Assembly (NCBI RefSeq): GCF_030646925.1
Contig: NZ_JAUSKL010000083.1
Location: forward strand, 1-64,000
Reading direction: 5' to 3'
Source: Candidatus Binatus sp.
Lineage (GTDB): Bacteria; Desulfobacterota; Binatia; Binatales; Binataceae
DNA length: 64,000 nt
The translations under genes and the position numbers were made by a program. The notes under the pieces are model-generated. The model was not told the origin of the DNA. It ran no database searches and saw only the letters and a list, made by a program, of their open reading frames with translations. Below are positions 1 through 64,000 of the stretch, one piece after another (position 1 is the first letter of the stretch; each line of letters opens with the position of its first letter).

Positions 1-1521
1 GCAATCGACAGCGTGAAATGGTTCCCCGGATGGTCGCGCGATCGCATCCGCAATATGACCGAGACGCGTCCCGACTGGACGCTCTCGCGCCAGCGCGCGT
101 GGGGCGTGCCGATTCCGGCGCTTAGATGCGCCGAATGCGACGAAGTCGCGCTCGATCTCGCGACCATGGATCGGGTGCAGAATATCTTCGCCGCCGAAGG
201 CTCTGACGCGTGGTTCAGCCGGCCGGCGGCGGATTTCGCCGCGCCGAATCTCAAATGCGCGAAATGCGGCGGCGCGGCCTTCATCAAGGAAAACGACGTC
301 CTCGACGTGTGGTTCGATTCCGGCGCGTCGCAGGCCGCAGTGCTGGCGGCGCGGCCCGAACTGACCTGGCCCGCCGACGCCTACCTCGAAGCGGTCGAGC
401 AGGCGCGCGGATGGTTCGGCTCGTCGCTGGTGTGCGCCGTCGCCGATCGCGGTGTCGCGCCATTTCGCAACGTGATCAATCACGGCCTGACCGTCGATGA
501 GCAAGGGCGCAAGATGGCGAAGTCTCTGGGCAACTCCGAGGACGCCGCCGACGCTGTGAACCGAATTGGCGCCGACGTCTTGCGGCTGGTGTACGCGTCG
601 CTCGACTACACCACCGAAATCGCGCTCGGCCAGACGATTTACGGCGCGGTTTCCGAGTCGTATCGAAAAATTCGCAACACCTGCCGCTTCGTGCTCGGCA
701 ATCTCGCCGATTTCGATCCCGCGAGCGACAGTGTGCAGTTGAGTGAGATGCTCGAATTCGATCGCTTCATGCTCGACCGCACCGAGAAGCTCAAGGATGA
801 AGTCTGGCGCGCCTACGACGTGTTCGATTTTCAGGCCGCGTATCACGCGATACTTAATTTCGTCGTGGTCGATCTCAGCTCGCTCTATATAGATGTCGCG
901 CGCGACCGCCTCTATTGCGACGCCGCGAAATCGCTCAAGCGCCGCTCGGCGCAGACGACGCTATTCATCGTGCTCGACACGCTGCTACGGATGCTCGCGC
1001 CGCTGATTCCGTTCACTGCCGAGGAAATCTATGCGCATCTGCCGGGCGCTCGTCTCGACAGCGTGCATCTACTGACGATGCATCCGGCTGATCCAGCGCG
1101 GCGCGACGGCGACCTCGAATCGCGCTGGGCGCGGCTGCTGCAAATCCGCGACGAGGCGCTGAAACTGCTCGAGGCGATGCGCAAAGCTGGTGCGATCGGT
1201 GCTTCGCTCGAAGCGTCGGTCAGCATCGCGGTGGGCGAGGGTCTCGATATCGCAGCGAATCGCGACTTGCTGAAGGACCTGTTTATCGTGTCGAAAGTCG
1301 AAGCCCTCGACGACGCTAACGCTGCGTCGATTCGCCGCGAAGCGGCTGGGCGCGAGGACTTTTCGGTAAATGGCGATTTCGCGCGCGCGCCGACCCATCC
1401 AGCGATCACGATTGTCGGACGGCACGCGCCGGGCGTGAAGTGCGCGCGATGCTGGACCTATTTCGACGACGGCGGCGACCCCGAGTTGTGTCCGCGATGC
1501 CGCACCGTGGTGAGGGCGTAA
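1..1521 (+). CDS. ileS: isoleucyl-tRNA synthetase, C-terminal part (5' truncated)
   Basis: Charges tRNA-Ile with isoleucine in the cytoplasm. The reading frame is open from base 1 and a GTG at 13 is only an internal codon: the upstream codons read AIDS before VKWFPGW, as expected inside a class Ia synthetase, so the N-terminal half with the HIGH motif lies outside the window. The class I signature is present as KMAKS (bases 511-525), with Ala in place of Ser, just after the HGLTVDEQGRK strand. Two CxxC pairs (LRCAEC, KCAKC) lie in the insertion region. The anticodon-binding helical domain follows, and the protein ends with the IleRS zinc finger (CARCW...CPRC). lspA begins 4 bases after the stop, so the two are probably cotranscribed, an arrangement common in bacteria. 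Confidence 0.97.
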   Translation, partial: AIDSVKWFPGWSRDRIRNMTETRPDWTLSRQRAWGVPIPALRCAECDEVALDLATMDRVQNIFAAEGSDAWFSRPAADFAAPNLKCAKCGGAAFIKENDVLDVWFDSGASQAAVLAARPELTWPADAYLEAVEQARGWFGSSLVCAVADRGVAPFRNVINHGLTVDEQGRKMAKSLGNSEDAADAVNRIGADVLRLVYASLDYTTEIALGQTIYGAVSESYRKIRNTCRFVLGNLADFDPASDSVQLSEMLEFDRFMLDRTEKLKDEVWRAYDVFDFQAAYHAILNFVVVDLSSLYIDVARDRLYCDAAKSLKRRSAQTTLFIVLDTLLRMLAPLIPFTAEEIYAHLPGARLDSVHLLTMHPADPARRDGDLESRWARLLQIRDEALKLLEAMRKAGAIGASLEASVSIAVGEGLDIAANRDLLKDLFIVSKVEALDDANAASIRREAAGREDFSVNGDFARAPTHPAITIVGRHAPGVKCARCWTYFDDGGDPELCPRCRTVVRA

Positions 1522-1525
1522 TCCG

Positions 1526-2101
1526 ATGAGCCTCGAAGGCGCGATCGCAGAGTCGGATCAGTCGGCAGTGTCGGCAAACGTCGCGGTCGCAACCGCGCCG
1601 CCGCGCCGCTCGCCGATGCTGCTGCTCATTCTCGTCACGATTCCGGTGCTCGCGCTCGATCAGGCGAGCAAGTTGTTCGTCAAGGCGCACATGTCGCTCT
1701 ACCAGACGATCCCGCTCATCAATCACTACGTGGATCTTACCTACACGCAAAATCCCGGCGCGGCATTCAGCATGTTCGCCGCGTACTCGCCGTGGTTCCG
1801 CGAGGCGTTTCTGTTTTCGATGTCGGCGGCCGCGATCGTCGTGCTGCTGGCGATGCTGATTCGCGCCGAGCGCATCTCGATCACCTCGATCGCGTTCGCG
1901 CTCATTCTGGCCGGCGCGGCCGGCAACCTGATCGATCGCTCCGTCCACGGCCAGGTGATCGATTTCATCCGCCTGCATTACTACGACTGGAGCTATCCGA
2001 TCTTTAATGTCGCCGACAGCGCGATCTCGATTGGCGTCGTCATGATCGTGCTGGCGACTTTTTTCGCGCGCGACGATGAAAAGCTTCCAGCCGCGGACTG
2101 A
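1526..2101 (+). CDS. lspA: lipoprotein signal peptidase (signal peptidase II)
   Basis: Inner-membrane aspartyl protease that cleaves the signal peptide of prolipoproteins in front of the lipidated cysteine. The 191 residues carry the family blocks: DQASKLFV after the first membrane helix, TQNPGAAFSMF, GNLIDR with catalytic Asp137, and FNVADSAISIG with catalytic Asp164. Four hydrophobic segments fit the four-helix topology. The first 30 residues, before MLLLILV, form a polar Ala-rich extension beyond the usual ~160-residue family length. ileS ends 4 bases upstream. A likely client in this window is the lipoprotein beta-propeller at 33396. Confidence 0.97.
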   Translation: MSLEGAIAESDQSAVSANVAVATAPPRRSPMLLLILVTIPVLALDQASKLFVKAHMSLYQTIPLINHYVDLTYTQNPGAAFSMFAAYSPWFREAFLFSMSAAAIVVLLAMLIRAERISITSIAFALILAGAAGNLIDRSVHGQVIDFIRLHYYDWSYPIFNVADSAISIGVVMIVLATFFARDDEKLPAAD

Positions 2102-2174
2102 TCGCGCGGGTTTGACGCCAGCGCCTTGTCAAGTCTAGTTTCGCGAAGTAGCAGCGGCCCCCAAGCATCCAAGA

Positions 2175-2194
2175 GCACAGGCTGAAGCCTGTGC
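2175..2194. repeat. perfect palindromic hairpin, GCACAGGCT-GA-AGCCTGTGC
   Basis: Nine-base arms GCACAGGCT and AGCCTGTGC are separated by GA, in the gap between lspA and the phosphotriesterase-family gene. It is not followed by a T tract. A similar CACAGGCT(TC/GA)AGCCTGTG hairpin is, from memory, a common dispersed repeat in several soil phyla; only one copy was noticed here. A role in mRNA 3' end formation for lspA is possible but unproven. Confidence 0.6.
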
Positions 2195-2213
2195 CACGCA
2201 GAGGAGCATTTCG

Positions 2214-3164
2214 ATGAAAGCAATCAACACGGTCACGGGAACCATCAATCCGGAGCAACTCGGAACCACGCTGATGCACGAGCATCTGCTGATCGGATGG
2301 GCCGGATGGGAACTCGATTGCCAGGCGCCGAAGTTCGAACGCAAGGCCGCGCTCAAGAATTGCGTCGAGCGGCTGAAGGAATTGCGCGACCTCGGGCTGA
2401 CTTCATTCGTCGATCCGTGCCCGATGGATATCGGCCGCGACGTCACTTTCATGGCGGAAGTGGCGTCGGCCTCTGGCATCAACATCATCTGCTCGACCGG
2501 CCTCTACAAGGAGGACCTCGGCAACACCGCATATTTCAAGCAGCGCACCGTTGACGATATCGCGGCGGTCTATGTCAGCGAGATCAACAAGGGCATCGCC
2601 GATACTGGAATCAAGGCGGGAATCATCAAGTGCGCGACCGGCAAGGGCATGATCACCACTTATGAAGAGAATTGCCTCCGCGCGGCCGCGCGGGCGCAGA
2701 AGATCACCGGCGTGCCAATCACGACGCATACCGAAGAAGGCACGATGGGCCGCGAGCAGCTCGACATTTTCGCGTCGGAAGGAGTGGACCTGAAACACGT
2801 GATCATTGGGCATAGCTGCGGATCGTCAGACTTGAGCTATCACGTGGCGATGCTTGATCGCGGCTGCGTCCTCGGCTTCGATCGCTTCGGCCTGGATTTC
2901 GCGCATCCCGACAAATTGCGCCTCGCGTCGCTGATCGGCTTGCTCGGCGTGGGCTACCAGAATCAGCTCGTGCTATCGCACGACACGGTCGCATGCTGGC
3001 TGGGACGCGGACTCGAGCTGCCGCCCGAAACCGCAAAGCTGATTAAGAATTGGACGCCGACGCACGTGTTCAAGAACATTGTGCCTGCGCTCAAGGAGGC
3101 CGGCGTCGGTGAAGCAAAAATCCGCGCGATGCTGGTCGAGAATCCGCGGCAGTATTTCAATTAG
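2214..3164 (+). CDS. phosphotriesterase-family metal-dependent hydrolase
   Basis: Amidohydrolase-superfamily TIM barrel of the phosphotriesterase (PTE/PHP) family, 316 residues against the usual 300-350. Visible metal ligands are the HEH pair (His22, His24), the expected carboxylated lysine in GIIKCATG (Lys139), His172 in TTHTEEG, His200 in IIGHS, and the Asp of LSHDT near residue 257, so the binuclear site looks intact. Family members act as organophosphate hydrolases, lactonases (quorum-sensing or aromatic lactones) or have unknown substrates; the sequence alone does not choose. GAGGAG at 2201-2206, seven bases before the ATG, supports the start. The gene stands alone between lspA and a convergent HTH gene. 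Confidence 0.88.
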   Translation: MKAINTVTGTINPEQLGTTLMHEHLLIGWAGWELDCQAPKFERKAALKNCVERLKELRDLGLTSFVDPCPMDIGRDVTFMAEVASASGINIICSTGLYKEDLGNTAYFKQRTVDDIAAVYVSEINKGIADTGIKAGIIKCATGKGMITTYEENCLRAAARAQKITGVPITTHTEEGTMGREQLDIFASEGVDLKHVIIGHSCGSSDLSYHVAMLDRGCVLGFDRFGLDFAHPDKLRLASLIGLLGVGYQNQLVLSHDTVACWLGRGLELPPETAKLIKNWTPTHVFKNIVPALKEAGVGEAKIRAMLVENPRQYFN

Positions 3165-3211
3165 CGCGAACTGCGCGCGGGCAAATCGCTAACGAATCGA
3201 TCGCGGCGCAT

Positions 3212-3454
3212 CTACTTCGATGCGCCGTGATGCTCCGGCCTGTGATTCTTCGCCGGCTCGGATATCCCGGACTCGACATGCTCGCGCCATTTGTCGATCG
3301 CCTCGACGGTAAAGCGCCAGTCGCTGCCGACCCTGAAAGCCGGCAACTGATGCCTTCTCAGCATCCGGTAGATCGTCGATGGATGCACTCTCAGGTAGCT
3401 CGAAACTTCCTGAACCGTCAGAACCTTGCTCTTCATCTGGTCGAAACGTTCCAT
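3212..3454 (-). CDS. excisionase/HTH_17-type DNA-binding protein
   Basis: An 80-residue protein that is nearly all one MerR-like winged helix of the excisionase type. The pattern TVQEVSSYLRVHPSTIYRML, then RHQLPAFRVGSDWRF and a final helix AIDKWREH, is the classic HTH_17 signature. The C-terminal tail is short, His/Pro-rich and charged. It lies 136 bases downstream of aroB on the same strand, after the aroC-aroK-aroB group. No integrase or phage gene is nearby, so a chromosomal regulator or an orphan excisionase-like protein is more likely than a recombination directionality factor. Target unknown. Confidence 0.85.
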   Translation of the reverse strand: MERFDQMKSKVLTVQEVSSYLRVHPSTIYRMLRRHQLPAFRVGSDWRFTVEAIDKWREHVESGISEPAKNHRPEHHGASK

Positions 3455-3590
3455 GAGAAAACCTCGCTCTTGGCGTTTCTCCCCTCGAAATTCCCTCCCT
3501 GTGTGGTTGGCCCGGGACCGGACGGCCCCGCACGACTAACTACTCTTCAAGCAAATCACACGCGTCGTATCCAGACAACGATCGTCCATT

Positions 3591-4667
3591 TCAGCCAAGC
3601 GGGCTCAGCATTTCGTCGATCGTAAGCCGCCGCGTGAGTGAATGCCCGAGCCGATCGAGCAGCACGAATTCGACCGCGCCCTCGACGCGTTTTTTGTCGA
3701 GTTTGAGCGCGCGCATGAAGTCGTCGGTCTGCCATCCGGCCGGCAATTCGGTCGGCAATCCGGCGCGCGCGATCAATCGCTCCAATCGCGAAGCCTCGTC
3801 GGCGGAGAAGCCGGCGTAACGCGATGATAGCCGCGCCGCCGCGACCATCCCGATCGCGACCGCCTCGCCGTGCAAGTATTTTCCGTAACCCGCACTTGCC
3901 TCGATCGCGTGGCCGATCGTGTGTCCGAAATTCAGCGTCTTGCGCAGCCCGCCCTCGTGTTCATCGGCGGAAACCACCGCGGCCTTGTGCGCGAGCGATC
4001 GCGCCACCATGTCTTCGAGTACGTTCGCGTCGCGCGCGAGAATCGAATCGAGCGTCCGCTCGAGATCGGCGATCATCGGCGCATCCATGATCGCGCCATA
4101 CTTGATTACTTCGGCCAGACCTTCGAGCAATTCGCGCTCCGGCAGGGTCGCGAGCGTCGCCACGTCGGCGACAATCAGGCGCGGTTGGTAAAACGCGCCG
4201 ATCAGATTCTTCGCGTGCCGATGATTGATGCCGGTCTTGCCGCCGAGCGACGAATCGACCTGTGCGACAACCGTTGTCGGCACCTGCACCAGCGGCACGC
4301 CGCGCAAAAATGTGGCCGCGGCAAATCCGCCGAGATCGCCGGCGACACCGCCGCCGAGCGCGAATATCGCTGCATTGCGATCGAGGTTCGCCGCCGTCAT
4401 GCGATCGTAGAGCGTCTCGAGCGTCGCCGCGGATTTGCTCGCCTCGCCCGCCGGAAATGAAATCGTAGTCGGCGCAAAACCGCTCTTTCGGAGCGCGTCC
4501 GCGGCGCGCGCAGCGTAGAGGTTCTCGACGTTGGAATCGGTGATGATCGCGCACGGCCCCGCGCTCAGCCCCGCGTCCAGCGCCAGTTCGCCAAGGCGAT
4601 CCAGAAGTCCTGCGCCGACGTGCGCGGAGTGCGACGATGCGCCGAGCGCGATTTCAATCGTGCGCAT
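3591..4667 (-). CDS. aroB: 3-dehydroquinate synthase
   Basis: Second step of the shikimate pathway: converts DAHP to 3-dehydroquinate using NAD and a divalent metal. The 358-residue length is typical. Recognised blocks are PAGEASKS, the NAD-binding GGGVAGDLGGF, PTTVVAQVDSSLGGKTG with the catalytic lysine, GLAEVIKYG with a metal-binding Glu, and the metal-binding histidine loop GHTIGHAIE. It is the third gene of a minus-strand aroC-aroK-aroB group, 19 bases after aroK, so the three are probably one transcript. Confidence 0.97.
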   Translation of the reverse strand: MRTIEIALGASSHSAHVGAGLLDRLGELALDAGLSAGPCAIITDSNVENLYAARAADALRKSGFAPTTISFPAGEASKSAATLETLYDRMTAANLDRNAAIFALGGGVAGDLGGFAAATFLRGVPLVQVPTTVVAQVDSSLGGKTGINHRHAKNLIGAFYQPRLIVADVATLATLPERELLEGLAEVIKYGAIMDAPMIADLERTLDSILARDANVLEDMVARSLAHKAAVVSADEHEGGLRKTLNFGHTIGHAIEASAGYGKYLHGEAVAIGMVAAARLSSRYAGFSADEASRLERLIARAGLPTELPAGWQTDDFMRALKLDKKRVEGAVEFVLLDRLGHSLTRRLTIDEMLSPLG

Positions 4668-4686
4668 CGCTATGCCCGCGTCCCGC

Positions 4687-5262
4687 TCATCTGGACACCA
4701 TGCCTCTTCGTGCCGCGCACGCCGAAAACTCCGCGAGCACCAGGTCCGCCGCCTGCTCGACGCTCAGTTCGGAACTGTCAATTTGCAGATCTGCGCGCGC
4801 GTACGCCTCGCGCCGTTCTTCCATCAATTCCTTGATTCGCTCGAGCGTCGATTTTCCGCGCTCCATCAACTTCGGCCGCACCGTTTTCGATCGAGCCACG
4901 CGAGCCGCGATGACCTCTGGCCGCGCCGTCAGGCAAATCACCACGCCGGCTCGCTTCAACGCTTCGCAATTCGCGCGATCCATCAGCGCGCCGCCGCCAG
5001 TCGAGATTACTTCGGGCCGAATGCCGTGGCAGTGAGGGCATCGCCGATGGATGTCGGCGAGCCGAGCTATCGCTTCGCGTTCGAGTGCTCGAAATTTTGC
5101 TTCGCCGTCATCGGAAAAAATTTGCGCGATCGGTTTGCCAGCGCGCGCGATTATTTCCGCGTCGCTATCGAGGAAATGCCAGCCGAGCCGACTTGCTACC
5201 AGCGGACCAACCGTGCTTTTTCCGCTCGCCATAAATCCGGTGAGGATGAGTTTCGGCGTCAT
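4687..5262 (-). CDS. aroK: shikimate kinase
   Basis: Phosphorylates shikimate at O3 with ATP. The P-loop GFMASGKST is at residues 9-17, DSDAEI follows with the shikimate-binding Asp, and STGGGALM is the second substrate loop; the lid region carries RSKTVRPKL. At 191 residues it is slightly longer than the usual 170-175. Part of the extra length is a short CPHCHG segment just before the STGGG loop, which I do not recognise from typical AroK proteins. It lies between aroC (51 bases upstream) and aroB (19 bases downstream). Confidence 0.95.
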   Translation of the reverse strand: MTPKLILTGFMASGKSTVGPLVASRLGWHFLDSDAEIIARAGKPIAQIFSDDGEAKFRALEREAIARLADIHRRCPHCHGIRPEVISTGGGALMDRANCEALKRAGVVICLTARPEVIAARVARSKTVRPKLMERGKSTLERIKELMEERREAYARADLQIDSSELSVEQAADLVLAEFSACAARRGMVSR

Positions 5263-5313
5263 CTGAGATCGCGTCGCGAGGCCGCGGCGATTCTTCCGCT
5301 TGAAATTTGCCGC

Positions 5314-6480
5314 TTAGTAATTGCGGACTTGCTCCTGGAAACCCTTCAGATTGCGAGCGATCTCGGTCAACGAATCACCGCCAAATTTATCCAGAAACGC
5401 CGCCGCGATCTCGAATGCAACGACCGCCTCCGCGATCACTGCGGCCGCCGGAATTGCGCACACGTCGGATCGCTCGATCGCGCCGACCGCTTCCGCCTTG
5501 GTCTTGATATCGACCGAACGCAGCGGCCGCATCAGCGTCGAAAGCGGCTTGAACGCAACTCTCACCCGGAGCGGCTCACCGGTACTCATCCCGCCTTCGG
5601 TGCCGCCCGAGTTGTTCGAATGACGCGTGAAGCGCCGCGCCTCGGCGTCGTAGCCGATTTCGTCATGCAGCGCGGAACCGCGAATTCTTCCCGCGGTAAA
5701 ACCGAGGCCCAGCTCGACGCCCTTGGCCGCCTGCAAACTTAGCAGCGCGTGCGCGAGCCGTCCGTCGAGTTTGCGATCCCAATGCACGTGACTGCCGAGG
5801 CCGACCGGCAAGCCGCTCACGATCACCTCGACGATTCCGCCGAGCGTGTCGCCGGCTTTTTTGCATTCATCGATCTCGGCGATGATGTTTTTCTCCGCCT
5901 CCGCGTCAGCCACGCGCACCTGCGATTCCTCCGTGATGCGCCGCAATTCGTCGATACCGAGATTGGTGGGCGTGTCCGCATCGGTTGCGCCGATCGTCGC
6001 GACATAACCGAGCACGTCGATTCCGAATGGCGAGAGAATCTGCCGCACGAGGCCGCCGATTGCCACGCGCGCCGTGGTTTCCCGCGCCGACGCCCGTTCG
6101 AGCACGTCGCGGATATCGTCGAGGTTGTATTTCAGCACGCCCGCGAGATCGGCGTGGCCGGGACGCGCGCGCGTCACCGGCGTCGCCTCGCCGCGATCAG
6201 CCGGATCGATCGACATCCGCTTGACCCAGTTTTTGAAATCGCGATTCTCGATTATCAGCGTGATCGGACTGCCGAGCGACTTGCCGAAGCGGATTCCCGA
6301 CACCGGGCGCGCTTCGTCCTTTTCAATCAGCATCCTGCCGCCGCGGCCATAGCCTTTCTGGCGGCGCGCGAGGTCGCGGTTGATCGTCGCGAGATTGATC
6401 GCGAAGCCGGCGGGTACTCCCTCGACTATCGTGACCAGTTCGGGGCCGTGCGATTCTCCAGCGGTGAGGAAACGAAGCAT
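5314..6480 (-). CDS. aroC: chorismate synthase
   Basis: Last shikimate-pathway step: eliminates phosphate from EPSP to give chorismate, using reduced FMN. The N-terminal signature GESHGPELVTIVEGVPAG and RRQKGYGRGGRM are clear, as are VTRARPGHADL, RASARETTARVA, and HSNNSGGTEGGMSTGEPL. Length (388) is typical of the longer bacterial type. It is the first gene of the aroC-aroK-aroB group. priA starts divergently 178 bases upstream, so the promoter probably lies in 6481-6658. Confidence 0.97.
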   Translation of the reverse strand: MLRFLTAGESHGPELVTIVEGVPAGFAINLATINRDLARRQKGYGRGGRMLIEKDEARPVSGIRFGKSLGSPITLIIENRDFKNWVKRMSIDPADRGEATPVTRARPGHADLAGVLKYNLDDIRDVLERASARETTARVAIGGLVRQILSPFGIDVLGYVATIGATDADTPTNLGIDELRRITEESQVRVADAEAEKNIIAEIDECKKAGDTLGGIVEVIVSGLPVGLGSHVHWDRKLDGRLAHALLSLQAAKGVELGLGFTAGRIRGSALHDEIGYDAEARRFTRHSNNSGGTEGGMSTGEPLRVRVAFKPLSTLMRPLRSVDIKTKAEAVGAIERSDVCAIPAAAVIAEAVVAFEIAAAFLDKFGGDSLTEIARNLKGFQEQVRNY

Positions 6481-6658
6481 CTATTATCCTGGCCCGCGAC
6501 TCGCTCGAGCCGGGGCAATTCGATTCAACCAGACTCGCGGCGCGCGTGAAAGCGGGGGCCTTTTCGCGATTCGATTTGGCAGCAGGTGGTGGCGCGCGCT
6601 CCGGCGGCCGCGCATTATTGCATTCGCCGATCCGGCGCGTGGCGCGCGGCAACTTGCG

Positions 6659-9160
6659 ATGCAGGCAAACATTGTAATCGTCGGCACGGCGCGGGGATTC
6701 GATCAACTCACCTATGCGATTCCGCGCGAACTCGACGGCCGCATCCAGCCGGGCCATCTGGTGCTCGTGCCGCTGCGATCGCGCCGCCTGACCGGCATCG
6801 TCACCGGGCTCGGCGAGGAACTTTCGCGCGAGCCGCTGAAGCCGATCATCGAATTGCTCGAACCGCGCCCGCTCTTCGATCGCGCTCATCTCGAGCTGAT
6901 GGAATTTCTTTCGTCGTACTACATGGTCTCGCTCGCCGAGGCCTATCGCAGCGTGATTCCCGCGCTCGCGAGGGTCGAATCACGCACCGCGTATCGCCTC
7001 GGCGCCGAACCGGATCCACTCGCTCGCGCAACCTTCACAATCGTCGAGCGTGCGATCGTCGAGGCCGTGTCCAAACGTCCGATGACGCCGCGCCAACTCG
7101 AAAAATTCGGCACCCGCAACGAAGTCCGCGCAGCGCTTGCTCGATTCATCGGCGACGGAACGCTTCAGCGCCGCGATAGCATGCAGGGGCGGCATCGCGA
7201 CGCGTCCGACACGATTGCTCGCATCGCGCACGACGCGGATGTCACCGGCGTTCGCGGCCTCAGACAGCGCGCGGTGCTCGACGCGATCCAAAAGAATGGA
7301 GAATCGGGAAGGCGCGTCGAAGAGCTGAAACTCGAAATCGACGGCGCCGGCGCGATTCTGAAAAGCCTCGCGCGCCGCGGCCTGATCGAAATCGAGGCCG
7401 CACCTCCTGATGCGCACCAACTCGCCGCAACACCGGGATTCGATCTCACCGACGAGCAGCGAATCGCGCTCGACGCGATCATGCCGGCAATCGAAAAGCG
7501 CCGCTACGAGGCCTTTCTGCTCTGGGGCGTGACCGCGAGCGGCAAGACCGAAATTTATCTCAACCTCGCCGCACGCGCTCTCCTGGAAGGCCGCAGCGTT
7601 TTGTTCATGGTCCCTGAAATTGCGCTCGCCGACGAAATCGTTCGATCGTTTCGCGCGCGCTTCGGCTCGCTGGTCGGTATCGCACATAGCGCGCAGAACG
7701 TCTCCGAGCGATGGGCCAGTTGGATGGCGGCGCTCGGCGGCGAGGCACGAATCATGATCGGTCCGCGCTCGGTGATTTTCGCGCCAATTCACGACCTCGG
7801 CCTGATCGTCGTCGATGAAGAGCACGACGCGTCGTACAAAAATGAGGAAGGCATCCGCTATCACGCGCGCGATCTCGCCGTCGCCCTCGCGGGATTTTCG
7901 AAATGTCCAGTCGTGCTCGGTTCAGCGACGCCGTCGAGCGAATCGTTCGCCAACTCCCGGCGCGGACGATACCGCTTGCTTAGATTGTCGCGCCGCGTGA
8001 ACGAGCGCGCACTGGCGCAGGTCGAAATTATCGATATGCGCCGCGAGATTGCCGAGGCTCGCAAAATCTCCGACGCGCAAATCGCCGCGGGCGCGCCTAA
8101 ATCGATCAATGGCGCAGTTGCAGGTGGCTCTGTCGGAAAGAAGGAATCCGCATCGGAGACATTACCACTTTCATCCGCATTGATCGCCGCGCTGCGCGAG
8201 AACCTCGCGTCGGGCGGCCAGAGTATCGTCTTTCTGAATCGGCGCGGGTTCCACAATTTTCTGCAATGCCACATCTGCGGCAACGTGATTGCCTGCGCGA
8301 ATTGCAGCGTCAGCATGACGTTTCATATGCGCGACCGCTCGCTCCGATGCCACTATTGCGGCAGTCACACAGCAGCGCCGGATACTTGTCCCGAATGCCG
8401 CGGCTACGGACTGAAGGGCCAGGGCTTCGGCACCGAACGCCTCGCCGAGACGCTCGCGCAGTTGATTCCCGATGCTCGTATCGAGCGGATGGATTCCGAC
8501 ACCAGCGGACTCAAGGGAGCGCGGGCGCGGATGCTGGCCGAGTTGCGCGCGCGCGAAATCGATATCCTCGTCGGCACTCAGATGATCACCAAGGGTTTCG
8601 ATTTTCCCGGCGTCACGCTGGCCGCGGTGGTGCTCGCCGACATGGCGCTCAACATGCCGGATTTCCGATCTGCGGAGCGCACGTTTCAGTTGCTCACGCA
8701 GGTCGCCGGCCGCGCCGGCCGCGGTGAGCGCGCCGGCCGCGTGATTATCCAGACCTACGCGCCCAACCACTACAGCATCCGCGCGGCGAAGGACCAGGAC
8801 TACGCGCGCTTCATCAAGCGCGAGTTGCAGTTGCGGCGCGATCTGATGTATCCGCCGTTTGCGAGACTCGCGATGGTGCGAATTGAAGGCGTCGATTCAG
8901 ACCGCGTGCGCAAGCTCGCCGAGGCAGTCGCGAAATCGCTCGCGCGAGCGGCGACGCCCGACGGCATGCGCGTCCTCGGCCCGGCGCCCGCTCCGATCGA
9001 ACGAATCAAGCAGCGCTACCGATGGCAAGTGATGATAAAATCGCGCGAACTGAAGCCGATGCGCGAGGCGCTCGCGTCGATGCGCGCGGAACTTGGCGAT
9101 GCGGCTGAACGCGGCGAAATTTATCTCGCGATCGATATCGATCCAGTCAGAATGCTTTGA
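6659..9160 (+). CDS. priA: primosomal protein N' (replication restart helicase)
   Basis: 3'-5' superfamily 2 DNA helicase that recognises stalled forks and loads the primosome. I use the ATG at 6659 (833 residues) because the conserved N-terminal DNA-binding domain starts there (IVIVGTARGFDQLTYAIP); upstream in-frame codons would run into aroC on the other strand. Walker A GVTASGKTEIY is near residue 290, DEEH near 385, and the eight-cysteine zinc module (CHICG, CANC, CHYCG, CPEC) near 537-580. Helicase motifs V and VI (GTQMITKGFDFPGV, QVAGRAGRGERAGRV) are intact. An unusual low-complexity insert (about 40 residues, Ala/Ser/Gly-rich, near 475-515) precedes the zinc module. Confidence 0.96.
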   Translation: MQANIVIVGTARGFDQLTYAIPRELDGRIQPGHLVLVPLRSRRLTGIVTGLGEELSREPLKPIIELLEPRPLFDRAHLELMEFLSSYYMVSLAEAYRSVIPALARVESRTAYRLGAEPDPLARATFTIVERAIVEAVSKRPMTPRQLEKFGTRNEVRAALARFIGDGTLQRRDSMQGRHRDASDTIARIAHDADVTGVRGLRQRAVLDAIQKNGESGRRVEELKLEIDGAGAILKSLARRGLIEIEAAPPDAHQLAATPGFDLTDEQRIALDAIMPAIEKRRYEAFLLWGVTASGKTEIYLNLAARALLEGRSVLFMVPEIALADEIVRSFRARFGSLVGIAHSAQNVSERWASWMAALGGEARIMIGPRSVIFAPIHDLGLIVVDEEHDASYKNEEGIRYHARDLAVALAGFSKCPVVLGSATPSSESFANSRRGRYRLLRLSRRVNERALAQVEIIDMRREIAEARKISDAQIAAGAPKSINGAVAGGSVGKKESASETLPLSSALIAALRENLASGGQSIVFLNRRGFHNFLQCHICGNVIACANCSVSMTFHMRDRSLRCHYCGSHTAAPDTCPECRGYGLKGQGFGTERLAETLAQLIPDARIERMDSDTSGLKGARARMLAELRAREIDILVGTQMITKGFDFPGVTLAAVVLADMALNMPDFRSAERTFQLLTQVAGRAGRGERAGRVIIQTYAPNHYSIRAAKDQDYARFIKRELQLRRDLMYPPFARLAMVRIEGVDSDRVRKLAEAVAKSLARAATPDGMRVLGPAPAPIERIKQRYRWQVMIKSRELKPMREALASMRAELGDAAERGEIYLAIDIDPVRML

Positions 9161-9198
9161 CTCAAAAAAATCAGGATGCTTTGAATCAAAAAAACCAG
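9152..9198. repeat. imperfect 24-bp tandem duplication over the priA stop codon
   Basis: Two copies of ATGCTTTGA(C/A)TCAAAAAAA(T/C)CAG lie head to tail, at 9152-9174 and 9176-9198. They differ at two positions. The first copy contains the priA stop (TGA 9158-9160); the second ends immediately before the ATG of the following hydrolase gene. It looks like a local slippage duplication that lengthened the intergenic spacer. Confidence 0.75.
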
Positions 9199-10152
9199 AT
9201 GAGCGAACAACATCCACATCATCCGATTAATTCCGCAATTCATCACGTGCCGCAGTCGCGCCATACGTTCGAAGCGAGGATGAAGGACGGCGCGATCATC
9301 CGCATTCGCCAGCACGGGAATCCCGCGGGTCCGCGACTGTTCCTGAGTCACGGCAACGGACTCGCGATCGACGGCTACTTTCCGTTCTGGGGGCCGCTGC
9401 GCGATAAGTACGAAGTGATCGCTTTCGACTTCCGCAATCACGGGCACAATCCGCTGCATACTGCCGAAGGGCACACCTGGCCCAATTTTATCGACGATCT
9501 CGACGCGGTCTTCGATGCGGTCAATCGCGAGCTTGGGGTAAAGCGCGCCGCCGGCCTGTTCCATTCGATGTCGGGCGTCGCGGCTGCGATGCACGCGTTC
9601 AAGTTCGGCCGTCGCTTCGACGCGTTGGTGCTCTACGATCCGCCGATTTATCCGCGCGAGGGGCATCCGGTTCGGTACCTGCAGCAGAACGACAAGGATT
9701 CGCTGTCGTCGCGCGCCGCGCGCCGGCCCGAGCGCTACAAAGATCCGCTCGATCTCGCAAAACAATTTGCGCGGCGCTTCAAGCGCTGGGTTCCGGGCGC
9801 GGACGAACTGATGGCGCGAGCGACGCTGCGCCACGATCGCGCGAGCGGCGACTGGATTCTTGCCTGTCCGCGCGAGTTCGAGGCGCAGATATTCGCGTTC
9901 AATGCCGATCCCGGATTGTGGCAGAAGATCGCTCGATGCCCGGTGCCGCTCAAGCTGGTCTGCGGCGATCCCGCGCTCGAAGACGTGATGCCGCCCGCGT
10001 TGATCGGCAAAGCGATCGCCGAAGAATCGGGCCTGCCGTACGAAGCGATCCCTGACACGACGCATTTTCTGCAAATCGAGCGGCCAGCCGAAAGTTTTCG
10101 CGCCGCCGAAACTTTTCTGGCCGAACACGGCCTCGCCGCCGACGGCGCCTGA
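9199..10152 (+). CDS. alpha/beta-fold hydrolase
   Basis: A 317-residue alpha/beta hydrolase. The oxyanion block LSHGNGLAIDGY, the nucleophile elbow LFHSMSG (Ser in HSM; Gly before His replaced by Phe), an acid region around VCGDPALED and the catalytic His in DTTHFLQIERP form a complete triad in order. The substrate is not predictable. I chose the ATG at 9199 rather than an in-frame TTG at 9157, because the latter overlaps the priA stop within a tandem duplication and would only add a repeat-encoded QKNQ-rich leader. No clear Shine-Dalgarno is visible. It is probably cotranscribed with priA. Confidence 0.85.
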   Translation: MSEQHPHHPINSAIHHVPQSRHTFEARMKDGAIIRIRQHGNPAGPRLFLSHGNGLAIDGYFPFWGPLRDKYEVIAFDFRNHGHNPLHTAEGHTWPNFIDDLDAVFDAVNRELGVKRAAGLFHSMSGVAAAMHAFKFGRRFDALVLYDPPIYPREGHPVRYLQQNDKDSLSSRAARRPERYKDPLDLAKQFARRFKRWVPGADELMARATLRHDRASGDWILACPREFEAQIFAFNADPGLWQKIARCPVPLKLVCGDPALEDVMPPALIGKAIAEESGLPYEAIPDTTHFLQIERPAESFRAAETFLAEHGLAADGA

Positions 10153-10163
10153 AGATCCCTCCG

Positions 10164-10478
10164 CTACTTGCCGACGCGATTAAGCCAGTAGCCGGGGCGC
10201 CGCTTTAGATGCGCCACGGCCACGATTCGAATCTCCGCAGGTAACTCGATGAATACCGCTGAATAAGGGAAGCGCGACAGTGGCGCGCGCCTAATGTTTA
10301 GATCAGGAGCGGCGTCGAGCAGTCTTGGAAACGATGCTGGCCGGGTTTCGATCAGCCGCAATACGGCTTCGAATTCGTTGAGGAAGTCCTCGGCCAGACC
10401 GGGGCGCTGCGACTCGTACCACGCCGCCGCTTCGCTAAGCTCTGCGACTGTCTCGGGCGCGAGCCGGACAGACTTCAC
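10164..10478 (-). CDS. RelE/ParE-family toxin
   Basis: A 104-residue toxin of the ParE/RelE superfamily. The first strand (KSVRLAPETVAEL), the helical hairpin EAAAWYESQRPGLAEDFLNEF, the RFPYSAVF strand and the terminal VAHLKRRPGYW are typical; the pattern IRRAPLSRFPY is common in ParE-like proteins encoded beside short antitoxins. The GTG start at 10478 overlaps the antitoxin stop as GTGA, so translation is probably coupled. ParE members poison gyrase and RelE members cut mRNA; the family label does not decide which. It is convergent with the hydrolase gene ending at 10152. Confidence 0.88.
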   Translation of the reverse strand: MKSVRLAPETVAELSEAAAWYESQRPGLAEDFLNEFEAVLRLIETRPASFPRLLDAAPDLNIRRAPLSRFPYSAVFIELPAEIRIVAVAHLKRRPGYWLNRVGK

Positions 10479-10714
10479 TTGCGCGGCAGATGCTCGCTTA
10501 CTTGGGCCCGGGCCGCTTCCCACGACAGTCCGCCGCTACCGGAGAGCGCCTCGCGTGCGCGACGCTCCACCTCTGCTATCCATTGCTCGTCGGAACGTTC
10601 ATCGCCGGTCGTCGGGCGCGGCAGGCTGTCGAGCAACTCGCTTACCAGTTCGGCGCGCTCAGCATCCGGAAGCAGCAAGGCATCCCTCAGTACTTTTCTC
10701 GCGGATTCGGACAT
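10475..10714 (-). CDS. antitoxin, addiction-module component family
   Basis: A 79-residue acidic protein, the usual partner of ParE/RelE-type toxins of this class. It has the signature of the 'putative addiction module component' family: an N-terminal helix (VLRDALLLPDAERAELVSEL), then LLDSLP and a second helix with WIAEVERRAREAL. It lacks a recognisable HTH, so autoregulation, if any, would need the complex. It precedes the toxin on the same strand with a 4-base overlap (GTGA), keeping antitoxin synthesis ahead of toxin. Confidence 0.88.
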   Translation of the reverse strand: MSESARKVLRDALLLPDAERAELVSELLDSLPRPTTGDERSDEQWIAEVERRAREALSGSGGLSWEAARAQVSEHLPRK

Positions 10715-10836
10715 GGCTCTAGTCTAATCCGCTCGACGCTCATAACGGAAGCTGGGCCGAACGAATCGATGCCAGTCGGGAGTAACTTTCGGCGCCATCG
10801 AGCGTTTGATAGATTCAAGCTACACGGTTCATCCAG

Positions 10837-11379
10837 ATGGCGCTGCTCAGAATCCGCAAATTTCCCGACGACGCACTCAAGACGCCCGCCGCTCCGGTCG
10901 CCGATATCAACGGCTCGACCGCCGCGTTGATCGACAGCATGGTGCAGACGATGTACGCCGCGCCGGGCGTAGGCCTGGCCGCGCCGCAGGTCGGCGAATC
11001 GCAGCGCATCATCGTGCTCGACACCGATCACGAAGATCCTGGCAAGCATCTGCTGAAGCTGATCAATCCGCGGGTGGTCGAAGCCGAAGGCAGCATCGTG
11101 TGGGAAGAGGGATGCCTCTCGGTGATCGATTACACCGCCGACGTCGAACGCGCCGCGCGAGTGCTGGTGCGCGCGTGGACGCCGGAACAGAAGGAAATCG
11201 AGCTCGAAGCCGACGAGTTGCTCGCGGTCGCGCTGCAGCATGAGATCGATCATCTCGACGGCAAGTTGTTCATCGATCGGATCAGCCGGATCAAGCGCGA
11301 ACTCTACAAGCGCAAACTGAAAAAGCTCATCAAGGAGGGCAAGGCCGATAGCGAGCGCCCCTCCACCGTCCGGATTTAA
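10837..11379 (+). CDS. def: peptide deformylase
   Basis: Fe/Zn hydrolase that removes the N-formyl group from nascent proteins. All three motifs are intact in 180 residues: GVGLAAPQVG (44-53), EEGCLSV with metal ligand Cys93, and HEIDH with ligands His135 and His139 and catalytic Glu136. The C-terminal tail is Lys-rich and polar (KRKLKKLIKEGKAD). fmt, which installs the formyl group, follows 28 bases later, and rsmB after that: the classical def-fmt-rsmB translation operon. Confidence 0.97.
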   Translation: MALLRIRKFPDDALKTPAAPVADINGSTAALIDSMVQTMYAAPGVGLAAPQVGESQRIIVLDTDHEDPGKHLLKLINPRVVEAEGSIVWEEGCLSVIDYTADVERAARVLVRAWTPEQKEIELEADELLAVALQHEIDHLDGKLFIDRISRIKRELYKRKLKKLIKEGKADSERPSTVRI

Positions 11380-11407
11380 GGCAGCAACGCCGCTCAGGAT
11401 CGTCTTC

Positions 11408-12361
11408 ATGGGCACGCCGAGTCTGGCGGCTCATATCCTGGAGCGCATGATCGCGGCGTCGCGTCCGCCTTCTGATGATGCGGCGTCGAATGCGCGCTTT
11501 CACGTCGTCGGCGTCATCACGCGGCCCGATCAACCGCGCGGACGCCGTCTTCAGATGGAGCCGAGCGAGGTCGGCGCAGTGGCGGCGCGGCACGCGATTC
11601 CGACGCTTAAGCCGGTGAAGATTCGCACGCCCGAGTTTCTCGCCGAGCTGATAGCATTCGAGCCCGACCTGCTCGTCGTCGCGGCGTACGGGAGAATTCT
11701 GCCGCAATCGATTCTCGACGTACCGAAGATCGCGCCGATCAACGTGCACGCGTCGTTGTTGCCGAAATATCGCGGCGCCGCGCCAATCGAAGCGGCGATT
11801 CTCGCCGGCGAGCATGAAACCGGCGTGACGATCATGCGGATAATCGAGCAAATGGATGCGGGCCCGACGTACCTGCATCGCAGGATTCCGATTGCGCCCG
11901 ACGACACACAAGGCACGCTCAAGGAAAAACTGGCTGAGCTTGGCGCAGATGCGATACTCGAGGCGATCGCGTTGCTGATTCGCGGCGAGCTCAAAGAAAC
12001 TCCGCAGGACGAAGCGGCGGCAACTTACACGTCGCAAATCGAAAAAGCCGACGCCGCGATTGATTGGAGCAAACCCGCGAGCGCGATCGAGCGGATGACG
12101 CGCGCGTACGATCCATGGCCGGTCGCGCGAACGACGCTCGGGGGCGAGGAAATTCTCATCTGGCGCGCGGCCGTCGAAAATGAAAGGTCGAGTAGCGAAG
12201 TGCCTGGCACGATCGTGAACCTGAAGCCGAGTCCGATCGTGCAATGCGGCGTCGGACGGCTCCGGCTGATCGAGGTGCAGGCGCCGGGACGCAAACGGAT
12301 GCCGGCCGCGGATTTTTTTCGCGGCAAGCGCATCGGCGTTGGCGCGCGGCTGGGCGCATGA
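11408..12361 (+). CDS. fmt: methionyl-tRNA formyltransferase (N terminus atypical)
   Basis: Formylates Met-tRNAfMet using 10-formyl-THF. The active site is present: INVHASLLPKYRG with Asn112 and His114, and the Asp of IEQMDAGP; the C-terminal OB-like domain follows (RMTRAYDPWP, IWRA, GRLRLIEVQAPGRKRM). The annotated ATG (11408) gives MGTPSLAAH, whereas family proteins begin M(R)IVFMGTP. Here the codons for LRIVF exist just upstream in frame (11393-11407), but no ATG, GTG or TTG lies between there and the preceding in-frame stop at 11318. AGGA at 11396-11399, eight bases before the ATG, could serve as ribosome-binding site. The protein is either shortened by one strand or starts at an unusual codon. 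Confidence 0.94.
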   Translation: MGTPSLAAHILERMIAASRPPSDDAASNARFHVVGVITRPDQPRGRRLQMEPSEVGAVAARHAIPTLKPVKIRTPEFLAELIAFEPDLLVVAAYGRILPQSILDVPKIAPINVHASLLPKYRGAAPIEAAILAGEHETGVTIMRIIEQMDAGPTYLHRRIPIAPDDTQGTLKEKLAELGADAILEAIALLIRGELKETPQDEAAATYTSQIEKADAAIDWSKPASAIERMTRAYDPWPVARTTLGGEEILIWRAAVENERSSSEVPGTIVNLKPSPIVQCGVGRLRLIEVQAPGRKRMPAADFFRGKRIGVGARLGA

Positions 12362-12377
12362 GCGCGAGGCTGGACAA

Positions 12378-13769
12378 ATGAGCGAACGCCCTGCCAGTTC
12401 GATTCGACGCGCAAGTCCCGCGGCGCGCGCCGCCAACGAAGGAATCGCGTCGCGGCTCGCGGCGGTCGAGATTCTGCTTCGCGTCGACGAGCAAAACGGA
12501 TATGCCGACGTGCTGCTCGGCGCGCGATTGCCGGAATTCAAGCTGAGCGATCGGCGGCTTATCACGCGGCTGGTGCTCGGCACGATCGCATGGCGCGCAC
12601 GCATCGATTACGAACTCGCGCTGCTGACCGGCCGCCGGCTCGATGGGATTCAGCCGCCGGTGCTCGCGATCATGCGGATGGGCCTCTTCCAGTTGCGGTT
12701 TCTCGATCGCGTTCCGCAGCACGCGGTGGTCGATACCGCCGTCAGCCTCGCGAAGAGAATTCCGGAGGCGCGCAAGGCGTCAGGCTTCGTGAACGCCGTC
12801 ATGCGCCGCGCGACTCGCGAGCAGCCCGCATTGCCGAATCGCGCGCGCGACGAAAATCGTTTTCTCGCGATCGCGTATTCGCATCCGCGGTGGATGGTCG
12901 AGCGCTTCGTCGCGTCATTCGGCGCTGCGGATGCCGAGCGCCTGATGGCCGCAAACAACGAAGCCGCGCCGAACGCGATTCGCCTGAATCTGAAGCGCGG
13001 CACGCGCGACGAAATAATCGCGCGGCTCATCGAAGAAGGATTCGAAATTGGCGACGGCGGCCGCGCGCCCGAAACGATCGTGCTCAATGGAGCGGCAAAC
13101 TTCGAATCGAGCGCGTATCGTGATGGACTTTTTCACGCACAGTCGGAGGCGTCGCAGATGGTCGCGCGGATGCTCGCCCCGCCGATCGGCGCTACCGTCG
13201 TCGATTGTGCCGCGGCGCCGGGAGGAAAGAGTTCTCATCTCGCGGAGATGGTCGGCGAGCGCGGCCGGGTTATCGCGCTGGACCTTAATTTTGCCGGTCT
13301 CAAGAATGCGCGCGACGTCGCGAATCGATTGCGTCACGACAATATCAGCTTCGTGCGCGCCGACCTCGCGTCCGCGATTCCGCTGCCGCCGATGCGGTTC
13401 GATTACGTTCTGCTCGACGCTCCTTGCACCGGACTCGGCACGCTGCGGGAGCATCCGGAGATTCGCTGGCGCGTCGGTCCGCAGGATCCGGCTCGGATGG
13501 CGGCGATCCAGTTGCGGATGCTCGAGCACGCCTCCTCGATCGTGCGATCTGGCGGAGCGGTCGTCTATTCGGTTTGCAGTATCGCGCCCGAAGAAGGAAT
13601 CGGCGTGATCGATTCGTTTTTACAGCATCATCGCGAGTTCGACATCGATCGTGAACTCGAGCATCGAGAGGAGTTTGAGGGCGTGCTCGATGCGCGCGGC
13701 TTGATGCAGACGCGTCCCGATATCGGCGGGCTGGACGGATTCTTCGCCGCGCGCCTGAAACGTCGATGA
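12378..13769 (+). CDS. rsmB: 16S rRNA (cytosine-967-C5)-methyltransferase
   Basis: Methylates C967 of 16S rRNA with SAM. The N-terminal NusB-like RNA-binding domain (from ASRLAAVEILLRVDEQNGYADVLL) is followed by the Rossmann methyltransferase domain. Visible motifs are CAAPGGKSSHLAEM for SAM binding, DAPCTGLGTL with the motif IV cysteine, and YSVCSIAPEEG with the catalytic motif VI cysteine. The ATG at 12378 gives 463 residues and lies 16 bases after fmt; an in-frame TTG at 12339 would overlap fmt and adds nothing conserved. Third gene of the def-fmt-rsmB operon. Confidence 0.96.
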   Translation: MSERPASSIRRASPAARAANEGIASRLAAVEILLRVDEQNGYADVLLGARLPEFKLSDRRLITRLVLGTIAWRARIDYELALLTGRRLDGIQPPVLAIMRMGLFQLRFLDRVPQHAVVDTAVSLAKRIPEARKASGFVNAVMRRATREQPALPNRARDENRFLAIAYSHPRWMVERFVASFGAADAERLMAANNEAAPNAIRLNLKRGTRDEIIARLIEEGFEIGDGGRAPETIVLNGAANFESSAYRDGLFHAQSEASQMVARMLAPPIGATVVDCAAAPGGKSSHLAEMVGERGRVIALDLNFAGLKNARDVANRLRHDNISFVRADLASAIPLPPMRFDYVLLDAPCTGLGTLREHPEIRWRVGPQDPARMAAIQLRMLEHASSIVRSGGAVVYSVCSIAPEEGIGVIDSFLQHHREFDIDRELEHREEFEGVLDARGLMQTRPDIGGLDGFFAARLKRR

Positions 13770-13799
13770 CAACGGGAGCAGATTGCCGCAGTCATTCCG

Positions 13800-13885
13800 T
13801 GTCATCCCTAGCGAGCCTTGCGACGAGGGATCCCGGATCCGGGTTTCACCCTTCGGCTGCGCAGCCTTCGCCTCAGAATGACACG
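13800..13885. repeat. dispersed palindromic repeat, full copy
   Basis: An 86-base element with inverted ends GTGTCAT (13800-13806) and ATGACAC (13879-13885). Inside are AGCGAGCC, GACGAGGGATCCC and a perfect CCCGGATCCGGG palindrome (13833-13844), then CGGCTGCGCAGCC and CGCCTCAG. It belongs to the same family as the copies near 17.0, 17.1, 20.8, 40.7, 44.2 and 52.2 kb. It encodes no protein and resembles REP or MITE-like dispersed repeats. It follows rsmB by about 30 bases. Confidence 0.8.
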
Positions 13886-13927
13886 GAGTAGGTCGCACGG
13901 GATCACCGGGATGAAAAGGAATCGGCG

Positions 13928-14112
13928 ATGGACTTAATCACGCAGCACAAGACGATGGCGCAGTACAACTCGCGCATGAATCACGGCATCTACGCACGCA
14001 CTATTTCAATCATCAGACGCATCATCGCGGGCAGCTTACGGCGATGATGCATCAACTTGGCCGCGATCCGAGCGTAACCGATCTGCTCGCGATGTTCCGC
14101 ACCGCTGTGTGA
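13928..14112 (+). pseudogene. DinB-family remnant (internal deletion and frame change)
   Basis: An ATG at 13928 begins MDLITQHKTMAQYNSRMNHG, typical of the N terminus of DinB/DUF664-like metalloproteins. The typical C-terminal block HYFNHQTHHRGQ, followed by LTAMMHQLGRDPSV and an LLAMFRTAV end, appears shortly after but in another frame, closing at TGA 14110-14112. The original frame stops at 14045. DinB proteins are about 150-170 residues with a four-helix bundle and a triad of metal-binding histidines; here roughly 100 central residues are missing. I read it as a gene decayed by an internal deletion that also shifted the frame. The rest of 13770-14185 holds only the dispersed repeat. Confidence 0.75.
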
Positions 14113-14185
14113 ATGATAGCGCCTGCGGATTGAGTCAAGTTATCGGATCGAAGCAGTCGGACAAACGACAAGCTCGATGCGAGGC

Positions 14186-14892
14186 CTAATCCTCGTACTT
14201 GTCGTGGTGGCGGACCCACGCTTGCGGGAACGGCAGCCCGTCTTCGTCGCGTCCCTTGGGCACGAGGTCAAGCAAGTGATACGCGCCGTTCATCATGTCG
14301 AGGCCGCGCTGATAGCACGAATAGGTGTGGAACACGGCGCCGCCGTCGTCCTTATAGAAGGCGCTGATACCCGCGTTCTCGGTCATCGAAGTTTTCTCGC
14401 GGCGGTAATTGATTTCGATTTCGCCCTGCGCAATCTCTTCCGGCGAATGCGACACGTGATAGTCGAAATTGAAGTCGCTGCCGAATGACGACAGCCACGG
14501 GAACGTCCATCCCATCCGGCGCTTGAACGCTTCGATCTTGGCGAGCGGCGCGCGCGAAACGGCGACCAGGGTCACGTCGCGATGCGCCAGATGCACGACG
14601 ATTCCGTTGTAGTTGTCGGCCCAGAACGAACAGTGCTTGCATCCCTCGGCCCAACTCGGGTCGAACATGAAATGATAGACGATAAGCTGGTGTGGCCGGC
14701 GAAGAGATCGGCTAGAGTCTGCTTGCCGTCCGGTCCATCGAAAACATAATCCTTTTCCACGCGCACCCACGGGAGATCGCGCCGCTGCCGATTCAATTCA
14801 TCGCGGAGCTTGGTGAATTCCTTTTCCTTCGCGAGGAACTGCGTGCGCGCCTCGAGCCATTCGTCCCGCGAAACAATTTTTCCATTTTGCAT
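14186..14892 (-). pseudogene. DUF899 (thioredoxin-like) gene with a single frameshift
   Basis: Two overlapping minus-strand reading frames together make one DUF899 protein of about 235 residues. The upstream frame (from ATG 14892) gives the N terminus with LPWVRVEKDYVFDGPDGK and QTLADLFAGH; the downstream frame continues QLIVYHFMFDPSWAEGCKHC and then FWADNYNGI to RHHDKYED. The junction is near 14690-14696 (CACACCAG on the minus strand); adding one base would restore GHTQLIVYHF. Both sides are otherwise undamaged, so this is a very recent mutation or a sequence error. DUF899 proteins have a thioredoxin-like fold; here the usual CxxC-like site reads CKHC. Function unknown. Confidence 0.82.
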
Positions 14893-15148
14893 GCCGGACC
14901 TCTTTCCCGAGCGGATTTGTTCGCCGATCGGTTTCGCTGATGGGTACCTGATTACTCAATTGTCAATCCGTCTTTCAAGGCATCGTGGAGAACCTTCAGA
15001 GTGGCGATAGGATGCATCCAGTGACTCGAGCGCCCGGCGGTTACACCGACAACACCGGCAGTTAGCGCGCATCGCCAGCGGCGCGTGGTTGCGCTAATGT
15101 CATCCCGCGTCAACGGTTCATCGAGAACCGTCGATGGGGGAGCCTGGT

Positions 15149-16678
15149 TTGCACGCGAGCGTACTTTCGAGCGCGTTGGTAGGAGTCGAAGCGGTCCCGG
15201 TCGAAGTGGAGGTCGACATCGGGGCGGGCACGCCGCCGCATCGGATGGTCGGACTCGCGGAGGGCGCGGTCAAGGAGTCGCTCGACCGGGTGAAATCGGC
15301 GATCAAAAATTCCGGCTTCGAATTTCCGACCCGCAAAATGACGATCAATTTCGCGCCGGCGGATACGCGCAAGGAGGGCTCAGCATTCGACTTGCCGCTC
15401 GCGCTGGGAATCCTCGCGGCCAGCAGCGCGCTCAAGGATCGAGCACGACTACGCCGTTACCTGGTGCTGGGCGAGTTGGCCCTCGACGGACGAATCAAGG
15501 GCATCCGCGGCGCGCTCGCGTCGGCATTGCTCGCGCGCGCCAGCAAGTTCGACGGAGTGATCCTGCCGCGCGAGAATGCCGGCGAGGCGTCGGTCGTGGG
15601 CGACACCGCGGTGCTCGGCGTCGAGTCGCTCCGCGAAGTCTTCGAGTTCTTCGCCGGCTTGCGGACGGTCGAGCCGACCTCGACCAGAATCGAAGACGTG
15701 TTCGGCGCGGCGAGCGTGTACGACGTCGACTTCAGCGAGGTCAAGGGCCAGGAGCAGGCCAAGCGCGCGCTCGAAGTCGCGGCGGCCGGCGGCCATAACG
15801 TGCTGATGATCGGGCCGCCCGGATCGGGCAAGACGATGCTCGCGAAACGGCTGCCCTCGATTCTGCCCGCGATGACCTTCGAGGAGGCGATCGAAACCAC
15901 CAAGGTGCACAGCGTGATGGGGCTGCTCGACGGACGCGCGCTGATCTCGACGCGGCCGTTTCGCGCGCCGCATCATACGATCTCGGATGCCGGACTTATC
16001 GGCGGCGGCACAATCCCGCGGCCCGGCGAGGTCAGCCTCGCGCATCATGGGGTGTTGTTCCTCGACGAGTTGCCCGAGTTCCGCAAAAACGTGCTCGAGG
16101 TATTGCGCCAGCCGCTCGAAGACGCACGCATCACAATTTCCCGCGTGATGGGTACGCTGACGTTCCCGGCGAGCGTGATGCTGGTCGCCGCGATGAATCC
16201 GTGTCCCTGCGGATTTTACACCGACCCGCAGCATGAATGCTCGTGCGCGCCGATTGGAATCCAGCGCTATCGCTCGCGCATCTCGGGTCCGCTGCTCGAT
16301 CGAATCGATATCCATATCGAAGTGCCCGCAGTCAAATATAAGGAACTGACGGGGCAAACCGCAGGCGAAGCTTCGCAATCGATTCGGGAGCGGGTGAATC
16401 GAGCGCGCGAAATTCAGCTCAAACGTTTCGCGGGGATGCCTTTTTTCTGCAACGCGCAAATGGGTTCGCGCGATTTGCACAAGCATTGCCAGATCGAGAG
16501 CGCGGGCGAGCGGCTGCTCGAGCTTGCGATCAATCGGCTCGGGCTGAGCGCGCGCGCCTACACGCGAATCCTCAAGGTGGCGCGCACAATCGCCGACCTC
16601 GACGATAGCGTCGCAATCGGGGCGCATCACGTGAGCGAGGCGATCCAGTATCGTTCGCTCGATCGCACCGCAATTTAG
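15149..16678 (+). CDS. comM: YifB/ComM-family Mg-chelatase-like AAA+ ATPase
   Basis: AAA+ ATPase with an N-terminal Lon-like fold ([25 protein letters not shown]) and a magnesium-chelatase-like ATPase core: Walker [20 protein letters not shown], the [13 protein letters not shown] loop, Walker [12 protein letters not shown], and the Cys-rich segment NPCPCGF...CSC. ComM acts as a branch-migration helicase in natural transformation where studied; in non-competent bacteria the role is unclear. An in-frame ATG exists at 15134, but the TTG at 15149 has a strong Shine-Dalgarno (GGGGGAG, 15136-15142) six bases upstream and gives (M)[11 protein letters not shown], matching the family N terminus. Length is then 509 residues. 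No promoter was identified in 14893-15133. Confidence 0.93.
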
Positions 16679-16687
16679 CCGGGAAAC

Positions 16688-16703
16688 GGCCCGTTTTCGG
16701 GCC
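16688..16703 (+). terminator. hairpin after comM, possible terminator
   Basis: GGCCCG-TTTT-CGGGCC forms a compact six-base-pair GC stem with a T4 loop, ten bases after the comM stop. The following sequence (CTTGATTTGCTTTG) is only moderately T-rich, so this is a plausible but weak intrinsic terminator. Confidence 0.45.
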
Positions 16704-16811
16704 CTTGATTTGCTTTGCGCATTGGTATAGCTGATTCATCAAATAAGCTGAATTTATGACCATTTGGTTGGAAAGCTCCGTGATTGCGGGATTTCTCGAG
16801 GAGGGTCATCG

Positions 16812-16913
16812 ATGGGCAGCGCAGCGAAAATGGCCGTTTTTGTGGTCATCGGCTCGGCACTAACGGTGGGGGCATTGATGATTGCCAGCTACCTTTCGAA
16901 CGCCGCCGGCTAG
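16812..16913 (+). CDS. 33-residue single-span membrane peptide
   Basis: A short reading frame in a stretch with no other protein: MGSAAKMAVFVVIGSALTV, then GALMIASYLSNAAG and TAG. It is one hydrophobic helix of about 22 residues with a short polar start and an Asn-Ala tail. A strong ribosome-binding site, GAGGAGGG (16798-16805), sits six bases before the ATG, which is better than that of most genes here. No homology is claimed; such small membrane peptides are regularly missed. The surrounding 16679-17239 region otherwise holds a hairpin and two dispersed repeats. Confidence 0.55.
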   Translation: MGSAAKMAVFVVIGSALTVGALMIASYLSNAAG

Positions 16914-17011
16914 CCGGATCTGTTCGGACAACTCTAAAGGGGGCGGCGGGCGTAAGCCGGGTTTTGCCGCTCGACCGAGTAACAACCCGCGCGCGATGTC
17001 GAGCGGACACC

Positions 17012-17049
17012 GAGATCCCTCGACTCCGGCAGCCTTCGCTCGGGATGAC
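17012..17049. repeat. dispersed repeat, half copy (inverted)
   Basis: A 38-base segment whose reverse complement matches the left end of the repeat at 20808-20845 in 36 of 38 positions (GTCATCC(C/T)GAGCGAAGGC followed by TGCCGGAGTCGA(G/A)GGATCTC). Only one arm is present here, so it is a truncated family member lying just before the fuller copy at 17105. Confidence 0.75.
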
Positions 17050-17104
17050 GGAAAGGGCAGGCCGCGGTTTGGAGATTACGTAAAATTTCCAGGCTCAACA
17101 CCTT

Positions 17105-17201
17105 GTGTCATTCAGAGCCGAAGGCTGCGCAGGCGAAGAATCCCGGAAGATAACTGGCGCGGTAAGAGATCCGGGATTCTTCGCTGCGCTCAGAATCACA
17201 A
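17105..17201. repeat. dispersed palindromic repeat, full copy
   Basis: Begins GTGTCATTCAGAGCCGAAGG and ends with CGCTGCGCTCAGAATCAC, an imperfect inverse of the left end (ATCAC for ATGAC). The two inner arms AGAATCCCGGA and TCCGGGATTCT are inverted repeats around a 19-base centre. It is the same family as the copies at 13800 and 40679. It lies downstream of the membrane peptide and of the convergent VOC gene, and could act as a bidirectional transcript end. Confidence 0.75.
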
Positions 17202-17239
17202 AAGAGCGTAAAACCTCGGGACCGGCGGGGCGTTGCCGC

Positions 17240-17653
17240 TCATGCTAACAGGCCTTTGCCGGGGACGTGATTGATCTCGAGGCGGATGCCGTCCGGATCT
17301 TCGAACAGCACTGAGTAGTATCCCGGCGCCCACGATCCCTCTTCCGGCGGATGAACTATTTTCGCGTCGATGCTGCAGAGGTACTGGTACGCTTCATCGA
17401 CGTGGGCGCGTTCGCGGGCGCGCAGGCATACGTGGTGCAGCCCGACGCGTCGTTGCTGAAATTTTTCGCCGCGATGAATATCGTCGGCCCGCACGATCCC
17501 AACCGCGGTCCTGCCGCCGACGCAATAGAGCGTGTCGTTGTTCCTGATGACTGGTTTCATCCCGAGATACGGCAGCAGCTTTTCGTAGAAGGGCAGGCAC
17601 GCATCAAAGTTGCCCACTGTGAGCATCACATGCGCGACGCCGTTGATTTCCAT
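17240..17653 (-). CDS. VOC-family (glyoxalase/dioxygenase-fold) protein
   Basis: A 137-residue single-domain vicinal oxygen chelate protein. It opens with GVAHVMLTVGNFDACLPFYEKLLPYLGM, has the central LHHVCLRARER strand with a metal-ligand His, and closes with YYSVLFEDPDGIRLEINHVPG with the Glu ligand in the last strand. The metal site (His7-type, His in LHHV, Glu in RLEI) looks usable. VOC members include glyoxalase I, ring-cleaving dioxygenases and resistance proteins; the substrate cannot be told. It is 37 bases downstream of the aldo/keto reductase gene on the same strand, probably one transcript. Confidence 0.88.
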   Translation of the reverse strand: MEINGVAHVMLTVGNFDACLPFYEKLLPYLGMKPVIRNNDTLYCVGGRTAVGIVRADDIHRGEKFQQRRVGLHHVCLRARERAHVDEAYQYLCSIDAKIVHPPEEGSWAPGYYSVLFEDPDGIRLEINHVPGKGLLA

Positions 17654-17690
17654 TTTTTTCTCCTACTGCCGCAGCAGTGCGGACGAGGGG

Positions 17691-18704
17691 CTAATGCCCG
17701 TGCACCATCCGCGACGGCTCCGGCTGCGTGTGCCCGAGAATGGGATGAGGCCGATAGGGCATCTGCAGGGCTTTGACCTCGTCGGTGCTGAGCTTCACGT
17801 CCACGGCTGAGATCGCTTCCTTCAGATGATTGATTTTGGTCGCGCCGATGATTGGCGCGCTGACGCCGGGCGCCTGGAGAATCCATGCGCATGCGACCTG
17901 CGACGGCGTGACGCCGCGTTCCTTCGCGATGCTTTCGACGACGTCGAGCACTTCGAAATCGTTCTCGCGAAAATACATCCCCTTGGCGAATTCGTCGCTC
18001 TTGGCGCGCACGGTCGGACCGCTGCCGGCCTTGTCGCGATTGCCGGCCAGGAAGCCGCGCGCGAGCGGACTCCACGGGATCAGGCCGACGCCGCTATCGA
18101 GGCATAGCGGATTCATCTCGCGCTCTTCCTCGCGATAAACGAGGTTGTAGTGATTTTGCATCGAGATGAATCGATGCCATCCGTTTTCCTTCTGCAGATG
18201 CAGCGCCTTGGCAAACTGCCACGCCGCCATCGAGCTGGCGCCGAGATAACGCACCTTGCCCGCGCGGACGATTGAATCGAGCGCCTCGAGCGTTTCTTCG
18301 ATCGGCGTCGCAAAATCCCATCGATGGATTTGATAGAGGTCGATGTAATCCATCTTGAGGCGGCGGAGAGAGGCGTCGACGGCTGCGAGAATGTGCTTGC
18401 GGCTGAGGCCTGCGCGATTTTGCCCGGGTCCCATCGGCCCGTTGACTTTGGTCGCGACCACCAGTTCGTCGCGCTTCCCCATCTCATTCAGCCAGCGGCC
18501 GGTGACCTCCTCGCTGACGCCGATCGAGTAAACGTCTGCGGTGTCGTAAAAATTGATGCCCGCTTCGATCGCGGCGGCGAAATGGTCGCGCGCGTCGTCC
18601 ATCGTGAGCACCCAATCGCGCCATTTTTTATCGCCATAGCTCATGCATCCGAGGCAGATGCGCGAGACGGTCATGCCGGTTTTGCCGAGTTTGTCGTACT
18701 GCAT
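17691..18704 (-). CDS. aldo/keto reductase
   Basis: NADPH-dependent aldo/keto reductase with a TIM barrel, 337 residues. The catalytic tetrad is visible: Asp and Tyr in YDTADVYSIG, Lys in VVATKVNG, and His in LYQIHRWD. The cofactor region reads LIPWSPLARGFLAG and the GATK(I)NHL end, close to the YajO/voltage-gated-channel-beta-like AKR group. The N terminus MQYDKLGKTGMTVSRICLGC is standard. Specific substrate unknown; the VOC protein follows in the same operon. hpnR is divergent, with 290 bases between. Confidence 0.92.
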   Translation of the reverse strand: MQYDKLGKTGMTVSRICLGCMSYGDKKWRDWVLTMDDARDHFAAAIEAGINFYDTADVYSIGVSEEVTGRWLNEMGKRDELVVATKVNGPMGPGQNRAGLSRKHILAAVDASLRRLKMDYIDLYQIHRWDFATPIEETLEALDSIVRAGKVRYLGASSMAAWQFAKALHLQKENGWHRFISMQNHYNLVYREEEREMNPLCLDSGVGLIPWSPLARGFLAGNRDKAGSGPTVRAKSDEFAKGMYFRENDFEVLDVVESIAKERGVTPSQVACAWILQAPGVSAPIIGATKINHLKEAISAVDVKLSTDEVKALQMPYRPHPILGHTQPEPSRMVHGH

Positions 18705-18994
18705 GGTTGCTCCGATGCGGGTTTTTCAGCCGTTGCAACTTCGGTTGGAGTCGATCGCGGCTCATTGCAAAGTCCGGCGGTTAGCGGTCGTTGTCAAGGC
18801 CGTTTAGCGACGTTTCGCGGATGTTAAGATTTCTTGGCAGGCCCTATTTATCTAACGCGCGCCACGGAATAGGATGGCGCAGAAGTTGGACTGGCCGATT
18901 GGTCAGGCGAGGTTTTCGACGACCAGCCTGGTCGAAAGGGCGGGAACACCTGAGCTGTTTGATGCCGCGCGATAATTGCCACCGGAGGGAAGGT

Positions 18995-20515
18995 ATGAGG
19001 GTCCTTTTTGTTCATCCGAGTCCGCTGATGTACAGCGAGATCTATCTCCGCCTGGAACCGCTCGGAATGGAACGCGTGGCGGCGGCGGTGCGAGCGGCGG
19101 GGCATGATGTCAGGATTATCGACCTGCAGATATTCAAGCATAGCGATCTGTTCGATGAGCTGAAGAACTTCCGGCCGCAGGCGATCGGGTTCTCGCTGAA
19201 TTACCTCGCCAACGTGCCCGAGGTGATCGATCTCGCCAAGGACGTGAAGCAGTTGATGAAGGACTGCTTCGTGTTCACCGGCGGGCATAGCGGGTCGTTC
19301 GTCGCGGACGAGATTCTAGAGCACGCTGAAGGATCGATCGACGCGGTGATCCGCGGCGAAGGCGAGACGGCGACGCCGATGCTGCTCGACGCGATCGGCA
19401 CCAACGCGATGGCGAAAGTGCCGGGCGTGGTGACGACGCAGGGCGCCGGTCCCACGCCGATCATGCTCGACAATCTCGACCAGTTTTTTCCGGCGCGCGA
19501 CCTCGGACGGCGGCGCAACAAGTATTTCATCGGAGTGCTGGATCCCTGCGCGTCGATCGAGTTTACGCGCGGATGCCCGTGGGATTGCTCGTTTTGCAGC
19601 GCGTGGACTTTCTACGGCCGCAGCTATCGCAAATCGACGGCGGAGGCCGCGGCCGAAGACATGCTCTCGATCAAGGAGCCCAATGTTTTCATCGTCGATG
19701 ACGTCGCGTTCATTCATCCTGAGCATGGGTTTGCGATCGGCAACGAGATCGAGAAACGCAAAATCAAGAAGCAGTACTACCTCGAGACGCGCGCGGACGT
19801 GCTGTGCCGCAATCCGGAAGTGTTCCGGTACTGGCGCAAGCTCGGGATGGAATACATGTTCCTCGGGCTCGAGGCGATCGACGAAGAGGGCCTGAAGCTG
19901 CATCGCAAGCGCTCGTCGATGGGCGTGAATTTCAAGGCGCTCGAAATCGCGCGCGAGATCGGGATCACCGTGGCGATCAATCTGATCGCGGACCCGTCGT
20001 GGGATGAGAAGCGCTTCGAGGTGATTCGCGAATGGGCGATGAGCATCCCGGAGATCGTGCATCTGACGGTCGCGACGCCGTATCCCGGCACCGAGTTGTG
20101 GTTCACCGAAGCGCGCAAGCTGACGACGCTCGACTACCGGCTGTTCGATATCCAGCATGCGGTGCTGCCGACCAAGCTGCCGCTCCTGCAATTCTACCAG
20201 GAGCTGGTGAAGACGCAGGACGTGCTGAATCGGAAGCATCTAGGGTTCGCGGCGCTTAGGCAGGTGGCGTCGATCGCGGGCAAGCTCGCGCTTCAAGGGC
20301 AGACCAACTTCATTAAGATGCTCTGGAAGTTCAACAGCGTGTACAACGCGGAGCGGCAAGTGGCCGAGCACGCGAAGGAAGTGAAGTACGCGATGCGTCC
20401 GCCGCCGATGCATGCGGAGGGGCGGCCGTCGGCGGAACAACTGTATATACACATGCCAAAGCCGGGGCGGCCGCAGGCGGAAACGCCGATCGTCGCGCCC
20501 GGCGGCGGCAGATAG
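18995..20515 (+). CDS. hpnR: B12-binding radical SAM protein, probable hopanoid C-3 methylase
   Basis: Class B radical SAM methyltransferase, 506 residues. An N-terminal cobalamin-binding Rossmann domain (MRVLFVHPSPLMYSEIYLRL, GHDVRIIDLQ, GGHSGSFVADEIL) is followed by a radical SAM barrel with the 4Fe-4S cysteines in GCPWDCSFC (Cys194, 198, 201). The N terminus and VHPSPLMY...LRLEPLG block match my recollection of HpnR, which methylates hopanoids at C-3. No squalene-hopene cyclase or other hpn gene is in the window, so the substrate is inferred. The ATG at 18995 has GGAGGGAAGG upstream; the frame is open further up but not conserved. A cobalamin adenosyltransferase gene is at 63183. Confidence 0.78.
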   Translation: MRVLFVHPSPLMYSEIYLRLEPLGMERVAAAVRAAGHDVRIIDLQIFKHSDLFDELKNFRPQAIGFSLNYLANVPEVIDLAKDVKQLMKDCFVFTGGHSGSFVADEILEHAEGSIDAVIRGEGETATPMLLDAIGTNAMAKVPGVVTTQGAGPTPIMLDNLDQFFPARDLGRRRNKYFIGVLDPCASIEFTRGCPWDCSFCSAWTFYGRSYRKSTAEAAAEDMLSIKEPNVFIVDDVAFIHPEHGFAIGNEIEKRKIKKQYYLETRADVLCRNPEVFRYWRKLGMEYMFLGLEAIDEEGLKLHRKRSSMGVNFKALEIAREIGITVAINLIADPSWDEKRFEVIREWAMSIPEIVHLTVATPYPGTELWFTEARKLTTLDYRLFDIQHAVLPTKLPLLQFYQELVKTQDVLNRKHLGFAALRQVASIAGKLALQGQTNFIKMLWKFNSVYNAERQVAEHAKEVKYAMRPPPMHAEGRPSAEQLYIHMPKPGRPQAETPIVAPGGGR

Positions 20516-20547
20516 TCGTCGCGAGGAGAGAGCGGAGCGGAACAATG

Positions 20548-20572
20548 CCTGAAACCCCTCACTGGTTTCAGG
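20548..20572. terminator. hairpin downstream of hpnR
   Basis: CCTGAAACC-CCTCACT-GGTTTCAGG forms a perfect nine-base-pair stem with a seven-base loop, 33 bases after the hpnR stop. There is no T tract, so Rho-independent termination is uncertain; it may stabilise the mRNA 3' end. Confidence 0.4.
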
Positions 20573-20629
20573 GCTTCCTGGGGCAGTAAGAAAAAGATGC
20601 GCGCTACGCGCTGTTAGAAAAGGGGTGAT

Positions 20630-20797
20630 TTGAAGTTCAGAATTGAATTTGATCGCGAGACCGACGGGCGCTGGATCGCCGAAGTTCCTGAATTGCCTGG
20701 CGTACTTGCGTATGGTGAGACGCGAGCCGCGGCCCGCGAAGCAATCATCCTGCTTGCCGTCGAAGTGTTGGCGGAGCGGCAGACGCCGGTTCGGTAA
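20630..20797 (+). CDS. HicB-like antitoxin, orphan
   Basis: A 55-residue protein with the HicB antitoxin fold: KFRIEFDRETDGRWIAEVPE, then LPGVLAYGETRAAAREAI and a C-terminal helix LLAVEVLAERQTPVR. The beta-alpha-beta pattern with DGRWIAEVPELPG is highly characteristic. The start is TTG at 20630, preceded by AAAAGGGG at 20618-20625. No HicA toxin frame was seen in the flanking 300 bases on either side, so it is a solitary antitoxin or a chromosomal HicB-like protein. It sits among repeats in an otherwise gene-free stretch (20516-21085). Confidence 0.75.
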   Translation: MKFRIEFDRETDGRWIAEVPELPGVLAYGETRAAAREAIILLAVEVLAERQTPVR

Positions 20798-20807
20798 GCC
20801 TAGCTCC

Positions 20808-20988
20808 GTCATCCTGAGCGAAGGCTGCCGGAGTCGAAGGATCTCTCTCTAAATACCTCGCCCGCTTTGTTGCGGGAGAGGTAGCCGAAGCGCGTTAGCG
20901 ATGAGGCTGGTGAGGGTGCAGGCGACGCAAAGCCGATCAAAAGAGATCCGGGATCTTTCGACTACGCGGCCTTCGGCTCAGAATGACA
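20808..20988. repeat. composite dispersed repeat
   Basis: Outer part: left end GTCATCCTGAGCGAAGGC (20808) and right end GCCTTCGGCTCAGAATGACA (20969-20988) are inverted partners of the palindromic family. A second, unrelated repeat unit lies inside at 20856-20919 (CCTCGCCCGCT, TTGCGGGAGAGG, GGTGAGGGTGC). The same arrangement recurs near 52226-52355: the nested unit, a spacer of about 26-30 bases, then GATCCGGGAT and the right end. This argues that the two units travel or arose together. Confidence 0.7.
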
Positions 20989-21085
20989 AAGTGGTGAGGT
21001 TCGCTCATCGACGAAAAATTCACCAACTCTCAGAATGACCAAGTCGGGGCAGACCCCCTCTCGCGCACCGGATAACGACTACGCA

Positions 21086-21880
21086 TCACCTGCCGGAGAA
21101 TTTGGGGGGGCGTTTGGCGAGGAATGATGCGATGCCCTCGCGGCCGTCGGCGCTGGCCGACATCCTTGCGATGTAATCCGTCTCGAGCGCGAGTTGCGCC
21201 TCGAGCGTGTTCGTCGAGCTTTCGATTAACAGGCGCTTGACGCCTCCGTATGCGGCGGTCGGACCAGTGGCGAGCTGAGTTGCGAACTTCGACGCCTCGC
21301 TCATCAGGTCTGCATCGGGCACTACGCGCGTCACCAGTCCCATTTCGGCCGCTTCGCGCGCGCTCAGCACGCGATTGGTGATCGCGAGTTCGAGCGTGCG
21401 CCGATAGCCGATTATCCGCGGCAGAAAGTACGTCGAGGAGCCGTCGGGCGTGAGGCCGGCCCGCGTGTAGGCCATCGTGAATTTCGCCGACTCCGCCGCG
21501 TACACGAAATCGCACGAGCATGCGAGGCTGAAGCCGCCGCCGGCGGCGCTGCCATGCACCGCGACAACGACCGGCGCGTCCATCCGCGCGAAATGCGCGA
21601 CCGCCTGATGCAGATGCAAGGTCACCTGCTCGATGTATCCGGGCAATTCTTCTGGCGGCTGCGCGGCGAAGCTCTTGAGGTCTCCGCCGGCGCAAAACAT
21701 CCTGCCGGCGCCGCTAAGTAGTACCGCGCGCACCGCGCGATCGTTGGCGCATCGCCGCGCCGCGTGCCGAATCTCGGATGCGAGCTCGAGGTCGATTCCG
21801 TTGGCCGCGTCAGGCCGATTGAGAGTGATGTGCGCGACGTGATCGCGGAGATCGAAAATCAATTTTGAATATTCAGCCAT
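21086..21880 (-). CDS. enoyl-CoA hydratase/isomerase family protein (PaaG-like)
   Basis: Crotonase-fold protein of 264 residues. The two oxyanion loops are FCAGGDLKSF and GSAAGGGFSLA. In place of the hydratase glutamate segment it has GLTPDGSSTYFLPRIIG, with Asp where PaaG-type isomerases carry their catalytic aspartate, so an isomerase or PaaG-like activity is more likely than classical hydration. In vivo it could act on ring-epoxide or unsaturated acyl-CoA substrates. It is 33 bases downstream of the haloalkane dehalogenase gene on the same strand, and probably cotranscribed with it. Confidence 0.88.
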   Translation of the reverse strand: MAEYSKLIFDLRDHVAHITLNRPDAANGIDLELASEIRHAARRCANDRAVRAVLLSGAGRMFCAGGDLKSFAAQPPEELPGYIEQVTLHLHQAVAHFARMDAPVVVAVHGSAAGGGFSLACSCDFVYAAESAKFTMAYTRAGLTPDGSSTYFLPRIIGYRRTLELAITNRVLSAREAAEMGLVTRVVPDADLMSEASKFATQLATGPTAAYGGVKRLLIESSTNTLEAQLALETDYIARMSASADGREGIASFLAKRPPKFSGR

Positions 21881-21913
21881 TTTTTCGCCTCGATAGTCTT
21901 CGAACTGCGCGGG

Positions 21914-22795
21914 TTAGAGCGAGCGATACCAAGCGGCGATCGCGGCGCCGATTTCGGCGGGCGAATCTTCCTGGATGAAGTGGGTTCCTTTGACGGTCAG
22001 CTCGCGCTGATTGGGCCATCGGCGGCAAAACTCGCGTTGCGCGCCAATCAAGATCGCGCCGGGATCCGCATTGATAAACAATTTTGGTATCGGGCTTTTC
22101 GCAAGCCACTCGGAGTAGCCGCGCACGATCGCGGTGACGTCGGCCGGTTCGCCGTCGAGCGGAATCTCGCGCGGCCAGGTGAGCATCGGGCGGCGCGATT
22201 CGCCGGCGGTCACGAACGGCTTGCGATAGGCATCCATTTCCGCGTCGGTGAGTTTGCGCATCACGCTGCCCGGCAGAATGCGCTCGACGAAGATGTTCTT
22301 GTCGAGAATCATATTTTCACCGGCGGGACTGCGGAGCGCCTTGAAAATTTCAATCGCAGTCTTCGACCATTCGGACCATTCGAGCGGACGCACGATCGCT
22401 TCCATGTACGCGATTCCTATGACGGCGTCGGGATGCCTCGAGGCCCAATAGAAGCCGAGCGCAGAGCCCCAATCGTGCACCACCAGCGTCACGCGGTGAT
22501 TGAGATTCAGCGCGTCGAAGAACGCATCGAGATGTTTCGCATGATCGACGAAGCGATAGCTGCCGGTGGCAGAAGGTCCGGACGCGCCCATCCCGATCAG
22601 GTCCGGCGCGATGCATCGCGCGAGCGGCGCTACATGCGGAATGATATTTCGCCAGAGATACGACGAAGTAGGATTGCCATGAAGAAACACGACCGGGTCA
22701 CCGCTGCCGGTATCGACGCAGGAAATCGAGGTGCCAAGCAGATCGATTTTTTTGCGCGGATGCGGATCCGCGGCGGAGATTTGCGCGTCGCTCAT
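21914..22795 (-). CDS. haloalkane dehalogenase (HLD-II type)
   Basis: Alpha/beta hydrolase, 293 residues, that hydrolyses carbon-halogen bonds of haloalkanes to alcohols. The oxyanion/halide block FLHGNPTSSYLWRN carries Asn41; the nucleophile elbow VVHDWG has Asp108 followed by halide-stabilising Trp109; the acid is Glu132 in YMEAIV; the base is His272 in GTHFIQED. Asp108, Trp109, Glu132 and His272 have the same numbers as I recall for LinB, and acid placement after beta-6 marks subfamily II (DhaA/LinB). All residues needed for dehalogenation are present. First gene of a two-gene operon with the PaaG-like protein. The physiological substrate is unknown; epoxide hydrolases lack this Asn/Trp pair. 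Confidence 0.9.
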   Translation of the reverse strand: MSDAQISAADPHPRKKIDLLGTSISCVDTGSGDPVVFLHGNPTSSYLWRNIIPHVAPLARCIAPDLIGMGASGPSATGSYRFVDHAKHLDAFFDALNLNHRVTLVVHDWGSALGFYWASRHPDAVIGIAYMEAIVRPLEWSEWSKTAIEIFKALRSPAGENMILDKNIFVERILPGSVMRKLTDAEMDAYRKPFVTAGESRRPMLTWPREIPLDGEPADVTAIVRGYSEWLAKSPIPKLFINADPGAILIGAQREFCRRWPNQRELTVKGTHFIQEDSPAEIGAAIAAWYRSL

Positions 22796-22925
22796 GATTT
22801 TCTCCTGAATGATCGAGATTGATACGACCTCGCATCGAGCGGTGCAAGCCGACGTTTGCGCTGGCGCGCGCGGCGGGCGCAGAATCGCGAAATCGGAATC
22901 GAAAAATCGCGCGAGGCGACTTAAG

Positions 22926-24536
22926 ATGGCTCAGGAACGCAAGCGAAAATTCTGGGGCTGGGGCTTCGAAGACCAGGGCCCGAACGCGGAACAGCAAAGG
23001 CATATCGCGGAGCGGATGGCGAAGCGCTTCGACTTAGGTCCCCTCGAAATTTTGCCGGCGCCGAAGGAAAGCGAGTTGAATCTGCGCGAGCCGCGCGTGC
23101 AACCGCCCGCGGCGCTCGAGGCAATCTGCACGAGCAGCACGCACGAGCGCGCGAATCATTCGTATGGCAAGGATTTTCGCGACCTGGTGCGCGCGTATCG
23201 GCGCGAGTATCCGAATCCGTTCGACGTGGTCGCGTTTCCGCGCGACGAGAAGGAACTGGTGCGCGTGCTCGAATGGTGCGACGGCGCGAATCTCGCGGCG
23301 GTGCCGTACGGCGGCGGGTCGAGCGTGGTCGGCGGAGTCGAGCCGCCGTCCAGCGGCAATTTCAAGGGCGCGGTTTCGATCGATTTGAAGCATCTCGGGA
23401 ACGTGCTCGAGGTCGATAAAATTTCGCGCGCGGCAAGAATCCAGGCGGGCGTGTATGGCCCCGCGCTCGACGCGCAGTTGAAGCCGCACGGCTACACGAT
23501 TCGGCATTTTCCGCAGTCGTTCGAATTCTCGACGCTGGGCGGATGGATCGCGACGCGATCGGGCGGGCATTTCGCGACGCTCTACACGCATATCGATGAC
23601 TTCGTCGAGTCGCTGCGCGTCGTCACGCCGACGGGAATCGTCGAATCGCGGCGATTGCCCGGTTCGGGCGCCGGTCCGAGTCCCGATCGAATGTTCATCG
23701 GCTCGGAGGGAATTTTAGGAATCATCACGGAAGCGTGGATGCGCGTGCAAGATCGTCCGACGTATCGCGCGGGTGCGTCGGTGCCGTTTCCGGATTTGCT
23801 CAAAGCCGCCGAGGCGGTGCGGCAGATCTCGCAAGCCGGACTCTATCCGGCGAATTGCCGCGTGCTCGACGAGGGCGAGGCTTTCAACTCCGGCGCCGGC
23901 AATGGCAACGAAGCGGTGCTGGTGCTCGCATTCGAGTCAGCGGACCATCCGCTGGAACCGTGGATGAAGCGCGCGCTCGAATGCTGCGCCGATCATGGCG
24001 GCAAGGTGCCGACCGAGGCGACGAAGACGCGGACTGACGCCGAGGCGACACACGAAGGATCGGCGGGTGCGTGGCGCAATTCGTTTCTCAACGCGCCGTA
24101 CCTGATGGACACGGTCGCTGCGATGGGGATGGTGAGCAATACGTTCGAGACTTCGATCACGTGGGACCGCTTCCCGGAATTTCATCGCCAGATGATCGAG
24201 ACCGCGACCGACGCGATCAAACGAGTGTGCGGCAAAGGCTCGGTGACGTGCCGCTTTACGCACGTTTATCCCGACGGGCCAGCGCCGTACTACACAGTGC
24301 TGGCGCCGGGCAAGCGCGGCTCGCAGATCGAGCAGTGGGATGAAATCAAGGCGGCAGTTTCGGATCGATTGATCGCGCTGGGCGGCACGATCACGCATCA
24401 TCACGCGGTCGGGCGCTATCATCGGCCGTGGTACGATCGTCAACGGCCAGAGGGGTTTGCGAATGCGCTCAGGGCGGCGAAGCGGGCGCTCGATCCGCGC
24501 GGAATTCTGAATGCGGGCGTGCTTATCGATCCGTGA
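22926..24536 (+). CDS. FAD-linked oxidase, alkyldihydroxyacetonephosphate-synthase-like
   Basis: VAO/PCMH-fold flavoprotein of 536 residues. The FAD-binding domain shows VVAFPRDEKELVRVLEWC, VPYGGGSSVVGGV, and STLGGWIATRSGGH; the C-terminal part carries THHHAVGRYHRPW, resembling the His-His active-site end of alkyl-DHAP synthases. The N terminus MAQERKRKFWGWGFEDQG is common in bacterial AGPS-like proteins. Family members build ether lipids by swapping the acyl of acyl-DHAP for a fatty alcohol; many bacterial relatives are uncharacterised. The ATG at 22926 is chosen because conserved sequence starts there. No partner acyltransferase lies beside it, so ether-lipid synthesis is only a suggestion. 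Confidence 0.82.
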   Translation: MAQERKRKFWGWGFEDQGPNAEQQRHIAERMAKRFDLGPLEILPAPKESELNLREPRVQPPAALEAICTSSTHERANHSYGKDFRDLVRAYRREYPNPFDVVAFPRDEKELVRVLEWCDGANLAAVPYGGGSSVVGGVEPPSSGNFKGAVSIDLKHLGNVLEVDKISRAARIQAGVYGPALDAQLKPHGYTIRHFPQSFEFSTLGGWIATRSGGHFATLYTHIDDFVESLRVVTPTGIVESRRLPGSGAGPSPDRMFIGSEGILGIITEAWMRVQDRPTYRAGASVPFPDLLKAAEAVRQISQAGLYPANCRVLDEGEAFNSGAGNGNEAVLVLAFESADHPLEPWMKRALECCADHGGKVPTEATKTRTDAEATHEGSAGAWRNSFLNAPYLMDTVAAMGMVSNTFETSITWDRFPEFHRQMIETATDAIKRVCGKGSVTCRFTHVYPDGPAPYYTVLAPGKRGSQIEQWDEIKAAVSDRLIALGGTITHHHAVGRYHRPWYDRQRPEGFANALRAAKRALDPRGILNAGVLIDP

Positions 24537-24552
24537 AGGGGAGCGTCGTCGA

Positions 24553-24574
24553 GCCGTTCGGATTTCCGAACGGC
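24553..24574. terminator. perfect hairpin between convergent genes
   Basis: GCCGTTCGG-ATTT-CCGAACGGC, nine base pairs with a four-base loop, sits 17 bases after the flavoprotein stop. The gene on the other side ends at 24688, so it could serve as a bidirectional transcript end. A T tract is lacking. Confidence 0.45.
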
Positions 24575-24663
24575 CCGACGACACCCTCACCTGCACCTTT
24601 ATCTTGGAGCGATTCGGCCCTTCGGCCCGAAGTCGGCTTCGCGTCGCGTTCCGCGACTTCGGC
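24575..24663. repeat. partial copy of the nested repeat, reverse orientation
   Basis: On the minus strand it reads GAAGTCGCGGAACGCGACG, then later GGTGCAGGTGAGGGTG. The first block matches the 52254-52274 part of the repeat at 52.2 kb, and the second resembles its GGTGAGGGTGCAG block with the order of the halves changed. It occupies the gap between two convergent genes. Confidence 0.5.
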
Positions 24664-24687
24664 GTTCGATGTAATAGATATTCGCGC

Positions 24688-25005
24688 TCAGTCGTTGAGG
24701 TCGAGTTGTTTGCGCGCGGCCTCGCTCATCAGGTGCGGCGTCCACGGCGGATCCCAGACGATCTCGACGGCGGCATCTTCGACGCCCGGGATGCCGAGCA
24801 GCTTGTCCTGGATGTCCTGCGTGATCATTGTGCTCATCTGGCAGCCGGGTGCGGTGAGCGTCATAATCACGTTGATGTTTCGATTTTCGATCGTGACGCC
24901 GTAGATCAGGCCGAGGTCCACGAGATTGACCGGAATCTCCGGGTCGTAGCATTCGCGGAGAACCTCGTAAACGTCGGCCTCCGTCGGTGCGGGTGAATTC
25001 TCCAT
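24688..25005 (-). CDS. SufT/PaaD-like (DUF59/MIP18) iron-sulfur assembly protein
   Basis: A 105-residue single-domain protein of the MIP18 family. The core signature DPEIPVNLVDLGLIYGV is followed by MTLTAPGCQMSTMI with the conserved cysteine, and VEIVWDPPWTPHLMSEAAR. Relatives take part in Fe-S cluster maturation (SufT) or in phenylacetyl-CoA epoxidase assembly (PaaD). With no paa operon and no suf genes here, a general Fe-S role is the safer reading. It is divergent from the TPR gene. Confidence 0.9.
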   Translation of the reverse strand: MENSPAPTEADVYEVLRECYDPEIPVNLVDLGLIYGVTIENRNINVIMTLTAPGCQMSTMITQDIQDKLLGIPGVEDAAVEIVWDPPWTPHLMSEAARKQLDLND

Positions 25006-25038
25006 CGGCAGTATCTAGTATATAAGAGGGTGCTGCCG
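25006..25038. promoter_or_regulatory. candidate promoter region framed by CGGCAG/CTGCCG
   Basis: Between the divergent SufT-like and TPR genes, the arms CGGCAG (25006-25011) and CTGCCG (25033-25038) flank the AT-rich sequence TATATAAG (25019-25026), the only such stretch nearby. A -10-like element inside a dyad could be a promoter with an operator, but I see no convincing -35 box for either strand. Confidence 0.3.
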
Positions 25039-25102
25039 GGCGATATCGGCATCGACGATCGCGTTGTCGCTCGCGCGGGCGGCCCGGGAGACTTCATCAA
25101 TC

Positions 25103-25459
25103 ATGGCCGATGCGGAAAATCAGAAAGAGGAATTGTACGACGATGCGATCGACGCCTACGCCGACGAAAAATACGACGAGGCGATCGCGCTCTACCAGAA
25201 GGCGCTCGAAATCGATCCCAAGTATATCGATGCGCTCCACGGGCTGACGATGTGCTACCAGGCGAAGGGCGATCTCGACCAAGCGATCGAACTCACGCGG
25301 CGGCATATCGCGGAGGATCCCGAAGATATCCTGGCGCATACCAACCTCAGCATGTTCTATCAGAAGAAAGGGATGGTCCCCGAAGCTGAAGCCGCTGGCG
25401 CAGAGGCGCGCCGGCTCGATTGGAAACGGCAACTGAAAGAAGGCAAGCCAAAAGCGTAG
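25103..25459 (+). CDS. TPR-repeat protein
   Basis: A soluble acidic protein of 118 residues made of about three tetratricopeptide repeats. The clearest repeat is DEKYDEAIALYQKALEIDPK, followed by ALHGLTMCYQAKGDLDQAIE and AHTNLSMFYQKKGMVPEAE. TPRs are protein-interaction scaffolds; nothing here tells the partner. No signal peptide or membrane segment is seen. The ATG at 25103 is preferred over an upstream GTG because the conserved helices start soon after it. An SDR gene follows 10 bases later. Confidence 0.85.
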   Translation: MADAENQKEELYDDAIDAYADEKYDEAIALYQKALEIDPKYIDALHGLTMCYQAKGDLDQAIELTRRHIAEDPEDILAHTNLSMFYQKKGMVPEAEAAGAEARRLDWKRQLKEGKPKA

Positions 25460-25469
25460 CGAGGTCGCG

Positions 25470-26228
25470 ATGAAGCTGAAGGACAAGATTGTACTGATCA
25501 CGGGCGGCGGTTCGGGGCTTGGGCGCGAGATGGGACTGACGTTCGCGCGCGAGGGCGCGACGATCGGCGTTAACGACATCAGGCCCGAATCGGCGCAGAA
25601 CGTCGTGACGGAGATCGAGCGCGCGGGCGGCAAGGCGCGGCCGTTCGTCGCGGACGTGGCGAACAGCGCGGCGGTGAAGAAGATGTTCGCGGATTTTATC
25701 GCGGCGTTCGGCACGATCGACGTGCTGATCAACAACGCGGGGATCGGGCGCACGCGCGAATCGAGCGAGATCATTCCGACGCAGGACAAGAGCGACGAAG
25801 ACTGGCACAAGATGCTATCGACGCATCTCGATTCGACGTTCTTCTGCACCCGCGAAGCGCTCAAGGTGATGATTCCGAAAGGCGCGGGGCGAATCGTGAA
25901 TATCGGCTCGATCGCGGGGACGACCGGGCTCGCGTTCGCGGCGGATTACTGCGCGGCGAAGGGCGGCATCATCTCGTTCACGAAATCGGTGGCGCGCGAA
26001 GTGGTCGGCATGGGCATCCTGGTGAATTGTATCGCGCCCGGATTTATCAACACGCCGATGACCGCGCCGATCGAAGCGGAATTCAAGCAGCAGGTGATCG
26101 CGATGACGCCGATCGGAAGATTCGGCGAGCCGAGCGATATCGCGGCGGCGGCGCTTTATCTCTCGTGCGACGATTCGAAATTCATGGTGGGGCAGGTGAT
26201 CAGTCCGAACGGCGGCTTCGTCATCTAA
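25470..26228 (+). CDS. short-chain dehydrogenase/reductase (FabG-like)
   Basis: Classical SDR of 252 residues. It has the dinucleotide-binding TGGGSGLGREM, the NNAG motif (LINNAGIG), catalytic Ser in VNIGSIAG, and Tyr-x3-Lys in DYCAAKGG; IAPGFINTPM follows. An Asp after strand 2 (NDIRPES) suggests NAD(H). The oxoacyl-ACP/CoA or hydroxyacyl substrate cannot be specified. The tight spacing to the TPR gene (10 bases) and the EthD protein (18 bases) suggests one transcript. Confidence 0.9.
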   Translation: MKLKDKIVLITGGGSGLGREMGLTFAREGATIGVNDIRPESAQNVVTEIERAGGKARPFVADVANSAAVKKMFADFIAAFGTIDVLINNAGIGRTRESSEIIPTQDKSDEDWHKMLSTHLDSTFFCTREALKVMIPKGAGRIVNIGSIAGTTGLAFAADYCAAKGGIISFTKSVAREVVGMGILVNCIAPGFINTPMTAPIEAEFKQQVIAMTPIGRFGEPSDIAAAALYLSCDDSKFMVGQVISPNGGFVI

Positions 26229-26246
26229 AAGTATTTCGGAGCACAA

Positions 26247-26894
26247 ATGTACATCACATACGTCTCGTTCAACTTTCAGAGCGGCGATCTCGAAGCGGAA
26301 GAGCGAAACTACCTGGGGCATCACGTAGCCCTGGCGAGGCGCTTCCCCGGGCTTCGGCAGTACTACACCGGACGCCTGATGAAGACGGGCGGCAAGGAGC
26401 CTGATCGAATTCGCGGCGCGATCATGACTTACGACAGCAGCACTGCGGCGGAAGCCGCGATGCGATCGGACGTAGTGCCGCCGCTAATCACCGATACGCA
26501 GGCGCATCTGAAGGATCTGACGTCGCATTCGGCGGAAGGCGAAGTGATCGTGCCGTTCGATTCGCGGCGCGCGGAGCAGCGATGCTTCACGATGATCGCC
26601 GAGTTCGATCTCGAGCAGAGTGCGGGGGCGAGCGCGGCGGAAGAGCGCTATCTCAGCAAGCATACCGGGATCGCGCGGCGACTGCCGGGGCTGCGCAACT
26701 ACATCATCGGGAAGCTGATGCAGGCGCCGGGCGGCGATGTCACGCGCAACCGGATGGCGATCCTGGTGTTCGATTCGCTCGAGGCATATCGGGCGGCGTA
26801 TGCGTCGCAGCTCGGTCTGGAATTGCAGCAGGACGAAGCTGCGACGATTCGCAACGCGCAGGTGCGGCGCCTCGATGCTCGAGTGGAAATTTAA
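26247..26894 (+). CDS. tandem EthD-domain protein
   Basis: A 215-residue protein made of two EthD-like ferredoxin-fold (dimeric alpha/beta barrel) domains. The first has ERNYLGHHVALARRFPGLRQY, the second ERYLSKHTGIARRLPGLRNY, each followed by a strand and a YDSSTAAEAAM or FDSLEAYRAAY helix. The two halves are clearly homologous, so the protein is an internal duplication: one chain could form the barrel that single-domain EthD proteins make as dimers. EthD-like proteins occur in ether-degradation and SDR/P450 clusters but their chemistry is mostly unknown. It follows the SDR gene by 18 bases. Confidence 0.85.
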   Translation: MYITYVSFNFQSGDLEAEERNYLGHHVALARRFPGLRQYYTGRLMKTGGKEPDRIRGAIMTYDSSTAAEAAMRSDVVPPLITDTQAHLKDLTSHSAEGEVIVPFDSRRAEQRCFTMIAEFDLEQSAGASAAEERYLSKHTGIARRLPGLRNYIIGKLMQAPGGDVTRNRMAILVFDSLEAYRAAYASQLGLELQQDEAATIRNAQVRRLDARVEI

Positions 26895-27003
26895 GATCGA
26901 ATTCGGGATCCGATTCAGAACTGGATTCACGCTCGCCGACTGAATCCGCAGGTTTGCCGGCACAATCGATCTCGCGGCACGAGTCTCAGTAATCTTGTTG
27001 ATC

Positions 27004-28551
27004 ATGCTGGCACGGTCCGCGGGAATTCTGATACCGCTGTTTTCCTTGCGCACGCGCGCGACACTCGGCCGCGGCGAAATTGCCGATCTGGCGCCGATGA
27101 TCGATTTCGCGCTCTCGATGGGGCATCGCGCGATCCAGCTTCTGCCGCTCGACGAGACGGCGCCCGGAGAACTGAGTCCGTACAGCGCGATTTGCGTGCA
27201 GGCGATCGATCCGATGTACATCGCGATCCGCGACCTGGGCGGCGTGGGACGTGTCGTGCTCGGGCGCGCGCGCACGAATATCGGCAACGGACGGCGGATT
27301 CCGCGCGCAGTCGTGCGGCGCGAAAAGCTCGCGCTGCTGGAGCGCGCATTCCGCGCGACTCGCGCGCGCGGCGGCCGCGACGAAGGACCGGAACTCGACG
27401 CGTTTATCAAGGACAACGCGGAATGGATCCACGACTACGCGCTGTTTCGCGCGCTGAAGGATCGCTTCGAGTGGGCGAAGTGGGAAGCGTGGCCGCGCGA
27501 GTTGATGCGTCGCGAGGCCACGGCGCTCGAGCAAACGCGGCGCGAACTTGCCGACAAAATCGAGATGTATTGCTACTGGCAATTTATTGCGCATCGGCAA
27601 TGGAACGAGATTCGGAGGTACGCGTCGTCGCGCGGCGTGGCGCTGGGCGGCGATCTGGCGTTCTCGCCGGGCCGCGACAGTGCCGAAGTTTGGGCCAATC
27701 AGGATGATTTCGACCTGACGCGCAGCGTAGGCGCGCCGCCCGACACCTTCAACGCGAGGGGTCAGCGCTGGGGACTGCCGCTGCCGAATTGGGCAAAGAT
27801 GCGCGCGGGTGGCTACCGGATTCTGCGTTCGCGAGTGCGCCGCGCGAGCGCGCTCTTCGACCTGATTCGGATCGATCACGTCGTCGGCTTGTATCGCACT
27901 TTCAACTTCGGCGCCGACGAAAATCAGCCCGGAATTTTCACTCCCGCGGATGAAGCGCAGCAAAAGACGCAGGGCGAAGAGATAATCAACGCGATCAAGC
28001 ACGAGGCCGGCGCGGCGACGATCATCGCGGAGGATCTCGGCACGGTGCCGCCGTGGGTTCGGCAATCGCTGACGGAGCTCGGCGTCGCCGGGTACAAGGT
28101 GATGCAGTGGGAGCGCGTCGATTGGGATTCTCCCGCCGAAACATACTTGAGCCCGGTTAAGTATCCCGAGCTTTCGCTCGCGACGACCGGCACTCACGAT
28201 ACCGAAGCGCTGACGATCTGGTGGCGCGAACAGCCGATTGGCGAACGCGAGAAACTGGTGCGAGCGCTCGGCGTCGAGGCGCAAGCAAATCCGCGCGAGA
28301 TGCTGAATCGGCGCGCGCGCGATGCGATTCTCGGCGCGCTTTATCAGGCGCCGTCGCGCCTGGTGCTAACTCCGTTCCAGGATTTGTTCGGCTGGAGCGT
28401 ACAGATCAATCGGCCGGGGCAGGTCGGCGATTCGAATTGGACCTATCGACTGCCGCTCCCGATCGAAAAACTGCGGCGCAGCCGGGCGATTCAAGCACAG
28501 GTCGCGCTGGTTCGCGAGATCGCGATGCGCAGCGGACGGTTCAGCGCATAG
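27004..28551 (+). CDS. malQ: 4-alpha-glucanotransferase
   Basis: GH77 amylomaltase that transfers glucan segments between maltodextrins; 515 residues fits the bacterial type. Markers are GILIPLFSLRTRATLGRGEI, PYSAICVQAIDPMYI, the nucleophile region IRIDHVVGLYRTF, the acid/base AEDLGTVPPWV and the third carboxylate in TGTHDTEAL. I chose the ATG at 27004; two tandem TTG codons just before it are in frame. No glycogen or maltose gene is nearby, so it appears as a single-gene unit. It converges on the permease gene with only two bases between the stops. Confidence 0.95.
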   Translation: MLARSAGILIPLFSLRTRATLGRGEIADLAPMIDFALSMGHRAIQLLPLDETAPGELSPYSAICVQAIDPMYIAIRDLGGVGRVVLGRARTNIGNGRRIPRAVVRREKLALLERAFRATRARGGRDEGPELDAFIKDNAEWIHDYALFRALKDRFEWAKWEAWPRELMRREATALEQTRRELADKIEMYCYWQFIAHRQWNEIRRYASSRGVALGGDLAFSPGRDSAEVWANQDDFDLTRSVGAPPDTFNARGQRWGLPLPNWAKMRAGGYRILRSRVRRASALFDLIRIDHVVGLYRTFNFGADENQPGIFTPADEAQQKTQGEEIINAIKHEAGAATIIAEDLGTVPPWVRQSLTELGVAGYKVMQWERVDWDSPAETYLSPVKYPELSLATTGTHDTEALTIWWREQPIGEREKLVRALGVEAQANPREMLNRRARDAILGALYQAPSRLVLTPFQDLFGWSVQINRPGQVGDSNWTYRLPLPIEKLRRSRAIQAQVALVREIAMRSGRFSA

Positions 28552-28553
28552 CG

Positions 28554-29717
28554 CTACGCGGCGCGAATCGAATCGAGCAGGGTGATTTTGGCGGCGCGCC
28601 ATGCCGGCAGCAATCCGCCGAGCACGCCCATTATCAGCGCCGCGACAAGTCCAGAGATAAACGCCGATGGCGTCATCCTGAATGAGAAGATGAGCATCTC
28701 GACGCTCATCAGATGCGAGCTCAGTCCGGTCATGGTGGCAACGAGCACGCCGAGAACCTCGCCGATCACTCCGCCGGCCAGCGCCAGCACGATACTCTCG
28801 ACGATGAAGCTCACGAGGATGGACGAATTGCTGAAGCCGAGCGCGCGCAGGATGCCGACCTCGCGCGTACGCCGCGCAACCGACGTGTACATCGTGTTCA
28901 TGCCGCCGAAGATCGCGCCGATTGCGAGAATCCCCGCGACGATGAGTCCGAGTCCGGCAAAGCTATCCGCGAGCCGCGACTGCTGCTCGTAAAAGCGATC
29001 CTCGGGAATCGCGTCGAGGCTGAGTCGCGCATCCTTAAGCAGCGCTGCCCGCAGACTCTCGTCCATCCCGGGCTTCATCACGATGTGCAGGGAGGAGAAT
29101 CCGTTGCCGAAGTGGACGTCCTGCTGCAACACGTCGAGGTCGGTCCAGATTTCGGATTCGCGCGCGCTGCCTCGATCGGAAAATGTGCCGACGATACGCC
29201 AGGTGCGATGTCCAAAATGCAGCTCATGACCCGGCGCAAGATGCGGAAATTTTTTTGCGAGCCGCCGTCCGGTGATCATTTCGGCCTGGCCCGGCTCGGG
29301 CATCCGCCCGCTGGCGATCTCGATCCCGCGATGAACCTGAAATGCGGTGGGATAAACGCCGCGCAAGTAGGTGAAGTTGCTCTGATCGAGCGCGCCATCG
29401 GGCAGCGGATTGAACGCGGTGACCATCTCGGGCGATACCAGCGGAGCGCCGTTGGCGTTCGCAGCAATCTCGGGACGCGTCCTGATCACGTTGTACTGCT
29501 CGCGCGTCACGAAACTCTGCGGCTCGGCGGTGGTGCCGCGGCTCAGCACGATCCAGTTGCCGCGCGAGCCGGCCCGGAGAACGGTGGCGCGCAGACCGGC
29601 GACGAAGCCGAACAGGATAAACAGGATGAACACGACCATCGCGACGCCAATCGCGGTCATCGCGGACGTCATCCGCCGCACCATCAGACTGCGCACGTTG
29701 TACTTGATCGGTATCAC
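28554..29717 (-). CDS. MacB/FtsX-type ABC transporter permease (gene 3 of operon)
   Basis: A 387-residue permease with one N-terminal helix (MTSAMTAIGVAMVVFILFIL), a large periplasmic domain (about 45-265), and three C-terminal helices bearing MYTSVARRTREVGILRALGFS, the FtsX/MacB permease signature. The preferred start is GTG at 29717, giving (M)IPIKYNVRSLMVRR, the usual N terminus; the frame is open further upstream but not conserved. It pairs with a second permease at 30793, with a methyltransferase-fold gene between. Such permeases need an ATPase (LolD/MacB type), and none is adjacent. Confidence 0.9.
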   Translation of the reverse strand: MIPIKYNVRSLMVRRMTSAMTAIGVAMVVFILFILFGFVAGLRATVLRAGSRGNWIVLSRGTTAEPQSFVTREQYNVIRTRPEIAANANGAPLVSPEMVTAFNPLPDGALDQSNFTYLRGVYPTAFQVHRGIEIASGRMPEPGQAEMITGRRLAKKFPHLAPGHELHFGHRTWRIVGTFSDRGSARESEIWTDLDVLQQDVHFGNGFSSLHIVMKPGMDESLRAALLKDARLSLDAIPEDRFYEQQSRLADSFAGLGLIVAGILAIGAIFGGMNTMYTSVARRTREVGILRALGFSNSSILVSFIVESIVLALAGGVIGEVLGVLVATMTGLSSHLMSVEMLIFSFRMTPSAFISGLVAALIMGVLGGLLPAWRAAKITLLDSIRAA

Positions 29718-29739
29718 GCGGCGCGCCCGGCCAATTCTC

Positions 29740-30762
29740 TCAGACTGGTCTCGCGTGAAGCAGGACGTAGGGTTCGTACAGGAGGGGGGTGATCTTTTCG
29801 ATTCGGAAGCCGGCTTTCGCAAGCAGCGTATCGTAGTCGGCTTGCGACCGCGCGTGACTGCCCTGGATTGCGAGCGCCGCGACCGCGGCGACATACGTCG
29901 AAGTTGCGTAATTCCGGCCTTCGAGCATCGCATACTCGGCGATCACGAGGTCGGCGCCGACTGTCATCGCGGCGCGGCAGTTTCGCAGGATCGCGAGCGC
30001 GCGCTCGTCGTCCCAATTCACCATCACCGATGACAGCAGGTAGGCGTCGCCGCCGGCCGGCACCGATTTGAAGAAATCGCCGCCGACGAATTCGCAGCGC
30101 GCTCCCAGGCCTTCCACTTCGATTCTGCGCCGGGCGCCCTCGACCACCGGCGGCGAGTCGAAAAGCACCGCGCGCAAGCCAGAATTGGCGCGCAGGACGA
30201 TCGACGTCATGGCGCCGTGGCCACCGCCGATATCGACGAGTTTTTTGGCGCGGGAGAAATCGAAGGCGGCCGTCACGTCGGAATAGCGGAGCGGCGCCGT
30301 CATCGTCATCACTTCGTTGAAGCGCGACGCGGCGGCTTCGTTGCGGGTGAAGTATTCGTAAAAGCCCATGCCGAAGATGTGGTCGAATGCAGGCTCTCCC
30401 GTGAGGGCGGTGTGGAGCAGGTCACCCGCGGCGCGAAAATATTCCTCGCCGAGCAAGATCGCCTGCGTGCGCCATCCGGGGTTCGAGCGCAGGAATTCGC
30501 CGATTGGCTTGAGCGCGAAGCGCCGGTCGGGCATCTCGCCCAGCACCTCGAGCGCGACCAGCGCGCGCAGGATGCCTACCAGTGTAGGAGGATGCGCGCC
30601 CGTTTTGGCGGCGATTTCCTCCGCGGTCATCGGAGCCGAGGCGAGCAAATCAGGAATTCCAAGTTTGGCCGCGACGTAAACGATCTGGGTGACGATGCCG
30701 CCTACGAACAGGTTGGAGATTTTCTCCCGCAGGGATGAATTATCGAGCAGCGAATCGTTCAT
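29740..30762 (-). CDS. SAM-dependent O-methyltransferase-like protein, catalytic His absent
   Basis: A 340-residue protein of the small-molecule O-methyltransferase (Methyltransf_2) family. The N-terminal dimerisation winged helix covers roughly 15-100 (ELL-like GIPDLLASAPMTAEEIAAKTG), then the SAM fold with VDIGGGHGAM, the GDFFKSVP acidic loop and a C-terminal segment. In active family members a HDWxDE block carries the catalytic His; here it reads VMVNWDDE, with Val at the His position, so methyl transfer by the usual base is doubtful. It lies between two permease genes (22 and 30 bases away), so it is probably co-expressed with them. Confidence 0.85.
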   Translation of the reverse strand: MNDSLLDNSSLREKISNLFVGGIVTQIVYVAAKLGIPDLLASAPMTAEEIAAKTGAHPPTLVGILRALVALEVLGEMPDRRFALKPIGEFLRSNPGWRTQAILLGEEYFRAAGDLLHTALTGEPAFDHIFGMGFYEYFTRNEAAASRFNEVMTMTAPLRYSDVTAAFDFSRAKKLVDIGGGHGAMTSIVLRANSGLRAVLFDSPPVVEGARRRIEVEGLGARCEFVGGDFFKSVPAGGDAYLLSSVMVNWDDERALAILRNCRAAMTVGADLVIAEYAMLEGRNYATSTYVAAVAALAIQGSHARSQADYDTLLAKAGFRIEKITPLLYEPYVLLHARPV

Positions 30763-30792
30763 GCCGAAAACCGTCGAACAAGGGGCTCTGCT

Positions 30793-31947
30793 TCAAACAA
30801 CTTTGCCGATCGCCTCCGCAGGCGGCGTCCTGATAGCGCTCCAGATAGGACCGAGACCACTGATCAAAGAGATTGCGACCGCGATGATAATAGCCGCAAT
30901 CGCGCCGGAGGGCGTAACCCACAGAGCGCCGATATCGCCCGTCACCCGGAGCGACAGTCCCGCGCCGAAAATGTAAAGCGCGGTCGTTCCGCCGATCACA
31001 CCGCCGGCGAGGCCGATCGCGCCGCACTCGCCAAACAGCATCAGCGAAATCGTCGAGCGGCTGAAGCCGAGCGCGCGCATCACGGCGACTTCGTTCATGC
31101 GCTCGCGCACCATCATGGCGGTCGAGTTGGCGGCGATCAGGAAAAAAGTGAGAATCACGATTGCGCACAGGCTCAGCACGATCGCGCGGATATCGCCGAC
31201 GGAAGAAAGGCCGCCGGCCAGCGCGTCGCTTTCGGTCAGTGTGCGGGTTTCATAGTCGGAGTTGCGGAAGTAGCGATCGATTTCCTTGATCAACGAATCG
31301 ACCTGCGCGGGGCTGTTCACGCGCACGACGAGGTTCAGCGCGAGGTCCGGATTGGGATGGCCGATCGCGCGGCGCGCCTCCTCGAGGTAGTCGCGGCGGA
31401 ACGCGAACATGTTTGGATAGCGCTTCGCGGGCATCTCGCCGAGAATCACGAAATCGAGCGCGAGATGATCGCGATCGACGCCGCGCAGCGTCACCTGCTG
31501 CCCGGGCCGCCATCCGTTGCGGGCCATCAATATTCGCCCAGCGAAGGCGCCGCGGCGCTCCCGTTGCAGCGCGCGGCTCGCCTCGCCGCCGAGATCGTAG
31601 TCGGGAAACACGTCGGCGATTTCGAGGCCTTCGGCGACGGCAAGGATTTGCGCGCTGGCGTCGCGGTAGGTCGCGGGCCATCCGGTGATTGCGACGCACG
31701 CGGCGCATCCGGGCATCTCGCGGATGTCGTTGCAGTAGCGGGCGGGGAGTCCGTAGAGCGGCAGGCTTCGATTGAGCACGATCAGGCGCAGCGTCGCCGA
31801 AGCGTCGCGAACAATTTTGTCCATCGAGGCGGGCACGGACGCGAGCACGAGAAATATAAAGGTGGCGAGCGCGATCGTGAGCGCGGTCAGAATCGATCGC
31901 GCTGGATTGCGCTGCAAGTTGCGTCCGACGAGTTTGAACAGGTTCAA
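30793..31947 (-). CDS. MacB/FtsX-type ABC transporter permease (gene 1 of operon)
   Basis: A 384-residue permease with an N-terminal helix (ILTALTIALATFIFLVLASV), a periplasmic domain with ALQRERRGAFAGR and SPAQVDSLIKEID, and three C-terminal helices with MVRERMNEVAVMRALGFSRST, the hallmark of MacB-type permeases. It is the first gene of a minus-strand set: permease, methyltransferase-like, permease. The two permeases are paralogues, similar in layout, and may form a heterodimer. An ATPase for them is not encoded between 28.5 and 32.2 kb. The divergent CoA-transferase gene is 294 bases away. Confidence 0.9.
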   Translation of the reverse strand: MNLFKLVGRNLQRNPARSILTALTIALATFIFLVLASVPASMDKIVRDASATLRLIVLNRSLPLYGLPARYCNDIREMPGCAACVAITGWPATYRDASAQILAVAEGLEIADVFPDYDLGGEASRALQRERRGAFAGRILMARNGWRPGQQVTLRGVDRDHLALDFVILGEMPAKRYPNMFAFRRDYLEEARRAIGHPNPDLALNLVVRVNSPAQVDSLIKEIDRYFRNSDYETRTLTESDALAGGLSSVGDIRAIVLSLCAIVILTFFLIAANSTAMMVRERMNEVAVMRALGFSRSTISLMLFGECGAIGLAGGVIGGTTALYIFGAGLSLRVTGDIGALWVTPSGAIAAIIIAVAISLISGLGPIWSAIRTPPAEAIGKVV

Positions 31948-32099
31948 CCCGGTCCCCTTAATCCGAGTAATCCGCCGAGGAATTTGACGCCGCGAGCGCT
32001 GCTGATGATGTTGTAAGACGCGCCATCGGTCACCGACGAATAACCGAATCGATCAGTCCGGCAGTTATCGCCCAAACGCGACACGTTGTGCAAGTTCGA

Positions 32100-32116
32100 T
32101 CAACTCCTGGAGTTGA
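32100..32116. promoter_or_regulatory. perfect dyad TCAACTCC-T-GGAGTTGA, candidate operator
   Basis: An eight-base inverted repeat with a single-base centre in the 294-base divergent gap (31948-32241) between the permease operon and the CoA-transferase gene. It is too short and loopless for a stable hairpin, so a dimeric regulator's binding site is the natural reading. No regulator gene is nearby. The rest of the gap shows nothing else I can assign. Confidence 0.45.
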
Positions 32117-32241
32117 CCATTTCGATCATCTCGATACCGTAGGCCCGGCGATCTGCGCGCGCAGCGGATCGAAGCCAAGTTGTGACGGCCTATCGGCTTG
32201 AACTATAAGCAGGACTTGATGCGCAACTCGGGGAGATTTTC

Positions 32242-33399
32242 ATGGGACCACTGAAAGGGATCCGCGTGCTCGATATGAGCATGGTCGTATCGGGACCGTT
32301 CTGCACGATGATGCTCGGTGATTTGGGCGCCGACATAGTCAAGTTCGAGCAGCCCGTGGGCGACGTGACGCGCATGCCGAGCGGCAGCGATCGCGGCGGC
32401 ATGACGATCGGAATTCTCAACTGGAATCGCAACAAGCGCGCGATCATGCTCGATCTGAAGCGCGACGGCGCAGCGGAGGTGCTGCTCAAGATGGCGGAGC
32501 AGGCCGACGTGGTGATCCAGAATGTGCGGCCCGGCGTGGTCGAGCGGCTGGGCGTGGGTTACGAGGCGGTCGCGGCGCGCAATCCGAAGATCGTCTATTG
32601 CTCGATTGCCGGCTACGGCTTCGAAGGCCCATACGTGAACAAGCCTGCCTACGATCCGATCATCCAGGGTATGGCGGGAGTGATGGTTTCGCAGCGTACG
32701 CAGGGGCGGCCGCGCGCGGTGAAAAATATTATCGCCGACAAGGTCACTGCGATGACGGCGGCGATCTCGATTCTCGCGGCGCTCAACGAAGCGCAGCGCA
32801 GCGGACGCGGACAGCATCTGACGATCGCGATGATCGATGCGGTCGCGTACTACCTGATGCCCGACGTCGCCTCGCGGCATACCTATCTGCCCGATCAGCG
32901 CGGCGTGCCGCCTTCGATGAATACGCTCGAGCCGTTCCAGACCGCCGACGGCTACATCACGATCGCGCCGCTTACGGACAAGCATTGGGCGGGAATTCTC
33001 GGTGCGGTGGGGCATCTGGAATGGTTCGAGGGCGACGAACCGCGCATGGAACGGGTCAAGCGATCGATCAAGAGCCTGATCACGCTCTTTCCCACGAAGC
33101 CGTCGGCGTACTGGCTCGAGCGGATCGAGGCGGCGGACGTTCCATGCGGTCCGCTCAACGATTTCGATTCGATCTGGACCGATCCGCAGTTCACCGTGAA
33201 CCAGACTTTCTTCGAGTATGAGCATCCGGCGGCCGGGCGTGTGCGCGCGGTGCGATCGCCGGCGAAGTTCTCGCGCACGCAACCGGAACTGTGGCGGCAC
33301 GCGCCGGCGCTGGGTCAGCATACCGATGAGATACTGAGCGACTTCGGATTCAGTGCGAACGAGATTGCGAAGCTGCGAGCCGATCAAGTTGTGAGGTGA
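32242..33399 (+). CDS. CaiB/BaiF family III CoA-transferase
   Basis: Moves CoA between carboxylic acids through an aspartyl-CoA intermediate. The 385 residues begin MGPLKGIRVLDMSMVVSGPF and include GDLGADIVKFEQP, NRNKRAIMLDLK, NVRPGVVERLGVGYE, and CSIAGYGFEGPYVNKPAYD, followed by QGMAGVM; these are the standard family III blocks, with the Asp of the PAYDP-type segment the likely catalytic residue. The acyl substrate is unknown. The stop overlaps the GTG of the following lipoprotein gene (GTGA at 33396-33399), so the two are translationally coupled. Confidence 0.93.
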   Translation: MGPLKGIRVLDMSMVVSGPFCTMMLGDLGADIVKFEQPVGDVTRMPSGSDRGGMTIGILNWNRNKRAIMLDLKRDGAAEVLLKMAEQADVVIQNVRPGVVERLGVGYEAVAARNPKIVYCSIAGYGFEGPYVNKPAYDPIIQGMAGVMVSQRTQGRPRAVKNIIADKVTAMTAAISILAALNEAQRSGRGQHLTIAMIDAVAYYLMPDVASRHTYLPDQRGVPPSMNTLEPFQTADGYITIAPLTDKHWAGILGAVGHLEWFEGDEPRMERVKRSIKSLITLFPTKPSAYWLERIEAADVPCGPLNDFDSIWTDPQFTVNQTFFEYEHPAAGRVRAVRSPAKFSRTQPELWRHAPALGQHTDEILSDFGFSANEIAKLRADQVVR

Positions 33400-34466
33400 G
33401 CAGGCCCGCGGCAAATCCGAATCAGCGGGCGCGCATCGCGTCGATTTCGCGATTGCTTGGCTGCGCGATTGCCGCATTGAGCATCGGAGCTTGCGGCGCG
33501 AAGCAGCCAACCGTGACGGCGCCGTCGGCGCACGCGCAGGCAATCCCGTCGGCGACGCCGTCGCCGGGTGGCGCCGCGATCAGCGCCCATGCTCCTTACG
33601 CGATCACTGCCGGGCCGGACGGCAATCTGTGGTTCACGGAGTTCCAGGGCGCGGGTATCGGGCGCATAACTCCGTACGGCGCGACCAAGCGATTCGAGAT
33701 CGATGAAGACGGCTTCGCCGAGCGAATCACGACCGGACCCGACGGCGCAATCTGGTTCACCGACACGTTCGGCAATCGAATCGGGCGCGTAGCCGCCGAC
33801 GGCAAGGTCGCGTACATCAAACTGCCCAACTCGAACAGCGGCCCGGCTGGTATCACCACGGGCTCCGACGGCAATCTCTGGTTCACGGAGCACGTCGCGG
33901 ATCGGATCGGGCGGCTAAGCCCCAACGGCACGCTGACTGAGATTCCCGTGCCAAAAAAATCGGGCCCGGCCGAGATCATCGCTGGCAGCGACAACAATTT
34001 GTGGTTCGCGGAAGACAAGGTGAATCGCATCGGGCGGATGACGACGGCGGGCAAGCTGACCGAATTTCAAATCGGCACGCCCGATAGCCGTCCTGCGATG
34101 CTCGCGCTCGGCTCCGACGGCAACGTCTGGTTTACCGAGCCGCAGGTGAACAAGGTCGGTCGAATCACGCCGCAGGGTGCGATCAGCGAATTCCAGTTTC
34201 CCACCTCGGGAGTGCCGCTCGGTATCGCGAGCGGCTCGGACAAAAACCTGTGGGTGACGATGGTCAAGGCGCATCTGATTTATCGCGTCACCCCCGATGG
34301 ACAATTCACCGAATTCCGCACGTCGGAGACCACGGCGGCGACCTTTATCGCGGCGGGTCCCGACGGCAATTTATGGTTCACCGAGCCGAACGGGAAGATC
34401 GGCAAGCTCACGACGTCCGGCGATATCGACGGCGAGTTTCTCTACTCGCAGCCGTTCGCAAAGTAG
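33396..34466 (+). CDS. lipoprotein beta-propeller, streptogramin-lyase-like
   Basis: A 356-residue lipoprotein. The signal peptide ends in the lipobox IGAC (Cys33), followed by a Thr/Pro/Ser-rich linker. The rest is a seven-bladed propeller: seven blades carry variants of GPDGNLWFTE, as in virginiamycin B lyase (Vgb) and SMP-30-like proteins. Vgb-like proteins are often periplasmic and of unknown substrate in soil bacteria; lyase activity is not assured. The GTG start overlaps the upstream CoA-transferase by 4 bases (GTGA). Because it is lipidated, it should depend on signal peptidase II (lspA at 1526). Confidence 0.87.
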   Translation: MSRPAANPNQRARIASISRLLGCAIAALSIGACGAKQPTVTAPSAHAQAIPSATPSPGGAAISAHAPYAITAGPDGNLWFTEFQGAGIGRITPYGATKRFEIDEDGFAERITTGPDGAIWFTDTFGNRIGRVAADGKVAYIKLPNSNSGPAGITTGSDGNLWFTEHVADRIGRLSPNGTLTEIPVPKKSGPAEIIAGSDNNLWFAEDKVNRIGRMTTAGKLTEFQIGTPDSRPAMLALGSDGNVWFTEPQVNKVGRITPQGAISEFQFPTSGVPLGIASGSDKNLWVTMVKAHLIYRVTPDGQFTEFRTSETTAATFIAAGPDGNLWFTEPNGKIGKLTTSGDIDGEFLYSQPFAK

Positions 34467-34592
34467 GACAAGCCTCGATTTGCGCGATACCCGGAGCGCT
34501 TCTGTTCCGAATCGCGAGATTTGCGCTATAAGCCTCAGGGAACCAAAACTCAAGTTTGGATTCCCACATCACACACGACAAGGAGATTCAGC

Positions 34593-35486
34593 ATGGGCAA
34601 GCTCGACGGGAAAGTAGCCGCTATCACCGGCGGCGGCCGCGGTATCGGCCGCGGAATCGCGAGGGCATTCGCCGCGCAGGGATGCGCAGTTGTGATCAAC
34701 GATCTCGGCGTGACGGTCGCCGGGCAAAAGGAGACTTCATCGCCGGCCGACGACGTTGCGAAAGAGATCAAGGCGGCGGGCGGCAACGCGGTGTCGAATC
34801 ACATGGATATCTCGACGGTCGAGGGCGGCGAAGGCCTCGTCAATCAGGCCATCAAGGAGTTCGGCAAGCTCGACATCCTGGTCAACGTGGCGGGCATCCT
34901 GCGCGATCGCATGCTGTTCAACATGAGCGAGCAGGAGTGGGACGACGTGATCCGGGTGCATCTGAAGGGGCATTACTGCACGATGCGTCCGGCGACGGCG
35001 CATATGCGCGAGCGCAAGTTCGGACGAGTCATCAACTTTTCGTCGAACTCGGCGCTCGGCAGTCCCGGCCAGCCGAACTATGCGGCGGCCAAGGCGGGAA
35101 TCCTCGGATTGACGTATTCGAGCGCGAACGCGCTTCAGAAATACGGCATCACCGTGAACGCGATCATGCCGGGCGCGTCGACGCGAATGACCGATACGAT
35201 CCCTGCCGGCCGGATGCCGGGCGCGACGGGAATCCCGCAGTCCGAGAACGTCGAGGGCACGCCGCGCGATCCGGCCAACGTCGCGCCGATCGTGGTGTTC
35301 CTCGCGAGCGACGCTGCTGAGAAAGTCACTGGCCAGTGCTTCGGTGCGTCGGGTTATCGAATCATGCGTTATCGCCATATCGTAGCGGACAAGATCCTCT
35401 ACAATGACGGCCCATGGAATATCGATCGGCTATTCGATCAGTTGAAGTCCACGCTGCTCGTCGATCTGGAACCGCCGCGGATGTAA
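34593..35486 (+). CDS. short-chain dehydrogenase/reductase
   Basis: A 297-residue SDR, longer than the classical 250. It has TGGGRGIGRG for cofactor binding, LVNVAGIL, catalytic Ser in NFSSNSALG, and Tyr/Lys in NYAAAKAG. The C-terminal extension (FGASGYRIMRYRHIVADK, with NIDRLFDQLKSTL) is typical of SDRs linked to acyl-CoA or sterol-type substrates, as in the 17-beta-HSD4 dehydrogenase family. AAGGAG at 34580-34585 and the ATG at 34593 agree. Upstream is the CoA-transferase/lipoprotein pair; the gap of 126 bases leaves operon membership uncertain. Confidence 0.9.
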   Translation: MGKLDGKVAAITGGGRGIGRGIARAFAAQGCAVVINDLGVTVAGQKETSSPADDVAKEIKAAGGNAVSNHMDISTVEGGEGLVNQAIKEFGKLDILVNVAGILRDRMLFNMSEQEWDDVIRVHLKGHYCTMRPATAHMRERKFGRVINFSSNSALGSPGQPNYAAAKAGILGLTYSSANALQKYGITVNAIMPGASTRMTDTIPAGRMPGATGIPQSENVEGTPRDPANVAPIVVFLASDAAEKVTGQCFGASGYRIMRYRHIVADKILYNDGPWNIDRLFDQLKSTLLVDLEPPRM

Positions 35487-35516
35487 GCGGATCGCGCTCG
35501 CCACGCGGATGCGCCG

Positions 35517-36662
35517 TTACTGCGACGCGGCTTGGGCTTTGGTCGTGGTCGTGCGATGACGCATCTTCAATCGCTCGCGGAGTTTGTGCTGGCTTGGCGA
35601 CGGCGATGCCGCGGGAATCGGCGAGGGGATTGCCTGAGCAACGGCGGGCGCCGGCCCGAAGACCTTGTCCAGGAACGCGGTCACGTGAGCGGCGTATTCC
35701 TTCGGCACCTGGAAAATCGCGTCGGCGTGGCCTTTCGACGGCGTAATCCACAGTTCGGCGGGACCACTGGCGGCTTGGCGTATCGCCTCGCCGTCAGCGA
35801 CCGGGGTCAGCGGATCGCCGCTATTCTGGATGATGAGCAGCGGACACTTGCCGAGATTGGCTGCCGCTTTCGCGGGCGAGACGTTGAACAGGTTTTTGCC
35901 GAACCACCAGTACGCCTCCCAAATCACGGTGCGCGCAAACGCGGGATTGAGGCCTGCCATTGCGGGACTGTGCAACAGAGTTTGGGCGAGGTTCGCATAC
36001 GAACTGTCGACGACGATCGCTTTGAACACCGGCTTTTCGGACTGCGCAAGGATAGCTGCCGCACCTCCTTCTGAAATCCCGATTGCAGCCACTTTGTCGT
36101 AGCCGTCTTCGTTAAGTTCGCGAACGATCTCGAACGCGAATTTGCGCTTGGTTAAGCCCCAGGTAATCCCGTATTTCGGATTGTTCGCGCTGTACGCGGC
36201 CAGAATGTTGTAACCCGCCGCGTGAAGAAACTTGACGTAGGGTATTATCTGGACTTCGTCCCCTCCAGCCGGCGGCAGCAGCACGATGACCTCGGGACGG
36301 CTGCCTGCGAAAAACCATCCGATCACCGGCACCGAGCGCCCGCGAAAGCTATCGTCCCGCACTGCTCCACAATCCAGCCTTTGCGGTTCGAGCCCCGTCG
36401 CCGCGCGGATGTTGCTCACCGACCCGCGAGTGAAAATGGGGATATGCTCTCCCAGGACGTCATGGCCGGTGCCCTTCTCCAGGGAAGGCGGATACTTGAG
36501 GCTGCGAGAGACGATGAAGGCCGTGACCATCCACAGCAGCAGTGGCACGCCGAGAATGATTGACCCGACGCCGAGGATGCCACGCCGTTTTGGTTCGGGT
36601 TCGCCGGCGTCGCCGACGGCTTGCGGATTTGACTCGTCGCTCATGAGGTTATGATTTGTCAT
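35517..36662 (-). CDS. membrane-anchored alpha/beta hydrolase
   Basis: About 380 residues: a cytoplasmic acidic N-terminal tail, one membrane helix (GVGSIILGVPLLLWMVTAFIV), then a periplasmic alpha/beta hydrolase domain. The nucleophile elbow is GISEGGAAA, the acid is probably in QNSGDPLTPV and the His in SKGHADAIF. The end is a Pro/Ser/Ala-rich linker and a basic tail (KLRERLKMRHR). Candidate starts are ATG 36662 (used), ATG 36644 and TTG 36680; none has a good ribosome-binding site. The substrate is unknown. It faces the divergent tam gene, 82 bases away. Confidence 0.8.
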   Translation of the reverse strand: MTNHNLMSDESNPQAVGDAGEPEPKRRGILGVGSIILGVPLLLWMVTAFIVSRSLKYPPSLEKGTGHDVLGEHIPIFTRGSVSNIRAATGLEPQRLDCGAVRDDSFRGRSVPVIGWFFAGSRPEVIVLLPPAGGDEVQIIPYVKFLHAAGYNILAAYSANNPKYGITWGLTKRKFAFEIVRELNEDGYDKVAAIGISEGGAAAILAQSEKPVFKAIVVDSSYANLAQTLLHSPAMAGLNPAFARTVIWEAYWWFGKNLFNVSPAKAAANLGKCPLLIIQNSGDPLTPVADGEAIRQAASGPAELWITPSKGHADAIFQVPKEYAAHVTAFLDKVFGPAPAVAQAIPSPIPAASPSPSQHKLRERLKMRHRTTTTKAQAASQ

Positions 36663-36744
36663 AAGCAGCCCTGACCGCAAGCAGCGTGGGTTGTTAGCAA
36701 TACTTGTCCCACCTATGCTCCTCGCTCAAGGAAAAGAGATATCG

Positions 36745-37542
36745 ATGGCCGACTGGAACCCCGAACTCTACAACCGCTTCCGCCGCTATCGCGCGGAGCC
36801 GGTCGAGCACATTTTTTCGCGACTTCAATTTGCCGACGACGAACAAATGATCGATCTCGGATGCGGCCCCGGCGACAACACGGTCGAACTCGCGCGGCGC
36901 TCGGCGCATGGCGCGGCGCGCGGCGTCGATTCGTCGCCCGCGATGATCGAGGCGGCGGAGAAGCTGCGCGATAGCTTGCCGATCGATCTGAAGTCGCGCC
37001 TGTCGTTTGCAGTTATCGACGTCTCGACGTTCAGCGCCGACCGCGAATACAGCCTGATATTCTCGAATGCGACCATCCAGTGGCTGCGGGACCATCGCGG
37101 CGTTTTCACACGATGCCTCGCGGCGCTGAAGCCCGGCGGACGGCTCGCGGTCCAGATGCCCGCCAACGCGATCGAGACCGCCAAAGTCGAGATGGACCGG
37201 CTGCTCGGCGAATCGCCGTGGCGTGAATTGCTCGGCGGTATCCAGATCCCTTTTCGCAAGGACGCGGTGCCGGAGCATTATCTTAGGATGCTCACCGAAC
37301 TTGGATACGCGGACGTCGATTCGTACTACGTCACGTTTCATCATCCGATGGACAGCCCGGCGGAGGTCGTTCAGTGGTATCGCTCGACGGGGCTCCGGCC
37401 GTTCGTCGATGCGCTGCCTGACGATCGCCAGGGAGAATTCCTCGCCGCCTACACCGAGCGGCTCGAGCGCGCCTACGGCGCCACCGGTCCGATGACGTTC
37501 GACTTCAGGCGCATCTTCATTTGGGGCCGCCGGCCCGGCTGA
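36745..37542 (+). CDS. tam: trans-aconitate 2-methyltransferase-like protein
   Basis: SAM-dependent methyltransferase of 265 residues closely resembling Tam: MADWNPELYNRFRRYRAEP at the start (YxxFxxxRxRPA-type), SAM site IDLGCGPGDNT, then FSNATIQWLRDH and LKPGGRLAVQMP. Tam methylates trans-aconitate to relieve aconitase inhibition. ATG 36745 is preceded by GAAAAGAG; an upstream ATG at 36718 is less likely. The stop and the next gene's ATG overlap as TGATG, making the first link of a three-gene coupled operon. Confidence 0.87.
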   Translation: MADWNPELYNRFRRYRAEPVEHIFSRLQFADDEQMIDLGCGPGDNTVELARRSAHGAARGVDSSPAMIEAAEKLRDSLPIDLKSRLSFAVIDVSTFSADREYSLIFSNATIQWLRDHRGVFTRCLAALKPGGRLAVQMPANAIETAKVEMDRLLGESPWRELLGGIQIPFRKDAVPEHYLRMLTELGYADVDSYYVTFHHPMDSPAEVVQWYRSTGLRPFVDALPDDRQGEFLAAYTERLERAYGATGPMTFDFRRIFIWGRRPG

Positions 37543-38567
37543 TGGCGTCGCGGCGCACGATTCCGGCGCTGGTCGCGCATGGCGGCGCGGGCGCAGCAAC
37601 TGCCGGTGACGAACGAGGCGAGCGCCGGCGCGGAATGCTCGCGGCGGCGCGGCTCGGCGCAAAGATCCTGCAAAGCGGCGGGAGCGCGCTCGACGCGGTC
37701 GTCGCGACGGTCGCGGCGCTCGAAGATCATCCGCTGTTCAACGCGGGATACGGCTCGCTGCTGAATTCCGAAGGCAACCTCGAGATGGATGCGTCGGTGA
37801 TGTATGCGCATCCGGTGAGCGGCCCGGAAGTGAAGCGCGGCAAGGAGACGCGGCATCCGGCGGAAGACGACGACTATGATGTGAGTGCGGGCGCGGTCGC
37901 CCTCGTGAGCCGGGTGCGAAATCCGGTGATGCTCGCGCGCGCGGTGATGGAACGCTCGCCGCATATCCTGTTGGCCGCGCTCGGCGCGGAGCGCTTCGCG
38001 CGGAACTGCGGGATGCGACTCGTCAAGCCGGCCGAAATGATTTCGCCGCGCGCCCGCGAGCGATGGCGCGCGCGGAAGCGGCAGCAGGCCGAGGAACTCG
38101 CGCAGGCCGCGGCGCGCGCATCGATGCTGCCGGAGCACGGCACCGTTGGCGCAATCGCGATCGACCAGGACCGCGGAATCGCGGCGGCCACCTCGACCGG
38201 CGGCGTGCCAGGAAAACTCTTCGGGCGTATCGGCGACTCGGCGATCATCGGCGCGGGAACTTTCGCGCATGTGTTGGGCGCGGCGTCGGCGACCGGACAG
38301 GGCGAAGCGATCATCCTGACGTCGCTATGCCGCGAGGCGGTGCTGGCGCTCGCGGAAGGATCGCCCGAGGTGGTCGCGCGCGAAGCAATCGCCGAGATGA
38401 TCGACGCGACCGGTGCCGAGGCCGGAGTAATCCTGCTCGATCGCCGCAGACGAATCGGCTACGCGCACAACGCGGCCTCGATGCAGGTGGCGCGCTTCGA
38501 TCCGGCGGGCGGATTGCGTCATCTGTGGCTCGCACCGATCGCGCGGGTCGGCCGGGATCGCAAGTGA
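37542..38567 (+). CDS. iaaA: isoaspartyl peptidase/L-asparaginase (Ntn hydrolase)
   Basis: Plant-type asparaginase/isoaspartyl dipeptidase of 341 residues. HGGAG and the NAGYGSLLNSEGNLEMDAS block mark the alpha subunit; the precursor should cleave before Thr in EHGTVGAIAID to expose the N-terminal nucleophile, and the TSTGG, GAGTFAHV and TGQGEA loops complete the site. It degrades isoaspartyl dipeptides or asparagine. The ATG overlaps tam by one base (TGATG) and its stop overlaps the following glycosyltransferase GTG (GTGA), so the three genes are coupled. The segment just before the nucleophile is rich in Arg/Glu/Lys/Gln, as is usual for the flexible linker. Confidence 0.92.
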   Translation: MASRRTIPALVAHGGAGAATAGDERGERRRGMLAAARLGAKILQSGGSALDAVVATVAALEDHPLFNAGYGSLLNSEGNLEMDASVMYAHPVSGPEVKRGKETRHPAEDDDYDVSAGAVALVSRVRNPVMLARAVMERSPHILLAALGAERFARNCGMRLVKPAEMISPRARERWRARKRQQAEELAQAAARASMLPEHGTVGAIAIDQDRGIAAATSTGGVPGKLFGRIGDSAIIGAGTFAHVLGAASATGQGEAIILTSLCREAVLALAEGSPEVVAREAIAEMIDATGAEAGVILLDRRRRIGYAHNAASMQVARFDPAGGLRHLWLAPIARVGRDRK

Positions 38568-40321
38568 ACGCGCAGTCGGCGGTATCGAAGTCGCCGGCAA
38601 TCAGTTCTTCGATGCTCGCGCTCGCGGCAGTGCTCGCGCTGATCGTGCTTGGACAGGGAATCGGCGCGCCGTTTCAAAAGGACGCCGAGCCGCAATCTGC
38701 CGAGTGGATTCAAAGTATTGTGCGCGACGGCAATTGGCTGATTCCGGCCGATGCGTACGGCTTCGCCGATCGCAAGCCGCCGCTGTTTTACTGGCTGGCG
38801 GCGAGTACGGCGAAAATTTCCGGCGGCAACGTCGATGAGGTCCGCGCGCGGGCGGTATCGCTCGTCGCGGGGACGATTCTCGCACTTGCGGTGCTCGCGT
38901 GGACCGCGTCGCACGTCGGCGTGGTCGAAGGATGGCTCGCGTTTCTGTTCCTGATTGGCACCTACGGATTTGCGTCGCGCGCGACCACCGCGCTCACCGA
39001 CATGTTGCTCACGCTGCTGCTGTTTGCGGCTAACGCCGCGATGTTTCCGCTGGTCGCCGGCGATGAAAGCGATAATGCGGACCAATCGAGTCGTACGAAT
39101 CGGGTACCGATAGCGGCCGGAGTATTCCTTGGACTTGGAGTGCTGACCAAGGGACCGGTTGCGATCGTGCTATGCGCGCTTGCACCAGCGATTTATCTTT
39201 TGCTTCGGTGGCGGAACCCGCTTGTGATCGCGCGCAGGCGATGGGTCTGGCAAATCGCCGCGACCGCAATTGCGATCGGCGCGCTCTGGTACGTGCCGGC
39301 CGCGATCTACGGCAAGGAGCGCTTCTTCAGGATTTTGTTCGCCGAAAATTTTGGGCATTTCATGCCGGCCAAGCTCGGCGGCACCGGCGAGAGCTATCGG
39401 CCATTTTATTACATCGCGACCCGACTACTCGGCGCTGCGTTCCCGATGATTCTTTTAGTGGCGCCGGCGGTTACGGCGCTGTGGACTGGCGAATTCGCAC
39501 GCGAAAAACGCCGCGCGATCATCTATCAAGCCAGCATGACGATTGCGGTGCTGTTGTTTTTCTCGATTGCGAGCGTCAAGCGCGACGATTACGTGCTGCC
39601 GGCGCTGCCCGGAATCGCGATCCTGTGCGCGTCGATATTTTCTCTTGCCGAAATCGATCGCGCGCGCGGACCCGCCGCGAAACTCCGCGACTTGATCGTC
39701 GTGATATTCGCCGCCGGATGTGCCGTCGCGATCATCGCGGAATTTATGCTGGCGAGGTCGCGTCCCGATTTGCCGCTCGGAATAAATTTGCAATCGAGCG
39801 ACGCTGCCTTCGCCGCGATTTTCGGCCAGGGAATGGCGTCGATGCAATTTCCCTTCGTGGCGTGCGCAATCGCGCTGATCGCCGCGGCGGCGCTCGCAGT
39901 CTGGAGTTACAAGCGCAGACTTGCCGTCGGTGCAGGCTTCGCGTTTGCGCTGACTGGGCTCGCCGCGAGTATTTTGTGGACCGCGACGCTGAGACCGAAG
40001 CTCGCTGCGATGCGCAGTCTCAAGAATTTCGCGCCGCAAGTTGCCGAGACGGCGAAGGGTGCGCCGGTGTGCATTCCGGCCGGCATCAACTACGAATTTT
40101 CCTACTACTACGGCAGCGCGGTTCCAGCGCTGCGGAAAGGCCTCTGCCCCAAGCCCGCCGCGGATCATCCCGTGTACCTGGTCGCGACGCCACGCGAATT
40201 CGATGCGATGCGTCCCGAGGATCGCGCGCGCCTCAGGCTGATTCTGAAATCCGAACTGATCGGCGGCGGCGGTCCGCCCGCGCTGTACGAATTGATGCCG
40301 TCGCCACCGCCCAATGATTAA
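38564..40321 (+). CDS. GT39/ArnT-like membrane glycosyltransferase
   Basis: A 585-residue polytopic protein with about twelve hydrophobic helices. The first periplasmic loop carries GAPFQKDAEPQSAEWIQSIV, the acidic motif of PMT/ArnT enzymes, followed by DRKPPLFYWLAA; a periplasmic C-terminal domain follows the last helices. Such enzymes use polyprenyl-phosphate sugars to glycosylate lipid A, lipids or proteins. The GTG start (38564) overlaps the isoaspartyl peptidase stop by four bases. The acceptor is unknown. Confidence 0.87.
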   Translation: MNAQSAVSKSPAISSSMLALAAVLALIVLGQGIGAPFQKDAEPQSAEWIQSIVRDGNWLIPADAYGFADRKPPLFYWLAASTAKISGGNVDEVRARAVSLVAGTILALAVLAWTASHVGVVEGWLAFLFLIGTYGFASRATTALTDMLLTLLLFAANAAMFPLVAGDESDNADQSSRTNRVPIAAGVFLGLGVLTKGPVAIVLCALAPAIYLLLRWRNPLVIARRRWVWQIAATAIAIGALWYVPAAIYGKERFFRILFAENFGHFMPAKLGGTGESYRPFYYIATRLLGAAFPMILLVAPAVTALWTGEFAREKRRAIIYQASMTIAVLLFFSIASVKRDDYVLPALPGIAILCASIFSLAEIDRARGPAAKLRDLIVVIFAAGCAVAIIAEFMLARSRPDLPLGINLQSSDAAFAAIFGQGMASMQFPFVACAIALIAAAALAVWSYKRRLAVGAGFAFALTGLAASILWTATLRPKLAAMRSLKNFAPQVAETAKGAPVCIPAGINYEFSYYYGSAVPALRKGLCPKPAADHPVYLVATPREFDAMRPEDRARLRLILKSELIGGGGPPALYELMPSPPPND

Positions 40322-40386
40322 CGTCGGCGCTCGAGTTTGATCTCATCGATTTGAAACTCGGGCCCTAAGCGGCTAGATAACTGCTG

Positions 40387-40626
40387 ATGGCCGATCCACG
40401 CGAAAGAGCAGAAAACGCGATGAGTGCGATGATGCGTTTCGTCACCTCGCTGATAATCCCGCTTTGGGCGCTCGCGATGCTCGCGCTGGGGATCGAGTAT
40501 CGCTCGCTCTGGTGGCTCGGATGCGGCGTGGTCGTCGGTGGGATCGGGCTGTTGCTGCTGGTGGGGAATCCGCTCGCGGCGCCGATTCTCGATAATCGCG
40601 AGACCTGGCGCAAGCCGCCGGGGTGA
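40387..40626 (+). CDS. small hypothetical membrane protein
   Basis: A 79-residue protein with two hydrophobic stretches (FVTSLIIPLWALAMLALGI and WWLGCGVVVGGIGLLLLVG), short polar ends and a tail DNRETWRKPPG. No family is recognised. It follows the glycosyltransferase gene by 65 bases and precedes a dispersed repeat. The two-helix hairpin topology is the main content; function unknown. Confidence 0.6.
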   Translation: MADPRERAENAMSAMMRFVTSLIIPLWALAMLALGIEYRSLWWLGCGVVVGGIGLLLLVGNPLAAPILDNRETWRKPPG

Positions 40627-40678
40627 GCTGCGACTACTTAGCTTCGTTACACCTCAACATTCCTTGTGCCGCATTTTC

Positions 40679-40749
40679 GTGTCATCCCGAGCGAGCGAAG
40701 CGACGAGGGAACCCGGATCCGGGATTTCTCGCTGCGCTCGAAATGACAC
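40679..40749. repeat. dispersed palindromic repeat, short full copy
   Basis: A 71-base copy with ends GTGTCAT (40679-40685) and ATGACAC (40743-40749), containing CCGAGCGAGCGAAGCG, GACGAGGGA, CCCGGATCCGGG and TCTCGCTGCGCTCGA. It is the cleanest family member in the window: inverted at the ends and with a palindromic core. It lies between the small membrane protein and the FmdB-family gene. Confidence 0.8.
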
Positions 40750-40837
40750 GGAGAAAATCATCGCCGGAAATTCACAAGCATGGCGACTACAGGGCTCAAT
40801 TGCGGGGCTGACTCCGGCGCGATATCCTGATTATCCA

Positions 40838-41176
40838 ATGCCGATATTTGAGTACGAATGCGGGCGCTGCAAGCTCATCAGCTCGCACGTCGTGATGGGT
40901 TCGGCGCGCCGGCGCGAGCGTCGTGAATGCCCCGAGTGCGGCTCGGTGCGGCTCAAGCGCGTGATGTCGTCGTTCGCGGTGGTTGAGAGCGAAGCCTCGC
41001 GGCTCAACAATTTCGATTCGTCGAAGCCGCGCGACGAATCGTTCTACAAGGATTCGCGCAACGTCGGCATCTGGGCGAAGAAGCGGGCCAAGGAAATGGG
41101 CGTTGACTTAGGCCCCAAGTTCGAATCGACCGTCGAGAAAGCTCGCAGCGGCAAACTGATCAAAGAAATGACCTGA
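40838..41176 (+). CDS. FmdB-family zinc-ribbon protein
   Basis: A 112-residue protein with the FmdB N terminus MPIFEYECGRCKLISSHVVM and the second zinc pair CPECGS, followed by a charged region (KPRDESFYKDSRNVGIWAKKRAKEMGV). FmdB domains bind Zn(II) and are often annotated as putative regulators; function is unproven. The gene is followed 17 bases later by another zinc-ribbon gene and then by the nuo operon. Confidence 0.85.
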   Translation: MPIFEYECGRCKLISSHVVMGSARRRERRECPECGSVRLKRVMSSFAVVESEASRLNNFDSSKPRDESFYKDSRNVGIWAKKRAKEMGVDLGPKFESTVEKARSGKLIKEMT

Positions 41177-41193
41177 ATCGCCGAGGAATCGTC

Positions 41194-41454
41194 ATGAGCG
41201 ATGAGAAAAACCGGCTGGGTGAAAAGTTCAAGGACGTCGAGGCCGCCCGCGAGGATCAATGGGCGCGCCAGCGCGACGCCGAACTGCTCGAATCGATGCG
41301 CAAGCGGATGGAGCACATCGCCTGTCCGCACTGCAAGGAATTTCTGGAAGCGAAGCACGATCGCGGAATCCATATGCTGGTATGCCCGAAAGGCGAGGGC
41401 GCGTGGCTCGATCAGAAGGCGCTCAATACGCTGATGGAAAAGGCGGGAAAGTAG
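41194..41454 (+). CDS. zinc-ribbon protein, zf-TFIIB-like with incomplete second knuckle
   Basis: An 86-residue protein with a coiled, charged N terminus (EKFKDVEAAREDQWARQRDAEL) and a zf-TFIIB-like ribbon: HIACPHCKEFLEAKHDRGIH, then LVCPKGEGAWLDQKAL. In the usual family the second knuckle is CxxC-GxWLD; here it is CPKG, so one zinc ligand is missing or replaced. It lies 17 bases after the FmdB gene and about 136 bases before nuoA. Confidence 0.7.
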   Translation: MSDEKNRLGEKFKDVEAAREDQWARQRDAELLESMRKRMEHIACPHCKEFLEAKHDRGIHMLVCPKGEGAWLDQKALNTLMEKAGK

Positions 41455-41544
41455 GCGCGTATCGACACTGTGTCGGGTTAGTAGAGGCGAATCGTTGATT
41501 AAGTATTGCTTAAGCTGGGCTGTGTGTGAATCAAGGCGGGCTTC

Positions 41545-41573
41545 TTGACAGTCCTTATTGGGCCAACTAAGCA
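41545..41573 (+). promoter_or_regulatory. candidate sigma-70 promoter of the nuo operon
   Basis: A perfect TTGACA at 41545-41550, then a 17-base spacer and TAAGCA at 41568-41573 as a weak -10. nuoA begins 17 bases later at 41591. The preceding 41499-41513 contains TTAAG-TATTG-CTTAA, a small inverted repeat. The -10 match is poor, so this is a suggestion. Confidence 0.4.
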
Positions 41574-41590
41574 GAACTCGGTATCATCAA

Positions 41591-41983
41591 ATGTATTTTA
41601 ACTTCGGCGTCCCGCTGGCCCTGACGATCATCGGAATCGGCTTCGTTGCGCTGATGTTCGGCTTGCAGAAGCTGCTCGCGCCCTCGAATCCCTATGATCG
41701 CAAGCTGATTCCGTACGAATGCGGCGAGCCGCCGACCGGCCGCGCGTGGATCAATTTCAACGTCCGGTTCTATATAATTGCGCTGATCTTTGTGGTGTTC
41801 GAGGTCGAAGTCGCCTTCGTTTATCCGATCGCGACGGTCTATCTCGATTGGGTTCGCTCCGGCCGCCGACTCTACGCGCTCAGCGAAATTCTGATCTTCT
41901 TGGCTATCCTGTTCGTCGGCCTGGCCTACGTGTGGGTCAAGCACGACCTTGAATGGGTCAAAAAAGTGCCGACTGAAGACTGA
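41591..41983 (+). CDS. nuoA: NADH-quinone oxidoreductase subunit A
   Basis: Membrane subunit of complex I, 130 residues. Three helices, the loop [21 protein letters not shown] with its conserved ECG and the [24 protein letters not shown] helix are diagnostic. ATG 41591 is preferred to an upstream TTG because the conserved [11 protein letters not shown] starts there. First gene of an eleven-gene nuo set, with nuoB 11 bases downstream. Confidence 0.95.
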
Positions 41984-41994
41984 GGTCTATTCTA

Positions 41995-42501
41995 ATGCCT
42001 TTGCTCAATACGCTTCCGGACTACGTCCTCACGACGAAAACCGACGAGTTGCTCAACTGGATGCGCAAATCGAGCATCTGGTACATGCTGTTCGGGCTCG
42101 CGTGCTGCGCGATCGAATTGATGCATACCGGCGGGCCGCGCGCCGATATCGAACGTTTCGGCGCCACTCCGCGGGCCTCGGCGCGCCAATCCGATCTGAT
42201 GATCGTCGCGGGCACGCTGACCTTGAAGATGGCGCTTCGCACGCGCCTGCTCTACGATCAGATGCCCGACCCGAAGTACGTCATCTCGATGGGCTCGTGC
42301 GCGAGTTGCGGAGGGCTGTTCCAGCTTGCCTACTCGGTCTGCGACGGCGTGGACAAAATCTTGCCGGTGGACGTGTACGTGCCTGGATGTCCGCCGCGTC
42401 CCGAGGCGCTCACCGAAGGCCTGCTGAAGTTGCAGGAAAAAATGATGACCGAGCGCTGGCTCTCGCGCGGACCGAGCGCGAACGGAGTCGCCGCCGCCTG
42501 A
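41995..42501 (+). CDS. nuoB: NADH-quinone oxidoreductase subunit B (cluster N2)
   Basis: Peripheral-arm subunit carrying the N2 4Fe-4S cluster next to the quinone site; 168 residues. The ligands are the adjacent Cys37-Cys38 in GLACCAIE, Cys102 in GSCASCGG and Cys132 in [11 protein letters not shown]. All are present. The C terminus ends in a short Ala-rich tail. nuoC follows after two bases. Confidence 0.96.
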
Positions 42502-42503
42502 GC

Positions 42504-43013
42504 ATGGAACCGCTGCAAATACTTGAACGGCTGAAGAATCAGTTTGGCGATCGCGTGCTGGAAGTAGCCGATCGCAAGCTCGATCCGTTCGCCGTGGTCG
42601 ATCCGAAATCGATCGTCGAGATCGGGCGCTTTCTGAAAAGCGACCCCGAGTTGCAGATGGATTGCCTCTCGAATCAGAGCGGCGTCGATTACAAGGATCA
42701 TATCGCGGTCGTCTATCACTTCTTCTCGTACCAGAAACGCCACGGCGCGGTGCTGAAGGTGAAATTGCCGCGCGACAATCCGTCGATCGAGACGCTCGAG
42801 AACGTCTGGAAGTCGGCGAACTGGATGGAGCGCGAAATTTTCGATCTGCTCGGGGTGAATTTCGAAGGCCACAGCGACATGCGGAGAATCCTGTTGCCCG
42901 AGGACTGGCAGGGGTATCCGCTGCGCAAGGACTTCGTTGAACCGCTCGAATATCACGGTATCTCAACCGTACGAGAGAGCCCGATTATCCGGCTCGACAC
43001 CAAAAAGAAATGA
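42504..43013 (+). CDS. nuoC: NADH-quinone oxidoreductase subunit C
   Basis: A 169-residue peripheral subunit (30-kDa type), carrying [41 protein letters not shown]-like [12 protein letters not shown], and [22 protein letters not shown]. It is separate from nuoD. Its TGA overlaps the nuoD ATG (ATGA at 43010-43013). Confidence 0.96.
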
Positions 43014-44128
43014 GTACTCTGCGCACCGAAGAAATGACGCTCAACATGGGCCCGCAGCATCCCTCGACCCACGGCGTGCTGCGATTCGTCGTGCGCGCCG
43101 ACGGCGAGGTGATGCGCGAGGCGATTCCCGACGTCGGGTACCTGCATCGTTCGATCGAGAAGATCGCGGAGAAGGTCGGCTATCACGGCTTCATGCCGTA
43201 CACCGATCGGGTCGATTACGTGTGCGCGATGTTCACCAATCAGGGCTGGGGCAGCGCGTGCGAGCGCCTCGGCCATATCGAGGTGCCGAAGCGCGGCGAA
43301 TACTGCCGGGTGATTGCGGCCGAGTTCAACCGGCTCGCGTCTCATCTGCTGTCGATCGGCACCATGGGGATGGATATCGGCGCGATGACGCCATTTACGC
43401 ATGCGATCCGCGAGCGCGAGATGATCAACGACTTGATCGAGGAGCTATGCGGCGCGCGGCTGACCTTCAACTACATGCGAATCGGCGGCGTCGCGTGGGA
43501 TCTTCCGCCGGGGTGGCGCGAGAAGGCGTCGGCCTATCTCGATCACCTTGAGCCCATTCTCGACGAATTCAACAATCTGCTGTCGTTCAACCAGATCTAC
43601 GTTCAGCGCCTCGCGAATATCGGAATAATCACGGCGGCCGAGGCGATCGACTACAACCTGGTCGGGCCGAATCTCCGCGGATGCGGAATCAAGTGGGACA
43701 TCCGCAAGGACATCCCGTATTCCGTGTATCCCGATTTCGATTTCGATATTCCAATCGGCAACGGGCAGTGGGGAACGCTCGGCGACTCGATGGACCGCTA
43801 CATGGTGCGGGTTTACGAGATGCGGGAGTCCGTGAAGATCCTGCGCCAGGCGCTCGCGAAGATTCCGTCGGGACCGGTGCTGGCCAAGGTACCGCGCAAT
43901 TTCAAACCGCCCGCGGGCGAATGCCAGATTCGCGTCGAGAGTGCGCGTGGCGACATGGGATGGTACGTCGTCAGCGACGGCACCGGCTATCCGTGGCGCG
44001 TGCACGTGCGGACCGGTTCATTCGCCGCGATGGGTATCATCCAGAAACTCAGCCGGGGGTTGATGATCGCGGACCTCGTCACGCTGATCGCGAGCCTCGA
44101 CGTGATCGCGCCGGAGATTGATCGCTAA
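43010..44128 (+). CDS. nuoD: NADH-quinone oxidoreductase subunit D
   Basis: A 372-residue quinone-site subunit homologous to NiFe-hydrogenase large subunits. It opens [20 protein letters not shown] with the quinone-binding [13 protein letters not shown] loop, then YTDRVDYV and the C-terminal DVIAPEIDR. Somewhat shorter than typical (about 400). Four-base overlap with nuoC. A dispersed repeat separates it from nuoH, and nuoE, F and G are missing at this point. Confidence 0.96.
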
Positions 44129-44168
44129 GTCGATGCGCTTCCTTTTATCATTCGTCTTTTCTGCCTTC

Positions 44169-44253
44169 TGTCATTCCCGCGCGCGCGGAGCCGAGTCGGG
44201 CCGGAGGGCCGACTCGAAGTAGGTAAGTTGCCGCGAGGAATCCCGGATCTGGA
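44169..44253. repeat. truncated dispersed repeat inside the nuo operon
   Basis: Starts TGTCATTCCCGCGCGCGCGG and contains a hairpin (GAGTCGG at 44193-44199, CCGACTC at 44209-44215). It ends GAGGAATCCCGGATCTGG and lacks the closing ATGACAC arm. It fills almost all of the 131-base nuoD-nuoH gap, which is otherwise very tight in this operon. Confidence 0.6.
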
Positions 44254-44259
44254 TAATTG

Positions 44260-45444
44260 ATGGAAACCTTAATCCATAACCTCGTCGCAGCGGGCACCTT
44301 CGGCACCAATTCGAGCCTCGTCGCTGCGCTCGTGATCTTTGTGCTGAGCGCCGTTGTGTTCCTCGGCGTCGCATTCCCGTTCGCCGGAATCGTTAGCTGG
44401 GTCGAGCGCCGCGTATGGGCGCGTATCCAGTCGCGAGTCGGGCCGAATCGCGTGGGGCCCAACGGTTTCCTCCAATGGCTGGCCGATGGAGTGAAGCACG
44501 TCTGCAAGGAAGACATCGTCCCTGACGATTCAGACGCGACGCTGTTCAAGATCGCGCCGTACCTGGTCGTGCTGGCGTTCGTACTGCCGTGGGCGGTGAT
44601 GCCGTTCTCGTCGTCGCTGATTCTCGCCGACCTCAATGTCGGCATCCTGTACATGACGTCGGTCACCGCGCTCACCGTGGTCGGCGTGCTGATGGCGGGA
44701 TGGGCGTCGAACGATAAATGGTCGCTGATTGGCGGGATCCGCTCGGCGGCTCAAATCGTCAGCTATGAAATTCCCGCAGGCCTTTCGATTTTTCCGATCG
44801 TGCTGATGACCGGCACGCTCTCGATGCAGGGAATTATCAAGGGGCAGGGCTGGGCGCCGCAGCATTGGTTCATCTTTGCGAACCCGTTCACGTTTATCGC
44901 GGCGAACATCCTGTATGTGTCGGCGCTGGCGGAAGGCAATCGCACGCCGTTCGATTTGCCCGAAGCGGAATCGGAACTCGTGGCCGGTTTCGCGACCGAG
45001 TACAGCGGCATGCGCTATCTCTTCTTCTTCATGGCGGAGTGGGGAAATCTGTTTATCATCGGCGCGATCATCACGGCGCTATTTCTCGGCGGATGGCAAT
45101 TCCCCCACGTCACGAAAAATCCCGTGCTGATGAACGTGCTCGAGTTGATCACCTTCAACGTCAAAGTGCTGGCGCTGGTGTTCGTCTCGATGTGGGTGCG
45201 CGGGACGCTGCCGCGCGTGCGAATCGACCAGCTCATGTCGGTCTGCTGGAAGTATTTCGTGCCGATTGCGTTCATTAACATGATCGGCACCGCGATTTGG
45301 GTCGCGATTTGGCCCGACGGCAACGCGTTTATGGGTTACATCATGCTGGCCGGCGCGATCGTGGTCGCGGTGATTTTCATCCAGCGCGTGATCTTCTATC
45401 TAAGGCGTTCGCGGATGGAAATGTATTTCAAGCCGACGATATAG
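44260..45444 (+). CDS. nuoH: NADH-quinone oxidoreductase subunit H
   Basis: A 394-residue membrane subunit at the junction of the two arms, forming part of the quinone chamber. It has VERRVWARIQSRVGPNRVGP near the N terminus, the loop FDLPEAESELVAGFATEYSG, and about eight helices. ATG 44260 follows the in-frame TTG 44257. nuoI is nine bases downstream. Confidence 0.96.
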   Translation: METLIHNLVAAGTFGTNSSLVAALVIFVLSAVVFLGVAFPFAGIVSWVERRVWARIQSRVGPNRVGPNGFLQWLADGVKHVCKEDIVPDDSDATLFKIAPYLVVLAFVLPWAVMPFSSSLILADLNVGILYMTSVTALTVVGVLMAGWASNDKWSLIGGIRSAAQIVSYEIPAGLSIFPIVLMTGTLSMQGIIKGQGWAPQHWFIFANPFTFIAANILYVSALAEGNRTPFDLPEAESELVAGFATEYSGMRYLFFFMAEWGNLFIIGAIITALFLGGWQFPHVTKNPVLMNVLELITFNVKVLALVFVSMWVRGTLPRVRIDQLMSVCWKYFVPIAFINMIGTAIWVAIWPDGNAFMGYIMLAGAIVVAVIFIQRVIFYLRRSRMEMYFKPTI

Positions 45445-45453
45445 AGGCAGTCG

Positions 45454-46062
45454 ATGACCGGAGTTTCCGCGTACGTTCAGAATATCAAGCAGACCGTCTC
45501 CACGATTTTCGAGGGGATGGCGATTACGGCGTCGCACTTCATGCGCAAGCCGTACACCGTGCAGTATCCCGATCGGATGGCGGTGCGGGTGCAGGATACA
45601 CTGCCGTTCCGGTATCGCGGAATTCTGGAAGTTGATTTGGAGATCTGCACCGGATGCCTCGCGTGTGAGCGTGCGTGTCCGATCGATTGCATCACGATTG
45701 TCGCCGACAAGGATCCGGTAACGAAGCAGTTGCTGCTGTCACAGTTCGATATCGATATCGCCAAATGCATGTATTGCGGGCTCTGCAGCGAACCGTGCCC
45801 GACCGGCTCGATTCATCATACGACCGAGTTCGAGGGCGCCGATTATTCACTCGAAAGCCTGATTCGGCGCTTCGTCAAGGATCCGGTGATCGCGTACAAG
45901 CCGAAGAAAGGTCCGGAGACCGATCCGCGAATCGCGCCGATCCTGAATCGCGGCATGGCGTATCTCGATCAGTGGGCGATCCCCGGCAGCGACAAGGACG
46001 CAGCCAACAAAGCCGCGGCGGATAAGGCTCTCGATCAGCCAGACGCAGGTGACGCGGCGTAA
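45454..46062 (+). CDS. nuoI: NADH-quinone oxidoreductase subunit I
   Basis: Carries the two 4Fe-4S clusters N6a and N6b leading to N2. Both ferredoxin motifs are intact: CTGCLACERACP (Cys65, 68, 71, 75) and CMYCGLCSEPCP (Cys105, 108, 111, 115). A C-terminal tail rich in Ala and Asp (about 30 residues) is unusual but of low complexity. 202 residues. Confidence 0.96.
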   Translation: MTGVSAYVQNIKQTVSTIFEGMAITASHFMRKPYTVQYPDRMAVRVQDTLPFRYRGILEVDLEICTGCLACERACPIDCITIVADKDPVTKQLLLSQFDIDIAKCMYCGLCSEPCPTGSIHHTTEFEGADYSLESLIRRFVKDPVIAYKPKKGPETDPRIAPILNRGMAYLDQWAIPGSDKDAANKAAADKALDQPDAGDAA

Positions 46063-46075
46063 CGGACCAATCGCG

Positions 46076-46573
46076 ATGCTTCCACAGATAATATTCTACG
46101 CGCTCGCGGCGCTGACGGTTGGCTCGGCGGCGCTGGTCGCGTTTTCGCGCAATATCGTGCATTCGACCTTCGCGCTGCTCGGCGCGTTCATGGGCGTGGT
46201 CGGCATCTACATTTTGCTCGCGGCGGATTTTGTCGCGATGGTTCAGTTGCTGGTGTACGTCGGCGGCATCCTGGTGCTGACGCTTTTTGCGGTAATGCTG
46301 ACCGCCGGAATCGCCGACGTTACCGTGTCGAATCGCGCCGTCGGTACCGGCTCGGCGCTGGTAACGGTCGGAGTCGCGATCGCCGTGATGCTCTATGCGG
46401 TCGAGCGGACGGTGTGGCATCAGGCGCCCGTCGCAGCGCCGATGCCGACGACATACGGAATTGGCAACGCGTTTCTCGGCGAGTATGTGTTGCCGTTCGA
46501 GGTCGCGTCGCTGGTGCTGCTGGCGGCGCTAATCGGCGCGATCGTTATTTCGCGCCACGAAGCAAGGGAGTAG
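46076..46573 (+). CDS. nuoJ: NADH-quinone oxidoreductase subunit J
   Basis: A 165-residue membrane subunit with five helices, including the VQLLVYVGGILVLTLFAVML segment with its pi-bulge-type helix. ATG 46076 is chosen since the conserved N terminus starts there; an upstream start at 46049 would overlap nuoI. nuoK follows after 13 bases. Confidence 0.94.
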   Translation: MLPQIIFYALAALTVGSAALVAFSRNIVHSTFALLGAFMGVVGIYILLAADFVAMVQLLVYVGGILVLTLFAVMLTAGIADVTVSNRAVGTGSALVTVGVAIAVMLYAVERTVWHQAPVAAPMPTTYGIGNAFLGEYVLPFEVASLVLLAALIGAIVISRHEARE

Positions 46574-46586
46574 GAGCGGCTATCGG

Positions 46587-46901
46587 ATGGGCGGGGGAAT
46601 CACGCTGGACCACTTTCTGGTCCTGAGCCTCATAATATTCGGGCTCGGATTGTTCACGGTTCTGACGCGGCGCAACGCGATCGGAATTTTGATGGGCGTC
46701 GAGTTGATTCTGAATTCCGCGAACATCAACTACCTTGCTTTTGCATTTTACGGCGGCGGCAAATACGACGGCCAGATTTTCGCCATCTTCGTGATCATGC
46801 TGGCGGCGGCCGAGGCGGTGATCGGACTCGCCGTGGTGCTCGCGATCTACCAGAATTTCAAGACTATCGACGTGGACGCGACCGAGACCCTAAGTGGATG
46901 A
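46587..46901 (+). CDS. nuoK: NADH-quinone oxidoreductase subunit K
   Basis: A 104-residue three-helix membrane subunit with the conserved membrane glutamates in MGVELILNSANINYLAF and LAAAEAVIGLAVV, which take part in proton translocation. After it lies a 176-base gap before nuoL (46902-47077) in which I see no gene or repeat. Confidence 0.95.
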   Translation: MGGGITLDHFLVLSLIIFGLGLFTVLTRRNAIGILMGVELILNSANINYLAFAFYGGGKYDGQIFAIFVIMLAAAEAVIGLAVVLAIYQNFKTIDVDATETLSG

Positions 46902-47077
46902 AGTTGGCGGGGTCTGGAGCGTGGATGCGGCGTGGGCGCGATCGCGGCTCGCGGGGTCAATCTTGTTTGATCGCCGCCAATTTTCTGCTTATATCAGCGC
47001 GATTGATTTCGCCCGGGAATTTTCCTTCGACGTGAGCAACAGGGAGCGGTCCGCCTGATTTTGCGGCTCGCCTGACG

Positions 47078-49153
47078 ATGGATCATCCGACTTCGGTCAA
47101 TTTCATACGCTTGATTATTCTGCTGCCGCTGATCGGCGCGGCGATCAATTTCCTCGCCGGCAAGTGGATTCAGAAAAACTTCGGCAAGACCGCGATCGCC
47201 ATCGTCGGATGCGGCGTCGTCATACTCGCGTTCGCAATCGCAGTCACCGGCTTCTTCAGATTGATCGCAATGCCGCCGGAAAATCGCTTCCTGCTAGACG
47301 ATCTCTGGACCTGGTTTCACGTCGGCGGACTCGATTTGCATATCGCGTTCTGGCTCGACCCGCTCTCGCTGGTGATGACGCTCGTCATCACCGGCGTCGG
47401 CGGGCTCATCCACATCTATTCGATCGGCTACATGCACGACGACGATGGCTTCTGGCGCTTTTTCGGATGGCTGAACCTGTTCACGGCCATGATGCTGATG
47501 CTGGTGCTCGGCGACAACATGTGGCTGATGTTCGTCGGATGGGAAGGCGTCGGCCTCTGCTCGTTCGCGCTAATCGGTTTCTGGTACAAGGTCCCGGCGA
47601 ACAGCACGGCGGGCAACAAAGCCTTCATCGTCAATCGCATTGGCGATTGGGCGTTCGTGATCGCGCTTTACAGCTTGTATGGCGCGCTCGAGTCGGTCGG
47701 ACATCCCACGTTGGTGACGCGCGAGGTCGCAAAGTACGCGCCGTTGCTGCAAGGGATGACGATCAACTTCGCCGGCTTCCATTCGGCGCATCAACTGGTC
47801 GGCTTCGTGACGCTCCTGATGTTCGCCGGAGCGACGGCCAAGTCGGCGCAGATTCCATTGTACGTCTGGTTGCCGGACGCGATGGCGGGTCCGACGCCGG
47901 TCAGCGCGCTGATCCATGCGGCGACGATGGTGACCGCCGGCGTGTACATGACTGCGCGCCTGAATTTTCTCTTCTCGATGTCGCCGTTCACGATGACAGT
48001 GGTCGCCGTGATCGGCGCTCTGACCGCGCTGGTGGCGGCGACGATCGGCACCACGCAAAACGACATCAAGAAGGTGCTCGCATACTCGACGGTCAGCCAG
48101 CTTGGATACATGTTCGCCGCGGTCGGGGTCGGCGCATACAGCGCGGGCGTGTTTCACCTGATGACGCATGCGTTCTTCAAGGCTTGCCTGTTCCTCGGCT
48201 CGGGCTCGGTGATCCATGCGATGGGCGGCGAGCAGGACATGACCAAGATGGGCGGGCTGCGGCACAAGATGCCGATTACGTTCATCACGTTTCTCGCCGC
48301 GACGCTCGCGCTGGCCGGCGTTCCGCCGTTCGCCGGCTTCATGTCGAAGGACGAGATTATCTGGCAGGCGTTTGCGCATGGACACGTCGTGGTGTGGGCG
48401 ATGCTGCTGATGGGCGCGGGCCTCACTGTGTTCTACATGTTCCGGCAGGTGTACATGACGTTCTTCGGCGAGTTCCGCGGCACCCACGAGCAGGAGCATC
48501 ACCTGCACGAATCGCCGCCGTCGATGGCATACGTGCTGGTCGTGCTGGGCGTGCTGTCGGTGGTCGGCGGAATCGTGAAAATTCCGGAGTTCATCGCGAC
48601 GTTCAAGCCGTTCGAGGAATTTCTCGAGCCGATCTTCAACTCGGAACTGACGCGGCATCTCACCGAATCGGGAATCCATAGTCATGCGACCGAGGCTGCA
48701 TTCGGGTTCATTACTTTCACGATGGTCGTGATCGGATGGTTCGTCGCCGACATGATGTATCGGCAAAAGAGAATCGATCCCGAGCGCTTCAGCCAGATGT
48801 TCGGCGGCGCGATTTACGACTGGGTGCTGAACAAGTACTACGTCGATGAATTTTACGATTTCATGTTCGTGCAGCCGTACCTGATGGCGTGCCGCGCGTT
48901 CGCATGGTTCGACTCGAACATCATCGACGGCGTGGTGAATCTCGCGGGGCGAATCACGGTGCTGGTTTCGTCGATCTCGGGACTGATCGACAACTACATA
49001 GTCGATGGATTGGTGAACTATGCCTCCAACTTCACGCTCGACGTGGGCGGCAGACTGCGACGGCTGCAGACCGGATCGATTAACGGTTACCTGTACGGAT
49101 TCCTCGCCGCAATCATGCTGATACTGCTGGTGCGCGCGGTCGCAAGGACTTGA
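47078..49153 (+). CDS. nuoL: NADH-quinone oxidoreductase subunit L
   Basis: Distal antiporter-like proton pump subunit, 691 residues. The core shows GWEGVGLCSFALIGFWY, IPLYVWLPDAMAGPTPVSAL with HAATMVTAGVYM, and the lysine helices of the Mrp-type fold; the long amphipathic lateral helix and C-terminal helices follow. The last 200 residues are divergent, as usual. Confidence 0.96.
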   Translation: MDHPTSVNFIRLIILLPLIGAAINFLAGKWIQKNFGKTAIAIVGCGVVILAFAIAVTGFFRLIAMPPENRFLLDDLWTWFHVGGLDLHIAFWLDPLSLVMTLVITGVGGLIHIYSIGYMHDDDGFWRFFGWLNLFTAMMLMLVLGDNMWLMFVGWEGVGLCSFALIGFWYKVPANSTAGNKAFIVNRIGDWAFVIALYSLYGALESVGHPTLVTREVAKYAPLLQGMTINFAGFHSAHQLVGFVTLLMFAGATAKSAQIPLYVWLPDAMAGPTPVSALIHAATMVTAGVYMTARLNFLFSMSPFTMTVVAVIGALTALVAATIGTTQNDIKKVLAYSTVSQLGYMFAAVGVGAYSAGVFHLMTHAFFKACLFLGSGSVIHAMGGEQDMTKMGGLRHKMPITFITFLAATLALAGVPPFAGFMSKDEIIWQAFAHGHVVVWAMLLMGAGLTVFYMFRQVYMTFFGEFRGTHEQEHHLHESPPSMAYVLVVLGVLSVVGGIVKIPEFIATFKPFEEFLEPIFNSELTRHLTESGIHSHATEAAFGFITFTMVVIGWFVADMMYRQKRIDPERFSQMFGGAIYDWVLNKYYVDEFYDFMFVQPYLMACRAFAWFDSNIIDGVVNLAGRITVLVSSISGLIDNYIVDGLVNYASNFTLDVGGRLRRLQTGSINGYLYGFLAAIMLILLVRAVART

Positions 49154-49198
49154 TGGATTCAGCGCCGCGAACGGCCTGAACGGAGATCAAAAAGCGAA

Positions 49199-50698
49199 AT
49201 GAGTCACCCGCTTACGCTCATAACTTTTATCCCGCTGTTCGCGATGTTCGTCGTGCTCGCGCTGCCGGACACGATGAAGGCGATCTTCAAATGGATTGCG
49301 GTCGCCGCTACCATTCCGCAGCTCGCGATTGCCTGGTATCTGTACGAGCATTTCGACACGACAACGACGGCGGTGCAGTTTGCCGAAAAAGCGCCGTGGA
49401 TTCCGTCGTATCACATCAGCTACTTCCTCGGCATCGACGGGATTAGCATCTCGATGGTGCTGCTGACGGCGATCATCTGCTTTTTCTCGGTGTTCGCTAG
49501 CTTCGGCATCAGCCGCGCGGAGAAGGGCTACTACGCGATGCTGCTCTTGCTCGATACCGGGATGATGGGCGTGTTCGTCTCGTTGGATTTCTTCCTGTTC
49601 TACATCTTTTGGGAAGTGATGCTGCTGCCGATGTATTTTCTGATCGGCATCTGGGGCGGCCCGCGCCGCGAATATGCGGCAATCAAGTTCTTTCTCTACA
49701 CGCTGCTCGGCTCGGTGCTGATCCTGCTCGCGATGCTGGGCCTCTACTACTACGGTGCGACGCCGACCTTCGATCTCACCGAGTTGGCGGCGAACTCTAG
49801 CCAATACTCGATCGGATTCCAGCGCGTCGCGTGGATCGCCCTGTTCATCGGTTTTGCGATCAAGATACCGGCGTTCCCGTTTCACACGTGGTTGCCCGAT
49901 GCGCACGTCGAAGCTCCCACTGCTATCTCGGTCATCCTGGCGGGCGTGCTGCTGAAGATGGGCACCTACGGAATCCTGCGGGTTAATTTCGCAGTCCTGC
50001 CCGCCGCTACGATGCAGCTCGCGTGGCTGTTCCTCGGCGTGATCGGAACCGTCAACATCGTTTACGGCGCGATGTGCGCGATGGCGCAGACCGACTACAA
50101 GAAACTGATCGCGTACTCGTCGATCAGCCACATGGGGTACGTGATGCTCGGGCTGGCGGCGTTCACCACGGCCGGAATCAACGGCGCGGTGCTGCAGATG
50201 TTCAACCACGGCACGATCACGGCGATGCTCTTCATCCTGGTCGGCATGATTTACGACCGCGCGCATCATCGCGAAATCAACGGCTTCGGCGGACTCGCGC
50301 AGCAGATGCCGATTTACACGGCGATTACCGGCTTCGCATTCTTCGCCGGCATGGGACTGCCCGGCATGTCCGCTTTCATCTCGGAAGTGCTGGTGCTGCT
50401 CGGCGCGTGGCAACTCCATCCAATTATGACCGTGTTCGGCGCGGCCACGGCCGTCCTGACTGCCGGCTATCTGCTGTGGACTTTTCAGCGCATCTATCTC
50501 GGCCCGCTGAATGAAAAGTACAACACGCTGACGGATATCACGTTCCGCGAGGCGTTTACGCTGGTGCCGCTCGGCGTGCTGGTGCTGATTCTCGGCGTCT
50601 ATCCGCAGGCGATTTTGAACCTGCTCAATACGTCGCTCGTGCACCTGAATCAGGTCGTGCTGTCCACCTCGGGCGCGGCTGTCGCGATGATGCGCTGA
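49199..50698 (+). CDS. nuoM: NADH-quinone oxidoreductase subunit M
   Basis: A 499-residue antiporter-like membrane subunit. Recognised are FYIFWEVMLLPMYFLIGIWG, IPAFPFHTWLPDAHVEAPTA and KMGTYGILR, and the KLIAYSSISHMGYVMLG helix. 45 bases after nuoL, 12 before nuoN. Confidence 0.96.
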   Translation: MSHPLTLITFIPLFAMFVVLALPDTMKAIFKWIAVAATIPQLAIAWYLYEHFDTTTTAVQFAEKAPWIPSYHISYFLGIDGISISMVLLTAIICFFSVFASFGISRAEKGYYAMLLLLDTGMMGVFVSLDFFLFYIFWEVMLLPMYFLIGIWGGPRREYAAIKFFLYTLLGSVLILLAMLGLYYYGATPTFDLTELAANSSQYSIGFQRVAWIALFIGFAIKIPAFPFHTWLPDAHVEAPTAISVILAGVLLKMGTYGILRVNFAVLPAATMQLAWLFLGVIGTVNIVYGAMCAMAQTDYKKLIAYSSISHMGYVMLGLAAFTTAGINGAVLQMFNHGTITAMLFILVGMIYDRAHHREINGFGGLAQQMPIYTAITGFAFFAGMGLPGMSAFISEVLVLLGAWQLHPIMTVFGAATAVLTAGYLLWTFQRIYLGPLNEKYNTLTDITFREAFTLVPLGVLVLILGVYPQAILNLLNTSLVHLNQVVLSTSGAAVAMMR

Positions 50699-50710
50699 GA
50701 CTCGGACTAG

Positions 50711-52198
50711 ATGGATCTCGGAAATATCGCGAGCCTTACGCTCTTCTATCCAGAGCTGATCATGGTGGCCGGCATCCTGATCATCGTGATCCTCGATCTG
50801 GTGGTGGCCGACAAGCAGTACCTCGGCGATCTAGCGTTGATAACCGCGGCTGCGAGTCTGATGGCGATCGGCCTCGAAGCGCCGCATGCGGGTGCATGGC
50901 TGTTCCATCGGATGCTGGTGTTCGATTCGTTTGCGATTTACTTTCGCGCGCTGATCGCGCTGGCCGCGGTGATTGGTGTGTGGATGTCGATCGGCTCGGA
51001 GGAAGTGAAGACTTGCGACCAGGGCGAGTACTACGCGATTCTGCTCGCGAGCGCGTTCGCGATGTTCCTGATGGCGGAGTCGGCGAACCTGCTGATGGCG
51101 TACCTCGCGCTCGAGTTCGTCAGCCTGACGTCATACATCCTGACCGGATTTTTGCGGCACAATCGGCGCTCGCTGGAAGCCGCGCTCAAGTATCTGATTT
51201 ACGGCGGCGTCGCGTCGGGCACGATGATTTACGGGATGAGCTGGATTTTCGGAATCACCGGCTCGCTGGATTTCACCGTGATCAATCGCGCGCTTTCAGC
51301 GCCGGGGCATCTGCCGGTGCTCGCGGTGTTCATCGCACTGGTGCTGATACTTACCGGCATGGGCTACAAGGTGGCGTCGGTGCCGTTCCATATGTGGGCG
51401 CCAGACGTTTATACCGGCGCGCCCATTCCGATTACGACTTTTCTCGCGATCGGTTCGAAGGCGGCCGGCTTTGCGCTGCTCACGCGATTCTTTTTTCCGG
51501 CGATCTCGACGCTCACCGCGGGTGGCAGTTGGACCGCGCTCGCGGGCGTCGATTGGCCTCAGCTATTGCTCTTCGTCTGCATCATCACGATGACGCTCGG
51601 AAATCTCGCCGCGCTGCAGCAGACCAACATGAAGCGGCTGCTCGCCTACTCGAGTATCGCGCAGGCCGGCTACGCGCTGATGGGCTTCGTGGTGCTGTCC
51701 AACGACGGTATCCGCGCGATGCTGTTCTACCTGTTCGCGTACTACCTGATGGACGCGGGCGCATTCCTGGTCGTCATGATCGTCGCGAACTCGACCGGTC
51801 GCGAAGATATCGACGCGTATCGCGGGCTCGCATGGCGCGGCGGAATCGTGCCGGCGGTGGCGTTGACGATCTTTCTTTTCTCGCTGACCGGAATCCCGCT
51901 GACGATTGGCTTCATCGGCAAGTTCTATCTGTTCGCCGCGGTGATCCGTGGACAGTTCTACGTGCTCGCGATCGTCGGAATTTTGAATTCGGTGGTCTCG
52001 CTCTACTACTACCTGCGACCGATCCGCACGATGTTCTTCGATCAACCGCAAGGCGACGAAGGCGTGGTCAAATTCCAGACGTGGAATTACGGACTGATGG
52101 GTGTGCTGGCGTGCGCGACAATCGCGCTCGGACTCTACTGGCAGCCGATCATCGCGTTCGCGGATCGATCGCTGACTTTCTTTGTGGGCCCCACCTGA
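50711..52198 (+). CDS. nuoN: NADH-quinone oxidoreductase subunit N
   Basis: A 495-residue antiporter-like subunit and the last gene of the nuo operon. It has YLALEFVSLTSYILTGF, VASVPFHMWAPDVYTGAPIP, KRLLAYSSIAQAGYALMG, and SLTGIPLTIGFIGKFYLF. The subunit closest to the peripheral arm, with intact lysines in its helices. A dispersed composite repeat follows immediately, perhaps as a transcript end. Confidence 0.96.
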   Translation: MDLGNIASLTLFYPELIMVAGILIIVILDLVVADKQYLGDLALITAAASLMAIGLEAPHAGAWLFHRMLVFDSFAIYFRALIALAAVIGVWMSIGSEEVKTCDQGEYYAILLASAFAMFLMAESANLLMAYLALEFVSLTSYILTGFLRHNRRSLEAALKYLIYGGVASGTMIYGMSWIFGITGSLDFTVINRALSAPGHLPVLAVFIALVLILTGMGYKVASVPFHMWAPDVYTGAPIPITTFLAIGSKAAGFALLTRFFFPAISTLTAGGSWTALAGVDWPQLLLFVCIITMTLGNLAALQQTNMKRLLAYSSIAQAGYALMGFVVLSNDGIRAMLFYLFAYYLMDAGAFLVVMIVANSTGREDIDAYRGLAWRGGIVPAVALTIFLFSLTGIPLTIGFIGKFYLFAAVIRGQFYVLAIVGILNSVVSLYYYLRPIRTMFFDQPQGDEGVVKFQTWNYGLMGVLACATIALGLYWQPIIAFADRSLTFFVGPT

Positions 52199-52225
52199 TC
52201 GAATGCCTCACCCGCTCTGCCTTTG

Positions 52226-52355
52226 CCTCGCCCGCTTCGTTGCGGGAGAGGCGGTCGAAGTCGCGGAACGCGACGAGACGGTGAGGGTGCAGTCGGCGCT
52301 TGAACAAAAGCCGGAAAAAGATCCGGGATACTTCGGCTGCGCCTCAGAATGACAA
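52226..52355. repeat. composite dispersed repeat, second copy
   Basis: CCTCGCCCGCTTCGTTGCGG at 52226, then CGGTGAGGGTGC near 52279-52290, a spacer of 29 bases, GATCCGGGATAC and the right end GCCTCAGAATGACA (52341-52354). This is the same order as at 20856-20988. It lacks the left GTCAT arm seen at 20808. It lies between nuoN and purU in the 216-base gap (52199-52414), with nothing else seen. Confidence 0.7.
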
Positions 52356-52414
52356 ACTGGGCGATTTCCGCGTTAGCGAAAAACTCCGTGCGCTAACCGA
52401 ACAACTAGCGCGAA

Positions 52415-53278
52415 CTAGCTGAACACGATCGTGCGGTTGTGATGCAACAGCACTTCCTTGCGCAGATGCGCTCGCACCGCCGTCGCCAGCACCATCACTT
52501 CGAGGTCCTTGCCCTTGCGCGCGAGGTCCGCGACGGTGTCGCGATGAGTCACTGCGGTCGTCGCTTGCGCGATGATCGGCCCTGCGTCGAGTTCCTCGGT
52601 CACGTAATGCGCGGTCGCGCCGATCAACTTGACGCCCTTGTCATGCGCCTGCTTGTGCGGGCGCTGGCCGGCGAACGCGGGCAGGAAGCTGTGATGGATA
52701 TTGACGATCGGCTTGTTCCACGCACGCAGAAAATCGCCGGATAGCACCTGCATGTAGCGCGCGAGCACGACCGTGTCGGTGCGGAGCTCGGTCAGATGCT
52801 TCAGCAACTCCTCTTCCGCTTCGCGTTTGCGATCCTTCAGCACCGGAATCACCTTGAACGGGATCTCGAACGGACGCGCGAGCGGCTCCAGATCGGGATG
52901 ATTGCTGACCACGCCCACCACGTCGCCGTCGAGCTCGCCGAAGCGATGGCGGCTCAGTAAATCCATCAGGCAGTGCGGCAGCCGCGACGCCATTATTACG
53001 ATTCGATCGCGCTTCGCCGAGTCGAACAGATTCCATCGCAAGCGATCCCACGGCAGGAGCGACGGGAGGCTGGCGTCGAACTCCTTGGACAATTCCGCGA
53101 TCGGGAGCCGCAAACTCTCGAAGTGGATGCGCCAGAAGAAGTGTCCGTCTTCGTCGTCGGCGTACTGGTCGGAGGTGATAATATTGCAGCCAAGCATGAA
53201 CAGATGGCTTGAGACGCGCGCTATGATGCCGGGGCGATCGATGCAAGAAATGAGAAGAGTCGCTTTACCCTGCGCCAC
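52415..53278 (-). CDS. purU: formyltetrahydrofolate deformylase
   Basis: Hydrolyses 10-formyl-THF to formate and THF, balancing the one-carbon pool and feeding PurT-type purine synthesis. The 287 residues have an N-terminal ACT domain (LLISCIDRPGIIARVSSHLF) and a formyltransferase domain: SNHPDLE, then NIHHSFLPAFAGQRPHKQA with the catalytic His and ELDAGPIIAQ with the Asp. The start is GTG at 53278. It is divergent from rsmI (53332). Confidence 0.95.
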   Translation of the reverse strand: MAQGKATLLISCIDRPGIIARVSSHLFMLGCNIITSDQYADDEDGHFFWRIHFESLRLPIAELSKEFDASLPSLLPWDRLRWNLFDSAKRDRIVIMASRLPHCLMDLLSRHRFGELDGDVVGVVSNHPDLEPLARPFEIPFKVIPVLKDRKREAEEELLKHLTELRTDTVVLARYMQVLSGDFLRAWNKPIVNIHHSFLPAFAGQRPHKQAHDKGVKLIGATAHYVTEELDAGPIIAQATTAVTHRDTVADLARKGKDLEVMVLATAVRAHLRKEVLLHHNRTIVFS

Positions 53279-53331
53279 GTTGATACGTCCTGTCGGAGTG
53301 CAGTCGGTCGTTGATGCTCTCCTGAATTCTA

Positions 53332-54216
53332 ATGTCCACGACGAAGATTAGACAAACCGCGGGCGCCGGCGTGCTGTACGTCGTGGCGACTCCGATCGGG
53401 AACGCCGATGATATTTCGGCGCGCGCGATTCGCGTCCTGAGCGAAGTCGATGCGATCGCTTGCGAAGACACGCGGCGAACGGGATTGCTGCTGGCGCACC
53501 ACGCAATTCGCGTCCCGATGATCAGCTACTACGAGCACAATGAGGAGCGGCGGACGCCGGAACTGATCGAGCGGATGGCTGCGGACCAGAAAATCGCGCT
53601 AGTCACCGACGCGGGCACTCCTGCGATATCGGATCCGGGATTTCGGCTGGTGCGCGCGGCGCTCGACGCGGGTATCAAGGTGATCGCGGTACCCGGCGCG
53701 TGCGCGGCGGTCGCGGCGTTGTCGATTGCGGGGCTCGCCACCAATCGATTCACGTTCGAGGGATTCTTGCCGCAGCGTGGTGGAGCGCGGCGAAAACTGC
53801 TCGAAGCCTTGCGAAGAGAGCATCGCACGATGGTCTTCTATGAGGCGGCGCGCCGGCTTGCCGACACGCTCGCGGAAATGGCGGAGGCATTCGGCGGTTC
53901 GCGCAAGGCGGCGGTGGTGAGGGAAATCACCAAGACCTACGAAGAGACAATCCGCGGAACTCTCGACGAACTGGCGAAGCGATTTCGCGAGCAACCTGCG
54001 CTCGGCGAAGTGACGATCGTGGTCGAAGGTGCGCCGGAAAATTCGACAGATTCAACAATCGAGGGAACGCCGGTAACCGTCGAGATTCTGCGAGAGGCGG
54101 GCTTAAGCCTGAAGCAGGCGAGCGCGGTGCTATCGCGCTTGAGCGGCAGGCCGCGCCGCGAGATTTATCAGGACGCGATCAAATCTAACGCATCGGAGGA
54201 GGCTGGCGATGAATGA
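53332..54216 (+). CDS. rsmI: 16S rRNA (cytidine-1402-2'-O)-methyltransferase
   Basis: Tetrapyrrole-methylase-fold SAM enzyme that methylates the ribose of C1402 in 16S rRNA, next to the P site. It has LYVVATPIGNADDISARAIRVL, CEDTRRTGLLL, VTDAGTPAISDPGFRLVRAA, VPGACAAVAALSIAG and the FEGFLPQRGGAR(R)K block. 294 residues, typical. aroQ follows 78 bases downstream. Confidence 0.96.
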   Translation: MSTTKIRQTAGAGVLYVVATPIGNADDISARAIRVLSEVDAIACEDTRRTGLLLAHHAIRVPMISYYEHNEERRTPELIERMAADQKIALVTDAGTPAISDPGFRLVRAALDAGIKVIAVPGACAAVAALSIAGLATNRFTFEGFLPQRGGARRKLLEALRREHRTMVFYEAARRLADTLAEMAEAFGGSRKAAVVREITKTYEETIRGTLDELAKRFREQPALGEVTIVVEGAPENSTDSTIEGTPVTVEILREAGLSLKQASAVLSRLSGRPRREIYQDAIKSNASEEAGDE

Positions 54217-54294
54217 GCGGCGAAGATTAGGCGACAGCGTGCACTTGCAGTTGAATTCCCCGTGGGGTTCAATGCCACAGGGAGTAGTGTGCGG

Positions 54295-54828
54295 ATGGTG
54301 ATGAGGACGAAGGCCTCGCCACAGGCCCGCTCGGGCGCCAGGGACATTGCGGGGAGACCAATCGCGGTGTTGGTCGTGCACGGACCCAATCTGAATCTAC
54401 TCGGCGAGCGGGAGCCTGAAGTTTACGGACGCACCCGGCTCGCCGATATCGATCGCGAATTGCAGCGGCGCGGGCGCGAGATGAACCTCGAGGTCGAGAC
54501 GTTTCAATCGAACAGCGAGGGCGCGATCGTCGATCGGATTCAGCAGGCGCGGAACAAGTCTGAGATACTGATTATCAATCCGGGGGCGTACACGCATACC
54601 AGCGTCGCGATTCGCGATGCGATCCTCGCGGTGGCGATTCCGGTAATCGAAGTGCATCTGTCCAACGTGTATAAGCGCGAGCCGTTTCGGCATCATTCGA
54701 CGATCGCCGATATCGCGCATGGACGAATCATGGGATTCGGCGCCGAGAGCTACGACCTGGCTTTGCAGGCGGCGCGCACGATCGTCGAAGCGGCGCGGGC
54801 CGAAACGTCTCGCGCAGGGCGTACGTAG
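54295..54828 (+). CDS. aroQ: type II 3-dehydroquinate dehydratase
   Basis: Converts 3-dehydroquinate to 3-dehydroshikimate in the shikimate pathway and forms dodecamers. Recognised are VVHGPNLNLLGEREPEVYG with the catalytic Tyr in the lid, NPGAYTHTSVAIRDA, and EVHLSNVYKREPFRHHS. At 177 residues it has a polar extension of about 24 residues before the conserved core. ATG 54295 has GGAG at 54281-54284; a GTG at 54262 is also possible. It complements aroC-K-B at 3.6-6.5 kb and is followed by accB. Confidence 0.94.
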   Translation: MVMRTKASPQARSGARDIAGRPIAVLVVHGPNLNLLGEREPEVYGRTRLADIDRELQRRGREMNLEVETFQSNSEGAIVDRIQQARNKSEILIINPGAYTHTSVAIRDAILAVAIPVIEVHLSNVYKREPFRHHSTIADIAHGRIMGFGAESYDLALQAARTIVEAARAETSRAGRT

Positions 54829-54899
54829 GTGAAGGTATGCGAAGCGACGGCGCAAAATTTCCCAAGCGGGCATCGGTGCTGAGAGGGACTCACGAGCAG

Positions 54900-55391
54900 A
54901 TGGAAGTTCGCGAAATCAAAGCGCTGCTGGTCCTGATGAGAGACTACGGGCTGGTCGAACTCGAGATCGAGGACAAGAAGGGCAAGGTGCGCCTGGTTCG
55001 CGGCGGCGCGCGCGCGACCGCCGACGAAACCGAAGCTGATAGCAACATTCAACTGTCGGCGCGAACGTCGCCGATCAAGATGGCGGCGCGGCATCTCGAG
55101 GCGAAGGCCGAAGAGGGCAGCAGCGCGGGCGGGATCGAGCTTGCCGCGAATCAGAAGCTGATCGAGAGCCCGATGGTGGGAACGTTTTATCGGGCAGCGT
55201 CGCCTGATTCGACTCCGTTCGTCGAAGAAGGAACTTCGGTGCGCAAAGGACAGCCGCTCTGCATTATCGAGGCGATGAAGATGATGAACGAGATCGAATC
55301 GCCGGCGGCGGGACGAGTAGTGAGAATAATTGCGTCGAATGGACAGCCGATCGAGTACGGACAGCCGTTGATGATTATCGAAGTTGCGTGA
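54900..55391 (+). CDS. accB: biotin carboxyl carrier protein of acetyl-CoA carboxylase
   Basis: A 163-residue BCCP that carries biotin between biotin carboxylase and carboxyltransferase. The N-terminal EVREIKALLVLMRDYGLVELEIED block and the C-terminal biotinyl domain with EAMKMMNEIESP (biotinylated Lys) are clear; the Ala/Glu-rich linker lies between. ATG 54900 fits the family N terminus; ATG 54837 in frame would add 21 residues and lies 8 bases after aroQ. accC starts 10 bases downstream. Confidence 0.94.
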   Translation: MEVREIKALLVLMRDYGLVELEIEDKKGKVRLVRGGARATADETEADSNIQLSARTSPIKMAARHLEAKAEEGSSAGGIELAANQKLIESPMVGTFYRAASPDSTPFVEEGTSVRKGQPLCIIEAMKMMNEIESPAAGRVVRIIASNGQPIEYGQPLMIIEVA

Positions 55392-55401
55392 CGGAGCACC
55401 G

Positions 55402-56787
55402 ATGTTCAAAAAACTGCTGGTAGCCAATCGCGGTACGATCGCAATCCGCATTATCCGCGCTTGCCGCGAGTTGGGGATTTCGACGGTCGCGGTATTTTCG
55501 ACCGCCGACAAGGGCGCGCTCCACGTTCGCATGGCGGACGAGTCGGTATGCATCGGGCCGCCGGCTGCCGAGGACAGCTACCTCAACATCCCTGCGATCC
55601 TGAGCGCCGCGACAACGTTCGGCGCCGACGCGGTGCATCCAGGCTACGGCTTTCTTTCCGAGAACGGCGATTTTGCCGAGGCGTGCCAGAAGTCGGGGCT
55701 GAGCTTCGTCGGACCTCGCGCGCGCCATATCCGATTGATGGGCGACAAGCCGCGCGCGCGCCGAATCATGCGGCGGGCGGGAGTGCCCGTCTTGCCGGGC
55801 AGCGAAGGTACCGGCGTGACCGAAGTGCGCGAGGCGCAGACCGACGCGAAACGCCTCGGCTATCCGGTGTTGATCAAGGCGGCGGCGGGCGGCGGCGGCA
55901 AAGGGATGCGAATCGTGCGCGACGCGGCCGAACTTAATCGCCTGTTCCCGCTGGCGCAGGGAGAATCGGAGGCATCGTTCAGCTCGCGCAAAATGTATCT
56001 CGAGAAATATCTCGAGCGCGCGCGCCACGTGGAATTTCAGATCCTCGCGGACAGCCAGCGCAACGCGATTCATCTTGGCGAGCGCGATTGCTCGATTCAA
56101 AGGCGGCATCAGAAGGTAATAGAGGAATCGCCGTGTCCGATCCTGACTGCGCGGTTGCGCGAAAAGATGGGCAAGGCGGCCGTCCGCGCGGCGTCGGTGG
56201 TCGGCTATTCGAACGTCGGCACCGTCGAATTTCTGCTCTCCGGCAACGGCGAGTTTTACTTTATCGAGATGAACACGCGCATCCAGGTCGAGCATGGCGT
56301 GACCGAGATGGTCACCGGCGTTGACCTGGTCAAGGAAAGCATCCGAATGGCGTGGGGCGAGCCGCTGAAGCTCAAGCAGCGGCAGGTGACGTTCGGCGGC
56401 GCCGCGATGGAATTTCGCATCTACGCGGAGGATCCCGAGCGGCACATCCCGTCGCCGGGCGTGGTGAGCAATCATCATCCGCCGGGCGGGCTTGGCGTTC
56501 GCGTCGAGACCGCGCTCTACGACGGATACCGGGTGCCGGTGCATTACGATCCGCTGATCGCGAAGTTGATCGTGCACGCGGAGACGCGGACCGAAGTGAT
56601 CGCGCGGGCGAAGGCGGCGCTGCGCGAGTACGTGATCGACGGGATCAAGACCAACATCCCGCTGCATCTGAAGATCCTGCACGATCCGGATTTCTGCCGC
56701 GGCGAATTTGCCACCGATTTTCTGCGCCGATACGAGCCGCCCAAGGCGGAAGCATCGCCGCCAGCGCCGATCAGCAAAGCCTCTTGA
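55402..56787 (+). CDS. accC: biotin carboxylase subunit of acetyl-CoA carboxylase
   Basis: ATP-grasp enzyme that carboxylates the biotin of AccB. The 461 residues show FKKLLVANRGTIAIRIIRAC, HPGYGFLSEN, the glycine-rich loop AAAGGGGKGMR, ERDCSIQRRHQKVIEESP, and EMNTRIQVEHGVTE with the metal- and substrate-binding residues. The first motif has Thr where most have Glu (NRGEIA). The C-terminal tail is Pro/Ala-rich. Probably cotranscribed with accB. Confidence 0.96.
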   Translation: MFKKLLVANRGTIAIRIIRACRELGISTVAVFSTADKGALHVRMADESVCIGPPAAEDSYLNIPAILSAATTFGADAVHPGYGFLSENGDFAEACQKSGLSFVGPRARHIRLMGDKPRARRIMRRAGVPVLPGSEGTGVTEVREAQTDAKRLGYPVLIKAAAGGGGKGMRIVRDAAELNRLFPLAQGESEASFSSRKMYLEKYLERARHVEFQILADSQRNAIHLGERDCSIQRRHQKVIEESPCPILTARLREKMGKAAVRAASVVGYSNVGTVEFLLSGNGEFYFIEMNTRIQVEHGVTEMVTGVDLVKESIRMAWGEPLKLKQRQVTFGGAAMEFRIYAEDPERHIPSPGVVSNHHPPGGLGVRVETALYDGYRVPVHYDPLIAKLIVHAETRTEVIARAKAALREYVIDGIKTNIPLHLKILHDPDFCRGEFATDFLRRYEPPKAEASPPAPISKAS

Positions 56788-56861
56788 CCGCGACCGCGCG
56801 CCTCGTACTTGTATAAGTGAAGGCGCATCGCGCGCCGCGGAACTCGCGGGACGACTTACAA

Positions 56862-57905
56862 ATGCAAATGCGACGAATTTTTTTGGCACTCGCGATCGGC
56901 TTGCTGATCGCGGGGACGACGCGAGCCGAGCAAAGCATCAATCCGAACATCCCGGGCGGCAACAGCGCTCCGCCGGGACGCGAACCGAAAGCGGTGGTCG
57001 ATACCTCGCTGTATGATTTCGGAACTGCGCTTGAAGGCAAGCAGATCACGCACACTTTCAGAATCAAGAACGCGGGCCGGGGCTATCTCGATATCCGCGG
57101 CGTCAAGACGTCGTGCGGATGCACCACCGGCACGCCGACCAAGACGCATATCGCGCCCGGCGACGAGTCCGAAATCGCGGTGATGTTCGACACGCACTTT
57201 CAGAAGGGGCATCAGGTGCGCACGATCACCGCGAGCACCAACGACCCCAACAATCCGCAAGTCCCGATGACGATGCAGGGGACCGTCAAGCAGCAAGTCG
57301 CGGCCACGCCGGCGGAAGTTGCGTTTGGCAGCGTCCGCAAAGGCGCCGAAGCCACCAGGGAAATCGTGATCGATGATTTGGTCGGCGGCAGTACTGCGTT
57401 CAAGGTCGGACCGGTGAGCAATTCGAGTTCGTCGATCAAGGTCGTGCAGGAAAAACGGACCGACGGCAAGCCCGGCGCGATGCTGAAAATCACGCTGCTC
57501 AAGACGATGCCGGTCGGGACGTTCGACGATTCAATCAAGGTGACGACCAACCGCGTGCCGCTGAATGTCGATGTGTTCGGGACTGTCAGCGGCGATCTGA
57601 ATATCGATCCGGCGCAGGTGTCGTTCGGAATCGTGCCGCGCGGACAGGATATCGTGCGGATCATCAAGCTCAGCAATGAGGGAAGTCGCAACGTCAAGGT
57701 GCTTGACGTATCGAGCAGCACGCCGACGGTGGTCGCGTCGGCGGAGCCGGTGAAATCGGGTAAGGAATACAAGCTCACGGTGACGCTCAAGCGGGGCACG
57801 CCGGAGGGGCAACTTCACGGAAACTTGACGATCAAGACCGACGATCCCGAGCAATCGACGCTCGCGGTGCCGTTCTATGCGATCGTGGGCCAGTTCAAGT
57901 CTTAA
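56862..57905 (+). CDS. secreted DUF1573-domain protein
   Basis: A 347-residue exported protein: signal peptide RRIFLALAIGLLIAGTTRA, a Pro/Gly-rich stretch, then an Ig-like DUF1573 domain with DFGTALEGKQITHTFRIKNAG, followed by the typical VKTSCGCTTG and IAPGDESEIAVMFDT. More Ig-like domains of ASH/papD type follow to the end (VAFGSVRKGAE, VSFGIVPRGQD). DUF1573 proteins are periplasmic or cell-surface and have no known activity. ATG 56862 and ATG 56868 are both possible. No good promoter was found in 56788-56861. Confidence 0.82.
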   Translation: MQMRRIFLALAIGLLIAGTTRAEQSINPNIPGGNSAPPGREPKAVVDTSLYDFGTALEGKQITHTFRIKNAGRGYLDIRGVKTSCGCTTGTPTKTHIAPGDESEIAVMFDTHFQKGHQVRTITASTNDPNNPQVPMTMQGTVKQQVAATPAEVAFGSVRKGAEATREIVIDDLVGGSTAFKVGPVSNSSSSIKVVQEKRTDGKPGAMLKITLLKTMPVGTFDDSIKVTTNRVPLNVDVFGTVSGDLNIDPAQVSFGIVPRGQDIVRIIKLSNEGSRNVKVLDVSSSTPTVVASAEPVKSGKEYKLTVTLKRGTPEGQLHGNLTIKTDDPEQSTLAVPFYAIVGQFKS

Positions 57906-58043
57906 GCTTGCGCGTCGTCCAGCGGAGTCGCCAATTGGCGCCGTACCAAATCAATCAGTCAGGTTGTTTCGCTAAATTGCCGGTTCCGATATTCGTTAGG
58001 AAGGAGGATTTTCGCCGCTAGCGGAGGATTCCTGCGAAAGCTG

Positions 58044-58946
58044 ATGGCGCGGCAGCGGAAAAGCTGGAACATCTACGGCCGAATTCTGGATTGGCTGAGC
58101 AACTACGCGATCGATCTGCTCACCAAGCCGCTCAAGTCGTACGCGCTGCACGTTCCCAACGACATGGCGGCGCTCAAGCGCTACGTGCGCAAAGGCGACG
58201 TGATACTGGTCGAGGGCAACGAGCGCATCAGCGAATGCATCAAGTACCTGACGCAGAGTTCGTGGTCGCATTCGGCGCTCTACGTCGGGGACGAGCCGAT
58301 TCGGCGCAATCCCGCACTGAAAAGCCAACTGGTCGAGCAGTTTGGCGACGAGGCGAAATTCTTGGTGGTCGAGGCGCTGGTCGAATCGGGCGTGGTGCTG
58401 TCGCCGGTATCCAAGTATCGCGATTTCAACATGCGGATTTGCCGGCCGTACAGCCTGTCGTCCGCCGATCTTGCCGAAGTTCTGGACGAGGTGCTGCGCA
58501 GCGTGGGCGATACTTATGATTTGCGCAACGTGATCGATCTCGCGCGATTCTTTTTGCCGGTGAGCCTGGTGCCGCGGCGATTCCGCCGCCGCGCGCTCAG
58601 TTTCGGCAGCGGCGAGCCGACGCGTGTGATATGCTCGAGCCTGATCGCGTCGGTATTTCACCGGGTGAGGTTTCCGATCATTCCGAGCTATGCTCAATTG
58701 CCGAGTGAGAGCTTGCCTTCGACCGGAGTGCGGCGCCTCTGGTCGATGAGCGGCAAGCAACCAGAACCGTCTTACGGTATTATGCGCGTGGTATCGCCGA
58801 CGCTGATCACGCCGCGGGACTTTGATTTGTCGCCCTATTTCGAGATCATCAAGTTCAATATTATCGAGAACATGCGATTCGACTATCACAAAATCTTGTG
58901 GGCTGATGACGAAGCGCCGACCGAGCCCATCAAGAAGGGCGCCTGA
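58044..58946 (+). CDS. YiiX/YebB-like permuted papain-like hydrolase
   Basis: A 300-residue protein of the YiiX/NlpC-P60-like permuted cysteine hydrolases. The catalytic His lies in YLTQSSWSHSALYVGD and the Cys in TRVICSSLIASVF, in the permuted order His then Cys; GDVILVEGNERISECI precedes. Two flanking basic stretches (RRFRRRALSFG) may touch membranes or phosphate. Members are thought to cleave lipids or amide bonds, but substrates are mostly unknown. ATG 58044 begins MARQRKSWNIYGRILDWLSN. Next is an unknown 93-residue protein; then the flippase fusion converges. Confidence 0.8.
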   Translation: MARQRKSWNIYGRILDWLSNYAIDLLTKPLKSYALHVPNDMAALKRYVRKGDVILVEGNERISECIKYLTQSSWSHSALYVGDEPIRRNPALKSQLVEQFGDEAKFLVVEALVESGVVLSPVSKYRDFNMRICRPYSLSSADLAEVLDEVLRSVGDTYDLRNVIDLARFFLPVSLVPRRFRRRALSFGSGEPTRVICSSLIASVFHRVRFPIIPSYAQLPSESLPSTGVRRLWSMSGKQPEPSYGIMRVVSPTLITPRDFDLSPYFEIIKFNIIENMRFDYHKILWADDEAPTEPIKKGA

Positions 58947-58971
58947 ACCAGGCGGCATCAGGAGAGGTTCA

Positions 58972-59253
58972 TTGAACGAGGAACAAGAGCACGCATCCGG
59001 CCGGCGCGATCTTCTGGAAAAGACCATCGCGAAAATTCTGCATCGCCATTGCAACTTCGGTTGGGCGAACTACTACATCCCGAGCGAGAAGTTCCCGAGC
59101 CTGATCGAAGAACTGGTCGAGGTGATGAGCCCCGGCGGCCAGGCCGGTCACGAGGAATTGGTGCAGTTCCTGCTCGGCACTCAGCGCACATCGTCGATCC
59201 AGGAGCGGGTCGCGAAGATGGAGAAGGAGTTTGCGATCTACAAGCGCAGTTGA
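58972..59253 (+). CDS. unknown 93-residue protein
   Basis: A small charged protein starting with TTG at 58972, preceded by AGGAGAGG at 58960-58967. It contains a helix DLLEKTIAKILHRHCNFGWA, a GWANYYIPSEKFPSLIEELV motif and a C-terminal helical end RTSSIQERVAKMEKEFAIY. No signal peptide or membrane segment. I do not recognise a family. It is 25 bases after the YiiX-like gene and may be part of the same transcript. Confidence 0.65.
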   Translation: MNEEQEHASGRRDLLEKTIAKILHRHCNFGWANYYIPSEKFPSLIEELVEVMSPGGQAGHEELVQFLLGTQRTSSIQERVAKMEKEFAIYKRS

Positions 59254-59268
59254 GCGCCGCCGAATCGT

Positions 59269-62025
59269 TTAGTGCAGTTCCGCTTTGAGGGCCGTCAGCT
59301 CGCCTGATTCCGCGGCGGCTTCTTCGACCAGATTTCCCGGAAAACGATCGTTGAGCGGGCTCAGTTTCGAGCCCCATTCGACCAGCGAATGCGCCATCCG
59401 CGCAATTCCACCGAACGGCGCGGGCACCAGCTCGGCGGCGTCGCGGAACTCGGCAAGACTCGCACGATCCCATCCGAGCAAGCCGCTCAGCAGCATGTAA
59501 ACCGGCAGCGAACCGATCAGGCTCACGAGCACGACGAGCCATGCGCTCGCGACGTGGCCGGGCCCGCGCCATACGGCGAGCGCGAATGCCCGCATGATCG
59601 CGTAGTTGCCGATCGCGGCGAGCGCCGGATTGAAGATGGTCTGCCACCAACTGATCGCGGGCCACGCGACCAGGTAGCCCATCAGCGGCCATGCGACGAG
59701 TCCGCGCATCACCGATGAAATCAGAAAGGCGTAAAATACGCCTTCGAATCCGTACCACTTGAGCATGTACCACGTCAGCACCACGCGGCTTGTGTGTTCG
59801 AGCAGCGAAGTCCAGGTGAAGGTGCCCGTGCGTCCGACGCCCTGAAAAACCTGGTCGGGCAGGCGCGTCGTGAAATCGGCGAGACGCCACAGATGCATCA
59901 GCCACATCACCGTTGCGGCGCGGACGAATTGCGGCGGCAGCAGGCCCTTGATGAAAACGTCGGAGAATGCGATGAACGCGCCGCCCAGCATCGAGCACAC
60001 CATGATCGCCCAGCGCAGTCCCTGGTCGAGGTAGCGGCGGGTGAGCGCCAGCTTGGCCTGCGAATAGGCCTCGGAGATCGAAGGCATCAGGGTGGTGAAG
60101 ATGTAAGCGCCGGTTTCGAGATAGGCGAACGAGAAAACGAACGTGAGCAGAAAAATTTCGTTGAGCTCGAGAAAATTCGGCAGCAGGATCGCCATCAGGA
60201 CTGGCACCAGGCCCCAACTGATCGCCACGGCAGCCTGGCCGCCGGTGAGTTTCGCGCCGTACACGATCGATTTTTTGATCGTCTCGCGATCGAAGTGAGC
60301 GAGAAAAATCGTGACCAGGTTGAAGCCCATCTTTTCGTAGAAGATCGAACAAAAGAGTCCCATGAAGAGATTCGCGATCACGCCGCCGATCGCGAAACCG
60401 AACACCACGCCCATCCCTTCGCCGAACACCGGATGCATCAAACCCCAGTGGCGCATGTAGATGCCGCAGATCATCTGGATGACGGGATTCAGTACATAGG
60501 TCAGGACGATCAGCAGTTGCGCGTAATCGAAGCGTTGCAGCGCGCGGAACAGGCTGAAGAAAATCGAGATGAAGCCGGGGAACTGGATCAGCGTGTGCAG
60601 GATCACGAACCACGCGAGATAGGCCATCGCGGTATGCGGCATCCATACTGCGGCGACGAGTCCGAGCGCGGCAATTTGGAACATCCCGGCGAGCGCGTGA
60701 AACCAGATGAAGAACTGCGCAAAGGTGATCGCGCGGCCCGGATCGGTGAGGCGATACTCGGCGAAATATTTCACCATCGCCTGGCTGGTGCCGAGATCGA
60801 GCAGCGTGAAAAAAATCAGCATGAACTGCACGACTGCGGCCCACGCGCCGCGCGCCTCGAGAAACGGATTGACGAAGGTGCGCTCGATATAAAAGGTCAC
60901 CGCGAAATTCAGCGGTATCATGATGAACAGCGAGAGCAGGTAGTTGTAGAAGAAGCCGCTCAGCGGGCGATGGAAGCCGACGATTTCCCAGCGCGGATCG
61001 CCGCGATCGGCCGGCGTTTCGGAATCGATCTTGACGGGCGCAGCCGCGGCGCCGAGCGATGCGGGCCGCGGTACCGGTTGCACTGACGGCCGGTAGAAGC
61101 GATCGAGCAACTCGGGATGCCGCATGCTGTAGCGCCGCACGATCAGGAACGCGGTGAGAAAAACTGCGAACATCGTGAGAAAAATCCACGCGAGAATTCG
61201 CGCCTGCGGACGGTCGGGCACCGGCGCTGCGATCCATTCACCGTAGGCAATCGGCGCGACGCCGGCGGCAGTGCGCGTCATGCCATACAGCAGCCAGTTG
61301 AAATAAGGCCAGCGCTGGAAGTCGTAATTCTCGGCGCCTTCGATACCTTTGAGCATCGCGATCATGCTCGCGATTCGGAGGCTCTGATCGCCCTGGCGCA
61401 GCCACACGTTGAGCACGTAGATCGTGCCGGCGCCGGATTTGACACGGAGCAGTATCGGCGTTCCGGGTTTGACCGGACCGTACCCGTTGGTGCGCACCAG
61501 AACTTCCGCGCCGTTGATGTCGAGCAGTGAGCGCTCGTGAACGCGGACGGCGGAAAGCCAACTCACATTCGTGCGCAGCGGATCGGCGGGCGGGCCGATA
61601 TAGTTGATGACGGCGGCGAGCCGCTCGAGTTCGCGATCATGCGTCGGGCCGTGTGCGACGTCGACGATTCCGGCCTGCTTCACGATGCCGTCGGTGAGCG
61701 ATTCGAGCGCGGCAGGTTCGGTGTGGCGGCCGAGAATCAGCAACACGCCCATGCCACTTTTGACGCGCGCCTTGAGTGCGTCGAGTTCCGGACCGACGGC
61801 GGGCAGGTTATCCTGAACGACGGCCGTTGCGGCGGCGCCGAGAGTCGTGACGCGATGAGTCGCCGGATCGAGTTGCAGGCGCGTCAGCACCAGATCCTCG
61901 GCGCCGGAATAATAGATGTTGAAAGCGGGTTCGGCGGCCGAAACGAGAGCGGGAGCGAAGAGCAGAAGAAAGAGAATCGCGGCGACGGTCCGGGCGATCG
62001 GTTTGGCGCGCAACGCAGAATGCAT
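59269..62025 (-). CDS. periplasmic-domain/MOP-flippase fusion membrane protein
   Basis: A 918-residue membrane protein. Residues 1-30 are a signal-like helix; 31 to about 270 form a soluble alpha/beta domain (NIYYSGAEDLVLTRLQLDPA, GVLLILGRHTEPAALESLTD, AVINYIGPPADPL, IYVLNVWLRQG) that I read as a class I glutamine-amidotransferase/ThuA-like Rossmann domain, without a clear Cys nucleophile. A transmembrane helix follows near 280-300. Residues 345-870 contain about twelve to fourteen helices resembling MATE/polysaccharide flippases (MOP superfamily; LLDLGTSQAMVKYFAEYR, FGFAIGGVIANLFMGLF, SFAYLETGAYIFTTLMP). The export substrate is unknown. It converges on the 93-residue gene. Confidence 0.75.
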   Translation of the reverse strand: MHSALRAKPIARTVAAILFLLLFAPALVSAAEPAFNIYYSGAEDLVLTRLQLDPATHRVTTLGAAATAVVQDNLPAVGPELDALKARVKSGMGVLLILGRHTEPAALESLTDGIVKQAGIVDVAHGPTHDRELERLAAVINYIGPPADPLRTNVSWLSAVRVHERSLLDINGAEVLVRTNGYGPVKPGTPILLRVKSGAGTIYVLNVWLRQGDQSLRIASMIAMLKGIEGAENYDFQRWPYFNWLLYGMTRTAAGVAPIAYGEWIAAPVPDRPQARILAWIFLTMFAVFLTAFLIVRRYSMRHPELLDRFYRPSVQPVPRPASLGAAAAPVKIDSETPADRGDPRWEIVGFHRPLSGFFYNYLLSLFIMIPLNFAVTFYIERTFVNPFLEARGAWAAVVQFMLIFFTLLDLGTSQAMVKYFAEYRLTDPGRAITFAQFFIWFHALAGMFQIAALGLVAAVWMPHTAMAYLAWFVILHTLIQFPGFISIFFSLFRALQRFDYAQLLIVLTYVLNPVIQMICGIYMRHWGLMHPVFGEGMGVVFGFAIGGVIANLFMGLFCSIFYEKMGFNLVTIFLAHFDRETIKKSIVYGAKLTGGQAAVAISWGLVPVLMAILLPNFLELNEIFLLTFVFSFAYLETGAYIFTTLMPSISEAYSQAKLALTRRYLDQGLRWAIMVCSMLGGAFIAFSDVFIKGLLPPQFVRAATVMWLMHLWRLADFTTRLPDQVFQGVGRTGTFTWTSLLEHTSRVVLTWYMLKWYGFEGVFYAFLISSVMRGLVAWPLMGYLVAWPAISWWQTIFNPALAAIGNYAIMRAFALAVWRGPGHVASAWLVVLVSLIGSLPVYMLLSGLLGWDRASLAEFRDAAELVPAPFGGIARMAHSLVEWGSKLSPLNDRFPGNLVEEAAAESGELTALKAELH

Positions 62026-62163
62026 CTTTGGAGGAAAAACTCCGGCTGGATTCGGCAGCGGCTAGATACTACAAGTTTTTCTGGTTGCTTAACACACGTT
62101 AGTTTGATCGCCGGCGCAGTATGCGTCCTGCATCGCCGGTGATTTTTGGAGGCCTGCAACTCA

Positions 62164-62679
62164 ATGGATGCCATCGAAGCGATTCTCTCGCGCCGCGTGC
62201 AGCGCACATTCGCGGCGACGCCGGTCGAAGCGGAAAAACTGTCGAAGATTGTCGAAGCGGGCCGCCACGCGATGAGCGCGCGCAATCTGCAGCCGTGGCA
62301 ATTTATCGTGATCCGGAATCGCGAGCGCTTGAAAGAAATCGGCGCGCTGTGCACCACGGGGCGATTCGTCGCAGACTCTCCCACGGCGATCGTCGTACTG
62401 AAGGATGACGGCAACGCGCGATGGGCCGCGGTCGATTGCGCGCAGGCGGTGCAGAACATGGCGAACGCGGGCTGGGCGCTTGGACTCGGCACGTGCTGGG
62501 TCGGAAATTTCGATGCGGCGAAAGTCGGCGAACTGCTCGGCGTCCCCGTAGGTTGGTCGATCTTCACGATTCTGCCGTTCGGATACCGGGACGCGGCGAA
62601 ACCACCTGAGGGCAAGGCGCTCAAGTCGCGCCGCGAGATGCTCCACTACGAGACGTACGGCAATCCGAAACCGAATTGA
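62164..62679 (+). CDS. nitroreductase-family flavoprotein
   Basis: An FMN-dependent nitroreductase-fold protein of 171 residues, shorter than the usual 190-220. It begins MDAIEAILSRRVQRTFAATP, with HAMSARNLQPWQFIVIRNRE for FMN binding, and VQNMANAGWALGLGTCWVGNF. The reductant and substrate are unknown. GGAGG at 62149-62153 sits ten bases before the ATG. An alternative start at 62146 is unlikely. Confidence 0.87.
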   Translation: MDAIEAILSRRVQRTFAATPVEAEKLSKIVEAGRHAMSARNLQPWQFIVIRNRERLKEIGALCTTGRFVADSPTAIVVLKDDGNARWAAVDCAQAVQNMANAGWALGLGTCWVGNFDAAKVGELLGVPVGWSIFTILPFGYRDAAKPPEGKALKSRREMLHYETYGNPKPN

Positions 62680-62742
62680 GGCTGGTCGCGGTGATGCTGC
62701 GATCTGGTAGAATCGTAAATTGCCTGATGAGGAAATTCTGAA

Positions 62743-63183
62743 ATGCCGATAAATCAGCAGCCGCCGCCCGAAGCCTTCGACACGCTGAAGAAAAATCCTG
62801 ACGCGATCTACCTCGACGTGCGGACGGAAGCGGAGTTCGCCGCGGGGCATCCGGCGGGCGCGATCAATGTTCCGGTGATGCTGGCGAAGGGCGCCGGACA
62901 GATGCAGCTCAACCTCGAGTTCGTCGATGTCGCGGAGAAAGTATTTCCGCGCGACAAGAAGCTGGTCGTTGGATGCCTGTCGGGCGGACGCTCGCAGCGC
63001 GCGTGCGAGATGCTCGAGGAGGCGGGCTTCACCGATCTCACGAATGTCGTCGGCGGATTCGGCGGCCAGCGCGACGCCTCGGGGCAAGTCGTCGTCAAGG
63101 GATGGCGCGACTCAGGCTTGCCGGTGACGAACGATCTCGGCGACGCGAGCTACGAATCGCAACGCAAAAAAGCGGCGCTCTGA
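62743..63183 (+). CDS. rhodanese-domain protein
   Basis: Single-domain rhodanese, 146 residues, with IYLDVRTEAEFAAGHPAGAINVP and the active-site loop VVGCLSGGRSQRACEML; Cys in GCLSGGRS is the sulfur acceptor. Members transfer sulfane sulfur or serve in redox control. The stop overlaps the following cobalamin adenosyltransferase ATG by one base (TGATG). Confidence 0.9.
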   Translation: MPINQQPPPEAFDTLKKNPDAIYLDVRTEAEFAAGHPAGAINVPVMLAKGAGQMQLNLEFVDVAEKVFPRDKKLVVGCLSGGRSQRACEMLEEAGFTDLTNVVGGFGGQRDASGQVVVKGWRDSGLPVTNDLGDASYESQRKKAAL

Positions 63184-63836
63184 TGGCAATCCGGCTGACG
63201 AAAATCTACACCCGCACCGGCGACCAGGGCCTCACCGCGCTGGTCGGCGGCAAGCGGGTGCCGAAAGAGAGCGGACGGCTCGAGGCCTACGGCACGATCG
63301 ATGAGCTGAATTCGATCGTGGGCATCGTGCGCACTTTTCTGCCGCAGTATCGCGCAGGTCTCGCGGGAGATTTCGAATCGTATTCCGAATCGTTGCGGCG
63401 CATCCAGAATGAACTCTTCGACGTCGGCAGCGAACTCGCGACGCCGCCCGATTTCGAGTATCCGCAGATGCACAAGATGGGCGCGGGCGAGGTCAAAAAA
63501 CTCGAAGTTGAAATGGATGCGATGGAGCGCGAGCTCGAGCCGCTCAAATCCTTCACGCTGCCGGGCGGCGGCGTGCTCAACGCTTTTTTGCATCAGGCGC
63601 GCACGGTATGCCGCCGCGCCGAGCGAATTTTGTGGGCGCTCAAGCGCGAGGAAGACATCAACGATCAACTGATTATCTACGTCAATCGGCTGAGCGATCA
63701 TCTGTTCGTGCAATCGAGGTGGGTCGCCAAGCGCCTGAACGAGCCGGAATTTTTGTGGGATCGCGCGCTTAGAATTGAAGAGGAAGAAAAGACGGCGCGA
63801 GGTTCGAAGCCGCGGCGCGACGGCGCGAAATCCTGA
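63183..63836 (+). CDS. ATP:cob(I)alamin adenosyltransferase (PduO type)
   Basis: Makes adenosylcobalamin from cob(I)alamin and ATP; 217 residues. The five-helix bundle shows MAIRLTKIYTRTGDQGLTAL at the N terminus, ESGRLEAYGTIDELNS, RRIQNELFDVGSELATP, FTLPGGGVLNAFLHQARTVC, and CRRAERI, all family landmarks. The start overlaps the rhodanese stop (TGATG). It supports cobalamin-dependent metabolism; the hpnR-like enzyme in this window also uses cobalamin, though methylcobalamin chemistry does not need this step. Confidence 0.93.
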   Translation: MAIRLTKIYTRTGDQGLTALVGGKRVPKESGRLEAYGTIDELNSIVGIVRTFLPQYRAGLAGDFESYSESLRRIQNELFDVGSELATPPDFEYPQMHKMGAGEVKKLEVEMDAMERELEPLKSFTLPGGGVLNAFLHQARTVCRRAERILWALKREEDINDQLIIYVNRLSDHLFVQSRWVAKRLNEPEFLWDRALRIEEEEKTARGSKPRRDGAKS

Positions 63837-63880
63837 ACTGAATACGACTGAGCGGAGAATCGCAGCGGAGAACGATCAGA

Positions 63881-64000
63881 ATGCCCGAAACCGAGAAGAT
63901 TTACCTGCGCCAGGCGCAGATCGGCCCGATGGCGAACTATGTTTACCTGATTGGCGACCCGGTTACGCGCAAGCTCGCGGTCGTCGATCCGGCGTGGGAC
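63881..64000 (+). CDS. MBL-fold metallohydrolase, N-terminal fragment
   Basis: Forty codons from ATG 63881 to the window edge: PETEKIYLRQAQIGPMANYV, then YLIGDPVTRKLAVVDPAWD. The first strands and the VVDP turn are typical of metallo-beta-lactamase-fold hydrolases (glyoxalase II-like), but the HxHxDH metal motif lies beyond the edge. The GCGGAG before the ATG is reasonable. Confidence 0.65.
   Translation, partial: MPETEKIYLRQAQIGPMANYVYLIGDPVTRKLAVVDPAWD

Follow-up and report, generated by a model that had tools for sequence, protein, structure and literature searches.

A conserved fusion of a periplasmic domain with a MOP-type flippase region in the Binataceae

The fused gene and its chromosomal surroundings

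The window analysed here is a stretch of 64,000 nucleotides from the genome of a Binatota soil bacterium. Near one end, it carries on the reverse strand a single ORF of 918 aa, starting with ATG and free of internal stops, in which a signal-like segment, a soluble domain, a membrane helix, a basic linker and a long series of membrane helices follow one another (Table 1).

Table 1. Features of the fused gene and of its neighbours in the window
Feature	Coordinates	Strand	Basis
YiiX/C92-like gene, core neighbour, no link to the fusion	58044..58946	+	PF05708, 35.6 bits
93-aa protein, found beside the YiiX-like gene across the family	58972..59253	+	searches of relatives
Fused gene, 918 aa, one ORF	59269..62025	-	ORF and homologs
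Two more helices, then the conserved tail of the C-terminus (GWD..E, SPL..RF), residues 787-918	59272..59667	-	hydropathy, alignment
MOP (PST/Wzx-like) core, residues 354-786	59668..60966	-	profile comparisons
PST-like motif QAMVKYFAEYRLTDPGRA, residues 415-432	60730..60783	-	comparison with PST proteins
Basic linker, residues 303-353, VRRYSxRHPE segment to GFHR	60967..61119	-	charge count
Membrane helix, residues 274-302	61120..61206	-	hydropathy 2.63; low-confidence model
Periplasmic alpha/beta domain, residues 32-262 (~230 aa), tentatively a degenerate GATase1-like domain, no Cys	61240..61932	-	weak profile match
Signal-peptide-like segment, residues 1-31	61933..62025	-	sequence, hydropathy peak 1.82
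Nitroreductase-like gene, other flank; name from sequence only	62165..62679	+	close to the 93-aa gene in genomes lacking the fusion

The order of segments proposed in the earlier note, a signal-like helix followed by a soluble alpha/beta domain, a membrane helix and MOP-type helices, is borne out by the ORF and by hydropathy averaged over eight homologs: a signal-like peak lies at residue 22, no strong peak follows before residue 287, and a run of membrane helices extends from about residue 355 to about 850, ahead of the conserved tail. The signal-like segment has a basic n-region, an h-region at residues 14-28 and a possible cleavage site near VSAA/E, while the limits given for the helix at residues 274-302 come from a low-confidence AlphaFold model. 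From the helix at residue 287 to that at 371, the linker region has 10 K/R against 7 D/E, and the linker would be cytosolic by the positive-inside rule. MOP transporters have a cytosolic N-terminus, and a basic cytosolic linker placed ahead of the MOP unit agrees with this. The C-terminal region is of the 14-helix MOP type; hydropathy and charge agree with 12 to 14 membrane helices and a cytosolic start of the MOP unit, the structure model being of low confidence. Structure prediction, which the earlier note had also proposed, gave unusable models both for the full protein (pLDDT 32.7) and for the N-terminal domain alone (pLDDT 36.6), each from an alignment of four close sequences.

The YiiX-like gene and the 93-residue ORF are indeed the immediate neighbours, as had been noticed from the window, and both run towards the fused gene, in convergent orientation. 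Among 58 relatives' genomes the YiiX-like gene was found in 49 and the 93-aa gene in 38, and both occur in most Binataceae that do not have the fusion; they form an uncharacterised core pair of this family. Although it is conserved in Binataceae, where it lies mostly beside the YiiX-like gene, the 93-aa protein itself matches nothing in Pfam above cut-off. Since the pair is so widespread in the relatives, the adjacency of the fused gene to the YiiX-like gene reflects a fixed chromosomal place. The fused gene is placed between the 93-aa and nitroreductase-like genes in 7 of the 8 Binataceae genomes that carry it (both flanks seen in G000, G003, G016, G029 and G020, one in G034, and G025 inferred from contig ends), and the YiiX-like pair is also found without it. 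A meaningful link to YiiX is not supported, the fused gene being an optional insert beside a core pair. A functional unit with the YiiX-like hydrolase was considered as well and was rejected, because the pair is core without the fusion and is convergent with it, and because G028 has its fused gene elsewhere in the genome.

In six genomes without the fused gene (G001, G004, G006, G015, G017 and G019) the 93-aa and nitroreductase-like genes lie close together. At the fused-gene site, which may be a variable spot, G005 (contig C8, ~2766-9958) has unrelated ORFs over about 7 kb; by eye these are PIN-like and PQQ-repeat-like. In G028 (contig C23, 7079-8179) a transposase-like ORF, IS110-type by eye, adjoins the nitroreductase-like gene. 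No polysaccharide or glycan gene cluster was seen around the fused gene at the Binataceae loci examined.

Conservation and descent of the fusion

When 148 genomes of the class were searched by profile, the fused gene was found in eight Binataceae genomes, the window's own included, and in no other family; these correspond to 8 of the 58 relatives' genomes and to 8 of the 36 Binataceae among them. A second collection gave homologs in PNBD01000050.1, JASHPB010000155.1 and JASHQJ010000204.1, of which the last two are titled Candidatus Binataceae. Homologs from Binataceae are 52-88% identical to the window protein and are full-length, single, uninterrupted ORFs, except for the G034 copy, which is ended by a contig edge. 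Viral contigs and plasmids yielded no relatives.

Among 395 genomes drawn evenly from the phylum, one outside the class, G482, has a homolog. It is 867 aa long and 29% identical to the window protein, and its signal peptide, N-terminal domain, helix, linker and MOP part follow one another in the same order. A profile search found no fused gene in the other 41 genomes of that class, the one extra match there being a 439-aa ORF (E 0.002). In G482 (contig C27, 5038-11931) the fused gene lies between glycosidase genes of the GH1 (572 bits) and GH38N (121 bits) families, all in one direction and apparently in an operon, and a PTS mannose-type IID gene lies beside this group.

An assembly error or a chance read-through that merged two genes would make the architecture an artefact. 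We attach practically no probability to this explanation, because the ORFs are uninterrupted in Binataceae and the same one-ORF layout recurs in seven other Binataceae genomes and in the homolog of another class; homologs of matching architecture likewise led us to reject a chimeric assembly. The pairing of a MOP-type region with a periplasmic domain is thus real and conserved, and the protein is a rare one.

Between G000 and G003, dS is 0.57 and dN 0.126 for residues 31-268 of the N-terminal domain (dN/dS ~0.22), and 0.46 and 0.031 for residues 345-790 of the MOP part (dN/dS ~0.07); these ratios indicate that both parts are under purifying selection. In the syntenic copies, the identity of the fused protein to that of the window falls roughly in step with that of the YiiX-like protein: 88% and 91% in G003 (the latter from a 55-aa fragment), 72% and 70% in G025, 75% and 70% in G034, 70% and 67% in G016, 67% and 65% in G029, and 54% and 57% in G020. 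Vertical descent combined with repeated losses would produce such a pattern. The non-syntenic copy of G028 has 52% for the fused protein versus 71% for the YiiX-like one. It is worth recording that G034 has a second, degraded copy (contig C514, 10484-11817), a pseudogene by appearance: its N- and C-terminal fragments lie in separate frames, a stop is present, and the middle (~residues 170-650) is missing; this assembly has ~560 contigs and 8% contamination.

Relationships of the two parts

Searches of Pfam, NCBIfam and the PDB returned no significant match, and none above cut-off, for the window protein or its homologs, and the PDB gave nothing significant for the whole protein, the MOP part or the N-terminal domain taken separately. 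As no current family model recognises the fused protein, its annotation is probably hypothetical. No member reaches the curated cut-off of PF01943 (28.2 bits), the best being the G016 homolog, which scores 22 bits (per-genome E 1.2e-4) over approximately residues 376-619 in family numbering. A Wzx HMM of our own scored the members no better than their shuffled versions, and single-sequence comparison was therefore replaced by profile-profile comparison.

By three indirect tests, one of them the PF01943 match of the G016 homolog given above, the C-terminal part is homologous to PF01943 flippases. Searching 395 genomes with the profile of the eight proteins gave, apart from orthologs, six matches with E < 0.05, to ORFs of 433-520 aa; all six exceed the curated cut-off of PF01943 and score best with PF01943 or PF13440, with MatE weak if present at all. 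With hhalign, the MOP part matched 27 Wzx proteins of Binatia at E 0.012 using eight sequences, and at E 1.2e-4 over 365 columns once the distant homolog was added; this alignment covers the transporter core with both six-helix repeats, and controls gave 0.38 (reversed columns), 0.3 (NuoM) and 0.4 (NuoN). The comparison with the six remote ORFs reached E 1.2e-18 over 374 columns, a value inflated because the same profile had picked them, albeit on short segments; 1.2e-4 is the unselected figure. Moreover, the motif KYxAE[YF]RxxDPxxA is common to the fused family and PST proteins (for example 'AAKYIAEYRSSDPARA' at locus L138 and 'ATKYVAEFRTADPPKA' at L141). The MATE/Wzx-like flippase proposed from the window is therefore supported as a PST/Wzx-like homolog, with membership judged from these profiles to hold at the level of the superfamily, as a divergent branch beyond the reach of the Pfam model. 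The window's own genome encodes three other PF01943 proteins above cut-off, so the fused protein is an additional MOP protein; PelG (PF16933) gave no meaningful match in that genome.

Perhaps the MOP part exports small molecules, as in MATE-like drug or metabolite efflux, and not a lipid-linked saccharide. The surroundings of the Binataceae loci examined, with no glycan gene cluster, would fit such a role, and MatE too belongs to this superfamily, as a remote branch; nonetheless, the preference of the six remote matches for PF01943 or PF13440 makes it improbable, in our view with only a small chance of being right.

The pattern of the N-terminal domain recalls the GATase1_like domain (PF07090) that accompanies a vWA domain in common membrane proteins of Binatia. 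The full domain aligns with it over 58 columns only (E 0.0038), a score matched by 3 of 150 column shuffles. Its first half scores 25.1 (E 4.7e-4), which is reached by none of 150 column shuffles (p<0.01) and is also above the cross-half comparisons, while the second half is indistinguishable from shuffles. The "GATase-like" label is thus weakly supported, the first half matching above its controls and the second not, and a GATase-like fold is a lead rather than a result. The domain may instead be an unrelated alpha/beta fold that resembles GATase1_like by chance, as the short alignment, the shuffles that equalled the full score and the non-significant second half would suggest; the score of the first half, higher than in every shuffle and in the cross-half comparisons, speaks against it. 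We regard this as a serious possibility, if somewhat less than an even one, and it is compatible with the explanation that we prefer.

An active class I glutamine amidotransferase has a cysteine in its nucleophile elbow. The N-terminal domain is free of cysteine in all 8 family members of the alignment and, by eye, in the G482 homolog, so that Cys-dependent amidotransferase catalysis is unlikely and the processing suggested from the window is not supported as the work of a GATase active site.

Possible role and known systems

Our preferred reading, to which we give a probability of roughly 60%, is that the fused protein represents a new subfamily of MOP-superfamily (PST/Wzx-like) flippases with a non-catalytic periplasmic accessory domain. 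It would be an inner-membrane protein whose N-terminal alpha/beta domain, exported by Sec to the periplasm, is joined to the transporter by one membrane helix and the basic cytosolic linker. The MOP core, judging from its homology, would flip a lipid-linked saccharide, and the N-terminal domain would act without catalysis, either as a dock between the flippase and a partner in the periplasm or as a binding surface for the head group that is exported. A bolder version is that a periplasmic pseudo-amidotransferase domain, fixed to the transporter, reads the glycolipid once it is flipped or passes it on, uniting export with periplasmic checking or delivery in one polypeptide, which is speculative and, to us, rather doubtful.

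The N-terminal domain could also be a Cys-independent enzyme, for instance a hydrolase or transferase that trims the glycolipid after flipping, which would couple flipping to processing. Nine sequences agree fully in sixteen of its columns (W156, R165, N233, Q237, N243 and Y247 of the window protein among them), and the GH1 and GH38 genes flanking the distant homolog, the only contextual hint to function, would suit such an activity. Nonetheless, this domain evolves faster than the MOP part, as the dN values above indicate, and has neither a recognised catalytic motif nor an enzyme family match, and we consider an enzyme unlikely. Similarly, the MOP part might be a non-transporting scaffold that positions the periplasmic domain within some machinery of the envelope, given that a stand-alone gene present in 8 of 36 Binataceae genomes is dispensable for the family; such a role is hard to reconcile with a core that is the most constrained part of the protein and has many invariant charged residues (K419, E423, R425, R498, D500, H577, D579, E620 and E652), and we deem it a poor candidate.

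MOP flippases are usually single units that rely on separate partners. A conserved fusion with a periplasmic domain would reveal what type of outer-leaflet partner such a transporter requires, and would offer a direct handle on the coupling of flipping to the next step. A full-text search of incomplete coverage returned no description of this fusion architecture.

With the PST/Wzx flippases (PF01943 Polysacc_synt, TC 2.A.66.2) the fused protein shares ~370 collinear columns, the KYxAE[YF]RxxDP motif and a similar number of helices; unlike them, it stays below every curated cut-off, adds a signal peptide, a periplasmic domain, a helix and a linker in front, and in Binataceae is not encoded in a polysaccharide cluster. 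The PF07090 domains found beside vWA in Binatia membrane proteins align with the first half of the N-terminal domain, whereas the second half does not score against them, and the fused protein differs further in having no vWA insert, no cysteine, and a flippase as partner. The mycobacterial MurJ (MviN), a MOP flippase with extra non-transport regions of which one is thought to be regulatory, is a precedent for added regulatory regions, although its additions, a linker and a pseudokinase, are intracellular and follow the 14th helix, while those described here are N-terminal and periplasmic (PMC6180346). TacF of Streptococcus pneumoniae, a gatekeeper MOP flippase that monitors its own substrate, is likewise a precedent for a substrate-monitoring flippase; in its abstract, recognition is by the flippase itself and no added domain is named, whereas the fused protein of Binataceae has one (PMC13385700).
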